A stretch of 64,000 bases of DNA from Aureimonas sp. AU12 (lineage in GTDB: Bacteria; Pseudomonadota; Alphaproteobacteria; Rhizobiales; Rhizobiaceae): contig NZ_BBWH01000005.1 in assembly GCF_001463705.1 (NCBI RefSeq), positions 1-64,000 of the forward strand, in the 5' to 3' direction. Each line of letters begins with the position of its first letter. Within the stretch, counting starts at the first letter, position 1. The notes below the pieces were generated by a model. The model saw only the letters and a program-made list of their open reading frames with translations. It searched no databases and was not told the origin of the DNA. The position numbers and the translations under genes are program-made. Shown here one piece after another: positions 1 to 64,000 of the stretch.

Positions 1-1065
1 CTCCTCCACCCGCCGATGCAACTGGACCGAGATCGCCAGCACGGCGGCGACCATCGCCGCGAACACCAGAAGCGATGGCGCGACGCCGAGCCCATCGCCG
101 ACTCGACCGCCGGTCAGGATGCGGCTGGCGAGATCGACGATTTCGAGCAGCAGGTAGTGCACCATGTAGACCGAGTAGGAGACAAGGCCGAGCGTCACCA
201 GCCAGGGCGCCGAGAGAAGCCGGGCCGCCGCGCCCCGATTGGCCGCGACGAGCAGGATCACCGCGGTGAAGCCGAGCGGCACGAGGATGTCGGGCGCTTC
301 GAAATGCAACGCGAGGAGCGTCGCGGCCGCAGCGCCGACGACCGCCGGCGTCCCGGCGAAGCGCGCCACCGCCGTTTCGGCGTAGAGGCGATAGGCCAGC
401 ATACCCAGCGTGAACTCGGCCAAGCAGCGCAGCGCGCCGAGCCGCGCGGTCTGGTCGAGGTTGGCGCCGCCCTCGGAAATCGCCAGCAGCAGCGCCACGG
501 CGGCGACGGCGATGCCTGCGCGCAGGATCCGGCCCGATCGCAGGATCGCGACCGAAACGAAGGGAAAGGCGAGATAGACGAGAAACTCCGCCCCGATCGA
601 CCAGGCCGGTCCGTTCCAGGTCGGAAAGGCGAGGAGCCCGCTTGTCTGCAGCAGGAGAAGGTTGAGTGCGAACTGGCCGGCGGTCGAGGCCTCGTTGAAC
701 GGCGTGCCGACCGAGTATCCAACGTGCGTCGCCAGCCATTTGGCCGTCTCCAGCCCCAGGAAGCCGAAGAGGATCACCACGTGCAGCGGATAGACCCGGG
801 CGAGGCGCGCCCGCACGAAGCCGCCCCAAGCGGCGAGCCCGACGCGGCGGTCGAACGCGGCGCTGTAGGCATGGGCCATGACGAAGCCGCTGAGGACGAA
901 GAAGAGATCGACGAAGAGGTAGCCCCGCGCCACCAGCCCGGTCGACGGCCCGATGTCGATCGCCGGCAGGAAGCCGCCTGTATAGTGGTAGACCACGACC
1001 ATCGCCGCCGCGATGCCGCGCAGCGATGTCAGGGGCTTCAGGTCGACGCGTCCGGCCGTCTTCAT
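1..1065 (-). CDS. Acyltransferase 3 family membrane protein (3' end cut by window)
   Basis: The visible 355 residues start at an ATG at 1065 and stay open to the window edge, so the C-terminus is missing. The N-terminus has the family pattern LTSLRGIAAAMVVVYHY, with the conserved arginine and histidine, followed by FVLSGFVMAHAY, and then about nine hydrophobic segments. This is the OafA/YrhL-type acyltransferase family, inner-membrane enzymes that O-acylate surface glycans or other exported sugars. The acceptor cannot be told from sequence. It is divergent from the siderophore receptor gene; nothing else links the two. Confidence 0.85.
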   Translation of the reverse strand, partial: MKTAGRVDLKPLTSLRGIAAAMVVVYHYTGGFLPAIDIGPSTGLVARGYLFVDLFFVLSGFVMAHAYSAAFDRRVGLAAWGGFVRARLARVYPLHVVILFGFLGLETAKWLATHVGYSVGTPFNEASTAGQFALNLLLLQTSGLLAFPTWNGPAWSIGAEFLVYLAFPFVSVAILRSGRILRAGIAVAAVALLLAISEGGANLDQTARLGALRCLAEFTLGMLAYRLYAETAVARFAGTPAVVGAAAATLLALHFEAPDILVPLGFTAVILLVAANRGAAARLLSAPWLVTLGLVSYSVYMVHYLLLEIVDLASRILTGGRVGDGLGVAPSLLVFAAMVAAVLAISVQLHRRVEE

Positions 1066-1221
1066 GCGGATGTCGTGCCTCGTTGCGGAAGGGAGCCTGG
1101 ATGCGGTCGGCCTTGCCGCCCTCCCTGCCCGCTCTCGGCGGTGAGTTCAAGGCAGACTCATCGCGCGCCCCCTGTGTCCCAAGGGCCACGTTTCCGCCAC
1201 GTTTCGATCGCTCGCGCGAAA

Positions 1222-1238
1222 CATGACTGTCATGCTCA
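1222..1238. promoter_or_regulatory. Candidate iron-responsive (RirA-type IRO) box upstream of the siderophore receptor
   Basis: The stretch 1224-1238 reads TGA, nine bases, TCA, which is the published core pattern of the rhizobial iron-responsive operator bound by RirA. It overlaps a perfect 6-bp inverted repeat, CATGAC-T-GTCATG, at 1222-1234. It lies 45 bp upstream of the receptor start. The core is only six fixed bases, so one occurrence alone is weak; the gene it precedes and similar boxes before two further genes raise its value. Confidence 0.5.
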
Positions 1239-1282
1239 CCTTACGGGCGATATGAAGGCAGCGGTCCTGTCTGGAGTTCCCG

Positions 1283-3475
1283 ATGTCACGCCCGTCCCTT
1301 CCGTTTCTCGCTCTCCTTCTGGCCAGCACGGCCCTGCCCGGCTTCGCGCCGGTCGCCGGCGCGCAGGAGTCGATCGTCCTCGACACCGTGACGGTCGACG
1401 CCGATGGAACCGGTGACGGGACCGGCGGCACCGAGCGCGCCACGGGGCCGGTGAACGGCTACGTCGCCAAGCGCACGGCGACGGGTTCGAAGACGGAAAC
1501 GCCGCTCGTCGAGGTGCCGCAGGCGGTCTCGGTGATCGGTCGCGACGAGATCGACGATCGCGGCGCGCAGAAGCTGGACGAGGCCCTTCGCTACACGCCC
1601 GGCGTTCTCAGCGCCCCGTTCGGCGCCGATACCGACACGGACTGGCTCTATATCCGCGGCTTCGACGCCACGCAGAACGGCATCTTCCTCGACGGCCTGC
1701 CGCTCTATCAGTACGCCTTCGCCGGCTTCATCGTCGATCCGTTCCTGCTGGAGCGGATCGAGGTGCTGCGCGGTCCCGCCTCCGTGCTCTACGGCGGCTC
1801 GAATGCCGGCGGCATCGTCAACTCGATCTCGAAGCGCGCCGACGGCGAGCGCCACGCTTATGTCGAAGGCGCCGTGACCGACGATCCCAACGGCTATGCG
1901 GGCGTCGATCTCGGCAATCGCTTCGACGCCGACAGCCCGTGGAGCTACCGCGTCGTCGGCCGCGTGAAGGGCGGCGAGACGCAGGTCGACTATGCCGACA
2001 ACCTGCGCGGCGTCATCGCGCCCTCGCTCAGCTTCCAGCCCGATGCCGACACGAAGCTCGACATCTACGCCACCTATCAGGCCGACGAGCAGCGCCACAC
2101 CAACGGCTTCTTTCCCTATGAGGGAACCGTAACCGAGGCCTCGTTCGGTCGCATCCCGCGCTCGCTTTACTACAACGAGCCCGAACTCGACCAGTTCAAG
2201 GCGCGTCAGGCGACGGTCGGCTACGATCTCGAACACCGCGTCGACGAGACCCTGACGCTGCGCTCCAACACCCGCTACGCCGACATCACGCGCACCGAAT
2301 ACGGCCCCTACACGTTCGGCTACTACAACGCCGCCACCGGGTTCGGCGGCGCGGCCTCGCCGGTGGACGGGCTGGCGGCGCTCAATCGCCTCAACTTCTT
2401 CCACGACACGCAGGCCGGCCTCTTCACCACCGACAACCAGGCCGAGATCCATCTCGACACCGGCCCGCTGCAGCACACGCTGCTCGCCGGCATCGACTAC
2501 AAGAACTACCGGATCTCGCAGGTCCAGGCGGTGGGCTCCGCCGCGCCGCTCGACATCCTGAACCCCAGCTACACGAACGAGCTCGCGCCGCTCTTCGACC
2601 CCTATCTCGACGAGAAGCTGACGCTGAATCAGCTCGGCCTCTATGCGCAGGATCAGGTGAAGTTCGGCGACGGTTGGATCGTCACGTTGAACGGACGCCG
2701 CGATTCGGTGTGGATCGACCGCGACGACCGCTCCTCCGGCGACAACGACTATGACGGCGACGACGGCGCCTTCAGCGGTCGTGCGGGCCTCGGCTACGAG
2801 TTCGCCAGCGGCATCGTGCCCTATGTCAGCGTCTCCCGTTTCTTCAACCCGCAGATCGGCACGGATGCGGACGGCAACGCCGTGAAGCCGCAGGAAGGCG
2901 AGCAGGTCGAGGTCGGCGTGAAGTATGCGCCGGTCGGCATCGACGCGGTCTTCACCGCCTCGCTCTTCGACCTCACCCGCCGCAACACGCTGCAGTCGGA
3001 CGCGAATTTCGTGCCCCGCGCCGTCGGCGAGATCCGCTCGCGCGGCCTCGAGCTGGAGGCCAAGGCCAACCTCACCGACGACTGGAACATGGTGGGCTCC
3101 TTCACCGCCTACGATCTCGAGATCCGCGAGGACGCCAACGCGGCGATCGTCGGCAACCAGCCCTTCCTCGTCCCCGAAGTGCTGGCCTCGCTGTGGCTGA
3201 ACTACGAGGTGCCCACCGGTCCGCTCGACGGCGTCGAGCTAGGCGGCGGCATCCGCTACATCGGCTCGTCCTATGCCGACAACGAGAACACGCTGAAGGT
3301 GCCGAGCGCCACGGTCTTCGATGCGCGCATCGCGTACCAGAAGGACGACTGGGGCGTCTCGCTGAACGTCAACAACGTCTTCGACAAGCGCTACGTCGCG
3401 GGTTGCCAGGGTGTCCTGACCTGCGGTTATGCGGAAGGGCGTTCCGGTCTCCTGAAGGCGCATGTGAAGTTCTGA
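1283..3475 (+). CDS. TonB-dependent siderophore receptor
   Basis: This 730-residue protein is an outer-membrane beta-barrel that imports ferric siderophores using energy from TonB. It has a signal peptide ending near residue 27 (AGAQ), a plug domain around residues 60-165 (VPQAVSVIGRDEI, then LRGPASVLYGGSNAGGIVN), and a long barrel ending in the typical C-terminal aromatic residue (HVKF). The length fits the TonB siderophore-receptor family. A GGAG ribosome site precedes the ATG by 7 bases. A possible iron box lies upstream, so iron-starvation induction is likely. The siderophore is unknown, and no biosynthesis genes are nearby. Confidence 0.95.
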   Translation: MSRPSLPFLALLLASTALPGFAPVAGAQESIVLDTVTVDADGTGDGTGGTERATGPVNGYVAKRTATGSKTETPLVEVPQAVSVIGRDEIDDRGAQKLDEALRYTPGVLSAPFGADTDTDWLYIRGFDATQNGIFLDGLPLYQYAFAGFIVDPFLLERIEVLRGPASVLYGGSNAGGIVNSISKRADGERHAYVEGAVTDDPNGYAGVDLGNRFDADSPWSYRVVGRVKGGETQVDYADNLRGVIAPSLSFQPDADTKLDIYATYQADEQRHTNGFFPYEGTVTEASFGRIPRSLYYNEPELDQFKARQATVGYDLEHRVDETLTLRSNTRYADITRTEYGPYTFGYYNAATGFGGAASPVDGLAALNRLNFFHDTQAGLFTTDNQAEIHLDTGPLQHTLLAGIDYKNYRISQVQAVGSAAPLDILNPSYTNELAPLFDPYLDEKLTLNQLGLYAQDQVKFGDGWIVTLNGRRDSVWIDRDDRSSGDNDYDGDDGAFSGRAGLGYEFASGIVPYVSVSRFFNPQIGTDADGNAVKPQEGEQVEVGVKYAPVGIDAVFTASLFDLTRRNTLQSDANFVPRAVGEIRSRGLELEAKANLTDDWNMVGSFTAYDLEIREDANAAIVGNQPFLVPEVLASLWLNYEVPTGPLDGVELGGGIRYIGSSYADNENTLKVPSATVFDARIAYQKDDWGVSLNVNNVFDKRYVAGCQGVLTCGYAEGRSGLLKAHVKF

Positions 3476-3519
3476 GCGACGCCTCGCGCACGACGGCGCG
3501 CGAAGCCCGAGGCTCGTTT

Positions 3520-3555
3520 GAAACCCGGATCCGCCGTGATGGCGATCCGGGTTTC
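3520..3555 (+). terminator. Terminator-like hairpin after the receptor gene
   Basis: A perfect 12-bp inverted repeat (GAAACCCGGATC and its complement) encloses a 12-base loop 44 bp after the receptor stop. There is no clear U-tract, so it may be a weak terminator or an mRNA-stabilising hairpin. Confidence 0.6.
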
Positions 3556-3728
3556 CGCGCGCGAAAAGGGTCTCGGTACACGCTGTGATCGAGGGGCAAC
3601 AGGCGGCGGCGCGATGCCGTCGACAGCCATTTTTGATGTTGCCGCTCCTCACACTCTCCGGTTCTACTGATCCCGCGTTTTAGTAAGGCTCCGGTACGAC
3701 CGGGCCGCGATAGCGGGGGCAATCGCGC

Positions 3729-4991
3729 ATGAGCATCAAAGGTCTTCTTCTGGGGTCCGCAGCGGCACTCGTGGCGGTATCGGGGGCCCGCGCGGCGGAT
3801 GCCGTCGTCATGCCCGAGCCCGAGCCAGCGGACTACGTCCGCGTCTGCGACGTCTACGGCAAGGGGTTCTACTACATTCCCGGCACGCAGACCTGCTTCG
3901 GCATCGGCGGCTACCTGCGCTACGACACGACGTTCGCAGGCGACCCCGCCGTCAATCTCGAGGGCGACGACTATCAGGCCGGTTCGAGCTACCGCCTGCG
4001 CATGAACTTCGACGCGCGCGAGGAAACCGAACTCGGCACCCTTCGCTCCTTCGTTCGCTTGCAGACGACGAACACGTCCGGCACCGACAACGGGGTCCAG
4101 ATCGACCAGGCCTTCGCCCAGCTCGGTGGCCTCCTCGTCGGCTATCGCGATTCGATGTGGTCGTCGGACATCGGCGGCATCGAGGACGGCCTGCTGACCG
4201 ACACCGACCTCGTGGTCGGCGACTTCAACACCAACCAGGCCTCCTACACCTTCGCCGCCAACGGCTTTTCGGCCACCCTGGGCATCGAGGACGACGGCAC
4301 GGGCGACGTGGTGCCGGACATTCACGGCAAGCTGGTCTATTCTGGCGCCTGGGGCAGCGCCTTCCTGTCGGGCGTCTACGACGAGACCTTCAGCGCCGAG
4401 GATATCGACGCCGCGTTCGGTCTCGACCCGCTGCTCCTGGACAACGTGTCGTTCCGCCCGGTCTTCCTGACGGGAACGCCGACGCTGCTGGAAGACGGCA
4501 ATAACGGCGCCTTCGCGCTAAAGGCTGGCCTCTCGCTGAAGGACCTGATCTTCGCGGACTCGACGCTGAAGTTCGAGGGCCACTATGCGTTCGATCCGAC
4601 CGTCTACGCCTCCATTCCCGGCATCGCGACGGTCGCTTCGCTCTCGGCCAACGACGCCAACATCCTGAACCCGACGCCCGGCGCCCTGCCGATCTTCCTC
4701 GAATGGGCCGCGGGCGCGGGCTACGCACAGGCCTTCGGCAAGCTCGGCGTCGCGGTGGCCGGCCAGTACGGCGAGACCTTCGACACCGCCTTCCTGACCC
4801 GCCTGCCGAACGGGACCGTGGGCTACATCGAGTCCTCGGCCGACTACTATGCCGGCGTCCTCAACGTCGGCTACGCCATCACCGACAATTTCGCGACGCT
4901 GGCGGAAGTCTCCTACAAGAACGTCGACTTCGAAGCCGTCGGCCAGACCGATCAGGTCGCCGGCTTCCTGCGCTTCCAGCGAGACTTCTGA
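3729..4991 (+). CDS. Rhizobial-type porin (Porin_2 family)
   Basis: This is a 420-residue outer-membrane trimeric general porin for small hydrophilic solutes. A signal peptide ends at ARA|AD near residue 23. The mature N-terminus carries the family hallmark YVRVCDVYGKGFYYIPGT followed by CFGIGGYLRYD, with the conserved cysteine pair seen in Brucella Omp2 and Rhizobium RopA-like porins. It ends in a C-terminal phenylalanine (LRFQRDF), as needed for barrel assembly. A G-rich ribosome site lies 9 bases before the ATG. It is a single gene with its own strong terminator. The family is almost confined to Hyphomicrobiales, which supports the host assignment. Confidence 0.95.
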   Translation: MSIKGLLLGSAAALVAVSGARAADAVVMPEPEPADYVRVCDVYGKGFYYIPGTQTCFGIGGYLRYDTTFAGDPAVNLEGDDYQAGSSYRLRMNFDAREETELGTLRSFVRLQTTNTSGTDNGVQIDQAFAQLGGLLVGYRDSMWSSDIGGIEDGLLTDTDLVVGDFNTNQASYTFAANGFSATLGIEDDGTGDVVPDIHGKLVYSGAWGSAFLSGVYDETFSAEDIDAAFGLDPLLLDNVSFRPVFLTGTPTLLEDGNNGAFALKAGLSLKDLIFADSTLKFEGHYAFDPTVYASIPGIATVASLSANDANILNPTPGALPIFLEWAAGAGYAQAFGKLGVAVAGQYGETFDTAFLTRLPNGTVGYIESSADYYAGVLNVGYAITDNFATLAEVSYKNVDFEAVGQTDQVAGFLRFQRDF

Positions 4992-4999
4992 GCACGCGG

Positions 5000-5029
5000 A
5001 AGCGGACCGCTCTCGCGAGCGGTTCGCTT
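5000..5029 (+). terminator. Rho-independent terminator of the porin gene
   Basis: The stem is AAGCG-ACCGCT pairing with AGCGGT-CGCTT, with one G/T mismatch in the middle, closed over a CTCGCG loop and followed by T-rich sequence. It starts 8 bp after the porin stop. Confidence 0.75.
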
Positions 5030-5046
5030 TCGCTCGATCGAACCCG

Positions 5047-5069
5047 ACGGCGGCCTATTCGGCCGCCGT
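5047..5069 (-). terminator. Hairpin overlapping the ABC exporter stop codon
   Basis: A perfect 9-bp stem (ACGGCGGCC with GGCCGCCGT) has a five-base loop that holds part of the exporter's TAG stop codon. With the neighbouring porin terminator it separates the two convergent genes. Confidence 0.5.
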
Positions 5070-6809
5070 TCTCGTTCCCGGGCGCTCCGTGGAGAAGACG
5101 GTGTCCTGCACGTCCGTCAGCCGGCGATAGGCGCCGCCGCGCGCGATCAGCGCCTCGTGGCTGCCGGTCTCGACGATGCGACCGCCATCCACCACCACGA
5201 TGCGGTCGGCATGGCGGATGGTCGACAGCCGATGGGCGATCACGAGCGTCGTGCGACCGGCCGCCAGTTCGGCAAGCGAGGCCTGGATCGCGCGCTCGGT
5301 CTCGGTGTCGAGCGCCGAGGTCGCCTCGTCGAGGATCAGGACCGCGGGATCCTTGAGGAACATGCGGGCGATCGAAAGGCGCTGCTTCTGGCCGCCCGAG
5401 AGCTTGACGCCGCGTTCGCCGACCACCGTGTCGAGCCCGTTCGGCAGGGCGGCGATCGTCTGCGTCAGGTGGGCCCGCTCCATCGCGGTCAGGATGTCGG
5501 CCTCCGAGGCGTCGAGCCGGCCATAAGCGATGTTCTCGCGGATCGTGCCGCCGAAGAGGAACACGTCCTGGCTGACGACGCCGATATGCCGGCGCAGCGA
5601 GGCGAGCGTCATGGAGCGCACGTCGATGCCGTCAATCAGGATGGCGCCGGCGCTGACGTCGTAGAACCGCGGCACGAGCGAGCAGAGCGTCGTCTTGCCG
5701 GCGCCCGACGGCCCGACGAAGGCAATCGTCTCGCCCGGCTTCACCTCGAGATCGATGCCCGCCAGGACCTGCCGCCCGGAGGCGTAGGCGAACTCGACGC
5801 CGCGCAGGCTGATCGCGCCCGCCGTGCCGGAGATCTCGACGGCGCCCGGCGCATCGGCGATCTCGGTCTCGGTGTCGAGAAACTCGCAATAGCGCCGGAA
5901 GCCGGCGATGCCCTTCGGATAGGATTCCAGCACCGCTGCAATCTTCTCCACCGGGCGGAAGAACACGCCGACGAGAAGCAGGAAGCCGATGAAGCCGCCG
6001 TTCGACAGGTCGCCTGATATCACGAACCAGGTGCCGGCCACCATGACGATGACCTGCGTCAGGCGCATCGTCAGGTAGTTCAGCGACTGGCTGGTGGCCA
6101 TGATGCGGTAGGCGTCGAGCTTGCGCGCGCGGTAGCCGGCATTGTTGACGGCAAAGAGCGCGCGCTCGTGATCCTCGTTGGCGAAGGACTTCACGACGCG
6201 GATGCCGCCGACATTCTCCTCGATCCGGGCGTTGAAGTCGCCGACAGAGCCGTAGATCGCCTGCCAGGTCTTGGTCATGCGCGAACCGTAGCGGGTCGTC
6301 GCCCAGGTGCCGACGGGCACGACGATCGCGGTGATCAGAGCCAGCTCGACATGGATCGTCAGCATCAGCGCGAAGGCGCCGAGGAAGGTCATGACGGCGA
6401 TGAACAGGTCTTCCGGCCCGTGATGGGCGACCTCGCCGATCTCTTCCAGATCCTTCGTCAGCCGGCCGACGAGATGACCGGTCTTCTGGTTGTCGAAGAA
6501 GCCGAAGGACAGGGTCTGGAGGTGGTCGAACGCCTTGCGGCGCATCTCGGTCTCGATGTTGATCCCGAGCATGTGCCCCCAATAGGTCACCACGGCCATC
6601 AGCCCGGTGTTGAGGATGTAGATCGCCAGCAGCCCGGCGGACGCCGCGAGGATGAGGTTCCACGAGCCGCTGGGCAGCAAGTCGTCGACGAAGACCTTCA
6701 CCGCGATCGGGAAGCCGAGTTCGAGAAGACCGGCGATGACGGCGCACGAGAAGTCGACGAGGAAGAGCGTGCGCCAGGGCGCATAATAGGAAAAGAAGCG
6801 GGCGAGCAT
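5055..6809 (-). CDS. ABC exporter, fused permease and ATPase
   Basis: This is a 584-residue half-transporter of the MsbA/bacterial multidrug exporter type. About six transmembrane helices lie in residues 1-300, and the nucleotide-binding domain follows: Walker A GPSGAGKTT at 366-374, then LSGGQKQRLSIAR and VLILDEATSALD. It presumably works as a homodimer in the inner membrane. An upstream in-frame ATG at 6953 would add 48 basic, low-complexity residues. The start at 6809 is preferred because it has a GAGGA ribosome site and begins directly at the membrane domain. A TGA-N9-TCA box about 125 bp upstream hints at iron control; the substrate is unknown. Confidence 0.9.
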   Translation of the reverse strand: MLARFFSYYAPWRTLFLVDFSCAVIAGLLELGFPIAVKVFVDDLLPSGSWNLILAASAGLLAIYILNTGLMAVVTYWGHMLGINIETEMRRKAFDHLQTLSFGFFDNQKTGHLVGRLTKDLEEIGEVAHHGPEDLFIAVMTFLGAFALMLTIHVELALITAIVVPVGTWATTRYGSRMTKTWQAIYGSVGDFNARIEENVGGIRVVKSFANEDHERALFAVNNAGYRARKLDAYRIMATSQSLNYLTMRLTQVIVMVAGTWFVISGDLSNGGFIGFLLLVGVFFRPVEKIAAVLESYPKGIAGFRRYCEFLDTETEIADAPGAVEISGTAGAISLRGVEFAYASGRQVLAGIDLEVKPGETIAFVGPSGAGKTTLCSLVPRFYDVSAGAILIDGIDVRSMTLASLRRHIGVVSQDVFLFGGTIRENIAYGRLDASEADILTAMERAHLTQTIAALPNGLDTVVGERGVKLSGGQKQRLSIARMFLKDPAVLILDEATSALDTETERAIQASLAELAAGRTTLVIAHRLSTIRHADRIVVVDGGRIVETGSHEALIARGGAYRRLTDVQDTVFSTERPGTRTAAE

Positions 6810-6934
6810 GGCGGATCGGTCCTCGGATCGGGCCCGGCGGGACGGACCAGCGGCGCGGCGCGGACGGTCCCGGGGCGCACGCGAGCGGCAGGACTGCATG
6901 CTCACACCCGCAGCCACACTGTCCGCCGCGCTAT

Positions 6935-6955
6935 ACTTGAGACGCCTTATCAAGT
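6935..6955. promoter_or_regulatory. Candidate iron-responsive (RirA-type IRO) box upstream of the ABC exporter
   Basis: This is a perfect 6-bp inverted repeat with a 9-base spacer, ACTTGA-N9-TCAAGT. It contains the TGA-N9-TCA core and is the most symmetric of the three such boxes noted here. It lies 126 bp upstream of the exporter ATG in a non-coding gap. Confidence 0.5.
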
Positions 6956-7028
6956 TTGCGCGGCGGATGCCATTGGCTTCTCTCGGTGTGTGAGATGCAG
7001 CCGCCGACCGCCTCGGATCCTTCCGCGC

Positions 7029-7475
7029 TCAGTCGAAGATGACGCCCTTCTTGAAGATGAAGCAACCGTGCGGCCGGGCCTCGCTCGTGCGCACCACGGC
7101 ATAGGCAGTCTTGGCGGCCTCGTAGAAGGCGAAGCGATCGACGCCCTCGATCGTCACCGTCCGGCCCTCGGCGGCATCCACCACCTCCTGCATCTCGCGG
7201 TGAACGTCCGGCACGGCCGTGGGATCGCCGACCACCTGCATCAGGCGCACGGGCGCGTCGACATAGCTGTCGAGCGGCAGCAGCGAGAGGATGGCGCGCG
7301 CCGCCTCCGTGGTGCCGACGCCGGCCATCTGCAGGCAGACGCCGGTAACGGTTTCGGCGGCGGTCGATTCCGCCGGGTAGTTGCGATCGACGAGCACGAG
7401 GTCGTCGCCGTGCCCCATCTCGGCGAGGATGGAGAGGAGGTCGGCGGAGATCAGCGGCGAGATGGTCTTGAGCAT
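7029..7475 (-). CDS. RbsD/FucU family sugar mutarotase
   Basis: This 148-residue protein matches the RbsD/FucU family, which interconverts sugar anomers so that kinases, isomerases or dehydrogenases receive the right form. The conserved AEMGHGDDLVLVDRNYP near the N-terminus carries the catalytic histidine, and the C-terminus has the GCFIFKKGVIF pattern. The length and the DRNYP motif favour FucU (L-fucose mutarotase type) over RbsD. It lies 11 bp after the 2-hydroxyacid dehydrogenase in the same operon. It probably acts on the sugar degraded by the TRAP locus next door, but the sugar is not proven. Confidence 0.88.
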   Translation of the reverse strand: MLKTISPLISADLLSILAEMGHGDDLVLVDRNYPAESTAAETVTGVCLQMAGVGTTEAARAILSLLPLDSYVDAPVRLMQVVGDPTAVPDVHREMQEVVDAAEGRTVTIEGVDRFAFYEAAKTAYAVVRTSEARPHGCFIFKKGVIFD

Positions 7476-7486
7476 GGACGGGTCCT

Positions 7487-8512
7487 TCAGCTCTTGGAAA
7501 CGGGTTTGGAGCGCATGCGGCCGACGGTCTCGCGCTCGGCCCGGCGCAGGCGCGCCGGCGGCAGGCCGGCATCCATCAGCGTGAGATCGTCGAGCAGCAT
7601 GTCGCCCATGCGCTGGAACGCGACGTCGAGCGCGCCGGCACGATGGGCCGAGAGCAGCGTGTTCGGCGTCGACCGCGCAGGGTCGTCGGCGGTCGGCGGC
7701 TCCTCGGGAAAGACGTCGGTCGCGACCTTGATCCGGCCGCGCCTAGCCGCCTCGAGCATCGCCGGAAAGTCGACGATCCCGGCGCGGCTGAGAAGGATGA
7801 AGGCCGCGCCCGGCTGCATTCTGGCAAAGGCGGCGGCGTCGAAGAGATGGCCGTTCTCGGCGGTGATCGCTGCGGTGACGAAGACGGTGTCGCAGGTCCG
7901 CAGGATCTCGTCGAGCGAGGCCGGCGCCACGCCGTGGTCGCGCAGCACCGACGCCGGCAGCCAGGGATCGAAGGCCAAAACCTCGGCGCGGAAGCCCGCG
8001 AGCAGCCGGTTCACGGCGCGCCCGAGATCGCCGAAGCCGACAATGCCGATCCGCGAGCCCGATAGCAGCCGCGCCGAGCCGTTGCCGTCCAGCCCCCAGA
8101 CCTCGCGCCCTGCGCGAAAGTCCGCGTCCGCCGAGGCGATCGAGCGATGCAGCGCGAGCGCCATGCCGAGCCCCATCTCGGCCACCGGCTCGGCGAAGAC
8201 GGCGCTGGCGATCAGCACGTGGATGCCCCGCTCGAAGCAGGCGGTATAGGGCATGTTGTCGGTGAAATTGCCCTCGACATTGACGATCGCGCGAAGGCCG
8301 GTCATCGCACCAAGAAGGTCCGCCGACAGATCGGGCTGGCCGACGAGGTAACGCGCCTCGGCCAGCCGCTCCGGCGGCAGCGCGGCGATCTCGTCGCCCG
8401 ACGTCTCCCAAAGCTCGTAGCGCTCGCGAAAGGCGGCCAGCGCATCGGGCGTGAAGATCATCTCGAGCGTGCGCGGATGCGGCGCGACGATCACCAGCGG
8501 CCGGTCTGTCAT
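7487..8512 (-). CDS. D-2-hydroxyacid dehydrogenase, NAD(P)-dependent
   Basis: This 341-residue oxidoreductase has the D-isomer-specific 2-hydroxyacid dehydrogenase layout. A Rossmann core carries GIVGFGDLGRAV around the middle, and the catalytic elements follow: SRAGIVD (Arg), DVFPEEPP (Glu) and SAHRAG (His; TPH is more usual). It starts at an ATG with a GGGGAGGA ribosome site; a much longer upstream extension in the same frame is antisense to the regulator gene and is rejected. It is transcribed divergently from the FadR-type regulator and TRAP genes, with the mutarotase downstream. Likely role: redox step on a sugar acid or hydroxyacid intermediate. Confidence 0.88.
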   Translation of the reverse strand: MTDRPLVIVAPHPRTLEMIFTPDALAAFRERYELWETSGDEIAALPPERLAEARYLVGQPDLSADLLGAMTGLRAIVNVEGNFTDNMPYTACFERGIHVLIASAVFAEPVAEMGLGMALALHRSIASADADFRAGREVWGLDGNGSARLLSGSRIGIVGFGDLGRAVNRLLAGFRAEVLAFDPWLPASVLRDHGVAPASLDEILRTCDTVFVTAAITAENGHLFDAAAFARMQPGAAFILLSRAGIVDFPAMLEAARRGRIKVATDVFPEEPPTADDPARSTPNTLLSAHRAGALDVAFQRMGDMLLDDLTLMDAGLPPARLRRAERETVGRMRSKPVSKS

Positions 8513-8712
8513 GCGGTCCTCCCCGATTCGCCCGCAGCACGCTGCCGGACACCGCCGGAGATAGCGCCGTTTTGCCGGTGCCTCAAACGCTTCGTTGCCC
8601 CGCCGCTCGCCACCCAAGCCAAGGGTCATGCTGCGCTGCACCACGCAAGCGATTGATTGCGGGAGCGAAACCCGCTTGACGCGCCATCCGATCTGTCCGC
8701 ATAAGTTTTGGC

Positions 8713-8729
8713 AATTGGTCAGATCAATT
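8713..8729. promoter_or_regulatory. Candidate FadR/PdhR-type operator
   Basis: AATTGGTCAGATCAATT is a 17-bp palindrome with one mismatched pair. It fits the PdhR consensus AATTGGT-N3-ACCAATT at all but one position. A partial direct repeat, AATTGGCCA, follows at 8726-8734. It sits in the 255-bp divergent gap, 39 bp before the regulator ATG, so autoregulation and control of both flanking operons are plausible. Confidence 0.65.
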
Positions 8730-8767
8730 GGCCAGTCGTGAGGCTTTGGGAGGGGCGCAGCGACATC

Positions 8768-9562
8768 ATGCCCATCGCCGCCATCGAACCCCGCCGCCTC
8801 TATCGCCAGGTCGCCGACCAGCTCCGCAGTCTCATCGACAGCGGCGAGTATGGGGTGGGCGACCGCCTGCCGACCGAGCGCGAACTGTCCGAGAGCCTCG
8901 GCATTTCGCGGCCGACCGTGCGCGAGGCGCTCATCGCGCTGGAAGTCGAGGGCCGCATCCGCATCCGCGTCGGCTCCGGCATCTACGTCACCGCGCCGCC
9001 GACCTTGGTGCCCGTGCCGGTGCCGGCCGAACTCGACGGCCCGTTCGAGCTGCTGCGGGCACGCGAACTGGTGGAAAGCGCGGTATCGAAGGAGGCGGCG
9101 GCCTGCGCGACGCCGGCCGACATCGAGGCGCTCGACGCGATCCTGGCGCTGATGGAGGATGGGAGCCATCCCTCCCCTGAGACGATCGCGATCGATCGGC
9201 GCTTCCACGTGACGGTCGCCGGCATCCTCGACAATGCCGTGCTCACTCGCTTCATCGGCGAGCTCTTCGACCAGCGCATGACCCCCTATTTCGAGCGCCT
9301 GTCCGAGTATTTCGAGACCGGCGAAAGTTGGCGCCTCGCCCATGCCGAGCACCGCCTCGTGCGCAATGCCATCGCCGCGGGCGATGCGGCCGGCGCCGAG
9401 GCCACCATGCGCAGCCATCTCAAGAAGTCGCAGCTGCGCTTCCAGCGCGGCTTCGGCGAGACGGCCGCCAACGAGACGCCCGGCGGGAGGACGCCGGGCG
9501 CCGCGACAGCCAAGACAAGCCGGCCCAGCCGGCCGAAACGAACCACAACCGGGAGGACGTGA
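8768..9562 (+). CDS. GntR-family transcriptional regulator, FadR subfamily
   Basis: The protein has 264 residues. An N-terminal winged helix-turn-helix covers residues 5-70 (YRQVADQLRSLIDSGEYGVG, LPTERELSESLGISRPTVRE), and a C-terminal all-helical FCD sensor domain carries the metal/ligand residues D...H...H seen in DRRFHVTVAG and HAEHRLVRNAI. The tail is low-complexity and basic. The ATG at 8768 is chosen because the GntR domain begins right after it; a GTG at 8738 is an alternative. It directly precedes the TRAP genes (1 bp gap to the binding protein) and is likely their ligand-responsive repressor. Confidence 0.9.
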   Translation: MPIAAIEPRRLYRQVADQLRSLIDSGEYGVGDRLPTERELSESLGISRPTVREALIALEVEGRIRIRVGSGIYVTAPPTLVPVPVPAELDGPFELLRARELVESAVSKEAAACATPADIEALDAILALMEDGSHPSPETIAIDRRFHVTVAGILDNAVLTRFIGELFDQRMTPYFERLSEYFETGESWRLAHAEHRLVRNAIAAGDAAGAEATMRSHLKKSQLRFQRGFGETAANETPGGRTPGAATAKTSRPSRPKRTTTGRT

Positions 9563-9563
9563 C

Positions 9564-10538
9564 ATGATGAAGTCGAAACTGATGCTGGGGGCCCTCGCCG
9601 CCCTCGCCCTGATGCCGGCAGGCGGAGCGCTGGCCCAGACGAAGCTGACCTGGGCGCATGTCTACGAGGTCACCGAGCCGTTCCATACCGAGTCGGTCTG
9701 GGCCGCCGAGGAGATCAAGAAGCGCACCGAGGGCCGCTACGAGGTCACCGTCTATCCGGCCTCGCAGCTCGGCAAGGAAGCCGACCTCAACCAGGGCCTG
9801 ACGCTCGGCACCGCCGATATCATCATCTCCGGCTCGTCCTTCGCCGCGCGCGAGTTTCCGCCGATCGGTGTGACCTACTATCCCTATATCTTCCGCGGGC
9901 CGGAGCATCTCCTCGCCTATACGAAGAGCGACATCTTCAAGACGCTCGCCGCCGGCTACGAGGAGGCCTCCGGCCACCACATCGCGGCCGTCACCTACTA
10001 TGGCACGCGGCACACGACGGCGAACAAGGAGATCAAGACGTGCGCCGATCTCGCCGGCGTGAAAATGCGGGTGCCCGACGTGCCGGCCTACCTCGCCATG
10101 CCCCGCGCCTGCGGCGCCAACACCGCGCCGATCGCATTCGCCGAAGTCTACCTCGCGCTGCAGAACGGCACGGTCGAGGCGCAGGAAAACCCGCTGACGA
10201 CGATCGAGGCCAAGAAGTTCTTCGAGGTCCAGAAGTACATCGCGCTGACCGGCCACATTGTCGATCACCTCAACACCGTGGTCTCGCAGACCCGCTGGGC
10301 CTCGCTTTCGGATGCCGACAAGGCGATCTTCACGGAGGTGATGCTGGAGGCCGCCGCTCGCGCCACGAAGATCGTGCAGGAGCGCGAGACCGCGCTCGTC
10401 CAAAGCTTCAAGGATCGCGGCATCAATGTCGGCGAAGTCGACAAGGCGGACTTCGAGAAGACCGTGCGCGAAAAGGCGCCGCTCGAGACCTACGGCTATC
10501 GCCAGGCCGACTACGACGCGATTCGCGCCGTTCAGTAA
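9564..10538 (+). CDS. TRAP transporter solute-binding protein (DctP family)
   Basis: This 324-residue periplasmic binding protein has a signal peptide ending at ALAQ near residue 23. It carries the DctP family block MRVPDVPAYLAMPRACGA followed by AEVYLALQNGTVEAQENP. In known structures the arginine of the RVP block forms a salt bridge with the ligand's carboxylate, so the substrate is probably an acid such as an aldonate, uronate or other hydroxyacid. It starts one base after the regulator stop with a GGGAGGA ribosome site. A hairpin separates it from the two permease genes. Confidence 0.93.
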   Translation: MMKSKLMLGALAALALMPAGGALAQTKLTWAHVYEVTEPFHTESVWAAEEIKKRTEGRYEVTVYPASQLGKEADLNQGLTLGTADIIISGSSFAAREFPPIGVTYYPYIFRGPEHLLAYTKSDIFKTLAAGYEEASGHHIAAVTYYGTRHTTANKEIKTCADLAGVKMRVPDVPAYLAMPRACGANTAPIAFAEVYLALQNGTVEAQENPLTTIEAKKFFEVQKYIALTGHIVDHLNTVVSQTRWASLSDADKAIFTEVMLEAAARATKIVQERETALVQSFKDRGINVGEVDKADFEKTVREKAPLETYGYRQADYDAIRAVQ

Positions 10539-10550
10539 GCCCAACCCGAT

Positions 10551-10580
10551 CCGGCTTCGGGCCATCGCGCCCGGAGCCGG
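10551..10580 (+). terminator. Intercistronic hairpin between binding protein and TRAP permease genes
   Basis: A 12-bp stem (CCGGCTTCGGGC with GCCCGGAGCCGG, one G-U pair) with a six-base loop is followed by TTT, 12 bp after the binding-protein stop. Such hairpins usually partly terminate or stabilise the mRNA, so more binding protein is made than permease. Confidence 0.65.
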
Positions 10581-10690
10581 TTTCCGTCATCCCCCGTAAC
10601 TCACCACCGCCCGACGCTGCGCCGGCCGACCTTTGCGTCGTGTCGACTGCCGGCGGCGTGCGCCGCCCTGCGCCCGGAAGGACGACCGCC

Positions 10691-11263
10691 ATGGCACAAG
10701 AGCATCACACGCAGGTCACCACCGAGGACATCGCACAGGCGTTCGAGGAGGACACCGGCCCGGCCGATCTCTCGCCCTATTCGGTCGAGGACTGGATCAC
10801 GCTGGCGGTCTTCTGGGGCATGGCGCTCTGCGTCTTCCTCCAGTTCTTCACCCGTTACGTGATGAACAACAGCCTCGCCTGGACCGAGGAGATCGCGATC
10901 AACTGCCTCGTGGTGGTGGTCTTCGGCGGCGCCGTCATGTGCGTGCGCATGTCCCGGCACATCCAGGTCGACGTGCTCTACCACTACATCTCCCCGCGCC
11001 TCGCCCGCGTTCTCTCGATCACGGTCGACGTCGTGCGCATCGCCTTCTTCGCCTACGCCGTGAAGCTCCTCTGGCGTTATGTCGGCATCGTCTCGCGCGA
11101 ACGCATGGTCACGATCGACCTGCCGCGCTCCATCATCTTCTACACGGTCTTCGCCGCCTTCGTGCTCATGCTCCTGCGCGCCCTGCAGGTGGCCTGGGGC
11201 AACTGGCGCCGTGGCTACTCGGTGCTCGAACGCCCCGGCGCGTTCGACGGCATGGGAGAATAA
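10691..11263 (+). CDS. TRAP transporter small permease (DctQ family)
   Basis: This 190-residue inner-membrane subunit has four predicted transmembrane segments starting at about residue 37. It includes the DctQ-type pattern FFTRYVMNNSLAWTEEIA, and the next helix is followed by RMSRHIQVDVLYHY. It pairs with the large DctM-type permease encoded 5 bp downstream. The first 35 residues form a polar, acidic cytoplasmic tail. The start is supported by a GGAAGGA ribosome site. Confidence 0.93.
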   Translation: MAQEHHTQVTTEDIAQAFEEDTGPADLSPYSVEDWITLAVFWGMALCVFLQFFTRYVMNNSLAWTEEIAINCLVVVVFGGAVMCVRMSRHIQVDVLYHYISPRLARVLSITVDVVRIAFFAYAVKLLWRYVGIVSRERMVTIDLPRSIIFYTVFAAFVLMLLRALQVAWGNWRRGYSVLERPGAFDGMGE

Positions 11264-11268
11264 CGCGC

Positions 11269-12675
11269 ATGCTGCTCCTCATCGGAACGTTCCTCGGCTT
11301 CATGGTGATCGGCGTTCCCGTCGCCATCGCCATGTTCGTGGCCTCGGGCCTCTATCTCCTCGTCTACGGCATCGCGCCCGACATCATCATCGCGCAGCGG
11401 ATGATCGCCGGCGTCGAGAGCTTCCCGCTCCTCGCCGTGCCCTTCTTCATCCTCGCCGGCAACCTGATGAACATCGCCGGCGTGACCGGACGCATCTACT
11501 CCTTCGCCGTCGCGCTCGTCGGCTGGATGAAGGGCGGTCTCGCGCAGGTGAACATCATCGGCTCGGTGATCTTCTCCGGCATGTCCGGCACCGCGCTGGC
11601 CGATGCCGCCGGCATCGGCACGATCGAGATCAAGGCCATGAAAGACCACGGCTATCCCGTGGAGGCAGCCGTCGGCGTCACCGCAGCGTCGGCGACGCTC
11701 GGGCCGATCTTCCCGCCCTCGCTGCCCTTCGTGATCTACGGCATGATGGCCAACGTCTCGATCGGCGCGCTGTTCATGGCCGGCATCATCCCCGGCGTCG
11801 TGATGACGCTCTTGATGATGATCACCGTCGCGATCATGGCCTATCGCAAGGGATGGGGCTCCGACGCGCCCTTCGAGGTCCGCAAGCTCTTTGCCGCCTC
11901 GCTCGAGATCGTCGTCGTGCTCGCCGTACCGCTGACGATCTGGCTGCTGACGCTGACCGGCCTGTCGCTCAACCTCTCGGTCGGCATCGCACTCCTCGCC
12001 CTCATCGCGGTCGACTGGTACTTCGACTTCTCGGCCGTGATGGCGCTGATGACGCCGGTGATCCTCATCGGCGGCATGACGATGGGCTGGTTCACGCCCA
12101 CGGAAGCGGCCGTGGCGGCCGTCATCTGGTCGCTCTTCCTCGGCCTCGTGCGCTACCGCTCGATGACCTTCCGGGGTCTCGCCAAGGCGAGCTTCGACAC
12201 GATCGAGACCACCGCCTCGGTGCTCTTCATCGTCACCGCCGCCTCGGTCTTCGCCTGGCTGCTGACGGTGAGCCAGGCCGCGCAGCTCCTGTCGGACGCC
12301 ATTCTCGCGGTGACCGACAACCCGTGGGTCTTCCTGCTTCTCGTCAACATCCTCGTCCTCGTGGTCGGCTGCTTCCTCGACACGATCGCCGCGATCACCA
12401 TCATCGTGCCGATCCTCCTGCCGATCGCGTTGCGGCTCGGCATCGACCCCGTGCATTTCGGTCTCATCATCACGCTCAACCTGATGATCGGGCTTCTTCA
12501 CCCGCCGCTCGGCATGGTCCTCTTCGTCCTGTCGCGCGTCGCCAAACTGTCGGTGGAGCGAACGACGATGGCCATCCTGCCCTGGCTGGTGCCGCTCTTC
12601 ATCGCTCTCATCGTCATCACATTCGTGCCCCAGGTGACCCTGTGGCTGCCGACCCAGATGGGACTGATCCGATGA
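11269..12675 (+). CDS. TRAP transporter large permease (DctM family)
   Basis: This 468-residue protein carries twelve or more hydrophobic segments and the family signatures PFFILAGNLMN near residue 60, GTALADAAGIGTI near 110 and FPPSLPFVIYG near 150, plus FLDTIAAITIIVPILLP in the C-terminal half. It is about 40 residues longer than the usual 425. The extra length lies in the middle, where a segment around residues 220-265 adds hydrophobic helices before the GWFTPTEAAV motif. It is a Na+-driven symporter subunit working with the DctQ and DctP partners. Its stop overlaps the dehydrogenase start (ATGA). Confidence 0.93.
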   Translation: MLLLIGTFLGFMVIGVPVAIAMFVASGLYLLVYGIAPDIIIAQRMIAGVESFPLLAVPFFILAGNLMNIAGVTGRIYSFAVALVGWMKGGLAQVNIIGSVIFSGMSGTALADAAGIGTIEIKAMKDHGYPVEAAVGVTAASATLGPIFPPSLPFVIYGMMANVSIGALFMAGIIPGVVMTLLMMITVAIMAYRKGWGSDAPFEVRKLFAASLEIVVVLAVPLTIWLLTLTGLSLNLSVGIALLALIAVDWYFDFSAVMALMTPVILIGGMTMGWFTPTEAAVAAVIWSLFLGLVRYRSMTFRGLAKASFDTIETTASVLFIVTAASVFAWLLTVSQAAQLLSDAILAVTDNPWVFLLLVNILVLVVGCFLDTIAAITIIVPILLPIALRLGIDPVHFGLIITLNLMIGLLHPPLGMVLFVLSRVAKLSVERTTMAILPWLVPLFIALIVITFVPQVTLWLPTQMGLIR

Positions 12676-13715
12676 CGGGAACCCTCGCGCACGCTGCCAC
12701 GATCTTCGCGGCCGAAGACCTTCGCGTCGTCGACCGACCGCTCGGGGAGCTCGCCCCCGACCGGGTGCGGATCCGCTTCGGCGCCGGCGGCATCTGCGGC
12801 TCGGACATGCACTACTTCCGCCATGGCCGCACCGGCGACTTCGTGGTCAAGGAGCCGCTCGTGCTCGGCCACGAGGTGGCGGGAACGGTGGAAGCGGTGG
12901 GCCGCGACGTGACCGGCCTCACGGTCGGGACGCGCGTCGCGGTGAACCCCTCGCGGGCCTGCGGCCATTGTCCGCGCTGCCGCGAGGGGCGCGCCAACCT
13001 CTGCGAGAACGTCTTCTTCATGGGCTCTGCCTCGAAGGATCCGCACATGCAGGGCGGGTTCGCCAGCCTCTTCGACGCTGCGCCGGCGCAGTGCGTCCCG
13101 GTGCCCGATACGCTGCCGATCGAGGCGGCGGCGCTCGCCGAACCGCTCGCGGTCTGCCTCCATGCGGTGGCCCGCGCCGGCGACCTAGCGGGTCGCTCGG
13201 TGGCCATCGTCGGGGCCGGGCCGATCGGCCTTCTGACGCTCCTCTGCGCGCGGCTGTGCGGCGCCGCGGAGACCACGGTGGTGGATGTCGCCGCCGCTCC
13301 GCTCGCCTTCGCCACCCGGCTCGGCGCCACCCATGCGATCGATGTGTCCGCTGACCCGGACGCGCTGAAGCGCATCGCGGCGCCGGACGTGGTGTTCGAG
13401 GTGTCCGGCACCCCGGCGGGCCTCGCCTCGTCCATCGCGCTCGTGCGCCGAGGCGGCATCGTGGTGCAGGTCGGCAACCTACCAGGCGGCGCGATCCCCG
13501 CGCCGATGAACGCCGTCATGGCCAAGGAACTCGACCTTCGCGGCACCTTCCGCTTCGACCGTGAATTTGCGGAAGCCGTGGATCTCATCGTCTCCGGCGC
13601 GATCGACGTTCTCGCCATCGTCACTGCTCGCCGCCCGCTTGCCGAAGCGCCGGACGCCTTCCGGCTGGCGCTCGATCGCAGCCAGAGCGTCAAGGTGGTT
13701 CTGACGGCGGCGTGA
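12672..13715 (+). CDS. Zinc-dependent alcohol dehydrogenase, L-idonate 5-dehydrogenase-like
   Basis: This 347-residue medium-chain dehydrogenase has the catalytic zinc site GICGSDMHYF and LGHEVAG, the structural zinc cysteines CGHCPRCREGRANLC, and the nucleotide fold AIVGAGPIGLL. The DMHYFRHG stretch is typical of L-idonate 5-dehydrogenases and related polyol/aldonate dehydrogenases. It is translationally coupled to the TRAP permease by a 4-bp ATGA overlap, so it very likely oxidises the imported compound or its first product. The exact substrate is an inference from subfamily and context. Confidence 0.85.
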   Translation: MTGTLAHAATIFAAEDLRVVDRPLGELAPDRVRIRFGAGGICGSDMHYFRHGRTGDFVVKEPLVLGHEVAGTVEAVGRDVTGLTVGTRVAVNPSRACGHCPRCREGRANLCENVFFMGSASKDPHMQGGFASLFDAAPAQCVPVPDTLPIEAAALAEPLAVCLHAVARAGDLAGRSVAIVGAGPIGLLTLLCARLCGAAETTVVDVAAAPLAFATRLGATHAIDVSADPDALKRIAAPDVVFEVSGTPAGLASSIALVRRGGIVVQVGNLPGGAIPAPMNAVMAKELDLRGTFRFDREFAEAVDLIVSGAIDVLAIVTARRPLAEAPDAFRLALDRSQSVKVVLTAA

Positions 13716-13792
13716 TGGGCACGGCGGTGATTGCGGGCTGGTCTTCGGCGGCCTAAAGCTCGCGGCAATGCTTTGCCGGGGAGGATGGGACG

Positions 13793-14458
13793 ATGGACGA
13801 TCAGGAGCGCGGGATCCGGCAGACGATCATCGATCTCTGCCTGGAGATGAACGCCAACGGGCTCAACCAGGGCACGTCGGGCAACATCTCCTTCCGCCAT
13901 GGCGAGCGCATGCTCATCACGCCGACCGCGACGCCCTATGAGCAATTGACGCCGGAGATGATCGTCTCGATGCCGCTCGCCGGCGACGGGTCGCACTGGG
14001 AGGGCCCGATCGCCCCGTCCGTCGAATGGCGCTTCCACCGCGAGATTTTGCTGCGGCGGCCCGACATGAACGCCGTGGTCCATGCCCACGCGACCTTCTG
14101 CACGGTGATTGCCATCACCCGCCGCGCCATTCCGGCCTGCCACTACATGGTGGCGGCCTTCGGCGGCAACGACGTGAAGTGCTCCGGTTATGCCCGCTAC
14201 GGCACGGCCGAACTCTCGGTCCTGGCGCTCGAAGCGCTGGAGGGTCGCACCGCCTGCCTTCTCGCCAATCACGGCATGATCGCCATGGGCGAGACGCTGG
14301 ACAAGGCGATGTGGCGCGCCGTTGAATTGGAGACGCTGGCCAAGCAGTATTATTACAGCCTGCAGCTGCCCGGCGGCCCGGCGATCCTGTCCGACGCCGA
14401 GATCGACGAGACGCTGCGCGGCTTCGGCAGCTACGGCTTGCTGCCCGATCCGGCCTGA
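13793..14458 (+). CDS. Class II aldolase/adducin family protein, L-fuculose-phosphate aldolase-like
   Basis: The 221-residue protein has the class II aldolase zinc ligands (VVHAHA and the later NHG histidine), the GTSGNISFR phosphate-binding loop near residue 24, the ITPTATPYE motif and a catalytic-type glutamate in SVEWRFH. The AIPACHYMVAAFGG stretch resembles FucA. Known FucA enzymes cleave L-fuculose-1-phosphate to dihydroxyacetone phosphate and L-lactaldehyde. No fuculokinase-like gene is seen here, so the true substrate may be another phosphorylated or acidic keto-sugar. It lies 77 bp after the dehydrogenase, probably in the same transcript. Confidence 0.85.
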   Translation: MDDQERGIRQTIIDLCLEMNANGLNQGTSGNISFRHGERMLITPTATPYEQLTPEMIVSMPLAGDGSHWEGPIAPSVEWRFHREILLRRPDMNAVVHAHATFCTVIAITRRAIPACHYMVAAFGGNDVKCSGYARYGTAELSVLALEALEGRTACLLANHGMIAMGETLDKAMWRAVELETLAKQYYYSLQLPGGPAILSDAEIDETLRGFGSYGLLPDPA

Positions 14459-14496
14459 ACGACGGCATGCACGACGGTTCGGGAGGCGAGACGGCG

Positions 14497-15441
14497 ATGA
14501 GCGTGAACCTGACGGACGGCGCGCGGGCGGTGCTGGCTCTGGCGGACCCTTCGGTGGCCCCGTTCGAGACGGGAACGCCTGCCATGGCGCGCGCCGCCTA
14601 CGGTGCCGGGCGTCCCGCCGTGCAGGGCGAACGGGTGGAGGTCGGCTCGGTCCGCGACGTCGAGATCGCCACGAGCGCGGGCTCGATTTCCGGCAGGCTC
14701 TATCGCGGGATCGGCGCAACAGCCGAAGCCGCGCCCGCGCTCCTCTATCTCCATGGCGGGGGCTGGGTGCTCGGCAACCTCGACTCGCATGACGAGGTCT
14801 GCCGGCTTCTGGCCAACGAGGCCGGTGCCGTGGTGCTCTGTCCCGACTATCGCCTCGCTCCCGAACATCGTTTTCCCGCCGCCGTGGAAGACGCCGCCGA
14901 CACGCTCGCCTGGCTGCGCCGCGAGGCGGTCTCGCTCGGAGTCGACCCTGAGGGGATTGCGGTCGGCGGCGACAGCGCCGGCGGCAATCTCGCGGCAGTG
15001 ACGGCGCTCGGCAGCCGTGCGGACGGCGGGCCGCCGCTGGTCGCGCAGCTCCTGTTCTATCCCAACACCGACGCCGGACAGGATTTCGGCAGCGTCCGGC
15101 GCTTCGCCGAGGGCTACGGGTTGACCGCCGCCACCATGCGCTGGTTCAGGGATCTAACGATCCGCAACGCCGACGACATCGCCGACTGGCGCCTCTCGCC
15201 GCTGCGCGCGCCCGATCTCTCCGGTGCCCCGCCGGCCTACGTCGCCATCGCCGAAGCCGACATCCTCTCCGACGAGGGCATTGCCTATGCCGACCGCCTC
15301 GCCGCCGCCGGGGTGCCGGTCGCGGTGGAGCACTGGCCGGGCCTCATCCACGGCTTCGTGTCGATGGGCCGCCATATCCCGCAATCGCGCGAGGCCATCC
15401 GCAACGCGGCCGCCGCGTGGCGCGGCTTCCGGGCGCGCTGA
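14497..15441 (+). CDS. Alpha/beta hydrolase, hormone-sensitive-lipase (HSL) type
   Basis: This 314-residue cytoplasmic esterase has the HSL family oxyanion motif LHGGGW near residue 85, the nucleophile elbow GDSAGGN, the DYRLAPEHRFPA block, and a C-terminal Asp (AEADILSDEG) and His (GLIHGF). The start with a GGGAGG ribosome site is preferred to an in-frame ATG 30 bases upstream. It closes the TRAP gene cluster and could open an ester or lactone of the imported substrate, though such enzymes are often promiscuous. Confidence 0.88.
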   Translation: MSVNLTDGARAVLALADPSVAPFETGTPAMARAAYGAGRPAVQGERVEVGSVRDVEIATSAGSISGRLYRGIGATAEAAPALLYLHGGGWVLGNLDSHDEVCRLLANEAGAVVLCPDYRLAPEHRFPAAVEDAADTLAWLRREAVSLGVDPEGIAVGGDSAGGNLAAVTALGSRADGGPPLVAQLLFYPNTDAGQDFGSVRRFAEGYGLTAATMRWFRDLTIRNADDIADWRLSPLRAPDLSGAPPAYVAIAEADILSDEGIAYADRLAAAGVPVAVEHWPGLIHGFVSMGRHIPQSREAIRNAAAAWRGFRAR

Positions 15442-15454
15442 TCCGCGCCGGATC
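15440..15454 (+). terminator. Short hairpin between convergent genes
   Basis: GATCCG and CGGATC flank a three-base loop at the end of the esterase gene, in the 31-bp gap between two convergent operons. There is no U-tract, so a terminator role is uncertain. Confidence 0.3.
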
Positions 15455-15472
15455 TGCTTCGGCTGCCGGCGC

Positions 15473-16573
<1,101 letters not shown>

Positions 16574-16611
16574 GGCTGGGGTTCCCGATCCTGGATCTTC
16601 GTGAAGGGCCG

Positions 16612-17562
16612 TCAGTTGGCTTCGAGCACGAGGCTCGCCGCGCCGACGAGGCCGGCATGGCGGCCGAGCCCGGCCGCGACAACCGGCACGTCGCGATAGG
16701 CGGGCATCGCGCGCTCGGTGATCGTGCGGGCGATGTCAGCTGCCATCAGGTCGAGCGCCACCGAGAGCCCGCCGCCGACGACGATCGCTTCGGGCGAATA
16801 GAGGTGGAGGAGATTGGTGAAGCCGATGCCGAGCCAGCGGGCTTCCTCCGCCAGCAGTGCCAGCGCTTGGCGATCACCCTCGCGCGCCGCGTCCGCCACG
16901 TGGCGCGCGGTGACCGCGCCGTCTGCCGAGAGTGCCCGCAGGCGCGATCCGTCGCCGGGGCTGGTTGCCTTGGTGGCGCTCCAGCCGAGCGCCGAGCCGG
17001 ACGCCACCGCCTCGAAGCAGCCGACCGCGCCGCAGAAGCAGCGCCCGCCGCTCTCGGTGATCGTCATGTGGCCGATCTCGGCCGCCAACCCCCGGCGCCC
17101 GTGCAGGATGCGCCCGTCGGCCACCACGCCGCCGCCGATGCCGGTGGAGACGGTGACGAAGACGATCGACGCCAAGCCCCGGCCGGCGCCGTAGCGCCAT
17201 TCGCCGAGCGCCGCGGCGTTGGCGTCGTTCTCCAAACGAACGGGCAGGCCGAGACGATCACGCAGGATCGCAGCCAGCGGCACGTCGTGCCAGCCGCGCA
17301 GCGTCGGCGGCGCGATGGAGATGCCGGCGATGGGGTCGAGCGGCCCGGGCGCGCCGATGCCGAGGCCGAGGATTTCGAGGTCGGGAACGCGCGATCGCGC
17401 ATCGGCGAGGAGAGCGACGATCTGGTCGATCACGCGTTCCGGCCCGGCCATCGCATCGGTCGGCGTCCCCGCTTCCGTAAGGATGCGCCCGCCCGGCGCC
17501 ACCGCGGCCGCACGCAGTTCCGTGCCGCCGAGATCGACCGCGAGGGCGAGCGGCTCGGGCAT
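16612..17562 (-). CDS. ROK family sugar kinase
   Basis: This 316-residue protein has the ROK fold. AVDLGGTELRAA at the N-terminus is the phosphate-binding loop, ENDANAAALGE holds the sugar-binding and catalytic Asp, and the zinc-binding block is EIGHMTI with CFCGAVGCFE (pattern CxCGxxGCxE). There is no N-terminal helix-turn-helix, so it is a kinase and not a NagC-type repressor. ROK kinases phosphorylate glucose, allose, N-acetylmannosamine, fructose and others. The neighbouring epimerase suggests a hexose-6-phosphate product. Its start overlaps the epimerase stop by one base (TGATG). Confidence 0.9.
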   Translation of the reverse strand: MPEPLALAVDLGGTELRAAAVAPGGRILTEAGTPTDAMAGPERVIDQIVALLADARSRVPDLEILGLGIGAPGPLDPIAGISIAPPTLRGWHDVPLAAILRDRLGLPVRLENDANAAALGEWRYGAGRGLASIVFVTVSTGIGGGVVADGRILHGRRGLAAEIGHMTITESGGRCFCGAVGCFEAVASGSALGWSATKATSPGDGSRLRALSADGAVTARHVADAAREGDRQALALLAEEARWLGIGFTNLLHLYSPEAIVVGGGLSVALDLMAADIARTITERAMPAYRDVPVVAAGLGRHAGLVGAASLVLEAN

Positions 17563-18269
17563 CAGGCGGCGATCTTCAAGTCATGCAGCCAGCGCATGCG
17601 GTCGGCGAGATCGGGGTCGCCGAAGGCCAGCGAGCCCAGCACCACGGTCTCGGCTCCGGCTCCGCGAAGGCGCGGCACGGTCTCCTGCCGGATACCGCCA
17701 TCGGCGGCGAGCACGATGTCACCCTCACGCCCATGACGGCGCAGGATCGCGCGGGCTTCTTCCAGACGCGGGCAGGCCGTGTCCGACAGGCCCTGCCCCT
17801 TCACGCCGATCGCGGTGCCGAGAAGGGTAACGAAGGACACCTCGCCGACGAAGGGCTCGATGGCGGCGACCGGCGTTTCCAGCCGCAGCACGACACCGCC
17901 GGCGACGCCCATCCTGGCCACCGCGCGCAACGCCCGCAGCCCGGCCTCGCCATTTTCGGCGTGGACGCTGATCAGATGCGCCCCGGCCTCGGCGAACTGC
18001 ATCGCCTGCGCCTCCACGATGTCGGCCTCGACCATCAGGTGCACATGCAGCGGGCGGTCGGTCAGCTTGGCGATGCGGGCCACCTGATCGGGGAAGAAGA
18101 GGAAAGTCGGCGCGAAGCGACCATCGGCGACGTCGATATGGTAGAGATCGACATGGTCGTGCGTGCGCTTGAGGTCGGCCTCGAGATTGGCGAGGTCGGC
18201 CGACCAGAGCGAGAATTCGCCGAGAAGGCGGTCGCGCGGCAGCGAGGCGAGCGAGAAACGGTCGGTCAT
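17562..18269 (-). CDS. Ribulose-phosphate 3-epimerase family protein, allulose-6-phosphate epimerase-like
   Basis: The 235-residue TIM barrel keeps the metal ligands of the family: YHIDVADG (His, Asp), HVHLMVEADI (His) and LAADGGI (Asp). The loop that is normally MSVNPGFGGQ in ribulose-5-phosphate epimerases is here TLLGTAIGVKGQ, and the N-terminus carries an additional segment. It is therefore unlikely to be the housekeeping Rpe. AlsE-like epimerases (D-allulose-6-phosphate to fructose-6-phosphate) are the best functional guess, especially beside a ROK kinase. It overlaps the hydrolase stop by 4 bp. Confidence 0.8.
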   Translation of the reverse strand: MTDRFSLASLPRDRLLGEFSLWSADLANLEADLKRTHDHVDLYHIDVADGRFAPTFLFFPDQVARIAKLTDRPLHVHLMVEADIVEAQAMQFAEAGAHLISVHAENGEAGLRALRAVARMGVAGGVVLRLETPVAAIEPFVGEVSFVTLLGTAIGVKGQGLSDTACPRLEEARAILRRHGREGDIVLAADGGIRQETVPRLRGAGAETVVLGSLAFGDPDLADRMRWLHDLKIAA

Positions 18270-19105
18270 CGGGGGATCCCTTCGGACGGGGCGAGCGGCA
18301 GCGCCGCGAGAAAACTGGAAATGGCGTACCGCACGGCGGCCTGATGCACGCCCTTGTCCGCGGCCTTCGCCGGCACTTCAATGAGGCGGGCGTCGGGGAT
18401 GAGGTCGGCGAGTTCGCGCGCCAGCGCCAGCGGATGCACGTCGTCCTCGCCATTGCCGACGACGAGCACGGGGAGCCTCAGCGCCGCGATCTCGGCTCGC
18501 GAGACGCCGGGTCCATCGGAGGCGACGTCATCCAACAGATCGGCTGTCGAGGCGAGGTCGGGCCGGTCGAAGAAGCCGGTGAGCGAGGCGTGATTGTCGG
18601 GCGAGAGTTCGGCCAACCGCCGGGCTTGCGCGGAATCCACGAAGGCCGCACGCGCCGCCGCCGGGTCGCCGGGATGCCGTCGCATCGCCGCCGCCGCCGC
18701 CGCATAGGGGCGCATGTTGGCCGGCGCGGCCTCCGCTGCCCAAGCGGGGCGCACGAGAACGAGCGCCGAGACAAGGTCCGGCCGCGTCACCGCCAGCCGC
18801 AGCGCGATCGCCGCACCCATCGACACGCCGCCGGCCACGAAGCGCTGCAGGCCCACGGCCTCGGCCGCAGCCACCGCATCCTCCGCGAACATCGCGATCG
18901 AGAAGGGCCGCGTCGCGCCCGGCTCGGATTGGCCCTGCGCCCGGCATTCCAGCGTCAGCCGGCGCCAGCCGGCTTCATCCGGGAAATTGCCTTCGGCCTG
19001 CGTGGCATCGCCGCCGAGGCCGTGCTGGAAGAGCGCACTACGCCCCTCGCCTGCTTCCACCAGCCGCAGCCGCGCGCCGCCTCGCGTGATCCAACGCTCG
19101 TTCAT
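18266..19105 (-). CDS. Alpha/beta hydrolase
   Basis: This 279-residue protein has an alpha/beta hydrolase fold with oxyanion motif FQHGLGGDA near residue 25, the nucleophile elbow AGGVSMGAAIA around 90, an acid residue in VVGNGEDDVHP and a catalytic-type histidine in KGVHQAAV. It resembles PcaD/haloperoxidase-type hydrolases. It overlaps both neighbours by 4 bp, so it is made together with the isomerase and epimerase. In this operon it may cleave a lactone or ester intermediate; this is an inference. Confidence 0.82.
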   Translation of the reverse strand: MNERWITRGGARLRLVEAGEGRSALFQHGLGGDATQAEGNFPDEAGWRRLTLECRAQGQSEPGATRPFSIAMFAEDAVAAAEAVGLQRFVAGGVSMGAAIALRLAVTRPDLVSALVLVRPAWAAEAAPANMRPYAAAAAAMRRHPGDPAAARAAFVDSAQARRLAELSPDNHASLTGFFDRPDLASTADLLDDVASDGPGVSRAEIAALRLPVLVVGNGEDDVHPLALARELADLIPDARLIEVPAKAADKGVHQAAVRYAISSFLAALPLAPSEGIPR

Positions 19106-19923
19106 GGCAGCGCGCCGCGCAGGAACGCCGCGACGTCGGCGGCGTCTTCGGCGGCCAGCCCGTGGGTGACGAGCGGGCCGTCGAACCCGGCGGCGCGAAG
19201 CCGGCGGAGGAAGTCGGGAAAGTCGACGACGCCCTGGCCCGCGGTGGCGAAGCGCCCGTCGGGGTAGCGGTCCTTGGCGTGGGCCATGGCGATGAGCGGT
19301 GCTGCCTCGTCCACCGAGCGCGCGACGATCTGCCGGGCCTCGTCCGGGCTCCCGGCCTCGAAGAGGTTGGCGGGGTCGAGCACGACGCGAAGGCGCGGCG
19401 AGCCCATCTCGGCGGCGAGGCGCGCGGCATCGGCGGTCGAGGTCACGATATTGGCCTGTTCGGGCTCGATGCCGAGATCGATGCCGTGGCGCTCCGCCAG
19501 ATCCAGCGCCGTGGCCATCTCGGCGGCCATGTCGGCCCAGGCCGAGGGGTCGGCATTCGCAGGATGATGGGCCCACTGGTCGGTCGGGTGCCGGGTGCCG
19601 GTGCAGAGCGTCACCAGCGGGATGGCGAGCGCCTGCGCCGTCTCGATGATCACAGTGAGACGGCGCAGGCCGTCACTGCGAACCACGGGGTCGGTGTGCG
19701 CCATGTTGTAGGTGCCCGACAACGCCGCGAGGGAGACGCCGCTCGATGCCGACGCCGCGCAGATGGCCGCGATCGCCTCCGGCGGCACCTCGTCGGGCAT
19801 CGAGGCGAGGCCGGCGCAGGCGAGGTTGAACTGCGTGGTCTCGTAGCCGGTTGCCGCCACCGCCGTGAGGACGGACGCCGGGTCGGTGCCGGGAAAGGTC
19901 TTGGCGAAGATGCCGAGCCGCAT
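19102..19923 (-). CDS. Sugar phosphate isomerase/epimerase (xylose-isomerase-like TIM barrel)
   Basis: This 273-residue protein belongs to the AP_endonuc_2 TIM-barrel family. Metal-site residues are visible in GIEPEQANI (Glu), VVLDPANLFE (Asp) and MAHAKDRY (His, Asp). It starts at an ATG that shares one base with the upstream stop (TGATG); a GTG one codon earlier is also possible. Family members isomerise or epimerise free sugars and inositol derivatives, or hydrolyse 3-keto-glycosides. It is one of two such enzymes in this operon, flanked by a Gfo/Idh/MocA dehydrogenase and a hydrolase. Confidence 0.85.
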   Translation of the reverse strand: MRLGIFAKTFPGTDPASVLTAVAATGYETTQFNLACAGLASMPDEVPPEAIAAICAASASSGVSLAALSGTYNMAHTDPVVRSDGLRRLTVIIETAQALAIPLVTLCTGTRHPTDQWAHHPANADPSAWADMAAEMATALDLAERHGIDLGIEPEQANIVTSTADAARLAAEMGSPRLRVVLDPANLFEAGSPDEARQIVARSVDEAAPLIAMAHAKDRYPDGRFATAGQGVVDFPDFLRRLRAAGFDGPLVTHGLAAEDAADVAAFLRGALP

Positions 19924-20999
19924 CACACCGCTCCCGTCACGGAGGCGAGTTCGACGCGCGCGCCGGTCTCGACCGAACGAGCGATGGCGACCATGGCGCG
20001 GATCGAGGCCACGCCGTCCGCGGCATCAGCCCCTCGCATCGGCGCACCGTCGAGGATCGTGTCGGCGAAGCCTTCGAGCTGGCGACGGAAGAAGTGCCCG
20101 TCGGCGCCGAGCGGCTTGTGCGTCGTCGCGGTCTTCTCATGGAAGATCTCGACCTCGGAGGCGCGGAAGTACCAAGGGTTGAAGGTCTTGGCGAGCACCG
20201 AGCCGTTCTCGCCGTAGAGCTGGAAGCCCTCGAACCAGTCCATTCGCACGGCCACCGTCAGGTCGAGATGGCCGAGTGCACCGGAGGCGAATTCCGTCTC
20301 GACGAACCAGCAATAGGCGCCGAACTTCTCGCGCAGCCGTGCGCGCACGGCGACGATCTCGCCGCAGAGGAAGCGCGCGGTATCGACGAGATGCGAGCCG
20401 TGCGCCAGCATAAAATACTGCCGGAGGTCCGCCTTCGGATTGCCGCCGGGCTTCCGCGCCAGCTTCGAGGTGACGGGCAGCGGTTGCACGGCGTCGGTGT
20501 TGGTGTAGCGGTGGGTCGAGTCGCAATACCAGGCCTTCAGCGCCAGCACCTCGCCCATCTCGTCCCGCACGAAGTCGCGCGCCGCCTCCAGCGCCGGGTC
20601 GAAGCGCTTCATGTGCCCGACCTGGTACGTGCGCCCCGAACGGGCGACGGTGGCCGCCAGCGCCTCGCCCTCGGCCACCGAGACGCCGACCGGCTTCTCG
20701 CAGAGCACGTGCTTGCCGGCCTCCAGCGCCTTCAGCGTCATTGGCACGTGATAGGCATCCGACGTCGCGACGATCACCGCGTCGAGCGCGGGGTCGGCGA
20801 GCATCGCGTCGTAATCGGCGTAGCTTTTGGTTGGCTCGTAGGTCGCGGCCATGCGCGCCAGAAGATCGGGCGCGGCATCGCAGATGGCGTAGAGGTCGGC
20901 GTTGCGCGCCTTCACGCAGGATTCCAGATGCGCGAACTGAGCGATGGGCCCGCATCCGAGCACGCCGACGCGCAGCCGGCGATCGTCCTTCTTCAGCAT
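19923..20999 (-). CDS. Gfo/Idh/MocA family oxidoreductase
   Basis: The 358-residue NAD(P)-dependent dehydrogenase has an N-terminal Rossmann fold (VGVLGCGPIAQ near residue 12), the family hallmark LCEKPVGV near 98 and a C-terminal alpha/beta domain with the catalytic-type HGSHLVDTARF motif. Relatives oxidise sugars or inositols, often at C3. It lies 11 bp downstream of one TIM-barrel isomerase and overlaps the next, an arrangement common in pathways that pass through 3-keto-sugars. It is one of three members of this family within 9 kb. Confidence 0.88.
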   Translation of the reverse strand: MLKKDDRRLRVGVLGCGPIAQFAHLESCVKARNADLYAICDAAPDLLARMAATYEPTKSYADYDAMLADPALDAVIVATSDAYHVPMTLKALEAGKHVLCEKPVGVSVAEGEALAATVARSGRTYQVGHMKRFDPALEAARDFVRDEMGEVLALKAWYCDSTHRYTNTDAVQPLPVTSKLARKPGGNPKADLRQYFMLAHGSHLVDTARFLCGEIVAVRARLREKFGAYCWFVETEFASGALGHLDLTVAVRMDWFEGFQLYGENGSVLAKTFNPWYFRASEVEIFHEKTATTHKPLGADGHFFRRQLEGFADTILDGAPMRGADAADGVASIRAMVAIARSVETGARVELASVTGAV

Positions 21000-21010
21000 C
21001 GAACTCGTCC

Positions 21011-21841
21011 TCAGGCGCCGTAGCGCCGCATGGTTTCGCGGTTGGTCGTCACGGCAGCAGTGGGATCGGCGGCGGCCTCGGCCGACTCCTCCTCCAGCAC
21101 CAGCCAGCCGTTGAAATGCGGCGCCGAGCGCACGATCTCGATCACCGCCCCGGTGTCGCAGGCGCCCTTCCCCAGCATCGCCCAGGTGCCGGTCGCGTCG
21201 ACATCCTTGAGATGCAGGTAGCGGATGCGCTCCTTGTGGGTGCGCAGCGTGTCGAGGATGTCGGCGTGGCCGCGCAGGATGTGACCGGTGTCGGGCACCC
21301 AGCCGACGAGCACGGGATCGAGCAGCGCGAAGAGCGTGTCGTAGTCGCCGCGATCAAAGAGCAGCGTGTCATGATGCGAGCTCGGATGGACGGCGACCTG
21401 GACACCCGCCGTGCGGCCCAGCGCGCCGGCGCGGTTGTAGACCTCGGCGGCGACGCGAAACTTGTCCTCGCGCGGGCCGTCCGACATCACCGTCGCCGAG
21501 CCCATCGAGACGAGCGCGCCGGGAAAGCGTCCGGCGAAATCGAGCCAGCGCTTCACCGCCTCCAGGTCGTTCTCCACCTCGTCGGCCTCGGTGAAGCCGC
21601 TCTTCGAACCCATCGCGAAGGAGACGAGTTCGAGGCCGTGATCGCTAAGCGAGCGGCCGAATTCGCCCGGCTTGCCGGCATAGTGGCCGATCATCGTGTC
21701 GGTGATCTCGATGCCGGCGTAGCCGGCCCCGGCAATGGCTTCGAGAAGGTCGTCGGGGCCGCCGCGGAAGTCGTCGCCCAGCATTTCCCAGGTGAAGGTC
21801 TGGCATCCGACCTTGAGGTCCGTCGTGGTCATGTCGGTCAT
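21011..21841 (-). CDS. Sugar phosphate isomerase/epimerase, IolE/hydroxypyruvate-isomerase-like
   Basis: This 276-residue TIM barrel has GYAGIEITDTM near residue 37, the metal-binding sequence VPDTGHI, YLHLKDVD and the terminal glutamates LVLEEES. These resemble IolE (inosose dehydratase) and related isomerases. Its ATG overlaps the permease stop by 4 bp (ATGA). It is the first catabolic gene after the transporter genes, which suggests it acts early on the imported compound. The actual reaction is not determinable from sequence. Confidence 0.85.
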   Translation of the reverse strand: MTDMTTTDLKVGCQTFTWEMLGDDFRGGPDDLLEAIAGAGYAGIEITDTMIGHYAGKPGEFGRSLSDHGLELVSFAMGSKSGFTEADEVENDLEAVKRWLDFAGRFPGALVSMGSATVMSDGPREDKFRVAAEVYNRAGALGRTAGVQVAVHPSSHHDTLLFDRGDYDTLFALLDPVLVGWVPDTGHILRGHADILDTLRTHKERIRYLHLKDVDATGTWAMLGKGACDTGAVIEIVRSAPHFNGWLVLEEESAEAAADPTAAVTTNRETMRRYGA

Positions 21842-22674
21842 TCCTTGACGCCGCCCTGCGTCAGCCCCTCGATGATGTGGCGCTGGAACACAAGGACGAG
21901 AGCGATGAGCGGTACGGTGACGACAACGGACGCGGCCGCGATGTCGCCCCAGGGCACGTAGTAGAGGTTGGTGAAGTTGGCGATGCCGACCGGGATCGTC
22001 TGGTGCTCGATGGTGGAGGTGAAGGCGAGCGCGAACATGAACTCGTTCCACGCCGCGATGAAGGCCAGAAGCCCGGTGGTGACGAGGCTCGGCAGCGACA
22101 TCGGCAGGATAATGCGGAACAGGAGGCCCAGCGTCGAGACGCCGTCCATGCGCGCGGCCTCGTCGATCTCGCGCGGCAGGGTCTCGAAATAACCGAAGAG
22201 CACCCAGGTCACGAGCGGCAGGCCGAGCGCCACGTAGGTGATGACGAGGCCGGCGAACGTGTCGAGGAGGCCAAGGTTGGCGGCCACGAGATAGAGCGGG
22301 CCGACGAGCGCGATCTGCGGGAACATCGAGATCGACAGGATCAGTCCGAGAACCCCGAACCGGCCCTTCACGTCGAGCCGCGACAGGGCGAAGGCCGCGA
22401 GCGCCCCAATGAAGAGGCAGACGATCGTGGTGAGGCCGGCGACGATCACCGAATTGATCACGTAGTCCTGAAACTGCTTCTCGACGAAGATGTTGCGGTA
22501 GTGCTCCCACGTGAACGGATCGGGGAAGAAGGTCGGCGTCCCCGCCGTCAGCTCGCGGTCGAGCTGGAACGAGGTTGAGAGTTGCCAGACGAAGGGCCCG
22601 CCCGACCAGAGAAGGATGAGCGCCCCGCCGAGATAGAGGACGAAGCTGTGCAGGAACGGCCGGGTCTCGTTCAT
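21838..22674 (-). CDS. Sugar ABC transporter permease (MalG type)
   Basis: This 278-residue protein has six transmembrane segments and the EAA loop EIDEAARMDGVSTLGLLFRIILP that contacts the ATPase. This is the CUT1 second permease. It overlaps the MalF-type permease stop by 4 bp and the downstream isomerase start by 4 bp, which indicates tight translational coupling. Confidence 0.93.
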   Translation of the reverse strand: MNETRPFLHSFVLYLGGALILLWSGGPFVWQLSTSFQLDRELTAGTPTFFPDPFTWEHYRNIFVEKQFQDYVINSVIVAGLTTIVCLFIGALAAFALSRLDVKGRFGVLGLILSISMFPQIALVGPLYLVAANLGLLDTFAGLVITYVALGLPLVTWVLFGYFETLPREIDEAARMDGVSTLGLLFRIILPMSLPSLVTTGLLAFIAAWNEFMFALAFTSTIEHQTIPVGIANFTNLYYVPWGDIAAASVVVTVPLIALVLVFQRHIIEGLTQGGVKE

Positions 22675-23609
22675 CCCGCCCTCCGCATTTGGCGCACCAC
22701 GAAGATACCGAAGCCGACGGCGATGATCGCCTCGGTGACGAACATCGCCGTCGAGATGGTCGAGCCGTAGCCGAACTGCAGGGTCGAGAAGAGGATCTTG
22801 TAGGAAAGCGTCGAGAGCGTCTCGGTGGAATCGGCGGGGCCGCCGCCGGTCAGCACGTAGACGAGGTCGAAGACGCGGAAGGCATCGAGCGCGCGGAACA
22901 GGCCGGCGATGAGGAGCGTCGGCCAGAGCAGCGGCAGACGCACGTTCCAGAAGCTCGCCCAGCTCTTGGCGCCGTCCATGCGCGCCGCCTCGATCAGCGA
23001 TTTGGGAATGGTGTGGAGGCCGGCGAGCAGCAGGAGCGCCATGAAGGGCGTCGTCTTCCAGACGTCGGCGAAGATGATGGTGCCGAGCGCGTTGTCGACG
23101 GAGCCGTACCAGTTGACGTTGGCGTCGATGAAGCCGGCCTGCAGCAGCAGGTAGTTGACGAGACCGTGCTGCCCGTCGAAGAGCCAGCCGAACATCTTCG
23201 AGGTCACCACCGTCGGCATCGCCCAGGGCACGAGCATCGCCGCGCGCACGATGGCGCGGCCGCGAAACGGCTCGTAGAGGAGCAGCGCCATGGCAAGGCC
23301 CAGCACCGTCTCGGCCAGCGTCGAGACGAGCGTGAAGGTCAGCGTGTGCCACCAGGCGTTCCAGAACAGCGTGTCGTTCCAGAGCAGCACATAGTTCGCG
23401 AGTCCGACGAAGTCGTTCTCCTGCGTCACCAGCGAGGTGTTGGTCAGCGACAGCCAGAGCCCGTTGAGAATGGGATAGACCGAGACGGCGCCAAGCGAGA
23501 CGAAGGCGGGCAGCAGCAGCAGCCAGGGCGACATCTGCCGCCGGGCGAACAGTCCGGCCCCCTTTCGGGGACCGGACATCAGGGCCGCGTCGGCGAAGGC
23601 GGCAGCCAT
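22671..23609 (-). CDS. Sugar ABC transporter permease (MalF type)
   Basis: The 312-residue protein has a cytoplasmic N-terminus of about 28 residues and six transmembrane segments (first at WLLLLPAFVSLGAVSVYP), plus the EAA loop LIEAARMDGAKSWASFWNVRLP. It forms the membrane channel with the MalG-type partner. Its start shares one base with the binding-protein stop (TGATG). Confidence 0.93.
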   Translation of the reverse strand: MAAAFADAALMSGPRKGAGLFARRQMSPWLLLLPAFVSLGAVSVYPILNGLWLSLTNTSLVTQENDFVGLANYVLLWNDTLFWNAWWHTLTFTLVSTLAETVLGLAMALLLYEPFRGRAIVRAAMLVPWAMPTVVTSKMFGWLFDGQHGLVNYLLLQAGFIDANVNWYGSVDNALGTIIFADVWKTTPFMALLLLAGLHTIPKSLIEAARMDGAKSWASFWNVRLPLLWPTLLIAGLFRALDAFRVFDLVYVLTGGGPADSTETLSTLSYKILFSTLQFGYGSTISTAMFVTEAIIAVGFGIFVVRQMRRAG

Positions 23610-25018
23610 CAGGCGACGATGGTGGTGATGCGCTGGGCGGCGGCGTCGAGCTCCTTCTGGATGTCGCCCGAAACGAGCGCGCGGGAGACGCCGGACTGCA
23701 CGGCGAGTGTCACCTGCGCGTATTTCGCGGTGACCGGGCGCGGCGTCGCGCCGGTGAAGACGGGCTTCAGCGTCTGCATGAACGGCTGCTCCGCGCCGAG
23801 CTTGGCGCTGTCGAACACGGCCGGGCGGGTCGGCGCGAGGCCGAGCTGCAGTGCCGTGTGAAGCTGCGTGTCGGGCGAGGCCATCCAGGTCAGGAAGTCG
23901 ACCGCCGCCTCGCGGTTCTTGGTGTTGGCGTTGATGCCGTACTGGTAGCCGCCGAGGCAGGCCGCGCTCTTGCCACCGGCAAAGTGCGGGAGTGGTGCGA
24001 CACCGACCTTGTCCACCACCGATGAGCCGCTCGGATCCTGCGCGATCGGGTAGACGTAGGACCAGTTGCGCAGGAACGCCGCGCGGCCGCCGGTGAAGGG
24101 CAGACGCGAGGGCTCCTCGTCCCACGAAAGGACGTCGGAGGGCGAGATCTTCGTCTTGTTGATCGTGTCGTGGAGGAACTGGACGGCCTGCACCGCCTTG
24201 TCGCTGTTGATCGCCGCAGACTTGCCGTCGGCCCCGAGAATCGACCCGCCGTTCGAAGCGATGGCTTCGACCACGTCGCAGACCAGGACCTCGGCCTGCT
24301 TGCCCTGCCAGAGATAGCCGAAATCGACCTTGCCGGACTTCTGCATCTCGGCAGCGATCCCGGCCATCTCGTCCCAGGTCTCCGGCACCTTGGCGCCGGC
24401 CGCCTCGAGCAGATCCTTGCGGTAGTAGAGCATGCCGCTGTCGACGAACCAGGGCAGCGCGGTCAGCTTGCCCTCGTAGGTGCAGGCCTCGATCAGGCCG
24501 GGGAAGAAGTTCGAGCGCTCCGCCGCCGGGAAGTATTCGTCGAGCGGCAGGGCCCAGCCGGCGCCGGCGAACTCGGCGATCCAGACGACGTCCTGCGTGA
24601 ACACGTCGGGCGTGCCGGAGCGGCGGGCCAGCTGCTGCACCAGCGCCTGATGCACCTCGGTCGATGAGGACGGCGGCGGCAGCTCAATGTATTTGACCTG
24701 AACCTTCGACTGGGACTGATTGTACATGTCGACGATCTCCGCGATCGTCTGCTTGCCGAAGAACCGGGCGCTGGCGAAGGTGATCTCGGTGCGCGATTGC
24801 GCCCGCGCCACACTCGGGAAACCCGCCATCATCGCGCCGCCGGACAGGCCGCCGAAGACCGCCGCGCCGGCCATCAGGCCCGCACCCTGCAGGAAGCGGC
24901 GGCGGTCGGTCGGGGCGTTGACGGCGGACGCAGCCGCAGGCGCCGCCTCGCAGGCGGGCGTTGCGGCGTCGTGACGCGTCGGCGCGCCGACAGGCATGTC
25001 GGTTTCAAACTTGGACAT
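23609..25018 (-). CDS. Sugar ABC transporter substrate-binding protein with Tat signal
   Basis: This 469-residue CUT1 solute-binding protein (SBP_bac_1 fold) is the first gene of the ten-gene operon. The twin-arginine motif DRRRFLQGAG lies at about residues 38-47, then a hydrophobic stretch and a cleavage site near ARAQ at 74. Export in folded form by Tat is therefore likely. The 37 residues before the twin arginines are alanine-rich and unusually long; an internal start is not evident. The substrate is unknown, but the CUT1 class takes oligosaccharides, glycosides and polyols. Confidence 0.9.
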   Translation of the reverse strand: MSKFETDMPVGAPTRHDAATPACEAAPAAASAVNAPTDRRRFLQGAGLMAGAAVFGGLSGGAMMAGFPSVARAQSRTEITFASARFFGKQTIAEIVDMYNQSQSKVQVKYIELPPPSSSTEVHQALVQQLARRSGTPDVFTQDVVWIAEFAGAGWALPLDEYFPAAERSNFFPGLIEACTYEGKLTALPWFVDSGMLYYRKDLLEAAGAKVPETWDEMAGIAAEMQKSGKVDFGYLWQGKQAEVLVCDVVEAIASNGGSILGADGKSAAINSDKAVQAVQFLHDTINKTKISPSDVLSWDEEPSRLPFTGGRAAFLRNWSYVYPIAQDPSGSSVVDKVGVAPLPHFAGGKSAACLGGYQYGINANTKNREAAVDFLTWMASPDTQLHTALQLGLAPTRPAVFDSAKLGAEQPFMQTLKPVFTGATPRPVTAKYAQVTLAVQSGVSRALVSGDIQKELDAAAQRITTIVA

Positions 25019-25057
25019 CGTTCTCTCCCAGTGCCCGGCGGCTCGTTGTCCGCGGAT

Positions 25058-25129
25058 CGCTTTTGATTGTCCTGCAGTCTGCGCTGATCTCGCTGGCAGT
25101 CAAGCAGAATCACGCACAAAAGCGCACGA
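25058..25129. promoter_or_regulatory. Candidate DeoR-family operator pair in the divergent control region
   Basis: CGCTTTTG at 25058-25065 and its exact inverse complement CAAAAGCG at 25117-25124 flank about 50 bp between the binding-protein gene and the divergent oxidoreductase. The downstream copy is part of GCACAAAAGCGCACGA (25114-25129), which recurs with two changes before the ribose-type operon. DeoR-family repressors often bind spaced repeats, so this is a natural target of the DeoR protein encoded at 26.4-27.2 kb. Confidence 0.5.
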
Positions 25130-25223
25130 TACTCGCAAACACGGCTTGAGAAATGCCGCATGCTGGCGCATCAACGACGGGAGCCGTCCCGGGAATTCGA
25201 GAAGACGGCGAATGGAGGATGGG

Positions 25224-26363
25224 ATGAAACCCTTGCGGATCGGCGTCGTCGGCTGCGGCAACATCGCGATGACCTACATGCGCAATGCCGCGCTGTTTCC
25301 CGGCGTTCGCCTTGCGGCCTGCGCCGATCTCTCGCCCGAGATGGCGGCGCTGCGCTCGCGCGAATACAGCGTGCCTGCGATGGGCGTGGACGAACTGATC
25401 GCCTCGCCCGACATCGATCTCGTCCTCAACCTGACGATCCCGACCGCGCATTTCGACGTCTCGATGCGCGCGCTCGCCAGCGGCAAGCATGTCTTCACCG
25501 AGAAGCCGCTCGGCGTCACCGCCGCGGAGGGCCGGCGCATCGTCGCGGAAGCGGGGGCGCGCGGCCTCCTCGTCGGCTCGGCGCCCGACACGTTCCTCGG
25601 CGCGGCCGGTCGGCTCGCCCGCCGACTAATGGACGAGGGCGCGATCGGCACCCCCGTCACCGGCACCGCCTTCATGATGGGGCGCGGCATGGAGCACTGG
25701 CACCCCAATCCGCAATTCTACTACCAGCCGGGCGGCGGGCCGGTGCTCGACATGGGGCCGTATTACATCACGATGCTCGTCAGCCTGCTCGGGCCGGTGG
25801 CGCGGGTCTCGGCGGTCTCCCGCAAGGGGCAGAAGGAGCGCACGATCACCGCCGAGGGCCCGTTCCAGGGCACGAGTTTCGCGGTGGGAACGCCGACGAC
25901 CGTGATGGCGCTGCTGGAATTCCAGTCGGGCGCGGCGGTGACGCTGTTGATGAGCTGGGACGTCTTCGCTCACGGCAACCATCCGATCGAACTGCATGGC
26001 ACGGAGGGCTCTCTGCGCCTGCCCGACCCCGACACGTTCGGCGGCACAGTGGCGCTCAATGCCCGCGGCACGGGCTGGGACGAGCGCTCGACGGCGGGCA
26101 GCCTCCACGGCGCAATCAACTGGCCCTTCGCCGCGCCCGACCGCGCCAACTACCGGATGCTCGGCGTCGCCGATCTCGCCGAGGCGCTGCGCACGGGGCG
26201 CAAACCCCGCGCCTCGGGCGATCTCGCATTGCACGTGCTGGAGATCATGGAATCGGTACTGACGGCCGGCGAGACCGGAACGCCCGTGGACATAGCGCCC
26301 GCCGGCGACGTGCGCCCGGCCGCGCTCGGTGAAGCCGAGGCGGCGGCCCTCCAGGCGGGTTGA
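25224..26363 (+). CDS. Gfo/Idh/MocA family oxidoreductase
   Basis: This 379-residue dehydrogenase has the Rossmann start IGVVGCGNIAMTYMRN, the hallmark FTEKPLGVT near residue 93 and the active-site region PVLDMGPYYITMLVSLLG. It starts at an ATG with a GGAGG ribosome site. It is transcribed divergently from the ten-gene sugar operon and faces the DeoR gene with an 18-bp gap. The shared control region suggests it serves the same pathway. It is the only plus-strand gene between 15.5 and 34.9 kb. Confidence 0.88.
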   Translation: MKPLRIGVVGCGNIAMTYMRNAALFPGVRLAACADLSPEMAALRSREYSVPAMGVDELIASPDIDLVLNLTIPTAHFDVSMRALASGKHVFTEKPLGVTAAEGRRIVAEAGARGLLVGSAPDTFLGAAGRLARRLMDEGAIGTPVTGTAFMMGRGMEHWHPNPQFYYQPGGGPVLDMGPYYITMLVSLLGPVARVSAVSRKGQKERTITAEGPFQGTSFAVGTPTTVMALLEFQSGAAVTLLMSWDVFAHGNHPIELHGTEGSLRLPDPDTFGGTVALNARGTGWDERSTAGSLHGAINWPFAAPDRANYRMLGVADLAEALRTGRKPRASGDLALHVLEIMESVLTAGETGTPVDIAPAGDVRPAALGEAEAAALQAG

Positions 26364-26381
26364 AACCATCGCTGCGGATGG

Positions 26382-27188
26382 TCAGCACACCGTGATCTGC
26401 ACGTCGGCCGCGTCGAGCGCCTCGCGCAGCACGCCGTCGGGCTCGGCGTCGGTCACCAGATGCTGGATCCGGTCGAGCGGCGCAATGCGGGCAAAGGCTT
26501 CCGCGTCGAACTTCGAGCTGTCGATGAGGAGCACCGTGCGGTCGGCGATGTCGATCATCGCCGCCGTTCCCACCGCCTCCTCCAGCCGGCCGACCGAAGG
26601 CCCGGCGGCCGAGAGCGCGGCCGCACCGATCACCGCCGTATCGGCGCGGATGCCGGCGACGCTCGGGAAGCCGATCGCGCCGATCGTCACCTGCGACACC
26701 GACCAGTAGGCCCCGCCGAGAATCTGCAGCGCCCGCACGCTGGCATCCGACACGACGGGGGGAATGCGCATGTTGTTGGTCACCAGCGTCAGATCGCGGT
26801 GCCCGCCGAGCTCGCCGGCAAAGTAGCATGTGGTCGAGCCGCCGTTGAGGATCAGCGTCTCGCCGTCGCGCACCAGCCGCGCCCCGGCCCGCGCGATGCG
26901 CAGCTTGGCATCGGAATGCTCGTCCATGCGCTGGCCGAGCGTCGTGTCGACGCGCACCATCCGGTCGTTGCGCACGGCGCCGCCATGGGTGCGCACCAGC
27001 AGCTCGCGCTCTTCGAGAACGTCGAGATCCCGGCGGATCGTGTCGCGCGAGACGTCGAACAGCGCGACGAGTTCGGCGACCGTCACCTGCCCGCGCTCGT
27101 TGAGAAGGTGGATGAGGCGGTTCTGGCGCATGGCCGGAAGCGCGGCGGTCCGCTCGCTCGTCTCGCGTCTCGTCTCGCCGTCGTCCAT
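26382..27188 (-). CDS. DeoR/GlpR family transcriptional regulator
   Basis: The 268-residue protein has an N-terminal DeoR helix-turn-helix (QVTVAELVALFDVSRDTIRRDLDVL, given here in pieces: VAELVALFDVS then RDTIRRDLDVL) and a C-terminal sugar-phosphate sensor domain with NGGSTTCYFA and IDSSKFDAEA. An ATG at 27188 is used; an upstream codon at 27263 would add 25 residues with no domain, and a downstream ATG also exists. It is the last gene of the ribose-type ABC operon, 87 bp after the oxidoreductase. It probably represses both this operon and the ten-gene operon until a sugar phosphate accumulates. Confidence 0.9.
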   Translation of the reverse strand: MDDGETRRETSERTAALPAMRQNRLIHLLNERGQVTVAELVALFDVSRDTIRRDLDVLEERELLVRTHGGAVRNDRMVRVDTTLGQRMDEHSDAKLRIARAGARLVRDGETLILNGGSTTCYFAGELGGHRDLTLVTNNMRIPPVVSDASVRALQILGGAYWSVSQVTIGAIGFPSVAGIRADTAVIGAAALSAAGPSVGRLEEAVGTAAMIDIADRTVLLIDSSKFDAEAFARIAPLDRIQHLVTDAEPDGVLREALDAADVQITVC

Positions 27189-27275
27189 GTCGCTGTCGTC
27201 CCGTGGCTCGCCCCGTCGCCAGCCGCTGGCCACCCGCTTAAGATGCAAAGCGTCCCGCGACAAGCCGCCCTTCGT

Positions 27276-28361
27276 TCAGAAGGGCCTGGCTTCGCGCATC
27301 TTCGCGATCGCCTCGGCCATGAGGGCGAGGTCGCGGCGCGAGTCCGCAAGGTCCGTCGCGGGCGTGGTGCCGTCCTGGATGTGGCGATGGAAGACCCGCA
27401 GCTCGTTGGAGAAGGCATCCGAGTAGATCGGCGCCAGCGTGCGCGTTACCGGCCCGTCCGGTCCCGCCTCCGTCACTTCCAGTCGCGTCGGCAGCGAGCG
27501 AATGTAGGGCGTGTCGTAGATGATGCGCACGCGCTTCGTGTTGGAGCGCACCTCGATCATCGCGTCGAAGAGGCCGAGATCGTCGACCACGGCGTCGTAA
27601 TTGCAGACGAAATGGCCGTAGTCGAACATGACCGTGGTGTTGGCGCCGCCATTGGTGCGATGGGCGGAGACGACCCCTTTGGGATCACCGAGCAGTCCGC
27701 GCATCGCCGAGATGTGGTGCGACGACAGGGCCGTGAGCCCGCGATAGGCGCGCACGAGATCGGCCGGCGCATCCTGCCCCACCACTTCGCGGATCAGCGC
27801 CTCGCGGTCGGCGGCCCCACGCTTCAGCAAGTCGGGGTCGATGTCGGTGGGGTACAGGACGGCCTGGCTCTTCTGCAGGAAATGCCGCCCTTCGGAGATC
27901 AGGTCGTAGATCCGCGCATGGGTGATCTCCTCGAAGGCCGGCAGCGCCTTCAGGCCCTCGGTGTAGGCGGTGGCGTAGCGGCGCATGTAGCCGACGAAGA
28001 TCGTCTTCTCGTAGCCCTGCGTCAGCGCCAGAAGCTCGTCGACCTCGCGCACGGTGAGGCAGGCAGGCTTTTCCAAAAGGATGTGCTTCTTGGCCTCCAC
28101 CGCCAGTTTAACGAAGCGCTGGTGGGTATCGTCCGACGAGAGCACGAAGACGACGTCGATGTCCGGCGAGGCGATGAGCGCCTCGGCCGACGCGAAGGCG
28201 ACGGCGCCCGGGTTCTCGCCGGCCGCCAGATCGAGAAGGCTCCTGGAGACGTCGAAGAGCCCGGCGACGCGCCAGAGATCGCGCTGGTCGCGCAGCACCG
28301 GCAGGTGGATGGACTGGGCGACTTCGCCGAGGCCGATGAGGCCGACGCGCAGGATGGGCAA
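27276..28361 (-). CDS. Gfo/Idh/MocA family oxidoreductase
   Basis: This 361-residue protein has the Rossmann motif VGLIGLGEVAQSIHLP, the hallmark LLEKPACLTV near residue 95 and the active-site stretch LSSHHISAMRGLLG. It differs clearly from the other two family members nearby, so the three are probably not recent duplicates. It lies 34 bp after the ribose-type ATPase gene in the same operon, and presumably oxidises or reduces the sugar taken up by that transporter. Confidence 0.87.
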   Translation of the reverse strand: MPILRVGLIGLGEVAQSIHLPVLRDQRDLWRVAGLFDVSRSLLDLAAGENPGAVAFASAEALIASPDIDVVFVLSSDDTHQRFVKLAVEAKKHILLEKPACLTVREVDELLALTQGYEKTIFVGYMRRYATAYTEGLKALPAFEEITHARIYDLISEGRHFLQKSQAVLYPTDIDPDLLKRGAADREALIREVVGQDAPADLVRAYRGLTALSSHHISAMRGLLGDPKGVVSAHRTNGGANTTVMFDYGHFVCNYDAVVDDLGLFDAMIEVRSNTKRVRIIYDTPYIRSLPTRLEVTEAGPDGPVTRTLAPIYSDAFSNELRVFHRHIQDGTTPATDLADSRRDLALMAEAIAKMREARPF

Positions 28362-28395
28362 GGTTCGAACTCCTCGAAATGCGAAAGGATGGGCG

Positions 28396-29160
28396 TCAGC
28401 GCGTGCCGGTGACGAGCGCCACGAGATCGTTGCCGCTGACCTCGGCGGCGCGCACGCTGGCCGCCATGCGACCGGCCCGCATCACCCAGACCTGATCGGC
28501 GAGGCGGCGCACCTGATCGAAATTGTGGCTGACGAGAACGACGCTGACATGCTCGGCCTTCAGCCGGCGGATGAGCGTCTCGACATTGCCCGTCTCCTGC
28601 ACGCCGAGGGCCGCGGTCGGCTCGTCCATGACGACGAGCTTGGCCCCCGCCCCGACCGCGCGGCAGATCGAGATCGCCTGCCGCTGGCCGCCCGACAGCC
28701 GGCGCACGCGCTGGTCCACCGAGGGCACGTTGATCGACAGATGCGAGAGCATGCGCGCCGCCTCGCGCCGCATGGCGCGCCGGTCGAGAAAGCGGAACGG
28801 ACCCACCCGCCGGACGATCTCGCGGTTGAGGAAGAGGTTCTGCGCCACCGTGAGTTCGTCCACCAGCGCGAGGTTCTGGTGCACCGTCTCGATGCCGGCC
28901 TTGCGGGCGCCGTCGGGGTCGGCATAGGGCTTGTCGCGCCCATTGAAGCGGATCGCGCCCTCGTCGGGCTGGTGGACGCCGACGAGGCAGCGGACCAGCG
29001 TCGACTTGCCCGCTCCGTTGTCGCCGATCAGTGCCGTGACCTCGCCGGGCCGGGCGAAGAACGACACGTCGTGGAGTGCGCGTACGGCGCCGAAGGTCTT
29101 GCCGAGCCCTTGGCAGGAGAGGACGGCGTCGCCGGGGATCGCATGGGGAACCGCCGTCAT
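28396..29160 (-). CDS. Sugar ABC transporter ATP-binding protein, single-domain (CUT2)
   Basis: The 254-residue protein has Walker A GDNGAGKST near residue 46, the signature LSGGQRQAISICRAV, Walker B LVVMDEPTAALG and the switch LVSHN. Classical RbsA/XylG ATPases have two fused domains of about 500 residues; this is one domain, like FrcA-type importers, and should act as a homodimer. It overlaps the permease gene by 4 bp (ATGA). Confidence 0.92.
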   Translation of the reverse strand: MTAVPHAIPGDAVLSCQGLGKTFGAVRALHDVSFFARPGEVTALIGDNGAGKSTLVRCLVGVHQPDEGAIRFNGRDKPYADPDGARKAGIETVHQNLALVDELTVAQNLFLNREIVRRVGPFRFLDRRAMRREAARMLSHLSINVPSVDQRVRRLSGGQRQAISICRAVGAGAKLVVMDEPTAALGVQETGNVETLIRRLKAEHVSVVLVSHNFDQVRRLADQVWVMRAGRMAASVRAAEVSGNDLVALVTGTR

Positions 29161-30143
29161 CGCTGATACCGCATCACGAGGGCCGCGAGCACGACGATTA
29201 TGCCGACCGCCAGCGGTTGATAGAAGGGAGAGACGCCGAGCAGCGTCAGCCCGTTGACGAGGCAGGTGAGCATCAGCGCGCCGAGCACCGGGCCGAGAAT
29301 GCTGCCGCGCCCGCCGAAGAGCGAAACGCCGCCGAGCACCACGGCGGCGACCGAGTTCAAAAGCAGGTTGGTGTTGATCGTCGGCTCGGCCGAGCCGATG
29401 CGGGCGACGAGCAGGATCGCCGCGATGCCGGCGCAGACGCCCGAGATCGTGTAGGCGGCGACGCGGACCGCATCGGTGCGGATGCCGAGCGAACGGGCGG
29501 CTTCCTGCTGGCCGCCGGTGGCGAGAAGATGGACGCCGAAGCGCGTGTGATAGAGCGCGACATGGGCCAGACCCGCCACCGCGAAGGCGACGAGGACGGG
29601 ATAGCCGAACGGCCCGACCGAGCCCGAGGCGAGGCGCAGAAGAAAGATCGAACCGACCGTCGTCGGCACGCCGCCCGAAAGGATCAGGCCGAGGCCGGTG
29701 ATCGCCGAGAGCGAGCCCAGCGTCACCACGAAATCGGGGATCTTGCCGCGGGTGATCAGCATTCCGTTGCAGAAGCCGACGAAGCTGGTGACGACGAGCG
29801 CGGCGAGGCACGAGAAGAAGATCGGCATCCCGGCGGCATCGAGCAGCCCGAGCACGATTGAGCCCAGCATGATCGTCGCAGCGAGCGACAGGTCGATGCC
29901 GGCGGTGGCGACCACGAAGGTCTGGCCGACCGAGATGACGATGAGGATGGCGGCGGCCAGCAGCACGGCCTGGAAGTTGGCGAGCGTCAGGAAGACCGGC
30001 GAGGCGAGGCCGAAGACGATGACGAGCGCGATCAGCCCGACGGCCGAGGCCCAGTCGGCCCAGAAGGCGGGATCGAGGAGACGCGCCGCCCCCGAGGGGC
30101 GACGCTCCTTCCCGGCCAGCGAGGCGGGCACGGTTCCGCTCAT
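29157..30143 (-). CDS. Sugar ABC transporter permease (RbsC family)
   Basis: This 328-residue CUT2 permease has about ten transmembrane segments, the substrate-channel motif VGQTFVVATAGIDLS, GFCNGMLITRGKIPDFVVTLG in the centre (family pattern NGxxxxxxxIPxFIxTLG) and GGVSLFGGRGSILGPVLGA near the end. It overlaps the binding-protein gene by 4 bp. Confidence 0.93.
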   Translation of the reverse strand: MSGTVPASLAGKERRPSGAARLLDPAFWADWASAVGLIALVIVFGLASPVFLTLANFQAVLLAAAILIVISVGQTFVVATAGIDLSLAATIMLGSIVLGLLDAAGMPIFFSCLAALVVTSFVGFCNGMLITRGKIPDFVVTLGSLSAITGLGLILSGGVPTTVGSIFLLRLASGSVGPFGYPVLVAFAVAGLAHVALYHTRFGVHLLATGGQQEAARSLGIRTDAVRVAAYTISGVCAGIAAILLVARIGSAEPTINTNLLLNSVAAVVLGGVSLFGGRGSILGPVLGALMLTCLVNGLTLLGVSPFYQPLAVGIIVVLAALVMRYQR

Positions 30144-31138
30144 TTCGCGAGGAGATCGCGGAACGGATCGGGATAGTCGCCGCCCGGCCGCGGGAAGTTG
30201 TCGAGCGAGGCCTTGGCATTGGCCTTGTTGACCACGAGCACCGGCGCGTCGACCTTGGCCGGCAGCGTCTTGCCGGCAATGGCGGCGGCGCAGGCCTCGA
30301 CGCCCATCGCGCCGACGACGTAGGGGTACTGCGCGACGGTGGCGGCCATACCGCCCTCCGCCACCGACTTCATCGCGTCGACGATGCCGTCGAGCCCGAT
30401 GACCTTCACCTCGGTCTTGCCGGCCCCCGCCACCGCACGCTGCACGCCGAGCGCCATGATGTCGTTGGCGGCGAAGAAGCCGGCGACATCGGGATGGGCC
30501 TGGAGAATGTCGGTCGCGGCGGTGAAGGCCTTTTCGCGGTCCCAGTCGGCGCTGACCAGCGTCGCCACTTCGAGCTTGCCGTCGGTCGCTTCCTTGAAGC
30601 CCTGGATGCGGGCGTTGGAGCCGAGATCGCCGACGATGCCGGCGATGAGCGCGACCTTCGACCGGGCCGGCACGAGCTTCAGCATCTCTTCGCCCGCGAG
30701 GCGCCCGGCGGCGACATTGTCGGTGCCGATATAGGTGGACACGGCGAAGCCCGCCGCCTTCGCCTGCTCGCCGTCGATCTGGCTGTCGATGTTGACGATC
30801 GGCTTGTTCTTCTGCGCCACCGGCACGAGCGCCCGCACGAGATTGGTGGTCGAGATCGGGTTCAGCAGGTAGCAGCCGTAATCCTGCAGGGCCATCGCGG
30901 AGAGCCGGTCGGCCTGTCCGCTCTGATCGCCCATGTTCTGTGCCGCCTGCACGGTGACGGGCACAACGAGCGCCTTCGCGGTCTCGTCGATGCCGCGCTG
31001 CATGTATTGGAAGAAGGGGTTGTCGAGCCCCTTGATCACGGCGGCGACGCCCTTGGCGTCCTGTGCTGCGGCCGGCATCGCGGCCGTCAGGGCGATCAGG
31101 CCCGCACCCAGCAGGCTCCCTACGCTTGCGCGCATCAT
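30140..31138 (-). CDS. Sugar ABC transporter substrate-binding protein (RbsB family)
   Basis: This 332-residue periplasmic protein has a Sec signal peptide ending at AAAQ near residue 26. It is a type I binding fold with KGLDNPFFQYMQRGI, the IDSQIDGEQAK hinge and FFAANDIMALG (family pattern FxxNDxMAxG). It belongs to the ribose/galactose-type CUT2 group that takes monosaccharides. It is first in a five-gene operon (binding protein, permease, ATPase, oxidoreductase, DeoR). A motif shared with the other sugar operon lies about 160 bp upstream. Confidence 0.92.
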   Translation of the reverse strand: MMRASVGSLLGAGLIALTAAMPAAAQDAKGVAAVIKGLDNPFFQYMQRGIDETAKALVVPVTVQAAQNMGDQSGQADRLSAMALQDYGCYLLNPISTTNLVRALVPVAQKNKPIVNIDSQIDGEQAKAAGFAVSTYIGTDNVAAGRLAGEEMLKLVPARSKVALIAGIVGDLGSNARIQGFKEATDGKLEVATLVSADWDREKAFTAATDILQAHPDVAGFFAANDIMALGVQRAVAGAGKTEVKVIGLDGIVDAMKSVAEGGMAATVAQYPYVVGAMGVEACAAAIAGKTLPAKVDAPVLVVNKANAKASLDNFPRPGGDYPDPFRDLLAK

Positions 31139-31288
31139 GCGTTCCTCCCTCGGATGGCCTCCCGCATGGATCTTCGTCCGCTGGGAGCCCTGGCTGCGAT
31201 TGATCGCGCTGGCGGCTGCGGGTTCGCCCGTCTTCTGCCGTCCAGATGACTAGTGGTGCGACCATATGCGCAGGCCGTCAAGCGATCG

Positions 31289-31312
31289 ATGCGATTTCAT
31301 GCGCTTTTCTGC
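31289..31312. promoter_or_regulatory. Candidate DeoR-family operator upstream of the ribose-type operon
   Basis: Read on the minus strand, 31297-31312 gives GCAGAAAAGCGCATGA, which matches the motif at 25114-25129 at 14 of 16 positions. On the plus strand two 10-bp tandem copies, ATGCGATTTC and ATGCGCTTTT, abut at 31289-31308. Confidence 0.5.
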
Positions 31313-31338
31313 ATCACCACGCATGCGAGCCGCTGGCT

Positions 31339-32319
31339 TTACGTCGAAAGGTCGAAATGCTCGCCGGGTCGCATCGGATGAAAGTGATCGGACGCCAGAC
31401 CGGCCGCGCGCAGGGCCTCGGCGAGGTCGGCGACAGGCTGGTCGAGCCCCTCGTCGGAGAGGTTGAACGTACCCCAGTGAAAACCGAAAGCCCGCGCCGC
31501 ACCAATATCCTCGAGAATGCGCACGGCGTCGGCGGGCGAGACGTGCTGATCTCCCATGAACCAGCGCGGCTCGTAGGCGCCCATCGGCAGGATGGCGATG
31601 TCGGGAGTGCCATGGCGCTCGCGCAGGGCGCGGAAGATCCGTCCATCGCCATAGCTGGTGTCGCCGCTGTGGTAGATCGTGGTTCCCGCGCCGCTGACGA
31701 AGAACCCGCTCCAGAGCGCCATCCGCCGGTCGCGCAACGCCCGGGCCGACCAGTGGTTGGCGGGCGTGAAGCTCGCTTCGACACCGGCCCCGAGGATGAC
31801 CGTGTCGCCCCAGTCGCCGGTCTCCACCGCGACGCCGGGAATGGCGCGGCGCAGGAGCGTGTCGTTGCCGAGCGGCGTGACGATGCGCGGCCCGTCGCGT
31901 TCGTGAAGCCGCGCAAGTGTCCCCAGATCCATGTGATCGTAGTGATTGTGGGTGAGAAGCACCGCGTCGATCGGCGGCAGGTCCTCGAAGCGAATGCCGG
32001 GCGCGTCGATCCGGCGCGGACCGACGCGGCGAAACGGGCTGACGCGCTCGGACCAGACGGGATCGAACAGAAGGTTCAGCCCCGCCATCTGCAGCAGCAT
32101 CGAGGCATGGCCGACGAAGGCGAGACGCGGCGCCTGCGAGCGCCCGGGCGGGCGATCCGTCGGAAGCGCCGCGCGGGACGCCGGCCAGAGTGAGCGGTTG
32201 CCGGCGAGGCGCCAGCGAAGAATCGAGCGAAACGACTTGTCGGGCGCCTGTCCATAATTTGAGAAGCGCAGACCGTCGAAATGATCCGTCGCCGGGCCGT
32301 CGTAATAGGGGTTCTTCAT
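31339..32319 (-). CDS. MBL-fold metallo-hydrolase, NAPE-PLD/UlaG-like
   Basis: The protein has 326 residues with the metallo-beta-lactamase metal motif LLTHNHYDHMD (HxHxDH), later ligands in YHSGDTSYGD and FGFHWGTFNLS, and an N-terminal segment typical of the NAPE-phospholipase-D-like group (FDGLRFSNYG). Such proteins hydrolyse phosphodiesters or lactones with two metal ions. It stands alone between the sugar locus and the siderophore-interacting protein, and no operon link is evident. Confidence 0.87.
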   Translation of the reverse strand: MKNPYYDGPATDHFDGLRFSNYGQAPDKSFRSILRWRLAGNRSLWPASRAALPTDRPPGRSQAPRLAFVGHASMLLQMAGLNLLFDPVWSERVSPFRRVGPRRIDAPGIRFEDLPPIDAVLLTHNHYDHMDLGTLARLHERDGPRIVTPLGNDTLLRRAIPGVAVETGDWGDTVILGAGVEASFTPANHWSARALRDRRMALWSGFFVSGAGTTIYHSGDTSYGDGRIFRALRERHGTPDIAILPMGAYEPRWFMGDQHVSPADAVRILEDIGAARAFGFHWGTFNLSDEGLDQPVADLAEALRAAGLASDHFHPMRPGEHFDLST

Positions 32320-32414
32320 TGCGGGGGTCCTTCCGGGCGCAACCGGTCGGCCTTCAGATAGGAATGCGGCGGGCTCCGGCGAACCCGGCCAGTCGCCTCA
32401 TCGCTCGACGGCGA

Positions 32415-33494
32415 TCAATCGTCGTCCGCTGCATCGCCGGCGAGGCGACCCCGGCGCCAGTAGGCGACCACGAGATGCTGGCTCTTCTTCAGGCCCACCG
32501 CCTTCCGGCAATGACGCCGGATCGCCTTGAACGCCTCGAACTCGGCGGCCGCCCAGACGAAGACCTCGCCCTCTTCCGGCCAGGCGACGCGCTCGGCCGC
32601 CTCGGCCAGAAGCGTGGTCGTACCCGCCGGACGCTCGCCGCGGTGCAGCCATTCGACGATCATTCCGCGCGGATGCGACAAATCCTGCTCTTCGCCGGCA
32701 TCGGCCACCTCGATGAGGGCATGCCCACGGGCCGTTGCGGGCATTTCCGCAAGGATGCGCGCGATCGCCGGCAGCGCAGTTTCGTCGCCCAGAAGCAGCG
32801 TCCAGTCGGCCGGCGAGACGTCGCCGCCGCCGGGCCCGAGCATGCCCACGAGATCGCCCGGCCGCGCCTCGCAGGCCCAGCGGCAGCCGACGCCCGGCGG
32901 ATCGTGCAGCGCCACGTCGATGTCGAGATGGCCGGCCACGGGGTCGATGCGGCGGATCGTGTAGACCCGCGTCGCCAGCGTGTCCTCGCCGGTCGGCCAG
33001 ACCGGCATCGCCGCCGGACCGGCATGCGGCCAGACGGGAATGCGGCCCTCCGGCGGAATGGCGAGACGCACATGCAGCCCGCCCGTGGCGAAGCGGGCCA
33101 GATCGAGCCCGGCCAGCCGCACGCGCTGCATGCGGGGCGTCAAACGATGGGCCGAGACGACGCGCATCTCGCGGAAATGCGCGAGGTCCCGCACATCCGC
33201 TCCATCGCCCGTCCAGCGCAGAAGCGGGCAGCGCGCGCCGAGCACGGCTTGGACGTAATAGGCGGCAGCACCCCGGGCGATGCCATGGGCCCCGGCCTCC
33301 TCGCCCTCGACGGCGATGCGGAGCATCTGCGCCTCGAAGCGCAGCCGGGTGCGCGTGCCATAGAGGTCGAACACCGTCTCGGCATCGACGGCGGCATCGG
33401 CCGGCATATCGTCGGGCAGATGGACTTTGAGATCCCGCAGGAAGGCTGCGGGATCGTCCAGCGGAACGGCGAGATGGGCCACGAGCCGGCTCAT
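32415..33494 (-). CDS. Siderophore-interacting protein (FAD-binding ferric-siderophore reductase)
   Basis: This 359-residue cytoplasmic flavoprotein has an N-terminal domain of about 110 residues with a DUF2218-like appearance, followed by the SIP family FAD-binding region with RVYTIRRIDP (RxYTxR) and the C-terminal SIP domain ending KKSQHLVVAYWRRG. SIP enzymes release iron from ferric siderophores by reduction with NAD(P)H. The ATG at 33494 is used; an in-frame ATG 111 bases upstream overlaps the putative iron box. It functionally complements the TonB receptor at 1.3 kb. Confidence 0.88.
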   Translation of the reverse strand: MSRLVAHLAVPLDDPAAFLRDLKVHLPDDMPADAAVDAETVFDLYGTRTRLRFEAQMLRIAVEGEEAGAHGIARGAAAYYVQAVLGARCPLLRWTGDGADVRDLAHFREMRVVSAHRLTPRMQRVRLAGLDLARFATGGLHVRLAIPPEGRIPVWPHAGPAAMPVWPTGEDTLATRVYTIRRIDPVAGHLDIDVALHDPPGVGCRWACEARPGDLVGMLGPGGGDVSPADWTLLLGDETALPAIARILAEMPATARGHALIEVADAGEEQDLSHPRGMIVEWLHRGERPAGTTTLLAEAAERVAWPEEGEVFVWAAAEFEAFKAIRRHCRKAVGLKKSQHLVVAYWRRGRLAGDAADDD

Positions 33495-33589
33495 GCAGGC
33501 GTCGCCAACTGCCGTGTCTCGCTCGCCCTCGCTCGTTCCATGCGCATACGGTCCCCACCGACATTCGTCGCGGCATCCGTAAACAATCA

Positions 33590-33604
33590 TGACGAGTTTG
33601 GTCA
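33590..33604. promoter_or_regulatory. Candidate iron-responsive (RirA-type IRO) box upstream of the siderophore-interacting protein
   Basis: The site is TGAC-N7-GTCA, which also satisfies the TGA-N9-TCA core. It lies about 95 bp upstream of the start codon. It is the third such box in front of a transport or iron gene in this window. Confidence 0.5.
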
Positions 33605-33633
33605 AGATTTGCTGGCGATCGACGCCCGACCCG

Positions 33634-34329
33634 TCACCGCATTCGCAGCGTCACCTTCAGCGGCCTGTGGTCCGATGCTGGCGCGCCCTCGGCCACGACC
33701 TCGGCATCGACGAGGCGCAGATCGCTGCTCGCGTAGAGCCGATCGAGCGCCACGAGTGGGCGTCGCGCCGGCCACGAGGGTCGTCGCACGGTAAGCGGCA
33801 AGACGGCCGAGAGACGGCGGTGGACGCCGCCCTCGCCGCGCCATTCGTTGAAATCGCCGAGCGCGACCGTCGCCTCGCCGGGCACCGCGAGACCGGCGAG
33901 GAACGCGGCCTGCGCGCGGCGGGCCTGCGGCCTCAACCCGAAATGCGCGGCGAGAACCCGCACCCGCCCGAGCGGCGTTTCGACCACGCCTTCGATGGCG
34001 GCGCGCGGTTCGAAGCCCGGTCCCGGCAGGGCGTGGATGGTGGCGGCGAGGATCGGCCAGCGCGACCAGAGGAGATGCCCGTATTCGCGGCCCGCAGCGC
34101 CGAAGAGCCTCGCCTCGACACGATGGCCCGGCAGCCCTTCGGCCAGCCGTTCGAACGCCTGCGGCAGGCGGCCCAGATGGGCGCGCCCGTCCACCTCCTG
34201 GAGAGCGACCACGTCGGCGTCGATCGCGCGCAAGATCCGGAGGGTGCGTTCGGGATCGGGCCGACGCCCCTCGCCCTTGAAGCCGTGGATGTTCCAGCTG
34301 GCGAAGGTGAGCGTCGCCGGGTTCGTCAT
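33634..34329 (-). CDS. Endonuclease/exonuclease/phosphatase family protein
   Basis: The 231-residue protein shows the family's active-site elements in order: FASWNIHGF at the N-terminus, ALQEVDG (metal-binding Glu) near residue 43, AHFGL, ALGDFNEW and the terminal ASDHRPL. It has no signal peptide. Members cleave phosphodiesters in nucleic acids, inositol phosphates or sphingomyelin; the substrate is unknown. It lies 4 bp after the sugar transferase gene and is probably co-transcribed with it. Confidence 0.87.
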   Translation of the reverse strand: MTNPATLTFASWNIHGFKGEGRRPDPERTLRILRAIDADVVALQEVDGRAHLGRLPQAFERLAEGLPGHRVEARLFGAAGREYGHLLWSRWPILAATIHALPGPGFEPRAAIEGVVETPLGRVRVLAAHFGLRPQARRAQAAFLAGLAVPGEATVALGDFNEWRGEGGVHRRLSAVLPLTVRRPSWPARRPLVALDRLYASSDLRLVDAEVVAEGAPASDHRPLKVTLRMR

Positions 34330-34333
34330 CGCC

Positions 34334-34888
34334 TCAGTGCGCGACGCGATCGCCGACGCCGCCGCCTGTCACGGTGCGCAGGATGAGGAGAAGATCGCCG
34401 ACGAAGGAATGGTTGGCGAGGTATTGCGCCTCGACCGCGACGAGCCGGCGGGGATCGGACATGTCGATATGCTGGACCTGTGCCAGACCGGTGATGCCCG
34501 GCGTCTGCGCGAAGATGCCCTTCGCCTCGCGCTCGGCAATCAGCTCGTGCTGCATCGGCAGGCAGGGGCGCGGGCCGACGAAGCTCATCTCGCCGCGCAG
34601 CACGTTCCAGAGCTGCGGCAGCTCGTCGAGCTTCCACTTGCGCAGGGTCATGCCCAGCGGCGTAACGGCCGAGCGCGGCGTCTCGTGCGAGGCCGCGAGC
34701 ACCGTGTCGGCGCGCATGGTCCGCAGCTTGTAGCAGGTGAAGATCCGATGCTCGCGGCCCATGCGCTGCTGCACGAAGAGGCCGGGGCCTTCGCTGTCAC
34801 GCCGGATGAGCCAGATGAGGATGAGAATGGGCAGGCCGAAGACGAGAAGACCGCCAAGGCTTGCCACGATATCGAACACGCGCTTCAT
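34334..34888 (-). CDS. Undecaprenyl-phosphate sugar transferase (WcaJ/ExoY type)
   Basis: The 184-residue protein has the monotopic phosphoglycosyl transferase layout: the N-terminal KRVFDIVASLGGLL, one membrane segment at residues 12-27, YKLRTM, then RKWKLDELPQLWNVLRGEMS and SFVGPRP with the conserved Asp-Glu pair. Such enzymes start exopolysaccharide or O-antigen repeat synthesis by moving a sugar phosphate to the lipid carrier. It is divergent from an NDP-sugar epimerase gene, a typical partner. Confidence 0.92.
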   Translation of the reverse strand: MKRVFDIVASLGGLLVFGLPILILIWLIRRDSEGPGLFVQQRMGREHRIFTCYKLRTMRADTVLAASHETPRSAVTPLGMTLRKWKLDELPQLWNVLRGEMSFVGPRPCLPMQHELIAEREAKGIFAQTPGITGLAQVQHIDMSDPRRLVAVEAQYLANHSFVGDLLLILRTVTGGGVGDRVAH

Positions 34889-34957
34889 GGCCCATGCGAT
34901 TGCAGCAAGAACGCCGCCGGGGCAAGCGCGGCGAGCGACCGAAGGACCTTTCCCGCC

Positions 34958-35872
34958 ATGCGCATCCTCGTTTCCGGCGCGACCGGCTTCATCGGCCGGG
35001 CGCTCCTGACCCATCTGGCCGCGCTCGGACACGAGCCGATGGCCCTGAAACGCGGCGGCCCCGACGGCGCTCCGGCCGATCTCGCCGGGATCGATGCCTG
35101 GACGGGATGGCCGGCGGGAATCGAGGCGGTGGTGCATCTCGGCGCGCTCAACCCTGCCCGCAGCGATCCGGCCTCGCGCGACGACGCGGCGCTGATGGCG
35201 GCGAACGCCAACGGCACGAAGGCGCTGGCCCGGCGCGCCAGCGCGGAGGGCGTGCGCCGCTTCGTCTTCGCCTCCACCAATCTCGTGCATGCGGCCGCCG
35301 AGACGCCCATCGACGAGAACGCGCCGCTGCGCCCCCAAAACGCCTATGCGGCCTCCAAGCTGGCCGGCGAGACGGGGCTCGCGCAGGCGCTGGCGGGAAC
35401 CGCGACACGTGCGACCATCCTGCGGCTGCCGCCGGTCTACGGGCCGGGCGGGCGCGGCGGCGTCGCGGCGCTGCTGAAGCTCGCCCGCAGCCCGCTGCCG
35501 CTGCCATTCGCCGGCCACGCGGCGCGGCGCTCCTTCCTGTCGCTGCGCAATGGCGTCGACGCGCTCACGGTGGCCGCGACCTCCCCGGAGGCTGAGGGCA
35601 CCTTCCTCGTCAGCGACGGCGCGCCGTGGAGCGTCGGAGACATCGTCGCCTTCGCCCGGCGGGTCGAGGGGCGGCCGGCCCGGCTGGTCGCGCCGCCGAC
35701 CGGGCTCTTGCGGCTGGCGGCGCGCGCCAGCGGCCAGCAGGCGACCTTCGATCGCCTCTACGGTTCCTTCGTGATGGACGACCGCCGCTTTCGCACGGCG
35801 ACCGGCTGGACGCCGCCGCAGAGCGTGGAAGCGGGGCTGCGCGAAACGATGGAAGGCTTGAAGGATGCTTGA
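34958..35872 (+). CDS. NAD-dependent epimerase/dehydratase
   Basis: This is a 304-residue extended short-chain dehydrogenase with VSGATGFIGRALL at the N-terminus, the catalytic YAASKLAGE (YxxxK) near residue 130 and FASTNLVHAA before it. It resembles WbpV/UDP-glucose-4-epimerase-like proteins encoded next to polysaccharide sugar transferases, and likely supplies or modifies a nucleotide sugar for the divergent transferase. It lies 69 bp from that gene's start. Confidence 0.88.
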   Translation: MRILVSGATGFIGRALLTHLAALGHEPMALKRGGPDGAPADLAGIDAWTGWPAGIEAVVHLGALNPARSDPASRDDAALMAANANGTKALARRASAEGVRRFVFASTNLVHAAAETPIDENAPLRPQNAYAASKLAGETGLAQALAGTATRATILRLPPVYGPGGRGGVAALLKLARSPLPLPFAGHAARRSFLSLRNGVDALTVAATSPEAEGTFLVSDGAPWSVGDIVAFARRVEGRPARLVAPPTGLLRLAARASGQQATFDRLYGSFVMDDRRFRTATGWTPPQSVEAGLRETMEGLKDA

Positions 35873-35905
35873 AGCGCCCGGCGGCCATCCGGTAGACTGG
35901 TCGGG

Positions 35906-36085
35906 ATGAGCGACCACGCCCCGATCGACCCGATGAAGCTGCAGCGCCAGAAGCGTCTCGAAGAGACGCTGAAGGAAAACCTTCGCCGCCGGAAGGCGCA
36001 GGCACGTGCCCGCTCTCAGCCGGTCGCGGACGATGGCGCCCGAGCCATCGGCGCCGAGGAACCGGCCTCGTCCGACGAGGACTAG
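35906..36085 (+). CDS. Small conserved-type charged protein (59 aa)
   Basis: An ATG at 35906 opens a 59-residue frame closed by TAG. It is lysine/arginine-rich in the first half (MKLQRQKRLEETLKENLRRR, helical) and acidic at the end (EEPASSDED). It has no membrane segment and no recognised domain. Short Lys/Arg-Glu helical proteins of this type occur upstream of hemA in other Hyphomicrobiales as far as I recall, but this is not verified. It lies 33 bp after the epimerase gene and 123 bp before hemA. Confidence 0.65.
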   Translation: MSDHAPIDPMKLQRQKRLEETLKENLRRRKAQARARSQPVADDGARAIGAEEPASSDED

Positions 36086-36178
36086 CCCGCTCCGGCGCCA
36101 TGCACGAAGGGCATGCCGCCCTTGCGCTGTTGGCTTTGAGGGTGGACATTCTGTCCGTGGACTTTGCGGTGGGCGAAC

Positions 36179-36195
36179 CTTAGAACCCTTCTCAC
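36179..36195 (+). promoter_or_regulatory. Candidate Irr (ICE-type) box upstream of hemA
   Basis: CTTAGAA-CCC-TTCTCAC matches the iron-control-element pattern TTTAGAA-N3-TTCTAAA at 11 of 14 defined positions. It ends only a few bases before the hemA ribosome site, where a bound regulator would block transcription or translation initiation. Irr controls heme-synthesis genes in rhizobia and Brucella. Confidence 0.5.
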
Positions 36196-36208
36196 GAAGG
36201 AGTTCCGG

Positions 36209-37489
36209 ATGATCGACTATCGCTCCCACTTCGAATCCGCGATCGAAGCCCTGCATGCAGAGCGCCGCTACCGCGTCTTCGCCGATCTCGAGCGGATTGC
36301 CGGGCGCTTCCCCACCGCCCTCTGGCGGCACGAGGGCCAGGCGCGCGAGATCACCGTCTGGTGCTCGAACGACTATCTCGGCATGGGCCAGCATCCCGAC
36401 GTGATCGGCGCGATGACCGCGACGGCGACGGGCATGGGCTCGGGCGCCGGCGGCACCCGCAACATTTCCGGCACCAGCCATCCGCTCGTCGAGCTGGAGG
36501 CCGAACTCGCCGATCTCCACGGCAAGGAAGCCGCGCTCGTCTTCACTTCGGGCTTCGTCTCCAACGAGGCGTCGATCTCGACCATCGCCAAGCTGCTGCC
36601 GGACTGCCTGATCCTCTCGGACGAGCTGAACCACGCCTCGATGATCGAGGGCGTGCGCAAGGCCGGCTGCCGCAAGCAGGTCTTCCGCCACAACGACCTC
36701 GCGCATCTCGAAGAGCTGCTGAAGGCCGCCGATCCGGCGCGCCCCAAGCTCGTGGTCTTCGAGAGCGTCTATTCGATGGACGGCGACGTGGCGCCCATCG
36801 CGGAGATCTGCGACCTTGCCGAGCGCTACAACGCGATGACCTACATCGACGAAGTCCATGCGGTCGGCATGTACGGCGCACGCGGCGGCGGCATCAGCGA
36901 GCGCGACGGCGTCGCCGACCGGCTCGACGTGATCGAGGGCACGCTGGCCAAGGCCTTCGGCGTTCTCGGCGGCTATATCGCGGGCTCCCGCGCGCTGGTG
37001 GACGCCGTGCGCTCCTATGCGCCGGGCTTCATCTTCACCACCGCCCTGCCCCCGGCGCTCGCGGCGGCCGCCACCGCCTCGATCCGCCATCTCAAGCGCT
37101 CTGGCATCGAGCGCGCGGGGCAGCAGCGGCAGGCGGCGCGCACCAAGCGCGAGTTCGCCTCCGCCGACCTGCCGGTCATGCCGTCGGACACGCATATCGT
37201 GCCGATCCTCGTGGGCGACGCCGATCTCTGCAAGAAGGCCAGCGACCGGCTTCTCGAAGTCCACGGCATCTACATCCAGCCGATCAACTACCCGACCGTG
37301 CCGCGCGGCACCGAGCGCCTTCGCGTGACGCCGACGCCGCTGCACGACGACGCGCTGATCGACACGCTGAAGGCGGCGCTCGTCGAGACCTGGGAGGCGG
37401 TCGGCATTCCCTTCGCCTCGCAGCGCCCGGTCCGTGCCGGCAGGCGGGACCACGCGCCCGCGCTCGTCATGGCGAAGGCAGGCGGCTGA
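36209..37489 (+). CDS. hemA: 5-aminolevulinate synthase
   Basis: This 426-residue PLP enzyme condenses glycine and succinyl-CoA to 5-aminolevulinate, the first step of heme synthesis in alphaproteobacteria. It is recognised by [10 protein letters not shown] at residue 51, [12 protein letters not shown] at 79, the PLP-binding [12 protein letters not shown] at 212 and the Schiff-base lysine in [12 protein letters not shown] (Lys248, the position seen in Rhodobacter). Length and start are standard, and an AAGGAG ribosome site lies 7 bases before the ATG. The upstream Irr-like box suggests iron/heme control. A strong terminator follows. Confidence 0.98.
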
Positions 37490-37520
37490 GGCTCTTCCAA
37501 TCGCCTGATATCGACGACCG

Positions 37521-37547
37521 AACGGCCGGGTGCATGACCCGGCCGTT
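37521..37547 (+). terminator. Rho-independent terminator between hemA and the AbrB-type gene
   Basis: A perfect 11-bp stem (AACGGCCGGGT with ACCCGGCCGTT) has a GCATG loop and is followed by TTCG, 31 bp after the hemA stop. It may serve both convergent genes. Confidence 0.75.
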
Positions 37548-37553
37548 TCGCGT

Positions 37554-38684
37554 TCAGGGTCGATCGGCTTCGTCGTCGCCAGAGGCCGTATCGCGGGCCG
37601 CTTCCGCCGGGGCCGCCTCGCGCGCCACGATGCTGGGGCCGCTGACCGTGCGCGGCAGCCGCCGCGCCAGAACGGGCACGAGCAGGGCGAGGCAGACGAA
37701 GCGCACGACGTGATGGGCCGCGACATAAGCCGGGTCGAGGTCGAACTGGAAGGCGAGCACCGTCAGCGCCTCCAGAGCGCCCGGCGCGTAGGCCAGCGCG
37801 ATCTTGCCGAAGCCGATGCCGAGCAGCGCCAGTGCCGCGAGACCGGCCAGTCCGGACACGACAATGCCGATCGCAAAGGCGCCGAGCGAGGCCGGCAACA
37901 GCTCGAACATCGCCCGCCGATCCTCGCGCCGCAGCCGGCCGCCGATGGTGCAGCCGAGGACGACGAGCGCGGGGATCGCGATGCCTTGCGGCACGGCGAC
38001 CGGCGCGATCGCGGTTCCGTGCATCAGGGCGCTGCCGAGCAGCGCGCCGAGGATCAATCCGCCCGGCACGCGCGAGCGCACGCCGACGAACGCGAAGACG
38101 AGGCAGAGGCCGACCAGCGCCGCATACTGCCAGGGCGATCCGATAACGCCGCCGCGAAGCCCGGTGGAGACGGCCTCCCCGCCTTCCAGCCAGCCGAGCA
38201 GCGGCGTCAGCGCGCCGATGAGCAGCAGGAGGCGCGTCGACTGGACGACGATGATGCGGGTCATGTCGGCGCGCGTCTCGCTCGCGGCGGCCAGCACGAA
38301 GGACATGGCGCCCGGGAGCGAGGCGAAGAGCGCGGTCTCGCGGTCCCAGCCGAAGACGCGCCGCAGGAAGAGGTTGGTCAGCACCACGACGCCCGCCACG
38401 CCGATCATCTGGATCGCAAAGGAGAGCGGCCAAAGCGCCAGCTGGTTCACGACCTCGGGCGTCACCCCCGACCCCGCCTGAATGCCGAGGACGAAGAAGG
38501 TGGCGTCCCGCACCCGGTTGGGAATGTGGACGGGAACGCCCGACAGGCTGGCCACGGCAACCGCCATCGTGGCACCGAGAAGCCAGGCCACCGGCAACTC
38601 GGCCCAGGCGGCCAGCCCGCCGCCGAGGGTGCCCAGCGCCAGCGTCAGGCCGAGCCGCGCGAGTGCGGACAGACCCGGCCTCAA
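37554..38684 (-). CDS. AbrB family membrane protein (putative transporter)
   Basis: This 376-residue protein has about nine to ten transmembrane segments and the duplicated AbrB/COG3180 pattern: WLLGATMAVAVASLSGVP, then SLPGAMSFVLAAASETRAD, and APGALEALTVLAFQFDLDP with YVAAHHVVRF near the end. The family is often annotated as putative ammonia monooxygenase, which is misleading; these are likely transporters. The start appears to be a TTG that overlaps the aminotransferase stop (TTGA). The C-terminal 25 residues are polar and charged. Confidence 0.82.
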   Translation of the reverse strand: MRPGLSALARLGLTLALGTLGGGLAAWAELPVAWLLGATMAVAVASLSGVPVHIPNRVRDATFFVLGIQAGSGVTPEVVNQLALWPLSFAIQMIGVAGVVVLTNLFLRRVFGWDRETALFASLPGAMSFVLAAASETRADMTRIIVVQSTRLLLLIGALTPLLGWLEGGEAVSTGLRGGVIGSPWQYAALVGLCLVFAFVGVRSRVPGGLILGALLGSALMHGTAIAPVAVPQGIAIPALVVLGCTIGGRLRREDRRAMFELLPASLGAFAIGIVVSGLAGLAALALLGIGFGKIALAYAPGALEALTVLAFQFDLDPAYVAAHHVVRFVCLALLVPVLARRLPRTVSGPSIVAREAAPAEAARDTASGDDEADRP

Positions 38685-39850
38685 CCCTGACGCCCGATCC
38701 AGTCCGCGATGCGACGCGCGGCTTCCTCGACCTCGTCGAGCCGGCGATGGAAGCAGGCTCGCAGGTAGCGCCCGGTGTCCGGCCCGAAGGCATTGCCGGG
38801 GGCGAGGCCGACGCCCGCCTCGTCGGCGATGCGGAAGGCAGCGGCATAGCCGTCCTCGATCCCGTCGATGGCGAAGAAGGCGTAGAACGCCCCTTCGGGC
38901 CGCGAGATCTGTACGCGGTTGGTGGCCAGAAGCGTGTTGCAGAAAATGTCGCGCGCCTTGTGCGCCCGCTCGATCTGCATCTCAACGAAGGGCTCGCCCT
39001 CCTCGATCGCCGCCACCGCGCCGCGCTGCATGAAGGCGGCGACGCCGGAATTGGAATACTGGATCAGGTTCTCGAAGAGGTTGCCGAAGGTGGCGGGTGC
39101 CTCGATCCAGCCGATCCGCCAACCCGTCATCGCCCAGTTCTTCGAGAAGGAATTGACGAAGATCAGCGGATCGCCGTCCTGCATCGCGTCGTGGAACGAG
39201 GGCGCGCGCGTGCCGCCGTAGTAGAAGCGGGAGTAGATCTCGTCGGCGATGACGAAGATGCCGTGCTCGCGTGCCAGAGACAGGATCTCGGCGATCATCT
39301 CCGGGCTGGCGGTCCAGCCGGTCGGGTTGTTCGGCGTGTTGACGAAGATCGCCTTGGTGCGCGGGCCGATGGCGGCGCGCAGCTTGCCGAGATCGAGGCT
39401 CCAGCCGTCGTCGCCGAAGTCGAGCGCGACCTCCACAGGCCGGGCGCCCGTCAGCCCCGCGGCCGCCGCGAAGTTCGGCCAGAGCGGCGCGACGAAGAGG
39501 ATCTCGTCGCCCTCACCCACCAGCGCCGAGACCACGGTCTGGATCGCGTGCATGCCCGAGCCGGTGACGAAGATCCGCTCGGCCGCCGTCTCGCGGCCGT
39601 AAAGCTTGATGGTGTATCCTGCCAAGGCCTCGCGCAGCTCGGGGATGCCGCGCTGCCAGGTGTAGAAGGTTTCGCCCGCCTTGAGGCCCGCCGCCGCCGC
39701 ATCCGCGATGAAGGAGGGGGTCGGCAGATCGCCTTCGCCGGCCCAGAGCGGGATCAGTCCCTCGCGACCGCGCGCGTGGTTGATGACGGCAACGATGCCG
39801 CTTTCGGGCGCTGCGAGGGCGCTCTGGCGAAGACGATGGAGATGGCTCAT
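38681..39850 (-). CDS. Class I/II PLP-dependent aminotransferase
   Basis: The 389-residue fold-type I enzyme has VNTPNNPTGW near residue 180 (substrate carboxylate and PLP contacts), IADEIYSRFYYGG, and the Schiff-base lysine in NSFSKNWAMTGWRIGW around 233. The arginine of RYLRACFH near the C-terminus would bind the substrate carboxylate. It is an aspartate-aminotransferase-like enzyme of unknown amino-acid specificity. No strong ribosome site decides between the ATG at 39850 and one 14 codons upstream. It is coupled to the AbrB-type gene by a 4-bp overlap. Confidence 0.87.
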   Translation of the reverse strand: MSHLHRLRQSALAAPESGIVAVINHARGREGLIPLWAGEGDLPTPSFIADAAAAGLKAGETFYTWQRGIPELREALAGYTIKLYGRETAAERIFVTGSGMHAIQTVVSALVGEGDEILFVAPLWPNFAAAAGLTGARPVEVALDFGDDGWSLDLGKLRAAIGPRTKAIFVNTPNNPTGWTASPEMIAEILSLAREHGIFVIADEIYSRFYYGGTRAPSFHDAMQDGDPLIFVNSFSKNWAMTGWRIGWIEAPATFGNLFENLIQYSNSGVAAFMQRGAVAAIEEGEPFVEMQIERAHKARDIFCNTLLATNRVQISRPEGAFYAFFAIDGIEDGYAAAFRIADEAGVGLAPGNAFGPDTGRYLRACFHRRLDEVEEAARRIADWIGRQG

Positions 39851-39973
39851 GCCCGGCGAATCCACATGATCGTTCGCACCGCTGACGATCATGCGGGCGA
39901 TCCCGCCGGACTCGATCTTTCAAACCGTGGCGTCAACCCCGCCACGGCATTTTCGGGCGAGAAAGGGCGGGGG

Positions 39974-40429
39974 CTAGAGCCCTGCGCCGGGGACCTGACC
40001 GGGACGCGCACTGCTGCCCTTGGCCAGGAGATCGCGGATCTCCTCGAGCAGCTTCTCCTCGCGCGGGACTTCCTTGGCTTCGGCCGGCTTGGCCTCTTCC
40101 TTGCGCTTCAGACGGTTCATGCCCTTCACCACCAGGAACAGCACGAGCGCGACGATGAGGAAGTTGATCAGCAGCGTGAGAAAGTTGCCGTAGGCCAGCA
40201 CCGGCCCCTGCTCGCGCGCCTGTGCGAGGCTGGCGGCGGTGACGTTGCCGCCGAGCCCGATGAACTTGTTGGTGAAGTCGACGCCGCCGGTGATCAGCCC
40301 GACGATCGGCATGATGAGATCCGCCACGACCGAGTTGACGAGGCCCGAGAAGGCCGCGCCGATGATGATGCCGATCGCCAGATCGACCATGTTGCCCTTG
40401 AGGGCGAATTCCCGGAATTCCTTGAGCAT
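39974..40429 (-). CDS. mscL: Large-conductance mechanosensitive channel
   Basis: This 151-residue protein is MscL, the pentameric emergency valve that opens on membrane tension. It has the N-terminal amphipathic helix [13 protein letters not shown], first transmembrane segment [20 protein letters not shown], second segment around residues 84-104 ([20 protein letters not shown]) and a charged C-terminal bundle ([15 protein letters not shown]). Length is slightly above the usual 130-145 because of the tail. Confidence 0.97.
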
Positions 40430-40529
40430 GGTCTCGTTCTCCAGGGTTGACGGCGGCGTGACGACGCCGTGAAATCGAGCATGCCGGCCCGACGCCGCCT
40501 TCGCAACCTGAAGGCGCGGCCGCGGTGCG

Positions 40530-40970
40530 TCACTCGATCGCCGTCCCCAGGTAATGCACGACGATTTCACGCCGGTGACGGCGCGAGCGATGCTCGACGA
40601 CGTAGATCCCCTGCCACATACCGAGCATCATCCGTCCAGACTGAACGGGCACGGAAAGGCTGGTGTCGGTCAGCGCCGTCTTCACATGCGCGGGCATGTC
40701 GTCGGGACCCTCGATCACGTGGATGTAAGGCGCGTCCGCCGGGGCCAGCCGGTCGAGGGCGTCGAGGAGGTCGGCCTGCACGTCGGGGTCGGCGTTTTCC
40801 TGGATCGTCAGGGATGCCGAGGTGTGGCGGATGAAGATCGTCGTCAAGCCGTCGGCCGCACCCTGCCGTTTCAACGTCCGCGCGATCTCGCCAGTGATGT
40901 CGCGCATCTCGCGACCGCGCGTGTCCACGGCCAGCGTCTCGATGAACTGATGGGTCGGCGTCTGGCGCAT
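40530..40970 (-). CDS. YjbQ family protein (UPF0047)
   Basis: The 146-residue protein carries the family signature [18 protein letters not shown] in its middle and [12 protein letters not shown] near the C-terminus. Members form trimers, bind metal through the conserved histidines, and some show weak thiamine-phosphate-synthase activity; the physiological role is unclear. It lies 100 bp upstream of mscL on the same strand. Confidence 0.92.
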
Positions 40971-41079
40971 CCGGATTTCCTTTGCATGAGAACCACGGGT
41001 TCCGCTTCGCGGGCGCCGCGGCCTCGTCTAGACAGGGAGCCGGCGCGGCAGCGACCGCGATCGGCTTATCGCGACGAAG

Positions 41080-42087
41080 ATGGATCCGACGATGCCCGAT
41101 GACGAGACGTTTCGGCGGCACGACAGCGAACTCGAAGCGCAGAACCGCGAGATCGCGGCCTTCCAGGCGGCGCGGCCGAGCCCGTGGGACTTTCCGGTCG
41201 AGGTCGTTCGCGCGGCGCGGCGCGAAGGGCGCGGCGTGTTTCCGGCGCCCGTGTCTGATCCCGCAGCGCAGACCGTGGTCCTCGCCGGACGCGGCGGAAA
41301 CGCCATCCCGGTGCGCATCCTGCGCCCGAGCCTAGGCGACGCCGCCGGCACTTACCTGCATTTCCATGGCGGCGGATGGGTGTTCGGCGAGGCCGTCGAA
41401 AACGACGGGCGCCTGCGCCGTCTCGCCGAGGACACGGGGCTGGCCGTCGTGTCGGTCGACTACCGACTGGCGCCGGAGCACCCCTTCCCCGCCGGCCCCG
41501 ACGACTGCGAGGACGCGGCGCTGGCCTTGACGAGCGGCGGGATCGCCGACCTGCCGACCGGCTGGCTGGCCATCGGCGGAGAGTCGGCGGGGGCGCATCT
41601 GGCAGCGCTGACGCTGTTGCGGCTTCGCGACCGGCACGGGCTGCGGCCGTTCCAAGCCGCCAATCTCGTCGCCGGCTGCTTCGACCTCGCGTTGACGCCC
41701 AGCGTGCGCCGCTTCGGCCCGGAGCGCCTGATCCTCAACACCGCCGACGTCGCGGAGTTCGTGCACCGCTTCGTGCCGGCCGATCTCGATCCCGCCTCGG
41801 CCGACGTCTCGCCGCTCCACGCCGATCTCGCCGGCCTGCCGCCGGCGCTGCTCACCGTCGGCACCCGCGACCTCCTCCTCGACGACACCCTGTTCATGGC
41901 GGCGCGCTGGCAGGCAGCCGGCAATTCGGCGCGCCTCTCGGTCTGGCCGGACGGCGCCCATGTCTTCCAGGCCTTCGCCTCACGCGCAGCCGATGCGTCG
42001 CTCGCCGAGATGCACGCGTTCCTGAGCGAGGCGCTGGCGGCAGGACGCGATGGCGGCGGATCGTCTCGAAACCCACGCAGCGATTGA
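41080..42087 (+). CDS. Alpha/beta hydrolase, HSL type
   Basis: This 335-residue esterase has oxyanion motif HFHGGGWVFG near residue 95, DYRLAPEHPFPAG, the nucleophile elbow GGESAGAH near 168, and acid and histidine in VGTRDLLLDDT and PDGAHVFQ. It begins with a polar N-terminal region of about 60 residues. An ATG at 41092 is an alternative start. It is in the same superfamily as the esterase at 14.5 kb but clearly different in sequence. It lies 32 bp before the DUF952 gene. Confidence 0.87.
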   Translation: MDPTMPDDETFRRHDSELEAQNREIAAFQAARPSPWDFPVEVVRAARREGRGVFPAPVSDPAAQTVVLAGRGGNAIPVRILRPSLGDAAGTYLHFHGGGWVFGEAVENDGRLRRLAEDTGLAVVSVDYRLAPEHPFPAGPDDCEDAALALTSGGIADLPTGWLAIGGESAGAHLAALTLLRLRDRHGLRPFQAANLVAGCFDLALTPSVRRFGPERLILNTADVAEFVHRFVPADLDPASADVSPLHADLAGLPPALLTVGTRDLLLDDTLFMAARWQAAGNSARLSVWPDGAHVFQAFASRAADASLAEMHAFLSEALAAGRDGGGSSRNPRSD

Positions 42088-42119
42088 TTTTTGAGAACCG
42101 CTCTGGCACGCGGAAGGAC

Positions 42120-42473
42120 ATGAGTTCGCACGCACCCATCTACAAGCTGACCCCCCGTTCCGCGTGGCTGGAGGCCGAGCAGGCCGGCCGCTTCGAGGGC
42201 GCGCCGGTGGATCTCGCCGACGGCTACATCCATTTCTCAACGGGCGCGCAGGTGCGCGAGACCGCGCGGCGCCATTTCGCCGGCGAGACGGCGCTGCTCA
42301 TGGTGGCGGTGGATCCAGCGATCCTAGGCGATGCCCTGCGCTGGGAGCCCTCGCGCGGCGGCGATCTCTTCCCCCATCTCTACGGCCCGCTGCCGCTCGA
42401 CGCGGTGCTTTATGCCGAAGACGTTCCGATCGGAGCGGACGGCGTCCACCTCTTCCCCGCGAGCGTCCAGTGA
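42120..42473 (+). CDS. DUF952 family protein
   Basis: This 117-residue protein matches the DUF952 pattern: an N-terminal IYKLTPRSAWLEAE, DGYIHFSTGAQVRETA near residue 35 and WEPSRGGDLFPHLYGPLPL near 77. No enzymatic activity is established for the family. Its stop overlaps the GTG start of pyrD, a pairing that is common in rhizobia, so it is probably translated together with pyrD. Confidence 0.88.
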   Translation: MSSHAPIYKLTPRSAWLEAEQAGRFEGAPVDLADGYIHFSTGAQVRETARRHFAGETALLMVAVDPAILGDALRWEPSRGGDLFPHLYGPLPLDAVLYAEDVPIGADGVHLFPASVQ

Positions 42474-43588
42474 GCCGTCTCTACCGTTTCGCCCGTCCGC
42501 TCCTCTTCCAGATCGACGCCGAAAAGGCCCATCGCCTGTCGGTGGAGGCGCTGAAGCGCGGCCTCGTCGGGCGCCGCGACATTCCGGTCGACGCCCGGCT
42601 GCGGGTGAACGTCGCCGGCCTCTCCTTTCCCAACCCGCTCGGTCTCGCCGCCGGCTACGACAAGAACGGCGAGGTGCCCGACGCCGCGCTGCGCCTCGGC
42701 TTCGGCTTCGTCGAGGTCGGCACGGTGACGCCGCTGCCGCAGGAGGGCAATGCGCGGCCGCGCGTCTTCCGCCTGCCGGAATCCTTCGCGGTGGTGAACC
42801 GTCTCGGCTTCAACAACGAGGGCCATGCCGAGGTCGCCGAACGGCTGGAGAAGCGAGCGCGCAAGGCCGGCATCGTCGGCGTGAACATCGGCGCCAACAA
42901 GGACGCGAGCGACCGCGTCGACGACTACGTCACCGGCATTCATCGCTTCGAAGCGCTGTCGAGCTACCTGACGATCAACATCTCCTCGCCGAACACGCCG
43001 GGCCTGCGCAACCTCCAGAAGGGTTCGGATCTCGACGATCTCCTGAAGCACGCGGTGGCGGCCCGCGACGGCGCGGCGGCGATCGCGGCCACGGATCGCA
43101 AGCCGCTCTTCCTCAAAGTCGCGCCGGACCTGACGCTCGACGACATCGCCGCCATCTCCGAGACCGCCAAGCGGCGCGCGGTCGACGGGCTCATCGTCTC
43201 GAACACGACCCTGTCGCGCCACGGCGTCGAGGGCCGTCGCCATTCCGACGAGCAGGGCGGCCTCTCCGGCCGGCCGCTCTTCACGCGTTCCTCCTACGCA
43301 CTCGCCGCCTTCCGGCGTGCGCTTGGGCCGGACTTTCCGATCATTGGCGTCGGCGGCGTCGAGAGCGCCCGCACCGCCCTCGGCAAGATGGAAGCGGGCG
43401 CCGACCTCGTGCAACTCTACACCGCGCTCGTCTATGCCGGCCCCGAACTGCCGATCCGCATTCTCACCGGCATGATGCGCTATCTCGACAAGACCGGCGC
43501 TGACACGATCCGCCAGATCCGCGACACGAAGGTGGACGAGATCCTCGAGCGAGAGCCCCCGCTCGGGTGGGAACTCGTTCGCGCCTGA
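42470..43588 (+). CDS. pyrD: Dihydroorotate dehydrogenase (quinone), class 2
   Basis: The 372-residue enzyme oxidises dihydroorotate to orotate in pyrimidine synthesis and passes electrons to quinone at the inner membrane. An N-terminal membrane-associating helix (LYRFARPLLFQIDAEKAHRL) marks class 2. FMN and substrate residues are seen in NPLGLAAGYDKNGE, the active-site serine in NISSPNTPGLRNLQ, and the FMN phosphate site in IIGVGGVESA. The start is a GTG that overlaps the upstream stop (GTGA). Confidence 0.97.
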   Translation: MSRLYRFARPLLFQIDAEKAHRLSVEALKRGLVGRRDIPVDARLRVNVAGLSFPNPLGLAAGYDKNGEVPDAALRLGFGFVEVGTVTPLPQEGNARPRVFRLPESFAVVNRLGFNNEGHAEVAERLEKRARKAGIVGVNIGANKDASDRVDDYVTGIHRFEALSSYLTINISSPNTPGLRNLQKGSDLDDLLKHAVAARDGAAAIAATDRKPLFLKVAPDLTLDDIAAISETAKRRAVDGLIVSNTTLSRHGVEGRRHSDEQGGLSGRPLFTRSSYALAAFRRALGPDFPIIGVGGVESARTALGKMEAGADLVQLYTALVYAGPELPIRILTGMMRYLDKTGADTIRQIRDTKVDEILEREPPLGWELVRA

Positions 43589-43917
43589 CGGCAAACCGGG
43601 CACCGCGAGCGATGGGACGGTGCCGGCGAACCGGAAGGCCGAGGCGGGCGCGTCGCTGCCTCGGCGGTGAGGCGCCGGGTGGGCAACACACGCTAATGCG
43701 GCAATACGTGTCCGCCAGGATCAAGCGAATTGCGGCGCCTCGTCGTTTGGGGCCCGCACGTCGGCGTTTCGAAGCGGTCAGACCTGTCATGCGGAAGGCG
43801 GCGGGCCGAAGAGCGTAGAGGCGTCAACTCAAACCTTCGACGTGTGGTGCATAACTTTCGATTGCATCAATCTTAAGGATAGTTAACCTTTCGATCGAAC
43901 GCGGTTGGGAGGCTGGC
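43589..43917. other. 329-bp intergenic stretch without a convincing gene
   Basis: After the possible pyrD hairpin no frame shows a ribosome site plus protein-like composition. The last 70 bp (from about 43850) are markedly AT-richer, with GTTAACC, and probably hold the promoter of the methyltransferase gene. No tRNA or known RNA fold was recognised. Confidence 0.5.
43596..43626 (+). terminator. Possible hairpin after pyrD
   Basis: CCGG-CACCG pairs with CGGTG-CCGG with one bulged base and a 12-base loop, 7 bp after the pyrD stop. It lacks a U-tract. Confidence 0.35.
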
Positions 43918-44652
43918 ATGTCGGTGGAAGCTCTGGTCGATGAAGCCCGCTTTCGAACGCGCGAGGTCGGCGCGCTGGCGCGGCTGAAAGGCGCCATCGC
44001 ATTCCGGTCGCGCCGGCGACGTGCCGAGCTATTCTTCTCGATCTTCGCAACCACCGAAGACACGCGCGTCCTCGATCTCGGGGGTGGCAAGGGCCGGCAT
44101 TTCGCCAAGCACTACGCGGCCATCCGCAATGTCTGGATCGGCGATTACGACACGTCCGCCCTCGATTTTGCCGAGCGCCATTTCGGGTATCGGACCGTGC
44201 CGCTCGATGGCACGGAAACGCTGCCCCTCTCCGACGGCGAGTTCGACATCATCTTCTGTTCGTCGGTCATCGAGCATGTCACCGGCCCGAAGGCCGATGC
44301 CGTCGCGCTGTTCAAACGCGACGGCGCGCGGTTTCGCACCCAGGCCTTCGCGTATCAGCAACGCTTCGCCGACGAAATCCGCCGGTCCTCGAAGAGCTAC
44401 TTCGTCCAGACCCCGTTTCGGTTCTTTCCCGTCGAGGTCCATTCCTGGATCCCGTTGCTCGGATTCCTTCCCACGCACCTGCAATGGCGGATCATCAAGG
44501 TCTTCAATCGCTTCTGGCCGCGCAAGGACGACCGTCCGGATTGGTCGCTTCTGACCGAAACCGAGATGAGGCAGCTGTTTCCGGATGCCGAGATCCACCG
44601 CGAGACCTTCTTCGGCCTGACGAAATCGCTGATCGCCATCCGACGCTCGTAA
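43918..44652 (+). CDS. Class I SAM-dependent methyltransferase
   Basis: The 244-residue protein has SAM-binding motif I VLDLGGGKGRH near residue 51, the acidic motif II WIGDYD, and motif IV FDIIFCSSVIEHV near 105. The C-terminal part (RFFPVEVHSWIPLLGF) resembles methyltransferases seen in surface-glycan loci. The acceptor is unknown. It stands alone with its own AT-rich upstream region and a GGGAGG ribosome site. Confidence 0.87.
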   Translation: MSVEALVDEARFRTREVGALARLKGAIAFRSRRRRAELFFSIFATTEDTRVLDLGGGKGRHFAKHYAAIRNVWIGDYDTSALDFAERHFGYRTVPLDGTETLPLSDGEFDIIFCSSVIEHVTGPKADAVALFKRDGARFRTQAFAYQQRFADEIRRSSKSYFVQTPFRFFPVEVHSWIPLLGFLPTHLQWRIIKVFNRFWPRKDDRPDWSLLTETEMRQLFPDAEIHRETFFGLTKSLIAIRRS

Positions 44653-44787
44653 CGCTCTCGCGAGCGAGATCGGGACACACCGAGCTTCCTCAGCGCGGCT
44701 GATCTCATTTCGCCAATGGCCGAGGGCGCAGACCGTGACGAAGCGGTTACCGCCACCAACGGGCTTCCACGTAGACACGTTTCGCCC

Positions 44788-46140
44788 TCAGACCCGCGGA
44801 GCCGAAAACTCACGGTCGCGGCGTTTCGGGGTCATGGCCAGGAGAAAGATGCCGCGCGCGCCGAGGAAGAGGGTCAGCGCCGCCCAGAGGCCGTGGTTGC
44901 CGTAGAGCGGCACGAGCGCGAAGGCGGCTGCGACGAACACGGCGACCGAGGCGAGCATCATGTCGCGCATGGTGCGCGACCACGTGGCGCCGATGAAGAC
45001 GCCGTCCATGACGAAGGCGAGCGCGCCCGCGAGCGTGGCGACCGCAGACCACGCGACGAAGGGCGCGGCGGCCTGCCGGATCGCCTCGTCGGTGGTGAGG
45101 AATGCGACGAAGGCCGGACCGCCCGCCAGCAGCGCCGCGGCCACGGCGGCGGCGAAGGCGACGCCCCAGCCGATCGAGAGCTTGACCGCGCGATCGAAGG
45201 CCGGCCGCCAGAAGGCGCCGACGGCACGCCCGACGAGCTGCTCCGAGGCGGTGGCGAGACCGTCGAGGAAGTAGGATCCCGCCATCATCAGGTTGAGGAG
45301 GATGCCGTTCACCGCCAGCGTCGTCGACCCGAGCCCGGCGCCGAAGCGTGTGAACAGGGCGTAGGTGCCGACGAGGCAGAACGAGCGGATCATGATGTCG
45401 CCGTTCAGCGCCAGCATCCGTCGGAACCCCTCGCGGCGCAGGATTTCGGCCCGCGTCGGGCTTGGCCGGCGGCGGAAGTCACGCGCCACGAGCGCCAGCC
45501 CTATCGCCGCGCCGATCGCCTCTCCCGCGACGGCGCCGAGCGCGACGCCCCGAACGCCCCATCCCCATTCGAGGCCGAAGAGGATGGCGAAGGCGATGTT
45601 GCCGGCGTTGATCCACACCTGAAGGGCGAGGCCGCGCCCGGATCGGCCAAGACCGAGGAGGTGACCGAGGACGACATAGTTGACGAGCGCGAAGGGCGAG
45701 GCGAGGAGCCGGACCCCGATATAGAGGCGCGCGGCATCGGCCACGGCCGGCTCGGGGCCGATGGCGGCCAGGCCGAGGCCGGTGACGAGCGGCGTCGCCA
45801 GGATGAGCGCCAGCCCGATCGCCACCGCCAGCGCCATCGCGCGCCAGAAGACCGCGACGATCTCCCGCTCGTTACCCTCGCCGAGCGCCTGCGCGGTGAG
45901 CCCCGTGGTGCCCGCGCGCAGGAAGTTGAAGGTCGAGAAGGCGACGTCGAAGACGATGGCGCCGACCACCAGCCCGCCAAGCGCCGCCGCCTCGCCCATC
46001 CGCCCGACCACGGCGGTGTCGGTGATGCCGAGAAGCGGCGTCGTCAGGAAGGCCAGCGTCATCGGCAGCGCGATGCGCCAGATCTCGCGATGCGTGACGT
46101 CGAAGGGTCGTGCGATCCGTTCCGCCGTTCCGTCCGCCAT
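44788..46140 (-). CDS. MATE family efflux transporter (DinF-like)
   Basis: This 450-residue inner-membrane protein has twelve predicted transmembrane segments in two similar halves and the MATE N-terminal pattern REIWRIALPMTLAFLTTPLLGITDTAVVGRMG. The sequence NFLRAGTTGLTAQALGEGN is typical of the DinF branch. It exports cationic or toxic organic compounds in exchange for H+ or Na+. The ATG at 46140 is preferred over one 13 codons upstream because the domain begins shortly after it. It is divergent from the deacetylase-like gene. Confidence 0.92.
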   Translation of the reverse strand: MADGTAERIARPFDVTHREIWRIALPMTLAFLTTPLLGITDTAVVGRMGEAAALGGLVVGAIVFDVAFSTFNFLRAGTTGLTAQALGEGNEREIVAVFWRAMALAVAIGLALILATPLVTGLGLAAIGPEPAVADAARLYIGVRLLASPFALVNYVVLGHLLGLGRSGRGLALQVWINAGNIAFAILFGLEWGWGVRGVALGAVAGEAIGAAIGLALVARDFRRRPSPTRAEILRREGFRRMLALNGDIMIRSFCLVGTYALFTRFGAGLGSTTLAVNGILLNLMMAGSYFLDGLATASEQLVGRAVGAFWRPAFDRAVKLSIGWGVAFAAAVAAALLAGGPAFVAFLTTDEAIRQAAAPFVAWSAVATLAGALAFVMDGVFIGATWSRTMRDMMLASVAVFVAAAFALVPLYGNHGLWAALTLFLGARGIFLLAMTPKRRDREFSAPRV

Positions 46141-46242
46141 GTCGAATCGCCCCGCGCCGTTCCCTCTTCGTTCTGGCACCGCCGATGGGCGCGATCAAGC
46201 GCCGTTCCCAGCCGGCGCGGGCCGCCCTAGATCGAGCGGGAC

Positions 46243-47142
46243 ATGGTGCTTCCCCTCATCCATCACCCCGCCTTCGACGCGCAGTTCGACGCCGCGCATC
46301 GCTTTCCGATGTCGAAGTTCACCCGCCTTGCCGAGATGCTCGTTGCGGATGGGCTGGTGCCGGACGGCTGGCACGTGCCGGCGCCCGCCCTCGCCTCTTG
46401 GCTCGAACTGGCGCACGACCCTCGGTATGTCGAAGCGGTCATGACGCAGCGGGTCGATGCCGCGACCGAGAAGGCGATCGGCTTCAAGGTGGACGAGCGC
46501 GTCGCCCTGCGTTCGCGCTGCGCCACCGGCGGCACGCTGCTCGCGGCCCGGCTGGCGCTCGATGGGGGCCTCGCCTGTAACACGGCCGGCGGCAGCCACC
46601 ATGCCGCGCGCGACGGAGGCGCCGGGTTCTCGGTGTTCAACGACGTGGCGGTGGCGGCCAGCGTGCTTCTGGCGGATGGCGATGTCGGGCGGGTGCTGGT
46701 CTTCGACTGCGACGTGCACCAGGGCGACGGCACGGCCAATATCTTCGCCGATGATCCACTCGTCTTCACATTGTCGATCCACGGCGAGAACAACTATCCC
46801 ACCCAGAAGGCGCGGTCCGATCTCGACGTGCCCCTGCCCGACCGCACCGTCGACGCCGCCTATCTCGCGATCCTGCCCCCGCTTCTGGAGCGGGCGCTGC
46901 GCGAGGCCAAGCCCGACATCGTCTTCTACAATGCCGGCGTCGACCCGCATGCAGACGACCGCCTCGGCCGCCTGTCGATGAGCGACGCGGGGCTTGCCGA
47001 GCGCGACCGGCGCGTCATCGGCTTCTTTCGCGAACGCGGCATTCCGGTGGCGGGCGTCATCGGCGGCGGCTACTCGCGCGACATCGAGGCGCTAGCCAGG
47101 CGCCACTCGATTTTGCATCGCACGGCGGCGGAGTTCGTCTGA
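46243..47142 (+). CDS. Histone deacetylase-like amidohydrolase (acetoin utilisation/APAH type)
   Basis: The 299-residue arginase-fold zinc enzyme shows the family's residues in order: AHRFPMSKF at the N-terminus, AGGSHHA (the active-site His pair) near 115, VFDCDVHQGDGTA with the zinc ligands Asp and His near 148, NAGVDPHADD, and the terminal GGGY tyrosine. Bacterial relatives deacetylate acetylpolyamines or small amides and the true substrate is unknown. It lies 6 bp from the convergent EamA gene. Confidence 0.92.
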   Translation: MVLPLIHHPAFDAQFDAAHRFPMSKFTRLAEMLVADGLVPDGWHVPAPALASWLELAHDPRYVEAVMTQRVDAATEKAIGFKVDERVALRSRCATGGTLLAARLALDGGLACNTAGGSHHAARDGGAGFSVFNDVAVAASVLLADGDVGRVLVFDCDVHQGDGTANIFADDPLVFTLSIHGENNYPTQKARSDLDVPLPDRTVDAAYLAILPPLLERALREAKPDIVFYNAGVDPHADDRLGRLSMSDAGLAERDRRVIGFFRERGIPVAGVIGGGYSRDIEALARRHSILHRTAAEFV

Positions 47143-47148
47143 TGGGGC

Positions 47149-47994
47149 TCAGCGCGCGGCGCGCAGGAGCACGACGCCGCCGAGCGTCACGAGGGTCGAG
47201 ACGATCCGGCGCCAGTTCATTCGCTCCTTCAGGACGAGCGTCCCGATGAGCACGGCGAAGACGATGGAGACCTCGCGCAGCGCCGAGACGGCGGCGATCG
47301 GCGCCTGGCTGAACGCCCAGGTGACGAGCGCATAGGCAACGAAGGAAACGGGACCGCCGACGAGGAGCGCCCGGCGTCCGAGCGTCAGGGACCGCCCGAT
47401 CGAACCGGGCTTCAGAAAGCGCATCACGAGGCAGAGCAGCACGCAGTTGAGCGTCGCCGAGGCGCCGTAGAAGGCGAAGCTGTTGCCCGCCAGCCGCGCA
47501 CCGGCTCCGTCGTTGAGGGAGTAGGTCGCGATCACGGCGCTCGTGGCAAAGGCCCAGCCGAGTCCCGCCCGCGTCATCGCCTTGGCTCCGCGCCCGGCGA
47601 AGACGAGGCTCATGACGCCGCAGGCGATCGTCAGCACCGCCGCCGACTGCACCGGCGACAGCACCTCGCCGAGGATCACGGTGCCGAACACCGCCGTCAG
47701 CACCGGCGCGGCACCGCGCGCGATCGGATAGACCTGCGTGAAGTCCGCGGCGCGATAGGCGTTGAGGAGGCAGAGGTAATAGAAGACGTGGATGACGGCG
47801 GAACTCGCCACGAGCGGCCAGGACGCCCGCGCCGGCAGACCGGCATAGAGCAGACAGGCGAGCGCCAGCGGCACGCCGCCGATCGCGACGGCCACCGCGC
47901 CGGCGTGCTTGTCGGTCTCGGTCTTGAGAAGCGCGTTCCAGACGGCATGAAGAAGCGCCGCGAAGATCACGGCGGCGAAGACCTGTAGCGGCAT
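47149..47994 (-). CDS. EamA family (DMT superfamily) transporter
   Basis: This 281-residue protein has ten transmembrane segments arranged as two EamA repeats; ARGAAPVLTAVFGTVILGE ends the first and LREVSIVFAVLIGTLVLKE the second. The family includes exporters of metabolites and amino acids. Specificity is unknown. The C-terminus is short and basic (LLRAAR). Confidence 0.9.
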   Translation of the reverse strand: MPLQVFAAVIFAALLHAVWNALLKTETDKHAGAVAVAIGGVPLALACLLYAGLPARASWPLVASSAVIHVFYYLCLLNAYRAADFTQVYPIARGAAPVLTAVFGTVILGEVLSPVQSAAVLTIACGVMSLVFAGRGAKAMTRAGLGWAFATSAVIATYSLNDGAGARLAGNSFAFYGASATLNCVLLCLVMRFLKPGSIGRSLTLGRRALLVGGPVSFVAYALVTWAFSQAPIAAVSALREVSIVFAVLIGTLVLKERMNWRRIVSTLVTLGGVVLLRAAR

Positions 47995-48065
47995 GAAGGG
48001 CCTTCCCGAAGCGCATCAGACCCATCAGTCTTGCGCCTCGGGCGGCCGTCACACAACCGTCATGG

Positions 48066-48335
48066 TCAGCCGCGCGAGGACTTCATCAGCCGCGACAGAA
48101 GGAAGATCGGCACCACGATCACCGCGCCGAGCAGGAAGTAGTCCACCGCCCGGTTGAGCGAGCCGAAGACGCTGTACCAGCCCCACTCGAACAGGCCGGT
48201 GATCCAGTCGACGATCTCGTAGGGACGGATGTCGAGCCACGAGAGGAGCACGCCGACGAGGAGGGAGATCACCGCCAGCCGGACGATCACGGACAGGGGC
48301 GAACCGCCCAGAAAACTCGTGACCCGACCGGACAT
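48066..48335 (-). CDS. Small integral membrane protein, DUF6460-like
   Basis: The 89-residue protein has two hydrophobic segments, around residues 18-36 (VIRLAVISLLVGVLLSWL) and 63-82 (YFLLGAVIVVPIFLLSRLM), and the pattern SPLSVIVRLAVIS near the start. It resembles small rhizobial membrane proteins grouped, as I recall, in DUF6460. A GAGG ribosome site precedes the ATG. It has no operon partner. Confidence 0.75.
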   Translation of the reverse strand: MSGRVTSFLGGSPLSVIVRLAVISLLVGVLLSWLDIRPYEIVDWITGLFEWGWYSVFGSLNRAVDYFLLGAVIVVPIFLLSRLMKSSRG

Positions 48336-48445
48336 GCGCGACCTCGTTCAACTTCCACTGGACGATGAGGTAGGCGGGCATCGAGGCCGGCACAAGGGCG
48401 CGACGGATGCCGCGCCAGCCTCGGGCCAGCCCTCGGGAGCCGGTG

Positions 48446-50119
48446 TCAGGCCAGCATGGCCTGCAAGGTCTCCAGCCGGTCGGCCTCGGCGGCGGGCTTG
48501 TCCCAGCGCAGGCGCGAGACGCGGGGAAAGCGCATGGCGACGCCGGATTTGTGGCGCGTCGAGCGGGCCAGCCCTTCGAAGGCGACCTCGATCACCAGCC
48601 CGTGGTCGGGCTCGGCCCGCACCGAGCGGACCGGGCCGAACCGGTCGATCGTATTGTCGCGAATGTACTTGTCGAGCTGCTTCAGCTCCTCGTCGGTGAA
48701 GCCGAAATAGGCCTTGCCCACCGGCACCAGCTCGGGATGGTCCTCCGGCCCGGTCCAGACGCCGAACGTGTAGTCGGAATAGAAGCTCGACCGCTTTCCG
48801 TGGCCGCGCTGGGCATACATCAGCACGGCGTCGATCAGATGCGGATCCTGCTTCCACTTGAACCACGGCCCTTTCGGGCGCCCCGGCACATAGGCCGAGT
48901 CCCAGCGCTTGAGCATCACCCCCTCGATCACCGGGTGGGGCGGCTCGCGCCGGAAGGCGGCGAGCTCGTCGAAGCCGGCGAACCCGACGAAGGGCGAGAT
49001 GTCGAAGCGCGTCGGCTCCAGCGAAGCGACGAAGCGGTCCAGCCGCAACCGGCGCTCCGCGAAGGGTAGCGTGCGCAGGTCCTCCGGGCCGTCCTGCAGG
49101 AGATCGTAGGTGCGCATAAAAACCGGATGCTTCTTCATCACCGCCGCCGACACGCTCTTGCGGTTCAGCCGCTGCTGCAGGTCGGAGAACGTGCCGACCA
49201 CGATGTCGTCGCGCGGCGGGCCCGCATGCGGCTCGACCTTCGGCGTGCCCTTGGCCGTGGCGGGCCGCGCCACGAGCAGTTCGCCGTCGAGCGAGCCCTC
49301 GAAGGTCATGAAGTCGAGGAGATCGGGAAAGGCGCCGGAAATATCGTCGCCGGTGCGCGAGTAGAGCCGCCGCACGCCGCGCTCCACCGTCGCCTGGACG
49401 CGGATGCCGTCCCATTTCCACTCGGCGGCATAGTCCTCCGGCGTGATGCGCCCGTAGTCCGGCTCCTCCAGCGGCTGCGAGAGCATCACCGGCCGGAAGG
49501 GCGAGGCCGCCGCCGAGACCGGCTTCTCCGCCCGCCCCTCCAGCCAGGCGAAGAGCGGCTCGTAGGGCGGCGTCAGCCCGTGCCAGAGCTCCTCGATGCC
49601 GGTGATGTCGGTCTCGCCGAAATCGGCGAGTGCCTGCTTGGCGAGCCGCGAGGAGACGCCGATGCGCAGCGATCCCGTCACGAGCTTGAGAAGCGCGTAG
49701 CGGCCGGAGGAATCCAGCCGGTCCAGCCATTCCTCGATGAGCTTCGGCCCCTCGGCCCGCGTCGCGGCATCGAGCGTGGCGACGACCTCGGCGAGCGTCG
49801 GAATGTCGTTGCGCCCGTGCATCTCGCCGTCGTGGGGCGAGGGCCAGACGAGCGCGATCGTCTCGGCGAGATCGCCGACATAGTCGTAGGAATAGCCGAA
49901 CAGCACCTCGTCCATGCGCTCAACCATCAGCGCCCGGAGCATCGCGGGCTTCACCGAGCGGATGTCGAGTTCGCCGGTGATCGCCGCCAGCGCGTAGCCG
50001 CGCTCAGGATCGGGCACGGCGCGGAAATAGTCCGCCATTAGCTTCAGCTTGCCGTTGCGCGAGGGCGTCAGCACGAGACGGTCGAGGAGTTCGGCGAAGC
50101 GCTGCAAGAGGTCTGCCAT
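48446..50119 (-). CDS. ATP-dependent DNA ligase (LigC/LigB type)
   Basis: The 557-residue protein has an N-terminal alpha-helical DNA-binding domain (residues 1-205), a nucleotidyltransferase domain with the adenylated lysine in EWKWDGIR (Lys235), then LYSRTGDDIS and LDGELLV, and a C-terminal OB domain with PRVSRLRWDKPA. This architecture matches the bacterial ligase called cisplatin-damage-response ligase. It usually sits with a ligase-associated DEXH helicase and an MBL exonuclease; neither is adjacent here. A DnaQ-type exonuclease gene lies 66 bp upstream. Confidence 0.93.
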   Translation of the reverse strand: MADLLQRFAELLDRLVLTPSRNGKLKLMADYFRAVPDPERGYALAAITGELDIRSVKPAMLRALMVERMDEVLFGYSYDYVGDLAETIALVWPSPHDGEMHGRNDIPTLAEVVATLDAATRAEGPKLIEEWLDRLDSSGRYALLKLVTGSLRIGVSSRLAKQALADFGETDITGIEELWHGLTPPYEPLFAWLEGRAEKPVSAAASPFRPVMLSQPLEEPDYGRITPEDYAAEWKWDGIRVQATVERGVRRLYSRTGDDISGAFPDLLDFMTFEGSLDGELLVARPATAKGTPKVEPHAGPPRDDIVVGTFSDLQQRLNRKSVSAAVMKKHPVFMRTYDLLQDGPEDLRTLPFAERRLRLDRFVASLEPTRFDISPFVGFAGFDELAAFRREPPHPVIEGVMLKRWDSAYVPGRPKGPWFKWKQDPHLIDAVLMYAQRGHGKRSSFYSDYTFGVWTGPEDHPELVPVGKAYFGFTDEELKQLDKYIRDNTIDRFGPVRSVRAEPDHGLVIEVAFEGLARSTRHKSGVAMRFPRVSRLRWDKPAAEADRLETLQAMLA

Positions 50120-50185
50120 CCCGGTGGTCCGCCAGGGATGGCGGAGACCTTTGGAGATAGGCCGGCGCCGCCGCGCCGCCAGCCG

Positions 50186-50998
50186 TCAGGCGATGACGGG
50201 CATCGGCCGTGCGATGGCGTCGATCTGGCGCTGGGCGCGAAGGTTGAGGTGATGGCGCGCGGTGTAGACGGCATCAGCGTCCATCTCGGGCTCGCGGATC
50301 AGCCACTCGAGATAGTCCGTCGGCACGTCGCGCATCACGACGCCCTTGTGCCGCCCGAAGCGCAGGCGCGCCAGCAGCGCCGGTTCGTTCGAGACACGCG
50401 TCGCCCGTGCCATGAAGTCGGCGATGTCGGCGCAGCGCGGCATCAGCTCCGCCGCCGTCCGGCGCAGGAGAACCGCGGTGCAGAGCGCATCGAACAGCGC
50501 CCGGTGCGGATGGAGGCCCGCCAGATCCGGCTCGACCTCGCTGAGGTCGAGCGGCACGTATTTCACCAGGGACTGCAGCCCGTGCGCCTTCACTTCGGGA
50601 AAGGCCCTGAGCGCCAGCTTGTAGGTGCAGAGCCACGTGCCGGGCAGGCGCAGGCGCGAGCGGTCGAAGCTGGCGCGCTGGGCGGCGAAGACATGGGCCG
50701 TGGCGAAGGGCTGGACGGCCTCGGCGAAGGGCGGGGCGCCCTCCAGCATCTCGTCGGTGATCTTGTGGACCCGGCGCGCATGCGGGTTGATCTCGATGCC
50801 GGCCGGGCTTGCCAGCGTCTGCATCGGATTGAAGATGCGGCCCGTCGCCAGATCGAGATCGACCGATCCGATCTCGATGACGGCGTCGTCCTCCAGCCTG
50901 TGGCCCGCGGTCTCCGTGTCGATGACGCGAACGAGCGTTTCGGGAACCACGGGAAACAGGGTCGGGGCGGCAGGCGCGGCTGGAAAAAGCTCGGTCAT
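50186..50998 (-). CDS. 3'-5' exonuclease (DnaQ-like) with C-terminal DUF3820-type segment
   Basis: This 270-residue protein has the DEDD exonuclease residues: VIDTETAG (Asp27, Glu29) in motif I, a middle region with AQRASFDRSRL, and GLHPHRALFDA (His, Asp) in motif III. A C-terminal segment at about residues 213-236 (FGRHKGVVMRDVPTDYLEWL) matches the DUF3820 pattern. The combination is a known class of putative repair or RNA-processing exonucleases. It is co-oriented with the DNA ligase 66 bp downstream, which suggests a repair context. Confidence 0.87.
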   Translation of the reverse strand: MTELFPAAPAAPTLFPVVPETLVRVIDTETAGHRLEDDAVIEIGSVDLDLATGRIFNPMQTLASPAGIEINPHARRVHKITDEMLEGAPPFAEAVQPFATAHVFAAQRASFDRSRLRLPGTWLCTYKLALRAFPEVKAHGLQSLVKYVPLDLSEVEPDLAGLHPHRALFDALCTAVLLRRTAAELMPRCADIADFMARATRVSNEPALLARLRFGRHKGVVMRDVPTDYLEWLIREPEMDADAVYTARHHLNLRAQRQIDAIARPMPVIA

Positions 50999-51143
50999 CT
51001 CGTTCTAGATCGGCCGATCCGCGCCGCGATGCAAGAGACGCGACCGCGCGACGCGGGGGCGCGGGAAGCTGCATCGCAATGCCGCGCGCATCTGAGCGGA
51101 GGCGCGATCGATCGCAGCCCGCCGCGAGCGAATTTTGCTCTTC

Positions 51144-52130
51144 TCAGGAACCGGCGAGGGTCAGCACCGAGAAGAAGTCGCGGTCGGCCGGGCTCATGCC
51201 GAGTTCGGCGCCGCCGATCAGGTGGATCTGCCCGCCGGACAGCGTCGCCAAGCCCACCAGATTGCCGAAGTTGGCGTTGCCGGCATTCAGCGGCTGCTGG
51301 AGGTCGTAGTCGCGCTCGGGCTGGCCGTCGAGGAAGGAGCGGCCGACCGCCAGCGAGAGGTGGTCGGTCAGCGGCACGAGATGCACGAGCAGGCGCTCGC
51401 CCGTCAGCTTCTCGAGGCTCACCGTTCCGTCCGCCGCCTTCGCAATCCGGCAACGGTGCGAGCCGACCGTCTTCGCCCCCTCCTCCAGGAAGCCGAACCA
51501 GCGCAGGGTGCATTCGGTCTCGCCCGGCTGCGCTGCGATCGGGGCGGCAAGCGGCGCGCCCTCGGCGCCGGGATCGTCGGCCAGGAGGCGCGCGACGCCG
51601 AGCGCCGCCTTCGTGCCGCCATCGGTGGACACGTCGCCGAGCCCGGCCAGCGTACGCCGGATGCGCGCCGGCAGATCGATCACGCCCTCGCGGTCGCCAT
51701 CAGACAGGGTCGAAAGGCTCGCCTCGCATTCCTCGGCGCAGCGACCGCCGAAAGGGGCGGCGAGATCGCCGGGCTCCGACGCGATCGGCGGAACCGGCGG
51801 TAGCGCCTCCGCACCACCCAGATCGAGGAGCCCGCCGATTTCGGCGGTGCGGGCCGCCTTGTCGTAGATGCAGACGACGCTGCGTCGCGCCGCGCCGCCC
51901 TTCTCGCTTCCCTGCAGCACGGCGATGCCGAACCGCTCGGAGCCGAAGGGATCGACGGTGATCCCGGTGGTATCCAGCACCCCCTCGCCGGCCGCACGGC
52001 ACGCCGTCTCGACGCCGGCGCGAAACTCGCCCCAGGCCTCATCCGACGAGGCGCGGGCCTGCAACGCGAATGCGGCGACCCCGGTCAGGAGCGCGGCGGC
52101 AACGGCCAGCGAGCGGGAACGGACGGACAT
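51144..52130 (-). CDS. Exported protein of unknown function
   Basis: The 328-residue protein starts with a clear signal peptide (residues 1-24, LAVAAALLTGVAAFALQARA). The mature part has two cysteine-containing stretches (FGGRCAEECEAS in the middle, and single cysteines elsewhere) and no domain I recognise. The C-terminus (YDLQQPLNAGNANFGNLVGL) is regular in composition. A GAGGAG ribosome site precedes the ATG at 52130; a longer frame upstream is not supported. Confidence 0.7.
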   Translation of the reverse strand: MSVRSRSLAVAAALLTGVAAFALQARASSDEAWGEFRAGVETACRAAGEGVLDTTGITVDPFGSERFGIAVLQGSEKGGAARRSVVCIYDKAARTAEIGGLLDLGGAEALPPVPPIASEPGDLAAPFGGRCAEECEASLSTLSDGDREGVIDLPARIRRTLAGLGDVSTDGGTKAALGVARLLADDPGAEGAPLAAPIAAQPGETECTLRWFGFLEEGAKTVGSHRCRIAKAADGTVSLEKLTGERLLVHLVPLTDHLSLAVGRSFLDGQPERDYDLQQPLNAGNANFGNLVGLATLSGGQIHLIGGAELGMSPADRDFFSVLTLAGS

Positions 52131-52293
52131 GGGCGGTCTCCTCGAAGCAGCGAACGCCACCCTCATGCCCGCCAAATCGGGTGATAGCGCGACCGAGCGG
52201 CGGCGCACGCTAGCCGTCGCGATCACCCGCACGTCGCCCCGCCCGTCGGCCCGACTTGGCAAGCCGGCCGGGCTCGGCTACGCCTGTGCTGGA

Positions 52294-52309
52294 CTTACGT
52301 TTACGTCAA
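52294..52309. promoter_or_regulatory. Candidate operator with paired ACGT half-sites upstream of nitronate monooxygenase
   Basis: CTTACGTTTACGTCAA has two ACGT cores 6 bp apart and imperfect dyad symmetry (5 of 7 pairs). It resembles, from memory, motifs of MerR-type LiuR regulators of branched-chain amino acid and acyl-CoA metabolism. It lies 18 bp before the start codon. Confidence 0.35.
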
Positions 52310-52326
52310 TCATCGAGGATGACCCG

Positions 52327-53286
52327 ATGGCCCTGCCCGAAGTCCTGCGCAACCGGCTGCGCATCCCCGCGATCGCGGCGCCGCTCTTCATCATCTCGCA
52401 TCCCCCGCTGGTGATCGCACAGGCGAAGGCCGGCATCGTCGGCTCGTTTCCCGCCCTCAACGCGCGGCCGGCCGAGCAGCTCGAGGACTGGCTGAGCGAG
52501 ATCGGCGAGGCGCTGGCGGCGCACGATCGCAGCCATCCCGAACGCCCGGCCGCGCCCTTCGCGGTGAACCAGATCGTTCACAAGTCGAACACGCGGCTGG
52601 AGGCGGATCTGGCGCTTTGCGTGAAGCACCAGGTGCCGCTGGTCATCACCTCGCTCGGCGCCGTGGCGGAGGTCAACGACGCCGTGCACTCCTATGGCGG
52701 GATCGTGCTGCACGACGTGATCAACGACCGTTTCGCCCACAAGGCGATCGAGAAGGGCGCGGATGGGCTGGTCGCGGTCGCCGCGGGCGCCGGAGGCCAT
52801 GCCGGCACGCTCTCGCCCTTCGCGCTCGTCGGCGAGATCCGGCGCTGGTTCGACGGGCCGCTCTTCCTGTCGGGCGCCATCGCCAGCGGCGACGCGATCC
52901 TGAGCGCACAGGCGATGGGTGCCGATGGCGCCTATATCGGCTCGGCTTTCATCGCCACCGAAGAGGCCCGCGCCAGCGAGGCCTACAAGGCGGGCATCGT
53001 CGCCGGCCATGCCGCCGACATCGTCTACACCAGCCTCTTCACCGGCGTTCACGGCAATTACCTGCGTGCCTCGATCGAGGCTGCCGGGCTCGACCCCGAC
53101 GCCCTGCCGACCGGCGACCCAAAGACGATGAACTTCGGCGGCGATTCGGCCGCCAAGGCCTGGCGCGACATCTGGGGCTCGGGCCAGGGCATCGGCGCGG
53201 TCGACGCGGTCCTGCCCGTCGCCGCGCTCGTCGAGCGCTTCGCCACCGAATACGCCGCCGCCCGCGCCCGCCTCTGCGCTGGTTGA
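52327..53286 (+). CDS. Nitronate monooxygenase (2-nitropropane dioxygenase family)
   Basis: This 319-residue FMN TIM barrel oxidises alkyl nitronates such as propionate-3-nitronate to aldehydes and nitrite. It carries PLFIISHPPLVIAQAKAGIVGSFP at the N-terminus (family start), GAGGHAGTLSPF near residue 160 as the FMN phosphate loop, and AMGADGAYIGSAFIAT near 200. It starts at an ATG with a GAGGA ribosome site. An ACGT-type operator just upstream suggests it is a regulated metabolic gene. Confidence 0.92.
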   Translation: MALPEVLRNRLRIPAIAAPLFIISHPPLVIAQAKAGIVGSFPALNARPAEQLEDWLSEIGEALAAHDRSHPERPAAPFAVNQIVHKSNTRLEADLALCVKHQVPLVITSLGAVAEVNDAVHSYGGIVLHDVINDRFAHKAIEKGADGLVAVAAGAGGHAGTLSPFALVGEIRRWFDGPLFLSGAIASGDAILSAQAMGADGAYIGSAFIATEEARASEAYKAGIVAGHAADIVYTSLFTGVHGNYLRASIEAAGLDPDALPTGDPKTMNFGGDSAAKAWRDIWGSGQGIGAVDAVLPVAALVERFATEYAAARARLCAG

Positions 53287-53361
53287 TCCACGGCCGATGC
53301 GGGTCGACGCCGCACCACCTGCCTCAAGCCAGCCTCGTCGTAACTTCCTTGCATTCGAGGC

Positions 53362-53390
53362 TTGAAACCGTCGCACTTTGTGGGTATCAG
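53362..53390 (+). promoter_or_regulatory. Sigma-70-type promoter of the tRNA-Thr gene
   Basis: TTGAAA at 53362-53367 and TATCAG at 53385-53390 are separated by exactly 17 bp. Transcription would start near 53397, about 30 bp before the tRNA. Confidence 0.65.
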
Positions 53391-53425
53391 CACGCCATCG
53401 CCCGGATCGAGACGAACCGGGACGG

Positions 53426-53501
53426 GCCGCTTTAGCTCAGTTGGTAGAGCACGTCATTCGTAATGACGGGGTCAGGTGTTCGAGTCACCTAAGCGGCACC
53501 A
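53426..53501 (+). tRNA. tRNA-Thr (anticodon CGT)
   Basis: The 76-base cloverleaf folds fully: acceptor GCCGCTT with AAGCGGC, D-arm GCTC/GAGC with AGTTGGTA, anticodon arm CGTCA-TTCGTAA-TGACG giving anticodon CGT, variable loop GGGTC, T-arm AGGTG-TTCGAGT-CACCT, discriminator A and encoded CCA. It is followed by a run of T. The prophage genes begin directly downstream, so its 3' end is the likely attachment site. Confidence 0.97.
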
Positions 53502-53537
53502 TATTTTTCAAGCACTTAGCCTAAGCCGACGAGAACA

Positions 53538-53565
53538 GTAAGAGAACTCGTAAGAGGCGTAAGAG
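53538..53565 (+). repeat. Three copies of GTAAGAG at the prophage edge
   Basis: GTAAGAG occurs at 53538, 53550 and 53559, just after the tRNA. Such short direct repeats near an attachment site can be arm-type binding sites for an integrase or excisionase, but the third copy also forms part of the adjoining hairpin. Confidence 0.45.
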
Positions 53566-53586
53566 GTTTGTGCCCTCTTACGCCTC
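53554..53586 (-). terminator. Terminator of the prophage late operon
   Basis: A perfect 13-bp stem (GAGGCGTAAGAGG with CCTCTTACGCCTC) with a seven-base loop lies 9 bp beyond the stop of the last phage gene. It would stop phage late transcription before it reads antisense into the tRNA. Confidence 0.75.
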
Positions 53587-53595
53587 ACATGGTTC

Positions 53596-55710
53596 TTATG
53601 CCGCCGTGTAGACGGCCGAGCTGCGCGCCGTGAATTTCGCACCGACGCCGTTGTTCGCGTCGACCTCGGCCCACAGCGCATCGCCGGCGACGATCCCGCT
53701 CGTAGCCCACGTCCAGGTCGAGCCCGTCAGGGTCGCCACCAGCGTTCCCGATCCGATCGTGGCATCGCCGCCCTTGTAGATCCGGCGCTCGGCGAAGTCG
53801 GTTTCTGTCAGGCCCGCCGGCACGAACGATCCGGGGTTGACGCGGATCGTGCCGGCGCCGCCCGACAGCACGCCGAACAGCGCCAGCGGCGTTGCGACGG
53901 CGCCGAGATGCGCCGGGCGGTGGCGGGTCCGATCGTTAATCGCCCAACCGAACGGCTGCTCGATCTCGATGTCGGCTTCGGGCAGAGCGCCGGCGCCATA
54001 GCGGAAGCTGATCGTCTTCTTGGCGGTGCCGACCGACGTTGCCGGCGCCGACGGCCGCGCGATCAGGATCGTGTCGAGGGTGTAGGAGATCGGAGCGGTG
54101 GTGCCGGCGTTGGCAGCCGCCTGATAGCTGCCGGACTGCGCTACCGAGCCCAGCTCGAAGCCGTAACCCAGATACCCCGGCGGCAGCTTCGCGCCCATGC
54201 CGGCGAGCGCATACTGTCCGGGCGTCAGGGCCAGCGGCAGCGCCGTCTTGTCCTCATACTTGATGATGCCGGCGGCCGAGCCGCTGCCACCAGCGCGGAT
54301 GACCTGTTTCTTGCGGCCGTTCGTGGTGTCCACCAACGAGGCGACAATGCCGTTCGAACCCGTCGTGGTCGAGATGGCCTTGCTCGACGGCACCGTGCCC
54401 TGGACGGGCGCAGTGACGACGCCAGACCCGGACACAGCGAGGTCGCGATCGGGATCTCGCTGCGCACCCATCTTCGGGTACGTGCCGGCGAAGATCATGT
54501 CGAGGACCTGCGCCTTCGTCGCCGGCGCGAGATGCGGTTCGATCGCCGCCATGATCAGCTGCGCGCCCTTGTCCGCCCCGATCTCGTGCGGGTGGACCAA
54601 GTTTGCGTCGTTCGCCACTTCGGCCGGGACGATCGACGAGCAGTCGATCAGGACAACACGCGGGTCGCTCGCCTTCAGCGCGTTGATGTAGTCCCGCTGA
54701 AGGTTCCAGACCGTCGCCCGATAAGTCGCCTCGGCGCCTTTACCGGACGGCCATGTCATCATGATCGGCAGACGCAGCGCCTGCGGGTTTGACTGGACGT
54801 AGTAGCTGACGGCCGTCTTCCAGTCGTTCAGGCTGGCAGGGCTCGCCACCGGATCGGTCGAGAGCACGTCGTCATTGGCGCCGCAGGTGAGGAAGAACGG
54901 AACGTCCGCCTTCTGCGCAGCCTGCGCATCGAGCGCCAGCGGATAGATCCAGGGCGTGTTCGTGCCGATCGTGCGAGCGATCGTCGTGCCCGAGCGCGCG
55001 ATGAGTGAGACCGGCGAGGGCTGCATGCGCAGGCCGAGGCGGCGTTCGAAGACGCCCCACATGTTGCGCAGGCCGGCGGCGCTGCCCTCCGAGGCGATGC
55101 CGTCGCCGGTCGCGTTCATGACGGCGCCGATCGGCACGAGGTTCGAGGCCACTGCAGGTGTCGCCGTCTCGCTCGGCGACCACGGACCGCGCCCGATCGC
55201 ATTCACAGCGGCCGTCTGCACCTGGTAGGGCGTGCCGTTCGCCAAACCCGCGAGCGCCTGGCCGGAGGCGATCCCCGTCGTGATCGTCCAGTTCTGCCCG
55301 TCGGTCGATCGCCGCGCATCGTACGACGTGATGGGCGAGCCGCCGTCGCCCGGCGCGGCCGCCGGCTCGACCTTGATCTGGGCGTCGCCCGCCGTCAGCG
55401 TCGGCTTCGCCATCTGCAGCGGCACGCTTGCTCCCGGCACCACCGCGCCCACCGGCGCCACCGTCACGGCACCGAGGAGAACTTGCGTCACCACGAGGGC
55501 GAGCTTGGCGGGCGTGCCGCTGACCGCCACCGTGCAGTCGATCACGTCGCCGGCTTTCAGGCCGAAGCGGCGGGCGGCCGCGTCGAAGTAGCCGGCGGCC
55601 GCGAGCTCGGCGCCGGAATCCTCCGTCGAGTAGACATAGGCGTTGGATCGCCCCTGCCGGATCCGGTCGCTCGTCGCGAAGCGGGAGAGCGCGCGTGCGC
55701 GAAAAGCCAT
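53596..55710 (-). CDS. Phage tail/receptor-type protein with fibronectin III and SGNH-like domains
   Basis: The 704-residue protein starts with a phage-type N-terminal region, followed by a fibronectin type III domain at about residues 100-188 (ITSYDARRSTDGQNW, GLANGTPYQV). An SGNH-hydrolase-like domain spans about 190-400, with block III CGANDDV and the terminal HPHEIGADKG His. The usual nucleophile GDS is GDG here (ATGDGIASEG), so the serine appears lost. The C-terminal 300 residues look like a beta-rich receptor-binding region. It is the last gene of the phage late operon. Confidence 0.75.
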   Translation of the reverse strand: MAFRARALSRFATSDRIRQGRSNAYVYSTEDSGAELAAAGYFDAAARRFGLKAGDVIDCTVAVSGTPAKLALVVTQVLLGAVTVAPVGAVVPGASVPLQMAKPTLTAGDAQIKVEPAAAPGDGGSPITSYDARRSTDGQNWTITTGIASGQALAGLANGTPYQVQTAAVNAIGRGPWSPSETATPAVASNLVPIGAVMNATGDGIASEGSAAGLRNMWGVFERRLGLRMQPSPVSLIARSGTTIARTIGTNTPWIYPLALDAQAAQKADVPFFLTCGANDDVLSTDPVASPASLNDWKTAVSYYVQSNPQALRLPIMMTWPSGKGAEATYRATVWNLQRDYINALKASDPRVVLIDCSSIVPAEVANDANLVHPHEIGADKGAQLIMAAIEPHLAPATKAQVLDMIFAGTYPKMGAQRDPDRDLAVSGSGVVTAPVQGTVPSSKAISTTTGSNGIVASLVDTTNGRKKQVIRAGGSGSAAGIIKYEDKTALPLALTPGQYALAGMGAKLPPGYLGYGFELGSVAQSGSYQAAANAGTTAPISYTLDTILIARPSAPATSVGTAKKTISFRYGAGALPEADIEIEQPFGWAINDRTRHRPAHLGAVATPLALFGVLSGGAGTIRVNPGSFVPAGLTETDFAERRIYKGGDATIGSGTLVATLTGSTWTWATSGIVAGDALWAEVDANNGVGAKFTARSSAVYTAA

Positions 55711-55726
55711 GGGATCGTCTCCGGTG

Positions 55727-56158
55727 TCAGGGTTGGGTGGGTCGGCGCAGTTCGGAGCGCTTGCCGTCCATGCGCTCGAGGATCTCGCGGATGACGCGAA
55801 TGTCGGACCCTTGGCTGTTCACCGTGGTCTCGAGGGCGCGGATGGCTTCCTTGGTGGAGTTGTTGGATTCCTCGCCGCGCGCGACGCGAAACCCCAGCTC
55901 GTCGATCTTGCGCAACCCGTTCTCGACCGTGCGGAACCGCTCTTCGGTTCGGCCCTCGAGCGTCGCGAGTTCGGCCGCGCGATCCTTGTGGTAAGCGTCG
56001 TGACCGACGCGCCATTCGTTCAGCCGCTCGACTTGGTTGCCGAGCGTGAAGAAGGTGCTGAGCGCCGTGAACCCGACGGCACCCACGGCGATCACCGTCT
56101 GGACATTCCAATTCTCTGTCAGCCAGGCCATGCGCCGCGTCGTCCGTTCCTGTGTCAT
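55727..56158 (-). CDS. Small phage membrane protein with coiled coil
   Basis: The 143-residue protein has one transmembrane segment at about residues 19-38 (VQTVIAVGAVGFTALSTFF) and then a long charged helical region (AELATLEGRTEERFRTVENG, later ETTVNSQGSDIRVIREILER) likely to form a coiled coil. Its start overlaps the Rz1-like stop by 4 bp (ATGA). It follows the lysis cassette directly, so a lysis or holin-related role is possible but unproven. An in-frame ATG at 56176 is an alternative start. Confidence 0.7.
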   Translation of the reverse strand: MTQERTTRRMAWLTENWNVQTVIAVGAVGFTALSTFFTLGNQVERLNEWRVGHDAYHKDRAAELATLEGRTEERFRTVENGLRKIDELGFRVARGEESNNSTKEAIRALETTVNSQGSDIRVIREILERMDGKRSELRRPTQP

Positions 56159-56379
56159 CGAGCCGCCTGCCAGCATCCGAGCCGACGCCCGTTGGCGTCG
56201 TTGCCCTCGACGCGCTCGGCGCCGGCGCGGTCGGCCGCGATCAGCGCCACCGTCCCGGCCGGGCTAAGGCTGGCCTCGCGAAACCCCGCGCAGGCCGGCA
56301 CAGGTGTCGACTGGCATCCCGCGAGCACGCAGAGCGCGAACGCAGAGATCCCGATCCGAAAGTGTCTTGCGCTCGGCAT
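56155..56379 (-). CDS. Outer-membrane spanin subunit (Rz1-like lipoprotein)
   Basis: This 74-residue protein begins inside the Rz-like gene in another reading frame. It has a lipoprotein signal peptide with the lipobox LAGC (Cys22), then a short proline-containing periplasmic part (QSTPVPACAG). Outer-membrane spanins are short lipoproteins that pair with an inner-membrane spanin to fuse the two membranes at the end of lysis. Position and overlap make the assignment firm even without sequence similarity. Confidence 0.82.
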   Translation of the reverse strand: MPSARHFRIGISAFALCVLAGCQSTPVPACAGFREASLSPAGTVALIAADRAGAERVEGNDANGRRLGCWQAAR

Positions 56380-56545
56380 CGTCGGCCGCCCTCTCCGTCT
56401 CGGCCGTCTGGGCGGCGGTTTGCATTTCGGCCGTCAGGGCAGCGCGCCCCGCCCGTTCGCCTGACCAGTGGCCGACCTGGTAGGCGATGGCGGCGCCGGC
56501 GATCGCGCCGACGCCGATCTTCAGGAAGTCGAGGGCGCCGAACAT
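56264..56545 (-). CDS. Inner-membrane spanin subunit (Rz-like)
   Basis: The 93-residue protein has an N-terminal transmembrane segment (KIGVGAIAGAAIAYQVGHW, residues 9-27) followed by a charged helical periplasmic region (ETERAADDAERKTLSDRD). Its start shares one base with the endolysin stop (TGATG). The Rz1-like gene starts within its 3' part in a different frame, the standard Rz/Rz1 arrangement. The protein is shorter than lambda Rz but within the range of phage spanins. Confidence 0.8.
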   Translation of the reverse strand: MFGALDFLKIGVGAIAGAAIAYQVGHWSGERAGRAALTAEMQTAAQTAETERAADDAERKTLSDRDLCVRALRARGMPVDTCAGLRGVSRGQP

Positions 56546-57408
56546 CAGGAGGCCGGCGCCACGTCGAGGTCGAGCAGCGGCGCGAGCTTGCGGCGGCGGT
56601 GCGCGGCATAGAGGCCCCAGGCCATGCCGCCGATCGCCACGATGGCGCTGCCGATCGTCAGGCCGACCAGCACGTTGCCGACGAAGGACGAGACACCGGC
56701 ATAGGGCTCGATCGACTGGCGGGCGCCCTCGAGCATCAGGCCGAGACTGCCGCCGGCGGCGCCGACCGTCGGACCGCTCACCGGCACGGCCGGGAGCGCG
56801 GCGTCCGAAACCAGCGCCTTGCGCTCCATACCGGCGACATAGACGAGGTTGGTATCCGAAGGCACCGAGCCTTGCGCCCAATCCTGCCCGGCATCGCCGA
56901 CCTGGTCGACGCGGGCGACCCACCCACGGCCGAACGTCGGGAAGGTCTTCAACGCCCGGAGGAACGCCTTGCGGATCTCGCAGATGCGAGCAATAAGCGC
57001 GTCCACGTCGTTGACCTGGTTGACGGCCTCGAGTGTGCCGTTACCAATCACACCGTCGATTCCGCCTCGGTAGAGGCCGAGTTGCTGAAGCGCGCGCTGC
57101 AGCCACTTGTTCGATTGCGCCGGACCGGAGTTCACGCTGCCGTCGAACTGGACATGGTCCAACCCGATCGGCAGGGCGTCGAAGCGCACAGCGTTGGCGT
57201 ATTGCGTCTTGTAGATCTCGGCGAGCTCGGCGCTCGTGATCGAGCGCACCGTGCGGGTGGTAAGGCCCTTGCGCTGGCGGTACGCGTCATAGACGCGCTG
57301 CGTCACGCCCTTCATCGTCGCCCCGCCGGGATCCTTCGGGTGATTGGAGAACCCGCCCTCGTGGACGAGAATGCGCGAAAGCGAGGATGCGTAGTTCTCG
57401 GCGGCCAT
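56545..57408 (-). CDS. Phage endolysin (GH108 muramidase) with C-terminal membrane segment
   Basis: The 287-residue protein has a GH108 lysozyme domain with the catalytic Glu17 in HEGGFSNHPKDPGGATMKG and a following peptidoglycan-binding type region (GLYRGGIDGVIGNGTLEAVN, about residues 110-130). A spacer leads to a strongly hydrophobic segment at about 243-269 and a basic tail (AAHRRRK). Such a C-terminal anchor would hold the enzyme in the inner membrane; its orientation decides whether it acts before or after membrane disruption. It precedes the spanin genes. Confidence 0.88.
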   Translation of the reverse strand: MAAENYASSLSRILVHEGGFSNHPKDPGGATMKGVTQRVYDAYRQRKGLTTRTVRSITSAELAEIYKTQYANAVRFDALPIGLDHVQFDGSVNSGPAQSNKWLQRALQQLGLYRGGIDGVIGNGTLEAVNQVNDVDALIARICEIRKAFLRALKTFPTFGRGWVARVDQVGDAGQDWAQGSVPSDTNLVYVAGMERKALVSDAALPAVPVSGPTVGAAGGSLGLMLEGARQSIEPYAGVSSFVGNVLVGLTIGSAIVAIGGMAWGLYAAHRRRKLAPLLDLDVAPAS

Positions 57409-57459
57409 CGGTCGGATCCCGGTTGTCGATGGCCACAGAATAAGACGCCCCGAAGGGCC

Positions 57460-57798
57460 TCAATTGCGCTCGCCGTCCTCGAGCAGGAGAAGCACTTGCC
57501 CGACCAGGAGGGGCTGGACGTAGTGCTCCGAGACGCGCGTCTTGATGAGCATCACCTCCTCCACCGTCAGTTCGACATCATCGGTGGCTTCGAAGATCCG
57601 CTGTGCCAGCGAATAGGCTTTGACGTGGTCGATCCCGGTCATCGTCTGGGGCTGGCCGTTCTCGATCTTCGGGCTGGTCAACGCCTCGATCGCGATGTCG
57701 CCAACCGTCGCCGGGACCGGCTGGCCCTCGGCGTCGTTGCGCAGCGACATGGGCGCACCGCTGAACGTGTACAGGGCAATGCGGAAATCTCGCTTCAT
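57460..57798 (-). CDS. Small phage protein of unknown function
   Basis: The 112-residue protein has a beta-rich N-terminus (RDFRIALYTFSGAPM) and a helical C-terminus (TVEEVMLIKTRVSEHYVQPL). It has no signal peptide or membrane segment. A GAGG ribosome site 6 bases upstream favours the ATG at 57798. It lies between the tail fibre and endolysin genes and may be a tail-associated or lysis-timing protein; nothing in the sequence decides this. Confidence 0.65.
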   Translation of the reverse strand: MKRDFRIALYTFSGAPMSLRNDAEGQPVPATVGDIAIEALTSPKIENGQPQTMTGIDHVKAYSLAQRIFEATDDVELTVEEVMLIKTRVSEHYVQPLLVGQVLLLLEDGERN

Positions 57799-57806
57799 CG
57801 TCATCC

Positions 57807-59591
57807 TCACGAACTGGTTGTGTAGAGAAACAGGGGCTGGGTGCCGTCGGCGGTGCAGATGCGGGGGCGCCCGCCAGCGCCGATGAAAATGTCGCCGCGC
57901 TTGTAGTTGCCGAGCTGGGACGCCGAGAACTCATAGGCGCCGGGTGTCAGATTGATCATGCGCCCCTGAAAACCGCTGGTCGCGATGACCTTCCCACCGG
58001 CGGCGACGTTACCGACCGTCGACATGTTCGCGGCTGAGAGACCTGCAAAAACGCTCAAATTCCCGCCCTGATCGAGGCTCATGATCTGGACGGATTTGTT
58101 GCTATTGACCCACCCGAGCGACGCGTCCGCCTGCAACGTCATGTGCATCTTGGCGTCGAGCGTATAGCCGTCGTTGCGAAGCTTGCCGAAAGAGACGGTG
58201 CCAAAGCGATCGACGCTGAAGATCTGCCCGCTATCGTTGCCGCACTCGATGAACTTATCGAAATACCCGCCAGTGCTCTCGAAGTTGTTCAACAGGAGAC
58301 CGACGGAGTTTTTCCCGACCGTGGCGGCGGCATAGAGACCAATGGAGTCGATACGGTCCGTGCCAGTCGCGGCGTTCATACAGCCGATCTGGTAGCTCAA
58401 ACGGGCCTTGTTTCCACCGCCTGTCCCCGACAGAAGCGTGGTCGCGCCTTCGATCCCGCCGGTGAAGCCGGTCTTATCGAAGAAGGCAGCATCGATCAGG
58501 ATCCCGCACGCGTCGGAGCGGTTCGGGCTCTTGGCGTCCGTCTCCGGGGAATTGACGCGAGGACCGTCCTGGCGGACGACGATGTAAAGCCCGTCCATCT
58601 CGCCACCGCGTGCGGTGCCCGTGCCGAAACCTTCCTTAAAAAGCGAGATCGACGCGGCGAGCGTCGCCGATCGTGGACCGTTGAGGGCGCTCCCTTCCGA
58701 CACGGTGCGGATGTGGAAGGAGGACACCTCGCGGTCGTTGTCGGAGTTAAAGGCGATCCGCGCACTGACGAGCTTCTGCGCGTGGATGTCCTGCCCCCCA
58801 CCGTCCGCATAGAATAGGCGGGACAGCGTCGTGGCGTCGGTCTTCTCGAACAGGGTCGGCGTGCGCACGATAGCGGCCGCGTCGGCCGGGTCGGTCTCGC
58901 CACCGCCTCCGCCGCCGATCGCGGCAATCGCCTGCGCCACCCGCTGCGGCGTCATCGCCACATCGTTCAGGATGCCGGCTTCGGCCTGCGCCCGCGTCGC
59001 GATCGGCACCGTAACCGTGGTGACCAGGCTGGCGACCGACGCGGAGGCGAGCCCCGCGCCGACGATCGTCCGAGACGCCAGACTGACGATGCTGGCGGAC
59101 AATGCCTGAACGGCCGAGACCGATGCCTTCGCCGCCAGCACGGGCACGAGGCCGACCACGTCGTTGATCGTCACGATGCCGGCGCCACCGCCGACGCCGA
59201 GCCCGTCGAAATTGTTGATGTCGCGCCGCAACTCCTGCAGCACGGTCCCGATGACGGAAAATTCGCGCTCGAGCGCGACGCCTGAGATCGCGCCGCCTCG
59301 CGTGACATCGGTGGATCGCTCCTGCAGGCGGCGCGACTGGACGATCGCCACGTCGCCAGCCTTAAGCGGCGTCGCGAAGCGGACGGTGAAATAGTCGAAG
59401 GGCTGGCCGCCGACCTTCTCGGCGAAGATCGGTTCGAGGGCATAGCCGACCTCGCCGAGCCGCAGCACGCGGGCCACGACATCGGCCGCATCCCAGACGC
59501 GGAAATCGAACGGCCCGTAGGTCGCCCGGCCGTCGCCTTCGATCGTGCCCGTCTCGCGCGTCTGGCGGGGCAGCGGATAGGGATTGGTCAC
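57807..59591 (-). CDS. Phage tail fibre protein (T7 gp17-like N-terminus)
   Basis: The 594-residue protein has an N-terminal virion-attachment region (ATYGPFDFRVWDAADV, TVRFATPLKAGDVAIVQSRR, LEREFSVIGTVLQELRRDIN) resembling T7-type fibre proteins. An alanine/valine-rich repeat region follows (about 150-230), then a large beta-structured domain that should bind the receptor. It starts with a GTG preceded by a GAGGA ribosome site. The frame is the same as that of the preceding gene, separated by one TAA and 17 codons. Confidence 0.8.
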   Translation of the reverse strand: MTNPYPLPRQTRETGTIEGDGRATYGPFDFRVWDAADVVARVLRLGEVGYALEPIFAEKVGGQPFDYFTVRFATPLKAGDVAIVQSRRLQERSTDVTRGGAISGVALEREFSVIGTVLQELRRDINNFDGLGVGGGAGIVTINDVVGLVPVLAAKASVSAVQALSASIVSLASRTIVGAGLASASVASLVTTVTVPIATRAQAEAGILNDVAMTPQRVAQAIAAIGGGGGGETDPADAAAIVRTPTLFEKTDATTLSRLFYADGGGQDIHAQKLVSARIAFNSDNDREVSSFHIRTVSEGSALNGPRSATLAASISLFKEGFGTGTARGGEMDGLYIVVRQDGPRVNSPETDAKSPNRSDACGILIDAAFFDKTGFTGGIEGATTLLSGTGGGNKARLSYQIGCMNAATGTDRIDSIGLYAAATVGKNSVGLLLNNFESTGGYFDKFIECGNDSGQIFSVDRFGTVSFGKLRNDGYTLDAKMHMTLQADASLGWVNSNKSVQIMSLDQGGNLSVFAGLSAANMSTVGNVAAGGKVIATSGFQGRMINLTPGAYEFSASQLGNYKRGDIFIGAGGRPRICTADGTQPLFLYTTSS

Positions 59592-59639
59592 AGCCGGGTC
59601 CTCGTTGAACCCGGCCAGAATGCGGTCGCGCCGCTCGCC

Positions 59640-62225
59640 TTAATTGCGTGGCTCCGGGGGCGCGGCGATCGCCGGCGCCCTGCCCGGCTCGACCTGTCCG
59701 GGCGCCCACCAGTATTCCTGACCGGTGCGCCCCTTCAGGCCGGACGCCTTGGCCTTGAAGCTCTTGTCGGCGTCGGGATCGACGAGCCACTGGAGCTGAT
59801 CGAGGACCAGGCGGCGATACCCGCCGCGCGTCGCCCAATTCGAAGCGACCACCGGCGTATACCGACCCGCAAAGTCCACCGCCTTGCGGCCGGGATTGAC
59901 CTTCTCGCCCAAGGCCGCCTGCAGAGGCAGGCCGACGCCGAGACCGACCGCGTCGGAGAGGAAGCTCCAACCGGGGCCGAGCACGGTATCGGCGACGCCG
60001 CCGCCGAAGCGGTTCGACGAAGAGTTCACGAAGTCGCCGAACAGGCCGAACCCGCCGCCAGTCATCGATGCTTTGAACCAGAAACTGCCGGTGCTCATGT
60101 CCTCGAGATCCTTGCCGTCGAGGAGGCCCTTGATCTGGTTCGACATGGCACCGCCGATCGTCAGCGAGATCGCCATCGCCGCGAAGTACCCGGCAGCCGC
60201 CTGTTTACCGCCCGACTGCATCGCCGTGATCCGCTGCAACGCCTCGAGCTGCAGCGTCGTGAAGGACAGGCCGAAGCTTTTGAACTGCATCGCAAAGTTG
60301 GCGAACTCGCCAAGGAACGTGCCGCGCGCCACTGGACCCGTCACGAAGGATCGCGCGTTCGGCGTGCCGCCCGGCGTCGCCCGCTCCGACCACGCCGCGG
60401 TCATTTCGGCCAGCTTCTCGGCGACCTCGCGATGACGGAGTGCCTTGCCTTCCGCCATCAGCTCGGCGTCGACAAGCGGCCCATCCGGCCCGGCCGCAAG
60501 ATACCGGACCTCGCCGCCGCCGTTGGCGATCGACATCGGCGTGACGAAGCCGGCGGGATCGACGCTGGCCCGCATGACCTCCCAATCGGCCGCGTCGATG
60601 CCGAAGCCTTCCATCGTCACGCGCAGGCGCTCCGGTAGCTTGCCGAAGTCGGTCCCCGCATGGTCGGCGATCGTCGCTTGCCAGGCGCGCGCCTCGACGA
60701 GCTTTCGCCCCGTGGTCAGCGGCTTCAGCCCGTTGAGCATCATCGAACGATCGACGAGATATTGCGACCAGGTGTGGCCGAGCATCGGCCCGGTGAACCG
60801 CGCCTCGCCTTCCATCGCGTGCAGGTAATCGTCCCAGATGACACCGGCGCGCTGGATCTCTTCGCGGTTCGATGCTTTCAGCATCTTCAGCATGGCGCCC
60901 ATATCCTTCACCACGGGCAGGCCGGCGAGCCGACGGGATGCCTGCGCCACGAACGGGTCGGTCAGCGCGGCCGTGACGCCTGCGCCGCCAAGCAGCGCCG
61001 AGTTCATGAGGTTCTTGACGGTCGCCGTGGCGGTGGCGACGCCCGACGCGACGTTCGGCCCGCCGCGCAACTCGGCATAGAGCGCCTGCAGCCGCCATTC
61101 GGCGAAGGCACCCGGCTCCGTTCCGCGCGCCCACTTCGCCATGTCGCCGGCGATCCGCGCCATCGATGCGCGCCCGACATCGCCCTTCGCGATCTCCGAG
61201 CGCACGCCCTGGACCATCCATTGCATCATGGCGTTCGGGTTCGGGCCGAGCACCTCGAGCGCGGCGATGTCCTTCGCCATGCCATTAATGTGCCGGAACA
61301 TGGCCTGCACCGGGTCGCCGCCGCCGAAGCTCTGATTGTACGTCATCCAGTCGTCGGCCGACTTGAAGGCGAGGAAGCGATGCTCCTGCCGCTGGGTCGC
61401 CAGCGAGCCGGCGCCGACGCCCTTCATCTGCGGCGCATGGTGCGCCCAACCCGTCGTCGTGATGCTTTCGAAGACGTGGTCCAACGCCTTGTCGAGACCG
61501 GCAACGCCCACCGGTTCGGCCGTCAACGGATGCAGGATCTTGTCCGGATCGACCAGCGGCTTGATGAACTCTTTCCAAGCCTCGCGGCCCGCCTGGCGCA
61601 CGGCGAGGCCGTTGTGCGAATGCGGCAGACCCCATCCGTCGAGCTTCGGGATCGCCCCGCCGGCGGCGTTGAACCGGTTGCGGAGATCCTCGAAGACGCG
61701 CGACAGGTCTCCGGCGAACGTCTTGGCCGTCGCGTCGGCCGACGCCTCGCCGTGCAGCTCGCGCACGATGTCGCGCACCAGGCCGGCGCTTGCCGTTCGA
61801 CGACCTCGAAGCAAGCTGCGGCTCGTCGCCGTCATCAGGTCCGTCAGCTTGCCGTGCGCCATGGAGACGATCGCCTCCTCGCGGCCGCGCACGCTCTCGG
61901 CGCCGGCATAGCCATAATGCGACAGCGTCTGCACGGCGGCCTCGTAAACGTCGGGGCGCCCCTGCTCGTCGCGGTAGCCGAGCAACCGATCCTTGAGCCG
62001 CACCCGCGCCTTTTCCGTCAGGACGGCCCGCCGGCGCTTCTCGATCGCCTGCGCCTTCAGTTCCCGCGCCAGCTCGTCCTTCGCCGCCTGTGCGGCCCCG
62101 TCGTCGCCGAGCTGCAGTTTCTTTTGCGCATACTTCGTCTCGAAGTCGCGGTTGAGCGCCTCGCCCTCGGCGCGCGTGATCGCGCCCTGCTCGATGGCGG
62201 AGTTCAGGCAGTCGATGAAGGGCAT
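59640..62225 (-). CDS. Very large phage virion/internal protein
   Basis: This 861-residue protein begins with an alpha-helical, highly charged region (residues 1-90) and is rich in long helices throughout. The centre contains GLPHSHNGLAVRQAGREAW and the C-terminal third GEFANFAMQFKSFGLSF, a pattern I associate with internal virion or DNA-ejection proteins of podoviruses. It has no signal peptide. The size and position before the tail fibre match T7 gp15/gp16-type proteins, but no enzymatic motif is clear. Confidence 0.65.
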   Translation of the reverse strand: MPFIDCLNSAIEQGAITRAEGEALNRDFETKYAQKKLQLGDDGAAQAAKDELARELKAQAIEKRRRAVLTEKARVRLKDRLLGYRDEQGRPDVYEAAVQTLSHYGYAGAESVRGREEAIVSMAHGKLTDLMTATSRSLLRGRRTASAGLVRDIVRELHGEASADATAKTFAGDLSRVFEDLRNRFNAAGGAIPKLDGWGLPHSHNGLAVRQAGREAWKEFIKPLVDPDKILHPLTAEPVGVAGLDKALDHVFESITTTGWAHHAPQMKGVGAGSLATQRQEHRFLAFKSADDWMTYNQSFGGGDPVQAMFRHINGMAKDIAALEVLGPNPNAMMQWMVQGVRSEIAKGDVGRASMARIAGDMAKWARGTEPGAFAEWRLQALYAELRGGPNVASGVATATATVKNLMNSALLGGAGVTAALTDPFVAQASRRLAGLPVVKDMGAMLKMLKASNREEIQRAGVIWDDYLHAMEGEARFTGPMLGHTWSQYLVDRSMMLNGLKPLTTGRKLVEARAWQATIADHAGTDFGKLPERLRVTMEGFGIDAADWEVMRASVDPAGFVTPMSIANGGGEVRYLAAGPDGPLVDAELMAEGKALRHREVAEKLAEMTAAWSERATPGGTPNARSFVTGPVARGTFLGEFANFAMQFKSFGLSFTTLQLEALQRITAMQSGGKQAAAGYFAAMAISLTIGGAMSNQIKGLLDGKDLEDMSTGSFWFKASMTGGGFGLFGDFVNSSSNRFGGGVADTVLGPGWSFLSDAVGLGVGLPLQAALGEKVNPGRKAVDFAGRYTPVVASNWATRGGYRRLVLDQLQWLVDPDADKSFKAKASGLKGRTGQEYWWAPGQVEPGRAPAIAAPPEPRN

Positions 62226-62228
62226 GGA

Positions 62229-64000
62229 TCAGACCTTGCAGTTGGCGACCAGGAGGCCGAAATCGTCGTCGCGCTCGGCCCGCGCGAAGAGGTCGGACGG
62301 CGAGACGTAGACGGTGGCGCCGTCCGCATCGGTCCCGTCGGGAATGGCGTCCCACAGGCTCAATTCGCTCTCGCCTCGCGTCGCGTCGGTCGACGGCGTG
62401 ACAACGTCCCACCGAGTGCCCGACCGATCGAAGGATATCAGCATTGAGCGGCCGAACTCATCAGCCGTGAGGGCCCGATCTTCCTGCTGAAACATGCCGT
62501 CGAACCCGCGAACTTGGCGAATGCCATTGGCGGCCTCAAATACGTCTTCGTCGTCGGCATTTCTTCCGATGAATTTGGGACTGCCCTCGTGTGTTGTCCC
62601 GTCGGGAATGGCGTCCCAAAGCGAGGACTGGCCTTCGGCGTCGGGCGTCGCTATATTGGAGCCGGTTGGCGAGGAAAGAGAGCTGTGTCCGCTTTCCTGG
62701 AAACCGGTGGGGCGGTCAGTCGTCTCCCCGCCGCGCCGACCTTTCTCATAAGCCGTCATCAGCCAGGTCTTGGATTCTCCGTCATAGGTCAGGCGGATCA
62801 CGGCTTTATGCGTCGAGTTCTCCAACAGGATGCGGTTCTCGCTCCTCGTCTTGACCGTCGTGCCGGCGAGGATCGACGGGAGATCCTCGAGGACCTCGGG
62901 ATGCTTCTCGGCGATCTTGGCAAGGCCCAGTCCGTTGTCCCTTGCGGCATCGTACCGTCCCCAGATGACATCGATCGGCCCCACGTCGGGATGCGACAGC
63001 AATCCAGCGATCTCGCCATCCCGCCGGCGTGACAAGAAGTCGACGGCCGCCGTCCAGTTGTCGGCGAACGGCTCGCGTGGATAGACCGGCCCTGCCGGTC
63101 CCGTGCCGATCGGCTCGACATCGAGGACGCGGCTCGGCGGAGCACGATGGGGCCGCTCGTCGGGGAAGAGGCCGGCCAGATCTTCCGCCTCGCGCGTCGC
63201 GGGCTCCACCGCTCGCGCGGCCGCAAGCTGCGGCTCGGGCGGCGACAGGAGTGCCGGGAGCCCATCGCGCTCGATCGCCGCCTGAATGTCGCCGATGAAG
63301 GCGCGGGCTTCCCGGCTGGCGTTCGATCCGCCTGCAAACCGCCGTGCGGCCTCCGTGAGCGCGTCCGACACGGGTCCACGTGATCGCGCCATCCGATCGA
63401 CGATCGCGCCCACGGTCTCCGCCGTGACCGCGCGCGACGCATTCCCGGCGGCATCGAGCGCATTACCGGCGGCCTCGATCACGTCAGCGCGCTCGCCGAG
63501 CATGGCAAAGAGGCGCTTATCCTGTCGCAGCACCTTCATCGCCGCGTCGAGCACCTTCACCCGCTCGCCGATCAGCGTCTTGGTCAGGTCGAACGTGCCG
63601 AACATGTCAGTCTGCGTTTCCTGCCGGACGCCGCTCGCCATCACCTCCTCGAGCAGCATCCGAGCCGCCCGGTCGGTCTCGGGATCGAACTTGGCGAGAT
63701 CCGCGATCGCGGCCGCATGCATGCGCGGATCCGCAACGAGCTCTCCGACAAGCGCCGCATGGTTCTGGTCAATCACCCCGTTGACCGTCATCCCCCAAGC
63801 ATCGTCCGACAGGCGCGCCAGAGCTGTCGCCCGGCGCATCATGGCGCCTGACATCGGCAAGCCGTCGTCGAGGAGGTCGGGCCGATCGCGCATCACGCGG
63901 GCGGCGTCGATCGCTTCACCGGATCCCTCCTGCATGTTCTTCTTGGCGGCCATCGCCCGCACGTCCTCGGCCGTCCAGCCGTCGCGCTCGCGGAACAGGT
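62229..64000 (-). CDS. Phage polyvalent-type protein with Barnase/EndoU-like nuclease domain (5' end outside window)
   Basis: Coding sequence in this frame continues upstream past the window edge; the visible part is about 589 residues. Near the start (TGTFDLTKTLIGERVKVLDA and VIEAAGNALDAAGNASRA) it resembles the helical segment found in DdrB-like phage proteins. Bases 62739-62981 encode GPIDVIWG, GLGLAKIAEKHPEVLEDLP, RSENRILLE and HKAVIRLTYDG, the pattern of phage Barnase/EndoU/RelE-like (PBECR) domains. The C-terminus has two SLWDAIPDGT repeats. Polyvalent phage proteins are injected with DNA and act against host defences. Confidence 0.68.
   Translation of the reverse strand, partial: LFRERDGWTAEDVRAMAAKKNMQEGSGEAIDAARVMRDRPDLLDDGLPMSGAMMRRATALARLSDDAWGMTVNGVIDQNHAALVGELVADPRMHAAAIADLAKFDPETDRAARMLLEEVMASGVRQETQTDMFGTFDLTKTLIGERVKVLDAAMKVLRQDKRLFAMLGERADVIEAAGNALDAAGNASRAVTAETVGAIVDRMARSRGPVSDALTEAARRFAGGSNASREARAFIGDIQAAIERDGLPALLSPPEPQLAAARAVEPATREAEDLAGLFPDERPHRAPPSRVLDVEPIGTGPAGPVYPREPFADNWTAAVDFLSRRRDGEIAGLLSHPDVGPIDVIWGRYDAARDNGLGLAKIAEKHPEVLEDLPSILAGTTVKTRSENRILLENSTHKAVIRLTYDGESKTWLMTAYEKGRRGGETTDRPTGFQESGHSSLSSPTGSNIATPDAEGQSSLWDAIPDGTTHEGSPKFIGRNADDEDVFEAANGIRQVRGFDGMFQQEDRALTADEFGRSMLISFDRSGTRWDVVTPSTDATRGESELSLWDAIPDGTDADGATVYVSPSDLFARAERDDDFGLLVANCKV
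62331..62352. repeat. Repeat copy 1 within the polyvalent gene (22 bp)
   Basis: This 22-bp stretch is identical to 62597-62618. It encodes most of the SLWDAIPDGT motif on the minus strand, so it reflects a duplicated C-terminal motif about 266 bp apart. Confidence 0.75.
62597..62618. repeat. Repeat copy 2 within the polyvalent gene (22 bp)
   Basis: This is the identical partner of 62331-62352 in the same reading frame. Flanking codons differ, so the duplication is old or only the motif core is conserved. Confidence 0.75.

Follow-up and report, generated by a model that had tools for sequence, protein, structure and literature searches.

The window, which is the whole stretch of 64,000 bp analyzed here (GC content 68.5%), covers the first part of contig C5 of Aureimonas sp. 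AU12, a contig of 94,285 bp that extends past the window. It ends inside a large gene on the minus strand, the open frame of which runs from 62229 to 63998, and positions 62229 to 64000 contain the final 589 codons (residues 503 to 1091) of a gene for a protein of 1091 amino acids, named the cargo protein in the following. The original prediction had placed a long multidomain phage protein here that starts outside of the window, and this was correct: the complete gene occupies C5 62229-65504, with the ATG at 65504 overlapping the stop codon of the upstream gene. The partner, a phrog_684 protein, is encoded by the next gene downstream, after a gap of 3 bp (Table 1).

Table 1. Positions of the cargo gene, its domains and motifs, and associated prophage features in the window
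Feature	Position	Strand	Remarks
Cargo gene, C-terminal part	62229..64000	-	Residues 503-1091; whole gene C5 62229-65504
ParB/Noc-like unit, part in the window	63630..64000	-	Residues 404-625, begins outside the window; predicted model, Foldseek, VIA-align
PBECR1 nuclease domain	62736..62990	-	Residues 839-923, Pfam match above cut-off; conserved stretch in aligned relatives ~802-930 (62715-63101)
Codon of predicted catalytic His868	62901..62903	-	His in 81/81 aligned PBECR1 domains
Codon of predicted catalytic Thr917	62754..62756	-	Thr in 78/81, Ser in 3/81 aligned PBECR1 domains
SLWDAIPDGT copy 1	62595..62624	-	Residues 961-970; probable remnant of the tail start
Inserted module, function unknown	62367..62594	-	Residues 971-1046; also in G005
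SLWDAIPDGT copy 2	62331..62360	-	Residues 1049-1058; start of the C-terminal tail
Conserved C-terminal tail	62232..62360	-	Residues 1049-1091; kept in relatives
Codon of Cys1089, the only Cys of the protein	62238..62240	-	Third residue from the end of 1091
Partner gene	59640..62225	-	861 aa, phrog_684 virion structural protein; only Cys is Cys6 (62208-62210)
tRNA-Thr	53426..53501	+	At one prophage end
47-bp att-like repeat	53456..53502	.	Second copy at C5 93048-93094, outside the window

Both genes are part of a 39.6-kb element. A 47-bp direct repeat lies with its first copy at the 3' end of the tRNA-Thr gene, and near its second copy is an open reading frame of 446 amino acids (91574-92914), which is read as a putative integrase. 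The element encodes a terminase, a portal-type protein, a major head protein, two tail proteins, a phrog_418 internal virion protein, a 1025-aa Phage_lysozyme2 protein, the cargo protein, and the phrog_684 protein. Because of the att-like repeats and the content and order of the virion genes, it is a podovirus-type prophage with the cargo gene at the place of an ejection protein: the gene is flanked by ejection-type and virion structural genes and is positioned behind the genes for a tail tube and a gp14-like protein, as are those for T7-type internal virion proteins. The assumption that the protein is injected together with the phage DNA agrees with this position, and the gene order and the labels of homologs suggest that the protein may be part of the virion. 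Its own matches in PHROGs were to families of unknown function only. A search with NCBIfam profiles gave no match for three proteins, tblastn of the genome contigs gave no relative, and residues 935 to 1091 matched among viral contigs only the contig of this phage itself.

The C-terminal half contains the predicted nuclease. A relation to PBECR nucleases had been proposed for 62739-62981, and Pfam PBECR1 (PF18809) matched at this place, with slightly different bounds (Table 1), an E value of 2.7e-8, and 34.7 bits compared to a cut-off of 27.6 bits. Iyer et al. (PMC5512222) define PBECR domains by a His residue of the first helix together with a C-terminal Thr or Ser residue, and both are present in the cargo protein as H868 and T917. 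The conservation of these residues was evaluated in an alignment from the best 80 of 92 confirmed viral-contig loci, of which the 90 domain hits gave 81 aligned domains, with 9 left out. An AlphaFold2 model of residues 795 to 1091 was confident for the PBECR1 domain only; in the numbering of the model, helices 66-73 and 75-87 surround H74, and strand 116-126 carries T123. The structural neighbors of this domain include RelE, CdiA-CT, and 1tfk, which we take to be colicin D, with none of them significant (best Foldseek E value 0.064, best VIA Z score 4.8). A structural proof of the BECR fold was dropped due to this result. A search with the PBECR profile in the sequences of solved structures found nothing. 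Family and genomic context suggest that the cargo protein may act as an RNase. Iyer et al. proposed mRNA or CRISPR RNA as PBECR targets (PMC5512222), and any assignment of an RNA target to the domain here would be speculation.

Two matches in other phages may point to annotation problems. In Pseudomonas phage Itty13 (L032 9001-9474, +), a match to residues 746 to 920 is located on the strand opposite to the annotated coding sequences, so that the strand of the annotation may be wrong. In Sinorhizobium phage PBC5 (L031 9001-10636), two large "DarB-like" coding sequences are separated by a gap without annotation, and a PBECR1 match in this gap reads open into the frame of the second one, which may be explained by a split annotation or a frameshift.

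Upstream of the nuclease, a second unit of unlike activity is present in the same polypeptide, recognized by its predicted fold while PBECR1 is recognized by Pfam. With a model of residues 380 to 790 (mean pLDDT of 72), ranks 1 to 18 of the Foldseek search were all ParB, Noc, or Spo0J proteins with a best E value of 3.5e-5, these matches spanned the CTP-binding and the DNA-binding domains, and sulfiredoxins ranked lower. The predicted structure of residues 404 to 625 thus matches a ParB/sulfiredoxin-type fold, and the Arg residue of the GHQR box is invariant in all 12 members aligned. A profile search for DdrB/ParB domains had been suggested as a check; a ParB-type unit is supported here by the predicted fold. 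In the member shown, no Pfam family reached its cut-off for this part, and none of the 12 members matched a named ParB family, in a library that may lack a DdrB-ParB model; no family was common to more than 5 of the 12 members (best E value 0.015, for an unrelated-looking name). The profile of the ParB-like part retrieved from the sequences of solved structures only two designed TPR proteins with E values of 0.2 to 0.3. Judged from fold and GHQR box, the unit may bind CTP, and judged from family and context it may bind DNA.

The cargo protein was compared with its relatives. A match to it was found in 10 of the 101 genomes searched (its own and those of relatives). The cargo protein of G005 is 71% identical overall and contains the RNase. 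Four close relatives are without it: G019 (75% identity over residues 1 to 783, with a viral-contig copy, L036), L037 (75%), L038 (69%), and L039 (65%). In all four, the sequence passes from about residue 783 straight to the last 50 residues, so that the tail is kept. In relatives at a greater distance, the N-terminal domain (about residues 40 to 320) and a tail are still present. With PBECR1 as bait, the domain was found in the gene preceding a phrog_684 homolog on eight further contigs (L057, L059, L064, L073/L074, L076, L084, L123, and L131). LPD3 occupies the cargo slot in L041. In G068 (L026 9256-17694, +), a single frame of 2812 amino acids joins the cargo protein, an ART domain, and the phrog_684 protein. 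These comparisons show that the RNase is an optional passenger and that the tail stays when the RNase is absent, which is new here. The slot between the common N-terminal domain and the fixed tail shows how phages swap early effectors: RNase, LPD3, and, in the fusion, ART.

Two other readings of the cargo protein were considered. The protein could be a structural part of the DNA ejection apparatus, with ParB- and PBECR-like parts that merely bind nucleic acids or are inactive relics. This would agree with the position of the gene among virion genes and with the relatives without the RNase or the ParB-like part, which indicate a core role independent of both; moreover, an inactive PBECR domain was noted in gp30 of phage Mu by Iyer et al. 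(PMC5512222). We nevertheless regard this explanation as unlikely because the predicted catalytic His and Thr residues are intact here, His and Thr or Ser are found in all 81 aligned relatives, and PBECR1 is present in the slot repeatedly and independently. Alternatively, the RNase may be a killer toxin directed against the host or competing phages, similar to polymorphic toxins, with the immunity of the lysogen encoded elsewhere. Polymorphic toxins typically exchange a C-terminal cassette while the carrier is conserved, and a swapped cassette of this kind is what is seen here; BECR-fold domains are common toxins according to Iyer et al. (PMC5512222). The cassette is not terminal, however, since the conserved tail comes after it, and the gene directly downstream, the only adjacent gene considered, encodes the phrog_684 partner and not an immunity protein. 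With the partner gene directly next, there is no adjacent downstream immunity gene, which would fit a target that the phage can spare. A killer toxin is consequently improbable in our view, and the reading as a virion protein with exchangeable passengers is preferred.

The C-terminal part of the cargo protein carries the SLWDAIPDGT motif twice. The original prediction described two identical 22-bp blocks that encode a repeated C-terminal motif. The DNA repeat exists (62332-62357 and 62596-62621), being 25/26 nt identical with a longest exact run of 23 nt, and so do the two copies of the motif, although only the second, 43 residues from the end of the protein, is near the C terminus, while the first is 131 residues away from it. 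When the codons of the frame were shuffled, the longest repeat was at most 14 nt and none of 300 shuffles reached 23 nt; with the protein sequence fixed and synonymous codons permuted, 23 nt or more appeared in 4 of 300. Due to the latter result, the DNA identity beyond the repeat on the protein level is suggestive but not decisive. Close relatives carry SLWDAIP.GT, or a variant of it, as a single copy at the start of the tail. Compared to the DNA of the G019 tail, copy 1 agreed in 14/18 nt of its left flank and copy 2 in 17/18 nt of its right flank, and the other two flanks agreed in 7/18 nt each. Because the outer flanks match the G019 tail and the module lies between the copies, the motif was most likely duplicated upon entry of the 76-residue module into the tail. 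A functional tandem repeat was considered as well and set aside because the relatives carry a single copy and the flanks fit a split tail start. The module itself was found among the loci compared only in this gene and in G005, which contains it with no clear first copy of the motif.

The tail also harbors the only Cys residue of the cargo protein (residue 1089 of 1091). The partner likewise contains one (residue 6 of 861), as does the 1025-aa neighbor, where it is not conserved; two of the control genes counted alongside have approximate starts. Homologs of these proteins contain few: 2 Cys residues in 19,717 residues of the 1025-aa family, 0 in 7,224 of the cargo N-terminal domain, 0 in 2,838 of the ParB-like part, and 25 in 22,244 of the partner family. 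Portal, head, and tail proteins from the same loci contain 349 in 42,121 (Fisher p 1e-88 compared to the ejection-type families, homologs being non-independent); terminase yielded no homolog and portal one for this comparison, the gp14-like proteins (17 Cys residues in 4,795) were excluded from both sides. A similar pattern was found in T7, P22, and N4, where 10 proteins taken as ejected contain 2 Cys residues in 7,952, compared to 89 in 11,984 for 25 others of our own choice (p 2.5e-17). The ejected status was partly taken from record notes and partly assumed by us, wholly so for N4 gp51 and gp52. Values near zero were obtained for T7 gp15 and gp16, P22 gp7, gp16, and gp20, and N4 gp50, and T7 gp14 and gp6.7 contain one Cys residue each. 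In crAss001, five cargo proteins contain 7 Cys residues in 7,478, and 10 others 63 in 7,165. Proteins that are or may be ejected in podophages and crAss001 are thus nearly free of Cys residues, unlike other virion proteins, but this is not universal: the anti-restriction proteins of P1 plus Sit contain 13 in 5,499 amino acids, 9 of them in DarB, and the part of T4 Alt considered contains 2 in 501. Passage through the oxidizing periplasm could explain the low number. The scarcity of Cys residues may serve as a hint, from sequence alone, for which proteins of a podophage or crassvirus enter the cell.

The junction with the partner departs from this scarcity. The junction loci were found via the N-terminal domain, PBECR1, or a match to the whole protein rather than via the tail, and Cys residues were counted from the first recognized domain to the end in proteins with complete C termini, one row per distinct end. 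Where the locus has a separate phrog_684 gene (26 cargo proteins), 26 of 27 Cys residues are within the last 16 residues; in 45 cargo proteins without a separate partner, the fusion included and with some partners possibly missed beyond the fetched stretch, this is 1 of 23. All 27 split gene pairs have a Cys residue in the last 20 residues of the cargo protein, a non-homologous one in case of L059, and 25 have both, the N-terminal Cys of the partner being absent in L059 and L131. In L059, the residue counted is at -4 and the homologous one at -25, and a start of the partner frame is missing close to the junction, perhaps due to an indel. The single natural fusion, in which the match to the partner starts at partner residue 57, contains no Cys residue at all. 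When genes within 300 bp upstream of the partner were evaluated, 25 of 26 had a Cys residue in the last 16 residues, with L051 missed because an intervening open reading frame was picked; no upstream gene was counted at this gap for L021 and the fusion, and the gene pairing shows the tail Cys in both L021 and L051. Cys residues were also counted in 23 cargo relatives, beginning 60 residues ahead of the N-terminal domain: 16 contain exactly one Cys residue, located in the tail, and 7 contain 1 to 3 more, all in the first 25 counted residues and perhaps upstream of the true start.

A parallel exists in crassviruses. The proteins gp47, gp49, and gp50 are present in crAss001 virions, as found by mass spectrometry (PMC10172136), a study in which reduced as well as untreated virions were run. 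A gp49 match was present in 71 records, and junctions were read in nine genomes. The end of gp47 carries a Cys residue at position -3 or -4 in crAss001, cr128, bajarodcaudo virus 1, DAC15, Dulem virus 41, and cr111 (6/6). In the same six phages, gp50 has one in the first 5 (6/6) and one in the last 9 residues (6/6), and gp49 has one in the first 5 residues (5/6); in bajarodcaudo, it is at residue 23, counted from an annotated start that precedes the homologous one by 18 residues. No Cys residue is present at the N terminus of gp47 (4 read) or the C terminus of gp49 (6 read). The assignment of gp47 and gp50 followed place and size in bajarodcaudo, DAC15, and Dulem virus 41; gp50 of bajarodcaudo is annotated as two pieces, and two gp47 are cut at the 5' end. 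The gene order in cr111 and Dulem virus 41 is gp47, gp50, gp49. In cr55 and cr109, a single protein matches gp47 and gp50, with the end Cys at -4 and -3, respectively, and the gp49 relative has its Cys residue at 5 and 4. In crAss002, gp50 and gp49 are one protein of 4245 amino acids that has no Cys residue in the first 34 or the last 75 residues. The rule thus extends to gp47, gp50, and gp49. As a separate observation, the two giant genes of cr109 (L148), when read with table 11, contain 37 and 33 stops; a stop codon is hence probably recoded in this phage.

Terminal Cys residues may couple consecutive split ejected proteins end to end, one near the C terminus of a protein bonding to one near the N terminus of the following protein. 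The resulting train would travel through the phage tail in a fixed order and be released in the reducing cytoplasm, with the residues gone where the proteins are fused. We offer this as a tentative proposal, of which a Cys-Cys bond between the cargo tail and the partner is a speculative part. The residues might instead be a scar of gene splitting or have another use, such as a homodimer disulfide, metal binding, or a buried contact, with no link to the neighbor, and we would give this nearly even chances. The sequence around the tail Cys resembles by eye that around the N-terminal Cys of the partner, as could be expected for halves of a split segment, and the Cys of the partner is missing in 2 of the 27 pairs. 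Against a scar or another use stand the retention of both residues in 25 of 27 split pairs of proteins otherwise nearly free of Cys, their absence from the natural fusion, and the same rule in the crassvirus cargo proteins. A search for Cys residues or disulfides in ejection or virion proteins revealed, as judged by titles and abstracts, no account on this point in the open-licence literature, the only papers covered, so that prior notice is possible; in the text of the N4 polymerase preprint, "cystein," "disulfide," and "Cys" are all absent. Within this literature, the terminal-Cys rule is new here. The extrusion order of crassvirus proteins is likely set by packing and protein-protein interactions, and ejection needs more study, according to PMC10172136. 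If the coupling is true, single Cys residues where genes are split would concretely explain how large phage proteins are delivered in order ahead of the DNA, and in case of the cargo protein the carriage of ParB plus RNase would be coupled by the tail to the phrog_684 protein.

Taken together, we consider it probable that the integrated podovirus-type phage uses the cargo protein as a virion ejection protein, with ParB/Noc-like and PBECR1 passengers and a tail that docks on the partner; packaging, ejection, and docking are deduced here from family and context. The N-terminal domain, also present in relatives, would place the protein in the internal virion apparatus, the middle part would carry the ParB/Noc-like unit plus the optional PBECR1 RNase with its intact predicted catalytic residues, and the C-terminal tail would dock on the phrog_684 partner. 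The Cys pair would lock cargo and partner end to end, both would be ejected together with the phage DNA at infection, and reduction in the cytoplasm would free them. There, the ParB-like unit may bind DNA, and the RNase may cleave RNA that serves defense or host expression in the first minutes of infection.

The gene had been put forward as an undescribed conflict system, and this claim has to be rejected because phage proteins that combine PBECR RNase and ParB domains and are encoded beside virion genes were described in 2017 as polyvalent proteins by Iyer et al. (PMC5512222). The cargo protein is a polyvalent protein of this kind, sharing several unlike domains beside virion genes, the His and Thr residues of PBECR1, and a ParB-type unit. 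A conserved tail behind exchangeable cargo and a terminal Cys, both present here, are not mentioned in the portion of that article seen (PMC5512222). The ParB domain is given there as a four-strand, two-helix domain (PMC5512222), such as DdrB-like ParB, whereas the unit here matches the CTP-binding and DNA-binding domains. New here are the optional RNase cassette, the motif as a duplicated tail start, and the pairing of terminal Cys residues with the next gene. The product of bbp10 of Bordetella phage BPP-1 contains a PBECR1 domain 44.7% identical over residues 802 to 928, and its gene has the same place in the gene order, after those for an internal virion protein and a transglycosylase; unlike the cargo protein, it is 2052 amino acids long, no separate phrog_684 homolog was found, and it has no terminal Cys. 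With T7 gp15 and gp16, P22 gp7, gp16, and gp20, and N4 gp50, the cargo protein shares the near absence of Cys residues and, in case of T7, the position among the virion genes, these being the only features compared. We know of no RNase or ParB unit in these ejection proteins, and unlike cargo protein and partner, they have no terminal Cys pair. Finally, crassvirus gp47, gp50, and gp49, compared by Cys pattern and not by sequence, are related to RNA polymerase, unlike the cargo protein, but are similar to it as large Cys-poor cargo with Cys residues at the facing ends of split neighbors.
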